Shown here in pieces: positions 1 through 15,915 of a stretch of 15,915 nucleotides of DNA. Source of the DNA: Deltaproteobacteria bacterium RIFOXYA12_FULL_61_11 (GTDB lineage: Bacteria > Bdellovibrionota_F > JAHFAK01 > YA12-FULL-61-11); the NCBI GenBank assembly GCA_001799195.1, contig MGSU01000058.1, positions 1-15,915 of the forward strand, read 5' to 3'. Within the stretch, counting starts at the first letter, position 1. Every line of letters starts with the position of its first letter. Made by a program: the position numbers and the translations under genes. The notes beneath the pieces were generated by a model, which saw only the letters and a list, made by a program, of their open reading frames with translations, did no database searches and was not told the origin of the DNA.

Positions 1-150
1 CACGTCCCCACTGGCATCTCCTTCCCCCTCGGTCCTTACCTCCAACTCCTCACCGCTGCGTTCCTTTGCCACGAAGGACTGATCCTTGTCGCAACCCAAC
101 ACCAACAGCGCTCCGAGGAGCCCCAACCCCACTGCGCGCAGGCTCGTCAT
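1..150 (-). CDS. Lipoprotein, N-terminal part only (cut by window edge)
   Basis: Read on the minus strand from the ATG at 150, this frame is open to the window edge and gives 50 residues. They start MTSLRAVGLGLLGALLVLGC, a classic lipoprotein signal: short basic start, hydrophobic core, lipobox VLGC with Cys20 as lipidation site. After the Cys comes a hydrophilic, acidic stretch rich in Glu, Gly and Asp, typical of the flexible tether of an exported lipoprotein. A purine-rich GAGGGGG lies about 6 bases before the ATG. The gene diverges from the propeller operon at 310 across a 159-base gap. The folded domain lies outside the window, so its function cannot be told. Confidence 0.7.
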   Translation of the reverse strand, partial: MTSLRAVGLGLLGALLVLGCDKDQSFVAKERSGEELEVRTEGEGDASGDV

Positions 151-251
151 TTCAACCCCCTCTTCGCTTCCGAAGGCGTTCTTCAAAAACTTTCGTGCGT
201 GAACTGTACCCTGCGTGCCAGGAGAGAGCAAGTAGCACCGTTGCATGCCGC

Positions 252-281
252 TTGCCCTACCCCAGCCAAGACAGGTATGGT
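252..281 (+). promoter_or_regulatory. Possible sigma-70 promoter of the propeller operon
   Basis: TTGCCC (252-257), an 18-base spacer and TATGGT (276-281) each match 4 of 6 consensus bases. Transcription would start near 288, which fits translation from the ATG at 310 and excludes the in-frame ATG at 277. This is a pattern match only. Confidence 0.3.
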
Positions 282-309
282 TGCAAAAACCCCTCGACGA
301 GGCTCGCCC

Positions 310-1887
310 ATGCGATCGTGCCTTTTCCTCTTCGCCGCCTTCCTGTGCTCCTGTTCGAGCGATAAAGTAGAATATTCTTCAGGGCTTGCACCCAACAGCG
401 ACACTCGCCCCGCTGAGGAACAGTACGATAGTTCCGGGGCCGCGAATGCCGCCGCGGACCTCCTGCCCTCCGCCTCGACCCCGAGCCAGATCCTCGAGAA
501 CGAACTCGAAGCGGTACAGGCCGAGGACGTACAGCTCGTGGGCCAGAACTTGGTGTTGCTCGACGCCGGACGTTCCGAGTTGATAGGACTACGTCTCTCA
601 GACCGCTCCCTACACCGCTTGCTCGAACAGGAAGTCACGGCCTTCACCGCGCTGCCGACGACAGACAGGTTGCTGACCATCGACGCCGACGGCAGCGGCA
701 CCCTGCTCGCCCTCGGTTCCGGGAAGACGCTGCGCCTCCCCCTGCGACCGGGTCACATGACCCTCTCGCCTTCCCCAAACGGACGTCATGCCCTGGTCTC
801 GATCGCTCCTGACCAATCAGGGCCGACCTCCGGGGGAGCCTATGGTCTGGGAGAGGTCACCTTGGTGAACGTGGCTTCTACCCTGGCAGCCTCCACAGCA
901 CAATCCTTTGCCCTGACCTCGCCCCCCGAGGAGGTGCGATTCTCTGCCGACGGTACCCGGCTGTACGTGCGTTCGACCCGAGGTATCGAGATCATCGACC
1001 TCACCGCGCCCGGAGGAAGCACACCGATAGCCTTCCGGCCCACACCGAAATTGGCGGCTTCGGTCAGCCGACTGCTCCTCGATCCCGAACACGGTAGAGC
1101 GTTCTGTATCGACGGCAGTTCCGCCCTCCTGGTGATCCAGGACCTCGACGACGGCACCGAACGCCGCCTACCGCTCCCCGCGGTCCCGACCGACCTCGAT
1201 CTCCTCCCGGGGAGCGCTGGGGCCCTGCTCGTGGCCCGTGACGGTGGGGTGTTGATGCGCTGGACCGACGCGACCGACGACGTCCTCGCCCACCGCACCG
1301 GAACCGCTATCGGAGCCGCGCATGTCTTAGAAGGCTCGACCACGATCGTGCTCTCCACCTCGGTCGATCCGGACGGCGCGATCCGCCTGGTCGACCTCGC
1401 AAGACTCTCGGCCGCGAACTTCGACCCGAGCACCGACCTGACCCGCGTGGAGCTCGCGAGGCCGGTCGAAGCGGTGACCCTCGCCCCCGGGGGTTCGACC
1501 ATCGTCCTCTACCATCCGACCTCGGTTGGCAGCGAAGACCCCTACCCGGGCAGCGAACTCGTGACCCTCGTCGCCACCGAGACCGGCCAGACCGTGCCGC
1601 TCCTCCTACCCGAACGCCCCCGCGGGCTGGCCTTCTCCACGGACGGAGCCTATGCCTACCTCGCCCTCGGAACAGCGAGCGTACTGATCGAGGTCAGCCT
1701 CACCGATCTCGTGGCCCGCAGCCTCCCTCTACCCGAAGCCCCCCTCCTCGTCGGAGCCCTCCCGGAAACGCAGGGAGCTTTCACCTTGTTGCACCACCCG
1801 CTGGGCAAGCTGGCCTTCCTCGCTCGCGGCGCAGAACCGACCTTCCTGACCGGCTTCGCCCTCAATTTCAGCGGAGAAGACCAATGA
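310..1887 (+). CDS. Beta-propeller lipoprotein, first of three tandem paralogs
   Basis: 525 residues from the ATG at 310, which has GAGG 7 bases upstream and opens a lipoprotein signal (MRSCLFLFAAFLCSC, Cys15 the likely lipidated residue). Frames reaching further upstream add an Arg-rich, non-signal stretch and were not used. An acidic Ser/Pro/Ala tether of about 60 residues is followed by repeated blade-like motifs such as SPSPNGRHALV (about residue 152), FSADGTRLYV (about 211), LAPGGSTIVLY (about 391) and FSTDGAYAYL (about 442). These are typical of WD40/YVTN-like propellers. The C-terminus carries the motif LGKLAFLA...FLTGFALN, also found in the next protein. The stop overlaps the next start as ATGA. 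It is probably anchored in the outer membrane as a binding or scaffold protein. No catalytic motif was seen, and the function is unknown. Confidence 0.85.
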   Translation: MRSCLFLFAAFLCSCSSDKVEYSSGLAPNSDTRPAEEQYDSSGAANAAADLLPSASTPSQILENELEAVQAEDVQLVGQNLVLLDAGRSELIGLRLSDRSLHRLLEQEVTAFTALPTTDRLLTIDADGSGTLLALGSGKTLRLPLRPGHMTLSPSPNGRHALVSIAPDQSGPTSGGAYGLGEVTLVNVASTLAASTAQSFALTSPPEEVRFSADGTRLYVRSTRGIEIIDLTAPGGSTPIAFRPTPKLAASVSRLLLDPEHGRAFCIDGSSALLVIQDLDDGTERRLPLPAVPTDLDLLPGSAGALLVARDGGVLMRWTDATDDVLAHRTGTAIGAAHVLEGSTTIVLSTSVDPDGAIRLVDLARLSAANFDPSTDLTRVELARPVEAVTLAPGGSTIVLYHPTSVGSEDPYPGSELVTLVATETGQTVPLLLPERPRGLAFSTDGAYAYLALGTASVLIEVSLTDLVARSLPLPEAPLLVGALPETQGAFTLLHHPLGKLAFLARGAEPTFLTGFALNFSGEDQ

Positions 1888-3374
1888 TCACCCACTTGCA
1901 GTCGCTAGGCCTGCTGCTCCTGCTCGGCCTCGCCGGTTGCACCGGGAGCCTCAATCGCGAGGTCAGCGGCGACTCGGACTGGAACTCCGACATGCCGCCG
2001 TCAGAAAGCACCACCCCAGGGGAGAGCACGCTCCCCGATCAACTGGGCGATTTGGCCGCCACCACCGAGGTGGTCGGTTCCGAGGTGGCCTTGTTCGACC
2101 ACGAGCAACGCTATCTCGCCCTCATCTCCCCGGAAGATCTGCAGGTCAGGACTCTGCCTCTGGACCTCAGCCCCACCATATACCGCGGTCTGGGCCCCAC
2201 CGGCGTCATCGCCCTGCTCGACCCGGGAGCAGGCAAGCTCGTCCTGGTCCGCGCCTCCGACCTCTCCCATGCAGAGCTGGACGTCGGACCGAACTACGAC
2301 ACCATCGCAGCAAGTCCAGACGGAAACTACCTGATCTTGTATCACGGGGAAGCGAATGCCTCCTCCCAGGTGCTCAGCCCCCAACAGGTACTCCTGGTCG
2401 AGCCGGTCCCTCACGCTCTGAATACCAGCGCGAAAACCCCGGTAGTCCTGGTCGCGAGCCCTTTGCGCTTGCACTACCACAGCTCGTCCGGAGCAGTGCT
2501 GTTCGAAAGTTCCAAGGGGCTGGAACTAGTACCCCTGAACGCCCCCACCGCCAGGACCTTCCTGCCCTTCCCGGCCGGGTTCGCCGCCGAGGAGCTCTCC
2601 ATCGCCCCGGACCTCTCGCGAGCTATTGGCCGGGACAAAACCGACGGTTCGATCCACCTCTTCGACCTCGGCGCCTCGACGAGGCGAATACTGCCGTCTC
2701 TCATGCCGGCGACCTCGCTGGCCCTGTTGCAGGATCTCGATACCATCTATTATGTTGTCAACGGCGGCCTGCGCCGACACGACTTGCCGGGAGACACCTC
2801 GACCGACCTCGTCCTGCCCCGCGAGACCGGTCGGCTGCTCCCGCTGCCCGAGGTCGGGCTCCTCATCCATCATGATCTGCCCGGAGCCTCCTCCACCATC
2901 CTGGTCCACTCTCCCGCGACGGGCACCGTGGCCGAACTCGCCTTGGACCATCCCCTTATCGATCTGGCCGCGAGCCCCGATGGCAAAAGTCTCGCCTGCA
3001 TCCACCTCGCCCAACCGACAGCCGCCGGAGGCATTGGACCCGGCCTCCTCAGCGTGATCGACCTGGAGTCCTCGAAAATCATCCCGATCATGCTCGACTC
3101 CCCGGTACGGAGCTATCTCTTCAGCGCAGACAGTCGTTACCTCTTCTTCTTGCTGGAGAGTGGTTCCTCGGCCCACGTGGTCGATCTCTCGACCTTCCTG
3201 GTAGAGACCCTCGCCGATACCGCAGACGTAACAGCCCTGGGCCAACTGCCCGGAAACGGTGTCTTCCTGACCCAACGCCATACCCTCGGGAAGATCACCT
3301 TCGTCACCTGGACCGACACCCTCGAACTCCGCACCCTGACCGGCTTCCGTCTCAACGCCTCGGAGGAACCATGA
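1884..3374 (+). CDS. Beta-propeller lipoprotein, second tandem paralog
   Basis: 496 residues. The ATG overlaps the previous stop by 4 bases (ATGA), with GGAGA about 8 bases upstream, so translational coupling is likely. The signal is clear: MITHLQSLGLLLLLGLAGC with lipobox LAGC and Cys19. A hydrophilic tether (about residues 20-60) precedes the propeller. Blade motifs include AASPDGNYLILYHG (about 142), AASPDGKSLACIH (about 362) and FSADSRYLFFLL (about 412). The last 45 residues keep the pattern of the first paralog: TLGKITFVTW then LTGFRLN. Length, order of motifs and tether all match the two neighbours, so the three genes probably arose by duplication. Partner and role are unknown. A surface or periplasmic protein-interaction role is inferred from the fold. 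Confidence 0.87.
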   Translation: MITHLQSLGLLLLLGLAGCTGSLNREVSGDSDWNSDMPPSESTTPGESTLPDQLGDLAATTEVVGSEVALFDHEQRYLALISPEDLQVRTLPLDLSPTIYRGLGPTGVIALLDPGAGKLVLVRASDLSHAELDVGPNYDTIAASPDGNYLILYHGEANASSQVLSPQQVLLVEPVPHALNTSAKTPVVLVASPLRLHYHSSSGAVLFESSKGLELVPLNAPTARTFLPFPAGFAAEELSIAPDLSRAIGRDKTDGSIHLFDLGASTRRILPSLMPATSLALLQDLDTIYYVVNGGLRRHDLPGDTSTDLVLPRETGRLLPLPEVGLLIHHDLPGASSTILVHSPATGTVAELALDHPLIDLAASPDGKSLACIHLAQPTAAGGIGPGLLSVIDLESSKIIPIMLDSPVRSYLFSADSRYLFFLLESGSSAHVVDLSTFLVETLADTADVTALGQLPGNGVFLTQRHTLGKITFVTWTDTLELRTLTGFRLNASEEP

Positions 3375-4846
3375 CGCCCCGAATACTCGTCCTCGCCCTC
3401 ATCGTCCCGCTCCTGGGTTGCCCATTGCCCGAACCCGAGAACCCCACCGTCCTCGCCGTCGGGGACCGCATAGTCTTCGTCGATACTGCCAACGAACGTT
3501 TGGCCCGGCTAGAACCGGCCGACGGCGAACTCGATCGCATCGAGACCGAGCTCGACCCGCGCGCCTTCCTGCCTGCCGCCGAAGCTGAAGCGATGGTCTA
3601 CCTCGACACCCGCGAGCACAAGGAGAAGGTAGGTCCCGAGCGCCTCACCCTGCTCCTCGACGATATTGTGCTCTTGCCCGAGGGAAGTACCAAGCCGCGG
3701 CGGTTGCACGAGCGCGACAACCTCAACCGGTTGCGTGTCGACGCGGCTGGTACGCGCGCCGTAGCCTGGTTCGACCTGCACAACGCGGGCGGAAAAATTC
3801 CCGAACTCGTCACCGGCGCCCAGGTCTTCGATAAGCTGACCATCCTCGACCTTGTGTCCGAACAGGTCTCCAGCCTCCCCGTCGGCTTTGCCCCCCGAGA
3901 GGCCCTGTTCCTGCACCACAGCCCTCGCCTGCTGGCGTTCTCAGAGCGCGAGCTGGTCCTGTGCGATCTCGCCGCTGGGACCGTGCTCGGCCGCAAGCGC
4001 CTGGTCCCCAGCGACAGTAACGGCCTGGTCCTGAACGAACTCTTCCTCGCCGAGGACGATCGCTACCTCCTCTTCCACACCGCGAACAGCACGGATCTCT
4101 ACCTGGTCGACCTCGACCCGGCGAGCGACTTCCGCATCGCCATCATCTCTCTGTCCAAGCTCCCCAGCTCGATCCAGGCCCTCCCACGACCCCACACCTT
4201 CCTGATGCTCTATGCCGCCCCCTTGGGACCTCCCACGCTCTCCCTCCTGGACCTCTCCACCCCCGCGACGGGCCAGCCCGAACCGGGCTTATCAGAGATT
4301 GAGCTCAAAGCCCCTGCCTCCAGTGCCCTACCCGCCGACAACGACACCGTCTACCTGTGGTCGGCCACCGATAGCCGGCTCCAGTCCCTGGACCTCCTCT
4401 CCCACCACGTCCGACTCCTCACCCGACTCTCCGGCACCATCGGCAACGCCCTCCTCCCAACGCCGACGAGTCCGATCGTAGTGCATCTCTCTCGTACCGG
4501 TTCGGGGCTCTCGGGCCAGGCCCTGACCGTGATCGATCCCACGAGTCGCGAGAGCACCGAGGTCACCCTCACTCTTCCCCCCGAGGACCTCTGCACCACG
4601 GCCGGGGGGAGCGTGGCCTTCCTGCAAGGGGATCGGCCCTTCCTCCTCCTGCTAGAACCCGTGACCTTGGCCCTCGACCGGGTCGTCTTCAAACGCAGGC
4701 CCAAGCTCCTCCTCCACCACGAGGCCAGCGACCGGCTGGTCGTCCTGCACCAGGGCGACAACGAAATCACCATCCTCTCGGCCGACGGGCGCGAGGTGGC
4801 CCACCGTCTCTCTCTCTTCCCCACCGGCAGGACCTTCACCCCCTGA
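3371..4846 (+). CDS. Beta-propeller lipoprotein, third tandem paralog (most divergent)
   Basis: 491 residues. The start overlaps the previous stop (ATGA at 3371-3374), and GGAGG at 3363-3367 sits 3 bases before the ATG, closer than usual. The signal [17 protein letters not shown] has lipobox LLGC and Cys17. The tether is much shorter than in the two upstream paralogs: the propeller begins near residue 28 with [12 protein letters not shown], matching the opening strands of the others. Blade-like motifs follow ([13 protein letters not shown] near 123, [10 protein letters not shown] near 226, [10 protein letters not shown] near 392). The shared C-terminal LGK...LTGF.LN motif is replaced by a divergent end, [12 protein letters not shown]. 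It is the last gene of the operon; about 100 bases later rpmB starts under its own promoter. Function unknown. Confidence 0.85.
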
Positions 4847-4888
4847 CCAACACTCCCTCGCCACAGCCGAGAACGCCGAAGAAAAGGA

Positions 4889-4918
4889 TTGCATCCCCAC
4901 CCCCGCCTCTGCTATACA
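4889..4918 (+). promoter_or_regulatory. Sigma-70 promoter of rpmB
   Basis: TTGCAT (4889-4894), an 18-base spacer and TATACA (4913-4918) match 4 and 5 of 6 consensus bases. Transcription would begin near 4925, leaving a leader of about 23 bases before the rpmB ATG, with the Shine-Dalgarno GAGG inside it. It is the best promoter match in the plus-strand left half. No hairpin-plus-T-run terminator was seen between 4847 and 4889. Confidence 0.55.
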
Positions 4919-4947
4919 GCGGCGGTTCGGTTTCGATGAGGTGGACC

Positions 4948-5142
4948 ATGTCCAGAAAATGCGATCTGTGCGGCAAGGGCTTGCAATACGGCCACAACGT
5001 CAGCCACGCCCACAATAAAACTCAGAAGGTGTTCCTGCCGAACCTGCAAACCACCCGGGTCGACACCGACCACGGTCCGCAGAAGTTGACCGTGTGCACG
5101 CGCTGCCTGAAAAAGGGTATCGGGGCTTCGGCCTGCCGCTGA
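4948..5142 (+). CDS. rpmB: 50S ribosomal protein L28
   Basis: 64 residues beginning [20 protein letters not shown], the unmistakable N-terminus of L28. L28 is a small basic protein of the large ribosomal subunit that helps late assembly near the E-site side. Two CxxC pairs, Cys5/Cys8 and Cys50/Cys53, make this the C+ zinc-binding form. That form is usually replaced by a Cys-free paralog under zinc starvation in species that have both. The ATG at 4948 is preferred over the in-frame ATG at 4936 because the family begins MS(R/K)xC and GAGG lies 7 bases upstream of it. The common partner gene rpmG (L33) is not next to it; L28 stands alone between unrelated envelope genes. Confidence 0.97.
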
Positions 5143-5213
5143 CCCGAACCTTCGGACGCCGTGACCTCCCCGCCTGTCTCGGTCATACCTCGTCCCCTTC
5201 CTTGACCTTGCCG

Positions 5214-7229
5214 ATGAAAACCCTGCTGCAGTTGGCATCGTGGATAGCGCTTCTGTGCGCGCTCTGCTGCAGCCACTCGCCGACGATCTGGCCGCTATCC
5301 CCCCTTCCCAACGTTCCCGCTCCGCTCCTCGGCGGGGAACTTCAATGGTCCCTCGAAGTACCCGGAGGGATAGAACCCGGAGCAGTGCTCTGCAAAGATC
5401 ACCTCGTCCTGCTCGACGAACGCGGGGAACTCGAGGCCCTCGATCCGGTCACCGGCACCGTCCTCTGGCATCACCAGCCCACGCTCCCGATCCTGTCCTC
5501 CCTGGTCTGCGAGGAAGCTCGGCTGACCTACGGCACAGCCAACGGAGTGTTCCTCCTCGACGTCCATGCACCGCAACGCCCTGTCTTCTTTGCCTCCCCA
5601 GAGCCGGTGCGCACCCCACCCCTCTTGCGGGGCCAGAGACTCGTCTTCGCCTGGGGACAGCACGTCAGCCTGATCGACCTCAGCTCTGGGACCTCTCCCT
5701 GGACGTATCAATCCCGGGACCCCGTGCTGCGGCTCGAGGGCATAGAGGATCGGTTGGTCCTGGTGCGGACCCCTACTCGGTTCCTCGCGATCGAACTGAC
5801 GACCGGTTTCGACCTCTGGCAACATCAGCTCCCCGATACCGAGGCCCATGCCTCGCTCGGCAGGGACGACATCCTCTTGGCCACGGGAACCAAGCTCCGC
5901 AGTCTCGATCCGGCCACCGGCGAACTGCGCTCCGAGCGCCAACTCGACTGCCGACCGACCGAGGCTCCGCGACGGACCGAAGCCGCGGTGCTGGTGCGTT
6001 GTGCCGGCCTCCTCTTCTCCTTGGGACCCGAGGGCGAGAAACCCGTTTGGTCCCTCCCCCTTGCCTCCCGCGGGGCTGACCTGGTCCTCCACGACCGACT
6101 CATACTGACCTCCGACCCCACCGGCCATCTGGCGGCCTGGCACCGTCGCAGCGGTCGGCTCCTCTGGACGAGCCCCTTCGCACCCACGGCTGCGGCCCCC
6201 CCTGCCCTGGGCGAGGATCAGGCCTTCGTCGTCACTTCCTCAGGCAGTCTGATTGCCCTGGAGCTCGACACCGCGGCCCAGCGTTGGCGGCACGAGGTCG
6301 GCAGGCCACTCTCCCACCCGCCGATGCTCCACGGTGACCGGGCAGTGCTGGTGGCCGGCTCACGCAATCCGCTGGCCTTGGTCGGAATAGACCTCGCCCG
6401 CGGTGCGATCTCGTGGCACCACGACCTCGTGTCCCCTCCGGTCGGAGCACCGGCCCAGGTCGAAGACGTGCTGCTGCTCTCGACCTCCGCCGGTCTCGAG
6501 GCCCTCGACCTCACCAAGGGGACCCGCCGATGGTTGCTCCCGGCGAAGGACAGGGTTTCCCCTCCTGCCGTCACCGCCGCGTTGAACCGTTTCCTGATCC
6601 TCCGGCCTGACGGACTCGTGGCTCTCGACCCCCGCCACGGCACACGCCTCTGGAGTACCGCCCTCGGCACCTCCCTCCTCGGTCCCCTAGCTGAAGGACG
6701 GGGCCTCTTGTTCGGGATCACCGCCGGAGAGCAAGTCCGGGCCTTCTCCGCAACAACGGGCACACCTCTCTGGCTCCAAGACCTGAGCGCCGATCCTTCG
6801 CTGCCGCCAGCGATCTTCGCCGACCGCGGCATCGTCGCAACCCGCGAGGGGAACCTCCACTGTTTCGTGCTGAACAACGGAGGTCGCTGCTGGACCTCGG
6901 CGCTCGAGGGCGAAGCGATCGGGGCCCTCGCCCACGGCCACCCCGGCGTGGTCGCCGCTCAGGGCAGAATCGTGTCCTTCCTTGCACGAGCGGATGGAAA
7001 ACTTCTCTGGCAACAAAACCTCGAGGCGCCGGTCAGCGTACCTCCGCTCTTCGCCGCCGACCTGCTCATCCTCGGCCGAACCGACGGGGTGGTCTCGGCC
7101 CATGACGTTCGCGACGGAACCCTGCGTTGGAGTTACCCCACCGGTGCGGCGATCCTCGCCCGTCCGATCCTCGAGGGAACTACCCTCTTCATCGCTTCTC
7201 GGAACGGGACCCTCTACGCCCTTCGCTGA
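5214..7229 (+). CDS. Exported PQQ-type (BamB-like) beta-propeller protein, probable double propeller
   Basis: 671 residues from the ATG at 5214, whose N-terminus MKTLLQLASWIALLCALCCS is a signal peptide. Cys18 or Cys19 may be lipidated, but the lipobox is irregular (ALC-C). No good Shine-Dalgarno precedes it; the frame extends upstream only into rpmB in another frame. The rest is a chain of PQQ-like blades with the signature (L/V)xALDxxTGxxxW: LEALDPVTGTVLW (73-85), VSLIDLSSGTSPW, RFLAIELTTGFDLW, LRSLDPATGEL, LIALELDTAAQRW, LEALDLTKGTRRW, LVALDPRHGTRLW, VRAFSATTGTPLW, VSAHDVRDGTLRW and a closing GTLYALR. I count 15 to 16 blades, against about 8 in BamB or in PQQ dehydrogenase propellers, so two eight-bladed rings in tandem are likely. 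No dehydrogenase catalytic or cytochrome motif was noticed, so a structural or binding role is more likely than an enzyme. Confidence 0.88.
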   Translation: MKTLLQLASWIALLCALCCSHSPTIWPLSPLPNVPAPLLGGELQWSLEVPGGIEPGAVLCKDHLVLLDERGELEALDPVTGTVLWHHQPTLPILSSLVCEEARLTYGTANGVFLLDVHAPQRPVFFASPEPVRTPPLLRGQRLVFAWGQHVSLIDLSSGTSPWTYQSRDPVLRLEGIEDRLVLVRTPTRFLAIELTTGFDLWQHQLPDTEAHASLGRDDILLATGTKLRSLDPATGELRSERQLDCRPTEAPRRTEAAVLVRCAGLLFSLGPEGEKPVWSLPLASRGADLVLHDRLILTSDPTGHLAAWHRRSGRLLWTSPFAPTAAAPPALGEDQAFVVTSSGSLIALELDTAAQRWRHEVGRPLSHPPMLHGDRAVLVAGSRNPLALVGIDLARGAISWHHDLVSPPVGAPAQVEDVLLLSTSAGLEALDLTKGTRRWLLPAKDRVSPPAVTAALNRFLILRPDGLVALDPRHGTRLWSTALGTSLLGPLAEGRGLLFGITAGEQVRAFSATTGTPLWLQDLSADPSLPPAIFADRGIVATREGNLHCFVLNNGGRCWTSALEGEAIGALAHGHPGVVAAQGRIVSFLARADGKLLWQQNLEAPVSVPPLFAADLLILGRTDGVVSAHDVRDGTLRWSYPTGAAILARPILEGTTLFIASRNGTLYALR

Positions 7230-7294
7230 AGATCCGAGTCCCCACCATGCAAGGCACACGAAGTCGATCTTTTCCGGGAAAACCGCCCCACACC

Positions 7295-8299
7295 TTACCA
7301 CCACGGGTCGAAGAAGAGGAAATAGAACGCCTTGCACGACCAGTGGCCTGGGCCGCCGTGATAATAGAGGTAGGCCGAGGCAGCAATATTCGCCTCGGGA
7401 TCGAAGATGCTGGCGCCCTCGAACCCCGCGGCTTTCGCTCGACCGGCCCAGTACTGCGGCATGTGTTGGAAGAGGCCGGAAGCGCCGGAACTCTTGTTCT
7501 TTGCGTCCGGGTTACCCCCGCTCTCGCAGTTCATGACCTTGATCGCCCAATTCATGTCGGCCGCCTTGAAGTACAACTCGAGGATCGGCCTCCAGGCCTC
7601 GGCGCGCTTGCTGCGCCAGTCGAAGCAGGAATAGTTCCCATCGGCATAGGGTTTTGAATCGTCGAGACAGTTCACCCGGGGAGGTTCGGGCGGAGGAGGC
7701 GGAGGCTCGTCCTCGACGGCCCCCTCGGGGAGGCACACCGAGACCATCCGTTGCTGGTCCTTCAGATGTTTACGCTCAATGCACTCATAACCGGCCCTAC
7801 ACCCGGTGCCGGGATACAGACTCTGGTCACAGGCCTGCAGACACACCCCGCCGTCCAGGGGACTGAAGTCGGTGCCATCGACACACTCGGCAGCGGTCGA
7901 ACCTTCACCGGCAGGGTCCGGGCAACTATCCTGACAAGGCCGAGAGCACATACCCCCGGGGAACCCCTCGGTTTCGAGCAAGCAACGGGCCTCGGCGAAA
8001 CCGCAACCCACATCCCCCGCGCAGGTCGTCCCGACCCAACCGAGCAAGCTCGTCGACGAAACAGCGGGCAGACTGCCGTCTGGCGCGGGCCGGTCGGGCC
8101 GAAGGGGATCGCCCGAGGCACCCCCCTGTTCACTGCCGGTGGGTTTGGAAGGCATGGTGAGCGGGACGCTCTGCCCCCAGTCTCCGTCTTCCTCGAGTTC
8201 GATCTCCGGGCCGCAAGAGAGGGCACTCAAGCTCAGGACCAGGAGCGGCCCCCACCACGGAGACCGACGGATCGACCTATGGTTGCCGTGCGGGTTCAT
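7295..8299 (-). CDS. Lipoprotein with Cys-rich region and C-terminal lysozyme/transglycosylase-like domain
   Basis: 334 residues. The N-terminus has Arg/His residues, a hydrophobic core (residues 15-28) and a lipobox-like ALSC (Cys29), although -3 is Ala. Residues 93-189 hold 12 cysteines in a spaced pattern (CAGDVGC, PGGMC, CLQAC, GYEC), like the Cys-rich modules common in secreted myxobacterial proteins. A Pro-rich linker (199-207) leads to the last 120 residues, a lysozyme-like fold: NCESGGNPDA with Glu259 as the expected catalytic acid, then SSGASGLFQHMPQYW, then FDPEANIAASAYLYYH. This order matches SLT/lysozyme-type murein-cleaving domains, especially those of actinobacterial and phage enzymes. 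It would cut glycan strands of peptidoglycan from the outer-membrane side. The gene converges on the PQQ protein gene and diverges from the acyltransferase. Confidence 0.85.
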   Translation of the reverse strand: MNPHGNHRSIRRSPWWGPLLVLSLSALSCGPEIELEEDGDWGQSVPLTMPSKPTGSEQGGASGDPLRPDRPAPDGSLPAVSSTSLLGWVGTTCAGDVGCGFAEARCLLETEGFPGGMCSRPCQDSCPDPAGEGSTAAECVDGTDFSPLDGGVCLQACDQSLYPGTGCRAGYECIERKHLKDQQRMVSVCLPEGAVEDEPPPPPPEPPRVNCLDDSKPYADGNYSCFDWRSKRAEAWRPILELYFKAADMNWAIKVMNCESGGNPDAKNKSSGASGLFQHMPQYWAGRAKAAGFEGASIFDPEANIAASAYLYYHGGPGHWSCKAFYFLFFDPWW

Positions 8300-8308
8300 A
8301 CACCGGGC

Positions 8309-8337
8309 AGTGTACCACGCCGGCCCTCGCAGGTCAC
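8309..8337 (-). promoter_or_regulatory. Extended -10 promoter of the lysozyme-like lipoprotein gene
   Basis: On the minus strand GTGACC (8337-8332), a 17-base spacer and TACACT (8314-8309) match 4 of 6 each, and TGG directly precedes the -10, as in extended -10 promoters. The start of transcription would fall near 8302, only about 3 bases before the ATG at 8299. The mRNA may thus be leaderless, which fits the lack of a Shine-Dalgarno. Confidence 0.4.
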
Positions 8338-8343
8338 TCGCGC

Positions 8344-8373
8344 TTGCTCAACCCCGGAGCAATCCGCTATCGT
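8344..8373 (+). promoter_or_regulatory. Possible sigma-70 promoter of the acyltransferase gene
   Basis: TTGCTC (8344-8349), an 18-base spacer and TATCGT (8368-8373) match 3 and 4 of 6 consensus bases. A start near 8380 would leave a 50-base leader to the ATG at 8430. Its -35 lies 6 bases from the -35 of the divergent promoter, so the two could compete for or share a regulator. Confidence 0.3.
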
Positions 8374-8429
8374 GGGGAGGATCGCGAGTCACCGTGATCC
8401 GCGACGCTCTTCCCTCCGGAGCAGTGACG

Positions 8430-9359
8430 ATGCTGGTATTCCTGCCGTCCTGGCTACGCGGCGGTCTCGCCTATCTCCTGATCATCGTTTGTACGCTTGC
8501 CCTGGCTGCCAGTCTCCACCTCTTCGCCCTGGTCAAATACCTATTGCCCCAGGCCGGTTGGCGCCGTTTCTTCACTCGTACCCTGACCGCTCACGCGGAG
8601 GCCTGGAACGCCTGCAACGGCCTCATCGTGAAGGTGTTCCTGGCCATGAGCCTGGAATTCCGCTGTTCGGAACCCCTGGTCCGTAACGCCTGGTACCTGG
8701 TGCTCAGCAACCATCAGACCTGGTGGGACGCCATTGTCCTTTACCAGGTCCTGTGCGGCCGTATTCCGCTGCCCAAGGGGTTCATGAAGAAGGAATTGCT
8801 CTACCTGCCCCTCTTCGGCACCGCCGCCGCCCTGCTCGATTTCCCGGTCATGCACCGTTACAACCGGTCGGTGCTGACCGCCCATCCCGAACTGGCCGGC
8901 CGGGATCTCGAAGAGACCCGCAGGGCGTGCCGTCATTTCGTCGAGGTCCCGACCACGGTGTTCAACTTCGTTGAAGGCACCCGAAAAACCGCGGAAAATT
9001 ACCGTCGCCAGCAACCCCCCTACCACCACCTCTTGAAACCCAAGGCCGGGGGCATTGCCTTCGTGTTCGAATCCATGGGCACGCTTCTCGACACCGTGCT
9101 GGACCTGACCATCGTGTACCCCGACGGTGAACCCAGCTTCTGGGGTTTCCTCTCGGGCCGTTGCAGGAGGGTGGTGGTCGATCTGCGGCGCCTCGAGACC
9201 CCTTCTTGGATCGGCACGCGTTCCTACCGCGACGACCTGGATTACCGCCGCGATTTTCAACACTGGCTGCGTGCGCACTGGGCGGAGAAAGATCGACGTA
9301 TCGAGGCCATGCTGGCTGAGACCCGTCATGGGGTTGCACCCTACGATACTGATCATTGA
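8430..9359 (+). CDS. YihG-type 1-acyl-glycerol-3-phosphate acyltransferase (PlsC/LPLAT family)
   Basis: 309 residues; the ATG at 8430 has GGAG 8 bases upstream. One strong membrane segment (residues 10-38) is followed by the four LPLAT blocks. Block I is NHQTWWD, 94-100, with the catalytic H95-x4-D100. Block II is KKELLYLPLFG, 120-130. Block III is NFVEGTR, 179-185, which binds the phosphate of the acceptor. Block IV is LTIVYP, 226-231. NHQTWWD, LDFPVMHRY, DLEETRRAC and LLKPKAGGIAF are hallmarks of the E. coli YihG subgroup rather than of PlsC proper. The enzyme should move a fatty acyl chain from acyl-ACP or acyl-CoA to lysophosphatidate, probably as a secondary enzyme setting chain type at sn-2. 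Its TGA is 10 bases before the next ATG, and the next Shine-Dalgarno overlaps the stop, so the two genes are likely cotranscribed. Confidence 0.92.
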   Translation: MLVFLPSWLRGGLAYLLIIVCTLALAASLHLFALVKYLLPQAGWRRFFTRTLTAHAEAWNACNGLIVKVFLAMSLEFRCSEPLVRNAWYLVLSNHQTWWDAIVLYQVLCGRIPLPKGFMKKELLYLPLFGTAAALLDFPVMHRYNRSVLTAHPELAGRDLEETRRACRHFVEVPTTVFNFVEGTRKTAENYRRQQPPYHHLLKPKAGGIAFVFESMGTLLDTVLDLTIVYPDGEPSFWGFLSGRCRRVVVDLRRLETPSWIGTRSYRDDLDYRRDFQHWLRAHWAEKDRRIEAMLAETRHGVAPYDTDH

Positions 9360-9369
9360 GGTCGGAAAG

Positions 9370-11334
9370 ATGGCGAGATCGCAACTGGTAGTCCTGCTGG
9401 CGGGAGTGCTCGGCCTCAGCACCTCTGCGGCACTGGCCTGTGGTTGCCCAGAAGTATACAGCGATTGTTGGTGCCACCCGGTCTGGTCGGTGGAGCAAGC
9501 TGCCGCCGACCCTTGCAGCAATGTACCCTATCTCTCACCCTACAACGACCGCGGGGTTAACCTGCGCCTGCTCCTGATCGACCAAGGTTTGGCAAGTCTC
9601 CAGCCAAGGCCCATGGATAATTACAATCCATGGGGATGGCCGGACAATCCCGGGATGTGGGTAGAATACGAATACGGAAGAGTTCCGTTTCACGCACATG
9701 CTTTCAATGAATATTTTTTCCATGGTAAGGATATCAATGCTGACACTGCCTTGAAGACCGCATCGGGCTACGAGGGGGGCGAGGGTACGCGTTGGATCAC
9801 CTTGGGCAATGGTCTGACTGCCTACCAAAGAGCACTCGAGGCCGAGCAGAATATTCCGCAGGCTGAGCGCGAGCTGCTCCTCGCTGAGCGACGTAACCTG
9901 GAACAGTATCTTTTCACCCTGCACGAGCAAGATCAAACCACTTCAACCCAGTTCGAGGGTGAATATCACCGGTACCTAGGTACACCAGCCGGAACGTGCT
10001 TTCATACCTACGTTCGTGCTGCGCTTTCCTTTTACCAGGGTCGGTATGGCGAGGCTAAAGACCAATTCGATGGACTCAAAGCGTGTGTGCAGGACTGGGT
10101 TCGGGAAACTGCTCATTACATGGCTGCGCGGACAACCTTGCTGCTCGCCGATGCTTCAGGTTATTCACCGATCATCTGGATAGCCGACGCTGTTGATCAT
10201 GCCTTGGTCCGTGCGGCAAAATTGGAGATCGAGAATTACCTACGTCTCTACCCGAAGGGGCTCTATGCTGCCTCGGCTCGAGGGTTCCTGCGCCGCTGCT
10301 TCGTCTTGAGCAAGGACTACTCGGCACTGATAGACGAGTACCGCTGGTTATTCGAGCACCTCGATTCTCCGCTATGCAACCTTACTGTATTGGGTTTCGC
10401 CAGGGAGATCCTGAGATATTTGCCTACGCATCAGAAACCGGTTTTGCTCCGGTTCTGGCTGCCACTGGCCGTAGACGACCTCTACCGAATGCGGCGCGAT
10501 ACTGCTGAACCGCTGCAATTGGCTGAATTGACAGCACAGCGCGAGGCTTTCGCCGGGCACGAACAGATATACTCCTACTTACTCGCCGCGTACCACCACT
10601 TTATCCTGAGAAATCCGACTGCCACGCTCGAGGCTGTGAAGCTCGTCGAAAGACCGGGTAACGATACAACCACCTTCAGCGGGCACGTACTTCGCGGTCT
10701 AGCCTACGAAGCCAAGGATTACCGTCTGGCCCGGGAATATTGGGAACGGTGGTTACGTGAACCAAGGATGCAACCCTTACAGAGCGAGACACTGCAATTG
10801 GCTTTGGCCTTGAACTATAAAAAAGACAAAGCCCTTGCTCTGGCCTTCCGTGAGAGATCACTCATTGTCGACCCGTTTCTCCGGAACGCGATCATCCATT
10901 TCGAGGCACCAGAAATGCTCCTGAGGGAGATCGTCCGCGCCAAGTACGCCGCGCCGCAAGAGAGACGACGGGCGGCTTACGTATTGTTGACCGAACTCCT
11001 CCTCAAGGGGCATTATCTAGCCTTCGTGCGCGAACATTTACTGCTTCGGCAGCTTCCGGAGCAGCCAGTACAACCGCAGGACGGTGCCGTCGGGGGTTGC
11101 TCGGGAGGGGGCGAAGGTGTTTCCCCGGGAAGCGACAAGATGTCGGTTGGAGGAGTATCCGGCAGCCTGGGGTCGGTGGTCGTCTCTTGGGCAGGGGCAG
11201 CCGCAGTACCCATGGCTGTGGTGGTTCCGACCGACGAAGCCCCCTGTTGCTCTGGCGTGACAATGGGTGCCGCGGGTTCTGACGCGAGGGCCGGTGAGGA
11301 CGGATCGATCGTCCCCTGCGGCCCAGTAGGCTAA
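9370..11334 (+). CDS. Exported helical-repeat (TPR-like) protein of unknown function with Gly-rich tail
   Basis: 654 residues from the ATG at 9370, with GAGG 8 bases upstream overlapping the acyltransferase stop. Residues 1-23 are a signal peptide ending in ALA; Cys24 could be the first mature residue, or lipidated. A Cys cluster follows (CGCP, DCWC: Cys24, 26, 33, 35). From about residue 140 to 570 the sequence looks all-helical with TPR- or Sel1-like character (SFYQGRYGEAKDQF, LEIENYLRLYPKG, LVERPGNDTTTF...LRGLAYEAKDYRLA). The last 80 residues (from about 573) turn abruptly to Gly/Ser/Val/Ala with four Cys. Codons there keep a strong G at position 1, which supports real coding, though a frameshift near 11085 is possible. 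Third-position GC is lower than in the neighbours. I do not recognise the family; a role in envelope assembly or binding is only a guess from fold and export. Confidence 0.75.
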   Translation: MARSQLVVLLAGVLGLSTSAALACGCPEVYSDCWCHPVWSVEQAAADPCSNVPYLSPYNDRGVNLRLLLIDQGLASLQPRPMDNYNPWGWPDNPGMWVEYEYGRVPFHAHAFNEYFFHGKDINADTALKTASGYEGGEGTRWITLGNGLTAYQRALEAEQNIPQAERELLLAERRNLEQYLFTLHEQDQTTSTQFEGEYHRYLGTPAGTCFHTYVRAALSFYQGRYGEAKDQFDGLKACVQDWVRETAHYMAARTTLLLADASGYSPIIWIADAVDHALVRAAKLEIENYLRLYPKGLYAASARGFLRRCFVLSKDYSALIDEYRWLFEHLDSPLCNLTVLGFAREILRYLPTHQKPVLLRFWLPLAVDDLYRMRRDTAEPLQLAELTAQREAFAGHEQIYSYLLAAYHHFILRNPTATLEAVKLVERPGNDTTTFSGHVLRGLAYEAKDYRLAREYWERWLREPRMQPLQSETLQLALALNYKKDKALALAFRERSLIVDPFLRNAIIHFEAPEMLLREIVRAKYAAPQERRRAAYVLLTELLLKGHYLAFVREHLLLRQLPEQPVQPQDGAVGGCSGGGEGVSPGSDKMSVGGVSGSLGSVVVSWAGAAAVPMAVVVPTDEAPCCSGVTMGAAGSDARAGEDGSIVPCGPVG

Positions 11335-11498
11335 GTGGGAAGCGCGCTTCCGGAGGCCGTCGGTGCAGGTCCGGACGTTCCGTTCGAGACAGTCGTCCGA
11401 TCGTCGCATCCCCAGCCAGCGAGGAGCATTGCATCGAGGATTAGTGTTAGGAGAAGGACTCCGGCCGGTGGGGTCCTTGGAACCTTTCGCAGGACCAT
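11331..11498 (-). CDS. Tiny lipoprotein (55 residues), possibly a truncated longer one
   Basis: From the ATG at 11498 on the minus strand the protein starts MVLRKVPRTPPAGVLLLTLI and runs through a hydrophobic core to LLAGWGC (Cys31), then a Thr/Ser/Gly/Pro-rich tail of 25 residues. A good Shine-Dalgarno (GGAGG, 8 bases before the ATG) and a good promoter (11548-11576) precede it, so the start is well supported. The lipobox is weak (G-W-G before Cys). The TAG stop at 11333-11331 shares bases with the TAA of the convergent helical-repeat gene. The same frame stays open for 105 more codons beyond the TAG (to 11013), with a Pro/Thr/Ala-rich linker and a CGCTGCSGSC cluster. This may therefore be a longer lipoprotein broken by an amber codon, or a genuine micro-lipoprotein. 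Too short for the usual gene-length cutoffs. Confidence 0.5.
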   Translation of the reverse strand: MVLRKVPRTPPAGVLLLTLILDAMLLAGWGCDDRTTVSNGTSGPAPTASGSALPT

Positions 11499-11547
11499 CG
11501 CCCATCCCTCCGTGTGACTGTTGCCGTGAACACAGCCCGTGAGCGGA

Positions 11548-11576
11548 AGTATTCCACGGGGTTGGGGCGCTGTCCA
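11548..11576 (-). promoter_or_regulatory. Sigma-70 promoter of the tiny lipoprotein gene
   Basis: On the minus strand TGGACA (11576-11571), a 17-base spacer and AATACT (11553-11548) match 5 and 4 of 6 consensus bases. Transcription would start near 11541, giving a leader of about 43 bases that contains the GGAGG used by the ATG at 11498. The rest of the gap 11499-11663 shows nothing else. Confidence 0.45.
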
Positions 11577-11663
11577 TGGGGCTTCGAAGATTTGCGATAC
11601 TGTTTAGGCTTGGAACACCTCAACGGCACATCAGCGAGGCCGCGGGGTTGTTCCGTGCTGGAA

Positions 11664-12149
11664 TCACGGTTCCTCTACAGGGCCAATGCCACCAAAGCCG
11701 GTCGTATCACCCATCCCCCCGGGACCGCCCGGCCAGAGCGCCTCGAGGTCGAGCTTGGCGAGCTGCTCGGCGGTGAGCACCTTGCGCAAGGCGAGCACAA
11801 AGGCAACCCTCCTTTGTAGCAGCTCTTTGTGCAAACCGGAGAGCTGCTCGACCAGGGCATCGACCTTCGCCTGGGCCATCGTCGGCGAGGTCAGGGCATC
11901 GCGCAGGGCCAACCTGGTGCTCGAGACGCGGGTCCGCAGTTCGAGCATGGTCGCCTGGTGGGTTTGACGCAACCCGGTCAAGGCCGTGACTTGCTCTGGG
12001 GTCAGGTCGAGGTCCTTGAACAGCATAGCCCGGCGCGGGCCACCCCGGCCTTCACCGAACCCTCTGCCATCATTCTTCCCCATCTTGCCCCTGGCCTCGA
12101 GTGGCAAGGCGAAGATCAACGCGAAGAGTCCCACAACGATCGTCTTCAT
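11664..12149 (-). CDS. Spy/CpxP/CnrX-like periplasmic LTXXQ protein
   Basis: 161 residues from the ATG at 12149, with GGGAGG 6 bases upstream; the in-frame ATG 14 codons earlier lacks a signal and was rejected. Residues 1-19 are a signal peptide (MKTIVVGLFALIFALPLEA). A Gly/Arg-rich segment (20-40) precedes two LTXXQ motifs, LTPEQ at 49-53 and LTAEQ at 125-129. They are separated by about 70 residues of amphipathic helix, the pattern of Spy, CpxP and the metal sensors CnrX/ZraP. The C-terminus is a Gly/Pro-rich tail. It is the third gene of the ECF operon, 38 bases after the anti-sigma candidate. It probably acts in the periplasm as a chaperone or sensor feeding the sigma/anti-sigma pair. There is no His/Met cluster of the CnrX type, so metal sensing is uncertain. 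Confidence 0.82.
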   Translation of the reverse strand: MKTIVVGLFALIFALPLEARGKMGKNDGRGFGEGRGGPRRAMLFKDLDLTPEQVTALTGLRQTHQATMLELRTRVSSTRLALRDALTSPTMAQAKVDALVEQLSGLHKELLQRRVAFVLALRKVLTAEQLAKLDLEALWPGGPGGMGDTTGFGGIGPVEEP

Positions 12150-12187
12150 GGCAAACCTCCCTTCCTTTGGTGCCTCGGCACGTGTGG

Positions 12188-12592
12188 TCACAAAGCCTCA
12201 TAGAAACCGAGGAAACGTTCGAGCGGATCCACGGCGTCCAGAGCGTCTGCTTCTTCTTCAAGAGGGAATTCGTCGAGTCCGGTCGCAGCTCCGAGCACGA
12301 GCAACATCTCGAGCACGGTTTCGTCCTGGACTCTCAGGGCGACCTCGGCAACCGCGTTCGACGGTGGTTCGGCCACCCGAACTCCTCGCTCGCCTTCGCT
12401 CCTCAGGACGGCGACGAAGGCCAGGACCAGGACGGCCGCTGCCAGGCCAAAACCCAGCGCGAACCGATAACGGGGAGCCGGCACCCGCCTCGCTTCCTCC
12501 AGACGAGCCCAGAGCTTCGCTCCCCCGTTCCAGGTCGCCTGCACCTCTTCGCGAGATTGTCGCAACAATGCTTCCAACTCACGCTCGTCCAT
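12188..12592 (-). CDS. Single-pass membrane protein, probable anti-sigma factor
   Basis: 134 residues. The ATG at 12592 has GAGGAG 7 bases upstream and lies inside the end of the ECF sigma gene (14-base overlap), so the two are translationally coupled. Residues 1-42 are charged and helical, suited to hold the sigma factor in the cytoplasm. One membrane helix spans about 44-63 (ALGFGLAAAVLVLAFVAVL). The C-terminal 70 residues are periplasmic and very acidic near the end (DEFPLEEEADALDAVD). No zinc HxxxCxxC motif of the ZAS type is present, so it would resemble short CnrY-like anti-sigmas rather than RsrA/ChrR. The call rests on position, topology and size, not on sequence similarity. Confidence 0.65.
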   Translation of the reverse strand: MDERELEALLRQSREEVQATWNGGAKLWARLEEARRVPAPRYRFALGFGLAAAVLVLAFVAVLRSEGERGVRVAEPPSNAVAEVALRVQDETVLEMLLVLGAATGLDEFPLEEEADALDAVDPLERFLGFYEAL

Positions 12593-13100
12593 GCTCAGGC
12601 TCCTCTTCGAGGTTCCTCCGTTGTCGTACTCGCTCCAGCGCCCGGTGCAGCCGCACCTTCAAGGCGGTGACGGATATCCCCGTGAGCTCGGCGATTTCCT
12701 GGTACTCCAGTTCTTCCACATACTTGAGGACGATCAAGACCCGGGTCGTCGCATCGAAGGTGGCCAGGACCTCTCGGGCCAAGAGCGTGGTCTCACCGGG
12801 AAACCCGCGTTCGCCGGCCCGCTCGACTTCTCGTTGGTCTTTCCAGCGAGCGAGCTTGGCCAGGGAACGCGCGAAGCGTCGCTTCCGGTCGATACAGCGA
12901 TTGACGGCGACCCGGTACAACCACGCCTTCAATTGCAGGTCGAGGGTGAGAGAACCCCGCCGTTCGGCGTACCGAAGAAAAACTTCTTGGGTCAGGTCTT
13001 CCGCGTCCGAACGGTCCCCGACGCAGTGCCAAGCCAGGTTGAAGACCGCCCGGTGGTGTTCGAGGAAGGCCTCCTCGAGTGTCGGCAACCTCTCGGTCAT
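12579..13100 (-). CDS. ECF-family RNA polymerase sigma factor
   Basis: 173 residues, the usual ECF length. Region 2 (about 10-75) contains the -10-binding and core-binding helices, with the signature DAEDLTQEVFLR at 32-43 and LKAWLYRVAVNRCIDRKRR at 57-75. Region 4 (about 108-162) carries the helix-turn-helix YQEIAELTGISVTALKVRLHRA for the -35 element at about 133-154. No regions 1 or 3 are present, as expected for ECFs. The ATG at 13100 has AGG 10 bases and GAG about 5 bases upstream. It heads a three-gene operon with a one-TM anti-sigma candidate and a periplasmic LTXXQ protein. This layout implies activation by an envelope signal, possibly metal or misfolded protein. A dyad at 13153-13177 lies in its upstream region and may be a control site. 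Confidence 0.94.
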   Translation of the reverse strand: MTERLPTLEEAFLEHHRAVFNLAWHCVGDRSDAEDLTQEVFLRYAERRGSLTLDLQLKAWLYRVAVNRCIDRKRRFARSLAKLARWKDQREVERAGERGFPGETTLLAREVLATFDATTRVLIVLKYVEELEYQEIAELTGISVTALKVRLHRALERVRQRRNLEEEPEHGRA

Positions 13101-13152
13101 ATTTGCTCGACCTCATCACGTCTCTCGTCCTTACCCTACTACAACGCTGGAA

Positions 13153-13177
13153 CCGGGTCTTGAGTTACATGACCCGG
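13153..13177. repeat. Perfect 7-bp inverted repeat between the ECF operon and brkB-like gene
   Basis: CCGGGTC at 13153-13159 and GACCCGG at 13171-13177 are exact inverted copies separated by 11 bases. The dyad sits 53 bases upstream of the sigma factor ATG and 110 bases upstream of the divergent membrane-protein ATG. No T-run follows on either strand, so it is not an intrinsic terminator. An operator or a leader hairpin of the sigma mRNA are the options. No clear ECF-type GGAAC/CGTC promoter pair was found around it. Confidence 0.4.
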
Positions 13178-13250
13178 AAAAAGAGTTCGGCTTTCGCCCT
13201 GTCATCAGCCAAGATTTTGATAGTGCAAGCAGCGTTTGTGTGAGGTCTGC

Positions 13251-13280
13251 TTGACCCCCTGCCCCAGCCCCGGCTAGGAT
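13251..13280 (+). promoter_or_regulatory. Sigma-70 promoter abutting the brkB-like start codon
   Basis: TTGACC (13251-13256), an 18-base spacer and TAGGAT (13275-13280) match 5 and 4 of 6 consensus bases. Transcription would begin at about 13287, the A of the ATG, implying a leaderless mRNA. The AGGA inside the -10 could instead be a Shine-Dalgarno 7 bases before the ATG if transcription starts further upstream; the two readings exclude each other. Confidence 0.4.
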
Positions 13281-13286
13281 GCGCCC

Positions 13287-14171
13287 ATGAAAAGGCTCGA
13301 GCATATCTCCTCCTTGACCCGTGCGATCCTCGAGGAGTGGACTCGCCACCCCGTGCCCAGGCTAGCCGCGGCGCTGGCGTTCTATACCGTGCTGTCCCTG
13401 GCTCCCCTCTTGATCATCTTCGCCGCCACCGCCGGTCTGCTCGTCCGCGGGGAAGCCGTGCAGGCAGCGTTGACCAAGCGCTTCAGTTATTGGGTCGGCG
13501 ACGAGGCCGCCGCGCTCGTCGAACGGTTGCTCGACAGCGTGATCGATCCCGGCTTCGGACTGCTCCCCACCCTGCTCGGCTTCCTGGCCATGATCGTCGG
13601 GGCCAGCACGGTGTTCGTCGAGTTACAGAGCGGGGTTGCCTCAATCATGACGGACGGCGCCCAAGGCCGGGGGATCAAAAAACTCCTACGCGCCCGAATC
13701 ACCTCGCTCCTGACCTTGATCGGCGCCGGCCTCTTCCTGGCAACAACATTCCTGCTCGAGAGTCTCCTGGCCCTGGCCAAGAGGCTGTACCCTGCGTCTC
13801 TCCCACAGCTCGAGACCGTGTGGCTCGGCCTGCTCGATCTCCTCGACCTCGCCATGGTGGCGTTTTTTTTCAGCGCGTTGCTGCGGTTCTTGCCCCCGGT
13901 GCGGGTGTCGTGGCGCCAGACCTTCCTGGGCGCACTGCTCGGGGCGCTCCTCTTCTCACTGGGCCGGACCCTGCTTGGCCTGTACCTGCTCCACGGGCTG
14001 GTCGGCTCGCTTTACGGCGCCGCCGGATCCCTGATCGTCTTCCTGCTGTGGGCGTATTCCTCGGCCCTGGTCTTCTACCTGGCAGTGATTACGACCAAGG
14101 TGGTCGTTTCAGCAGGAACCTCCGTGGTCGAGCAGGAAAACCATTCTCTTCTCGGCACTTTCCTACTGTAG
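13287..14171 (+). CDS. YihY/BrkB-family inner membrane protein
   Basis: 294 residues with about six membrane segments (roughly 28-50, 93-112, 137-160, 180-200, 211-235, 245-268), the layout of the YihY/BrkB family, once misnamed ribonuclease BN. Family landmarks are present. RLAAALAFYTVLSLAPLLII is in helix 1. GASTVFVELQ follows helix 2. LRFLPPVRVSWRQTFLGALL is at about 199-218. GSLYGAAGSLIVFLLWAYSS is at about 240-259. Members are proposed to be transporters or flippases of the envelope, with no firmly settled substrate. The gene stands alone on the plus strand, diverging from the ECF operon and converging on the ClpP-like gene. A run of eight T at 13863-13870 inside the coding frame (coding FFF) is a spot prone to replication slippage. 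Confidence 0.93.
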   Translation: MKRLEHISSLTRAILEEWTRHPVPRLAAALAFYTVLSLAPLLIIFAATAGLLVRGEAVQAALTKRFSYWVGDEAAALVERLLDSVIDPGFGLLPTLLGFLAMIVGASTVFVELQSGVASIMTDGAQGRGIKKLLRARITSLLTLIGAGLFLATTFLLESLLALAKRLYPASLPQLETVWLGLLDLLDLAMVAFFFSALLRFLPPVRVSWRQTFLGALLGALLFSLGRTLLGLYLLHGLVGSLYGAAGSLIVFLLWAYSSALVFYLAVITTKVVVSAGTSVVEQENHSLLGTFLL

Positions 14172-14233
14172 ACCTTACAGGAACACCTCATCGAGTTCAG
14201 AAGGTCCTGGTGGCAGTGAGGGTGCGGGGGTTT

Positions 14234-15355
14234 TCAGCTTCCGCTTTTCGCGGATTCCCTGGCCTTCTTGATCCGGCACACGGTCAGTTGCTCGGACAAG
14301 GCAGCAGCCTTCTTCCTGAGTTCGCGAATCTCGCGTTTAATTGCCTCGGGAGTGTTGCCGGGGAGGGAGTCGATCTCAGCCAAGAGTTTTTCCTTGTCCG
14401 CTGGAGAACCATCGAAAATGTCGATCAAGCCAATGGCCGCCGCGTACTTGGGCTCCAACCAGACATCATCTTCACCGAAGAACTCGAGCAAGGTCTCGGC
14501 CGAGAGGTCGGTATACGAGGCGATCAATTTGTAAAATTCGTCCAGCCAGTCTTCCAAGGTGCTGATACTCCCGAGGATGTCCGAGGTCTTCCCCTGGAGG
14601 CCATAGGCCGCCGAGTGCAGCATGATCCTGCTCAGGGGTTTTGCCTCGCGCAACCCCTTGCTGCCTGCCGCCAGAATGGCCGCTCCCATGCTCGCGCATT
14701 GACCGACGCACACGGTCTTGATCAGCACCCCCTGTTTCTGCAGGTCATGCATCTTGTTAATGAGGCGCATCCCGTCCTGGATACTGCCACCAGGGGAGTC
14801 GATCTCCAGAGTCATGATCGGGGCGAGCATGTACTGAGGTTGGCCACAATCCCCATCTTGCATAGTGAGCTTTACCTTGCCCACTGGAAATTCGTACTCG
14901 GGAGGTGCTCCTAACTCATTCATCTTCTTTGCGGTAAGATGAGCGATCGCCGTTTGTTGCTGGGCCTCGTCCAATTTCTTCCCCTCGGCCTCGAGTTTGG
15001 GTAACAGTGCCTGCAATTCGGCTTGGGCCGCGCGCGCAGCACGTTGCTCTTGCATTCCGTATTGTTGGATGGCCTTGAAGGTTCTCTTGAACATCTCCTG
15101 GTGGGCGGTCATGTAGGCGAGCACCAGATCAACGCTCTCCTTGGTCACCACGTCATCCAACTTGACCAGACCCTGGTTTGCCTCCGTCATGGCGGCCATT
15201 TCGAGAATCTGGACCATGGTCGGCACGGGGGAGTCCAACAACGATGCTCCGGGTTGGGCCGTGGTTTTGTCATCGGCACTCGCCGCGACAATCGACAAGA
15301 GAAAACACCAAGAACCGATCAGCAGCATGCTCGAGCGAGTGGGGTGTATCATCAT
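14234..15355 (-). CDS. Secreted ClpP-like serine protease
   Basis: 373 residues from the ATG at 15355, which has GGAG 7 bases upstream; an in-frame ATG 21 codons earlier would bury the signal peptide and is rejected. Residues 1-27 form a signal peptide (MLLIGSWCFLLSIVAASA, cut before DDKT). Residues 30-150 are helical with a coiled-coil stretch (about 103-145). The ClpP fold follows. IDSPGGSIQDG (about 186-196) is the oxyanion loop. GQCASMGAA carries nucleophile Ser222, IMLHSAAYG has His247, and EDDVW has Asp296. Ser-His spacing 25 and His-Asp spacing 49 equal those of E. coli ClpP. The Pro after the His (HQP) is lost. The C-terminus (about 320-373) is a charged helix. No ATPase partner is nearby and export would separate it from ClpX/ClpA, so ATP-independent cleavage in the periplasm is inferred. 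Confidence 0.88.
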   Translation of the reverse strand: MMIHPTRSSMLLIGSWCFLLSIVAASADDKTTAQPGASLLDSPVPTMVQILEMAAMTEANQGLVKLDDVVTKESVDLVLAYMTAHQEMFKRTFKAIQQYGMQEQRAARAAQAELQALLPKLEAEGKKLDEAQQQTAIAHLTAKKMNELGAPPEYEFPVGKVKLTMQDGDCGQPQYMLAPIMTLEIDSPGGSIQDGMRLINKMHDLQKQGVLIKTVCVGQCASMGAAILAAGSKGLREAKPLSRIMLHSAAYGLQGKTSDILGSISTLEDWLDEFYKLIASYTDLSAETLLEFFGEDDVWLEPKYAAAIGLIDIFDGSPADKEKLLAEIDSLPGNTPEAIKREIRELRKKAAALSEQLTVCRIKKARESAKSGS

Positions 15356-15446
15356 CAGCAATCTCCTCCTCACCAAGAATTCCTGGGCGCCTTGATCCTC
15401 GCGCGTGAGGCCGACCAATCAAGATTCAAGCCAAGAAAAACAGGAC

Positions 15447-15463
15447 TTAACCATCTGGTTTAA
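15447..15463. repeat. Near-palindrome between the ClpP-like gene and the LEA-type gene
   Basis: TTAACCA (15447-15453) and TGGTTTAA (15456-15463) are inverted copies differing by one extra T. Read on the minus strand the hairpin is followed, 5 bases on, by TGTTTTTC, so it could be a weak terminator for the gene ending at 15529. An operator for the ClpP-like gene is also possible. The rest of 15356-15528 shows no convincing promoter and no gene. Confidence 0.25.
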
Positions 15464-15528
15464 TGAAGATCATCCTGCACGTTGGGCTGCCGGGCTGCAA
15501 TGATCCCGGCAGGCGCACCGACCTCTGC

Positions 15529-15915
15529 TCAAAGCTTTCGCGCAGTGCGAGCAGCCTCGTCGAGCAGCTCCCGACCGTCCAAATCATACTCTCCCTGCAC
15601 GTCGAGCGGGAAGTCGAGCAAGCCGAGCGGGGTCTCGGCCCAGAAACGCCCCCAGATACGGTACTCGACGGTGTCGAAGAGCAGGAAGCGGAGGCTGGAG
15701 AGGAGGGGCAAGGTCACCAGGAGCGGGATGACCACGGTGGTGCCGGAGAGAAGTTCGATCCGGCGCTCGAGCGTTTCCTCTTTGGATTCCGTACCTTCAA
15801 CCTCGATCTGATAGTGGATCTTCTCGATATGGGCATCTCGGTCGTCGAGGTTGTGGACCTCGACCTCGCTCTGCAGAGTAACCTCGAGCAGCTTCACCTC
15901 GAGGATCCGCACGCC
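15529..15915 (-). CDS. LEA14/WHy-domain (LEA type 2) protein, N-terminus cut by window edge
   Basis: The minus-strand frame is open from the window edge and gives 129 residues without its start; the GTG at 15912 is more likely an internal Val than the start. The sequence fits the WHy/LEA14 domain, a beta-sandwich. ILEVKLLEVTLQSEVEVHNL matches the pattern of the first strands (SxVxVxNPN, here HNLDDRD). IHYQIEVEG is the paired strand. IELLSGTTVVIPLLVTLPLL is the Gly-turn plus IPV strand. VEYRIWGRFWAETPLG to YDLDG closes the sheet. Bacterial members are usually lipoproteins with a short N-terminal signal, so roughly 30-40 residues are probably missing. Roles proposed for the family are desiccation or stress tolerance and protein or lipid binding; the precise role here is unknown. 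A near-palindrome lies about 65 bases after the stop. Confidence 0.7.
   Translation of the reverse strand, partial: GVRILEVKLLEVTLQSEVEVHNLDDRDAHIEKIHYQIEVEGTESKEETLERRIELLSGTTVVIPLLVTLPLLSSLRFLLFDTVEYRIWGRFWAETPLGLLDFPLDVQGEYDLDGRELLDEAARTARKL

Follow-up and report, generated by a model that had tools for sequence, protein, structure and literature searches.

A ClpP-family protein with a predicted signal peptide and an altered unfoldase dock: a candidate ATP-independent protease outside the cytoplasm

Introduction

ClpP is a self-compartmentalised, tetradecameric protease that works in the cytoplasm and is powered by ATP through an AAA+ partner. The locus described here raises the question of how a ClpP-like protein would function when it is headed by a signal peptide. 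It lies in a stretch of 15,915 nucleotides from Deltaproteobacteria bacterium RIFOXYA12_FULL_61_11 (contig MGSU01000058.1), which was analysed as a whole and is called the window below. An earlier note had read a ClpP-type protease from this DNA, and its claims are taken up with the results that bear on them.

Results

The gene and its family

The ClpP-like gene is on the minus strand, a corrected strand assignment, and extends from 15355 to 14237, with its ATG at 15355, its last codon at 14237 and the stop codon at 14236-14234. The open frame (14234..15355, minus strand) encodes a putatively exported ClpP-family protein of 373 amino acids, and a strong Shine-Dalgarno sequence, AGGAGGAG (15370-15363, minus strand), can be read directly 7 nt ahead of the ATGATG. 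Assignment to ClpP was weighed against an inactive crotonase-fold family, and it was the former that was upheld, by the Pfam match, by the matches in the PDB and by the fold that is described below. In the Pfam scan, residues 182-312 matched CLP_protease (PF00574) with an E-value of 5.8e-24 and a score of 85.4 bits (cut-off 20.2), and in the PDB sequence comparison the closest solved structures were all ClpP (top E 1.5e-16). The equivalog model of ClpP proper, TIGR00493, gave 72.9 bits, which is below its cut-off of 308.6. Judged by its sequence, the protein is a ClpP-family variant whose changes form a coherent set, rather than a new kind of enzyme.

A second copy of 289 amino acids was found in the same genome on another contig (C235); it is 42% identical over residues 178-366 and scores 78.7 bits with PF00574. 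It has a predicted signal peptide of its own and the same C-terminal extension, and by eye it also keeps a remnant of the ClpP sequence that precedes strand 1 (SRRLARGVVTF versus SRLLKERVIF). In the tree, the window protein and the second copy group together with 100/99 support, on a long branch and apart from 78 other ClpPs; the gene is therefore no isolated artefact. On a different contig, the host genome additionally contains an ordinary clpP with clpX directly downstream, so that the ATP-dependent job is already filled, and it also has an SppA-like gene and an NfeD-type ClpP-fold gene, both of them separate. Just upstream of the second copy on C235 (L036:2890-3261, plus strand), a small gene encodes a lipoprotein-like product in which units rich in Lys and Cys, of the KCxKCxC type, are repeated, and just downstream of it, on the other strand, is a hemerythrin-domain gene.

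Several neighboring genes in the window were also recorded. On the 5' side of the ClpP-like gene, a gene of 127 amino acids (15529-15912, minus strand), with a sub-threshold match to LEA_2, ends at 15529 and leaves a gap of 173 nt; its start may fall past the end of the window. Downstream of the ClpP-like gene and on the opposite strand is a BrkB/YihY-type gene, beyond which, some 1.1 kb away from the ClpP-like gene and on its strand, lies a likely envelope-stress set (11664-13100, minus strand). In this set, the gene of an ECF sigma factor (12579-13100) overlaps that of a small protein (12188-12592) that resembles an anti-sigma factor and has a single hydrophobic stretch; the third member, of the Spy/CpxP/LTXXQ type, starts near 12134 and ends at 11664. 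Elsewhere, three successive genes on the plus strand (199-4846), each of roughly 490-560 amino acids with a lipoprotein-like N-terminus and apparent beta-propeller repeats, have overlapping stop and start codons and are possibly a tandem family, and a predicted secreted protein of 657 amino acids with a Cys-rich start (9361-11331, plus strand) had no match in Pfam.

The signal peptide

The N-terminus of the ClpP-like protein, MMIHPTRSSMLLIGSWCFLLSIVAASA followed by DDK, has the sequence of a Sec-type signal peptide, comprising residues 1-27 (15275..15355, minus strand) with a predicted cut between ASA and DDK. Besides direct reading, a crude rule was applied, in which the longest uncharged N-terminal stretch with a mean hydropathy of at least 1.8 had to be followed by a small-x-Ala site. 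This hydrophobic stretch measured 19 residues in the window protein and 17 in the second copy, whereas 130 of 131 ordinary ClpP frames scored 0 and the remaining one scored 9, so that none reached 10 from any start codon. The earlier note had indeed claimed a signal peptide, and the claim is borne out by the 19-residue core with its A-x-A site, by its counterpart in the second copy and by the absence of any such feature from the 131 ordinary frames. By inspection, the axial-loop N-terminus of ClpP (the GER/SRLL motif) is absent from the protein, and the Sec signal peptide would take its place.

The active site

Ser222, at the nucleophile position within QCASMGA (14690..14692, minus strand), and His247, which begins an HSA motif in place of HQP (14609..14617, minus strand), align with the Ser and His of ClpP at a spacing of 25, in agreement with the active site that had been proposed before. 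The third residue of that proposal, Asp296, needs revision. It is indeed located 49 residues past His247, yet the alignment to ClpP needs a one-residue insertion ahead of it, and in the alignment to 24 ClpPs the catalytic Asp coincides with Asp297 (D-V-W-L matched to D-R-F-L). In the pair Asp296-Asp297 (14465..14470, minus strand), Asp296 would then occupy the position at which the Arg of the oligomerization sensor is expected, and Asp297, the probable catalytic Asp, is more likely than Asp296 to be the third triad residue. With this assignment, the alignment places a Ser-His-Asp triad (S222, H247, D297) at the ClpP positions, and the second copy shares these three positions with the window protein, along with the SPGG and ASMGA motifs around them.

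It is to be noted that two cysteines, Cys216 (14708-14710) and Cys220 (14696-14698), both on the minus strand, precede Ser222 and are kept in the second copy. Cys is common in ClpP at the first of these positions and occurs in 6 of 66 cellular ClpPs at the second; the two might serve a redox function outside the cytoplasm.

Changes in the unfoldase dock and the ring lock

In the E. coli precursor, Tyr76 and Leu128 (mature Tyr62 and Leu114) belong to the H site (PMC6853987), and both positions were compared with 101 ordinary ClpPs. The Tyr position, which is Tyr or Phe in all 101, is Glu184 in the window protein (14804..14806, minus strand) and Ala in the second copy, while at the Leu position, where 100 have Leu and one has Phe, the window protein has Lys239 (14639..14641, minus strand) and the second copy has His. 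The hydrophobic cleft for the IGF loops of ClpX and ClpA would be turned polar by these replacements (Tyr62 to Glu, Leu114 to Lys), so that no unfoldase is expected to dock, a conclusion for which homology argues strongly. Action without ATP, as the earlier note had it, fits the loss of this docking site. Replacement of the same Tyr by Ala is reported to activate ClpP in the SaClpP Y63A mutant (PMC6853987), which has been called constitutively active (PMC9035409).

The contacts between rings were similarly affected. Of 110 proteins, 108 have Gln directly after the catalytic His, and the two that do not are the window protein (HSA) and its paralogue, the second copy (HAA), which confirms the change of HQP to HSA that had been noticed earlier. 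The QXT motif reads KTS in the window protein, where Lys256 (14588..14590, minus strand) replaces its Gln; this position is Gln in most ClpPs and Lys in 3 of the cellular set (n=70), the window protein and the second copy among them. The Arg that precedes the catalytic Asp, i.e., the oligomerization sensor, is nearly universal in ClpPs and is Asp in both copies. The QXT motif, the Arg of the sensor and the HQP Gln are reported to work as a single network between the rings, by which the double ring is stabilised in its active form (PMC9035409). Since all three have been rewritten here, double-ring assembly of the ClpP type cannot be assumed. One may speculate that Lys256 and Asp296 (Gln-to-Lys, Arg-to-Asp) could make a new charge pair. 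Overall, the H-site dock and the ring-ring lock are altered together in both copies, while the positions of the triad are retained. What appears new here, on alignment, is that the two copies have lost an identical set of features (the H-site Tyr and Leu, the HQP Gln and the sensor Arg) that hardly vary among the 101-110 ordinary ClpPs.

The fold, the inserted arm and the C-terminal helix

Two AlphaFold models were built, both from shallow alignments. For the first, an alignment of 24 phage-borne ClpPs was trimmed to the start of strand 2, so that residues 1-178 were modelled unhinted. The ClpP core, residues 179-316 (14408..14821, minus strand), took the ClpP fold in this model with a pLDDT of mostly 80-96; Foldseek matched it to ClpP with an E-value of 1.7e-12, and comparison with solved ClpP gave a VIA Z of 20.4 over 141 residues. 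In both models, residues 92-178 (14822..15082, minus strand) formed an arm that consists of an antiparallel helical hairpin, with helices 72-123 and 130-147 at a pLDDT of about 83-95, and a return loop of low confidence (153-176, mostly below 50).

Strand 1 and helix A of ClpP, which were not recovered at 62-91 in the unhinted model, probably correspond to residues 62-91 (15083..15172, minus strand). A profile of this region, built from 68 ClpPs and scanned over the first 180 residues, scored best at residues 62-89, 13 bits above the next position, a score that about 5% of shuffles equalled. The same register was obtained from the E-INS-i alignment and from ClpP N-terminal fragments aligned alone. 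When it was written into the alignment, the resulting hinted model had a strand at 62-66, a pLDDT of 82-92 for residues 61-80 and a pTM of 0.58 (0.48 in the unhinted model); it matched 6mx2, the Clostridium difficile ClpP1, with a Z of 26.4 and an rmsd of 1.5 over 165 residues, and solved ClpP overall with Z 26.4-26.7 over 165-174 residues. As this second model was hinted, it counts as support for the register and not as proof. MAFFT in automatic mode placed helix A at 124-141 or 157-178, a register that shifted with the rows of the alignment, and 62-91 was preferred on the evidence of the profile, the E-INS-i alignment and the model.

These results modify the earlier claim of a long helical N-terminal domain, in that a helical hairpin was indeed modelled, but its placement is probably inside the ClpP fold. 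According to the profile, the E-INS-i alignment and the hinted model, the helical region is probably a coiled-coil insertion between helix A and strand 2, beside the unfoldase dock, in which case helix A continues into the 52-residue helix. Leu62-Ala66 and Tyr74/Tyr76 of the E. coli ClpP precursor, which flank the connection between helix A and strand 2, both line the H site (PMC6853987); thus, the arm should leave the fold at the place where ATPases normally dock. The charged C-terminal helix of the earlier note was found at residues 336-371 in both models, within an extension (14237..14404, minus strand) that aligns with that of the second copy.

Distribution

A scan of GTDB 220 with profile-derived peptides retrieved no close relative, and a single-protein scan of IMG/VR retrieved no relative; a profile scan of IMG/VR returned one remote match, in a phage locus adjoining a portal-like gene. 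A DNA pattern, ASM[GA] plus His then [AST][AG], produced 24 matches in GTDB 220, all by chance and outside ClpP frames, and a slightly narrower form produced 0 in IMG/VR. The narrower pattern recovers both copies and 0 ordinary ClpPs of the comparison set, and relatives without the motif would be missed by it. Profile search of 386 genomes placed only ordinary ClpPs near the top, at 83 bits or less versus 456 for the second copy. The PF00574 matches listed for 126 genomes were ordinary ClpPs at about 190 bits or more, apart from a few that fell below 120; the atypical ones that were inspected by sequence had no clear signal peptide. The host phylum is represented by two genomes in the collection, the other of which has only an ordinary ClpP by profile. 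Judging from these scans, which depend on exact motif matches and from which close relatives of the host may be missing, the protein is likely to be rare. No secreted, periplasmic or extracellular ClpP was found in the open-access literature, subscription journals being outside the search, and in a 2008 survey 118 of 121 S14 proteins were single-domain, the other three being fused to NfeD (PMC2605481).

Discussion

Proposed function and its alternatives

We consider the protein to be an exported member of the ClpP family (PF00574, MEROPS S14) that would act beyond the cytoplasm as a serine protease independent of ATP, and assign this reading a probability of roughly 0.6. It is favoured by the loss of dock and lock in both copies, with the triad kept. 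In this proposal, the site formed by Ser222, His247 and Asp297 would be retained for catalysis, and the coiled-coil arm beside the old cleft would probably take over control of access or capture of substrates. The pore may be opened in a manner analogous to that of the constitutively active SaClpP Y63A, and the subunits may assemble as a single ring, as smaller oligomers or as a double ring with other contacts, perhaps together with the second copy. A more specific version would be a periplasmic ClpP barrel of paired paralogous subunits, with the arms in place of the AAA+ unfoldase, a pore held open through the altered H-site Tyr, and rings joined by a new contact of Lys256 with Asp296, in a charge swap relative to the Gln and Arg of ClpP; we regard it as doubtful in this full form.

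Comparison with ClpP of E. coli and S. aureus places the protein in context. The core fold, SPGG/ASMGA and the Ser-His-Asp positions are the same, and the closest solved structures are those of ClpP. The window protein differs in its signal peptide, in the loss of the H-site Tyr and Leu, of HQP, QXT and the sensor Arg, and of the GER/SRLL axial loop, in an arm of about 80 residues before strand 2, in the C-terminal helix, and in that its gene does not adjoin clpX. The Tyr that is changed in SaClpP Y63A and EcClpP Y76A (PMC6853987, PMC9035409) is the same one, and the Ala of the second copy is natural, whereas Y63A and Y76A are laboratory mutants of cytoplasmic ClpP that otherwise retain the ClpP network. 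Listeria ClpP2 likewise has a non-conserved C-terminal extension, but there the tail lies over an H site that is still intact and modulates the binding of ClpX (PMC9035409), whereas the H site of the window protein is gone.

The main rival, which we find unlikely, is an exported but catalytically silent relative of ClpP that serves as a structural ring partner, a chaperone or an inhibitor. HQP, QXT and the sensor Arg, which support the geometry of the triad in ClpP, have all been lost, and two copies per genome would permit a mixed ring. With the Gln and Pro of HQP gone and a sensor network that normally shapes the triad rewritten, activity could be reduced or lost. Some ClpP rings do include subunits without a catalytic triad, and silent subunits often lose a triad residue, whereas both copies here keep the triad positions with their SPGG and ASMGA surroundings.

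Less likely again is a membrane-anchored or cytoplasmic variant of ClpP, with an N-terminal anchor that stays uncleaved or a start codon further in. Such a variant would be compatible with a signal peptide that is recognised by sequence rules only, but the strong ribosome-binding site stands at the very ATG that gives the signal peptide, the A-S-A cut site is present, and the second copy has a signal peptide independently; a cytoplasmic ClpP role would in any case be unlikely with the ATPase dock lost.

An SppA (S49) or NfeD/1510-N type of membrane-associated peptidase, which would clear membrane or signal-peptide fragments by means of a Ser-Lys dyad, appears improbable. Both types are known extracytoplasmic proteases of the ClpP fold, and Lys256 is kept in both copies at a position that is near the active site in ClpP. 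SppA is an extracytoplasmic serine protease of this fold that works without ATP, but the protein scored 16.7 with the SppA model TIGR00706, far below the cut-off of 155.45, and it has the ClpP triad. The 1510-N protease of Pyrococcus horikoshii is also of the ClpP-type fold, membrane-bound and ATP-independent, but it uses Ser97-Lys138 (PMC3795559), whereas the window protein has Ser-His-Asp, no NfeD domain in the Pfam scan, and Ser at residue 263, i.e., no Lys 41 residues past its Ser as in 1510-N (PMC3795559). The separate SppA-like and NfeD-type genes of the host also argue against such a role.

Finally, an assembly or annotation artefact, conceivable in a metagenome-derived draft of 342 contigs that is 87% complete and has one other genome of its phylum in the collection, is hardly credible with intact frames on two separate contigs and a codon-position GC like that of the genome's own clpP.

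Significance

If an exported, ATP-independent protease is indeed what the gene encodes, it would be a natural experiment on what ClpP needs in order to work without ATP, and it would be a source of unfoldase-free enzymes of the ClpP type. The natural Ala of the second copy at the H-site Tyr is the very residue that makes S. aureus ClpP constitutively active, which would make the idea directly testable.
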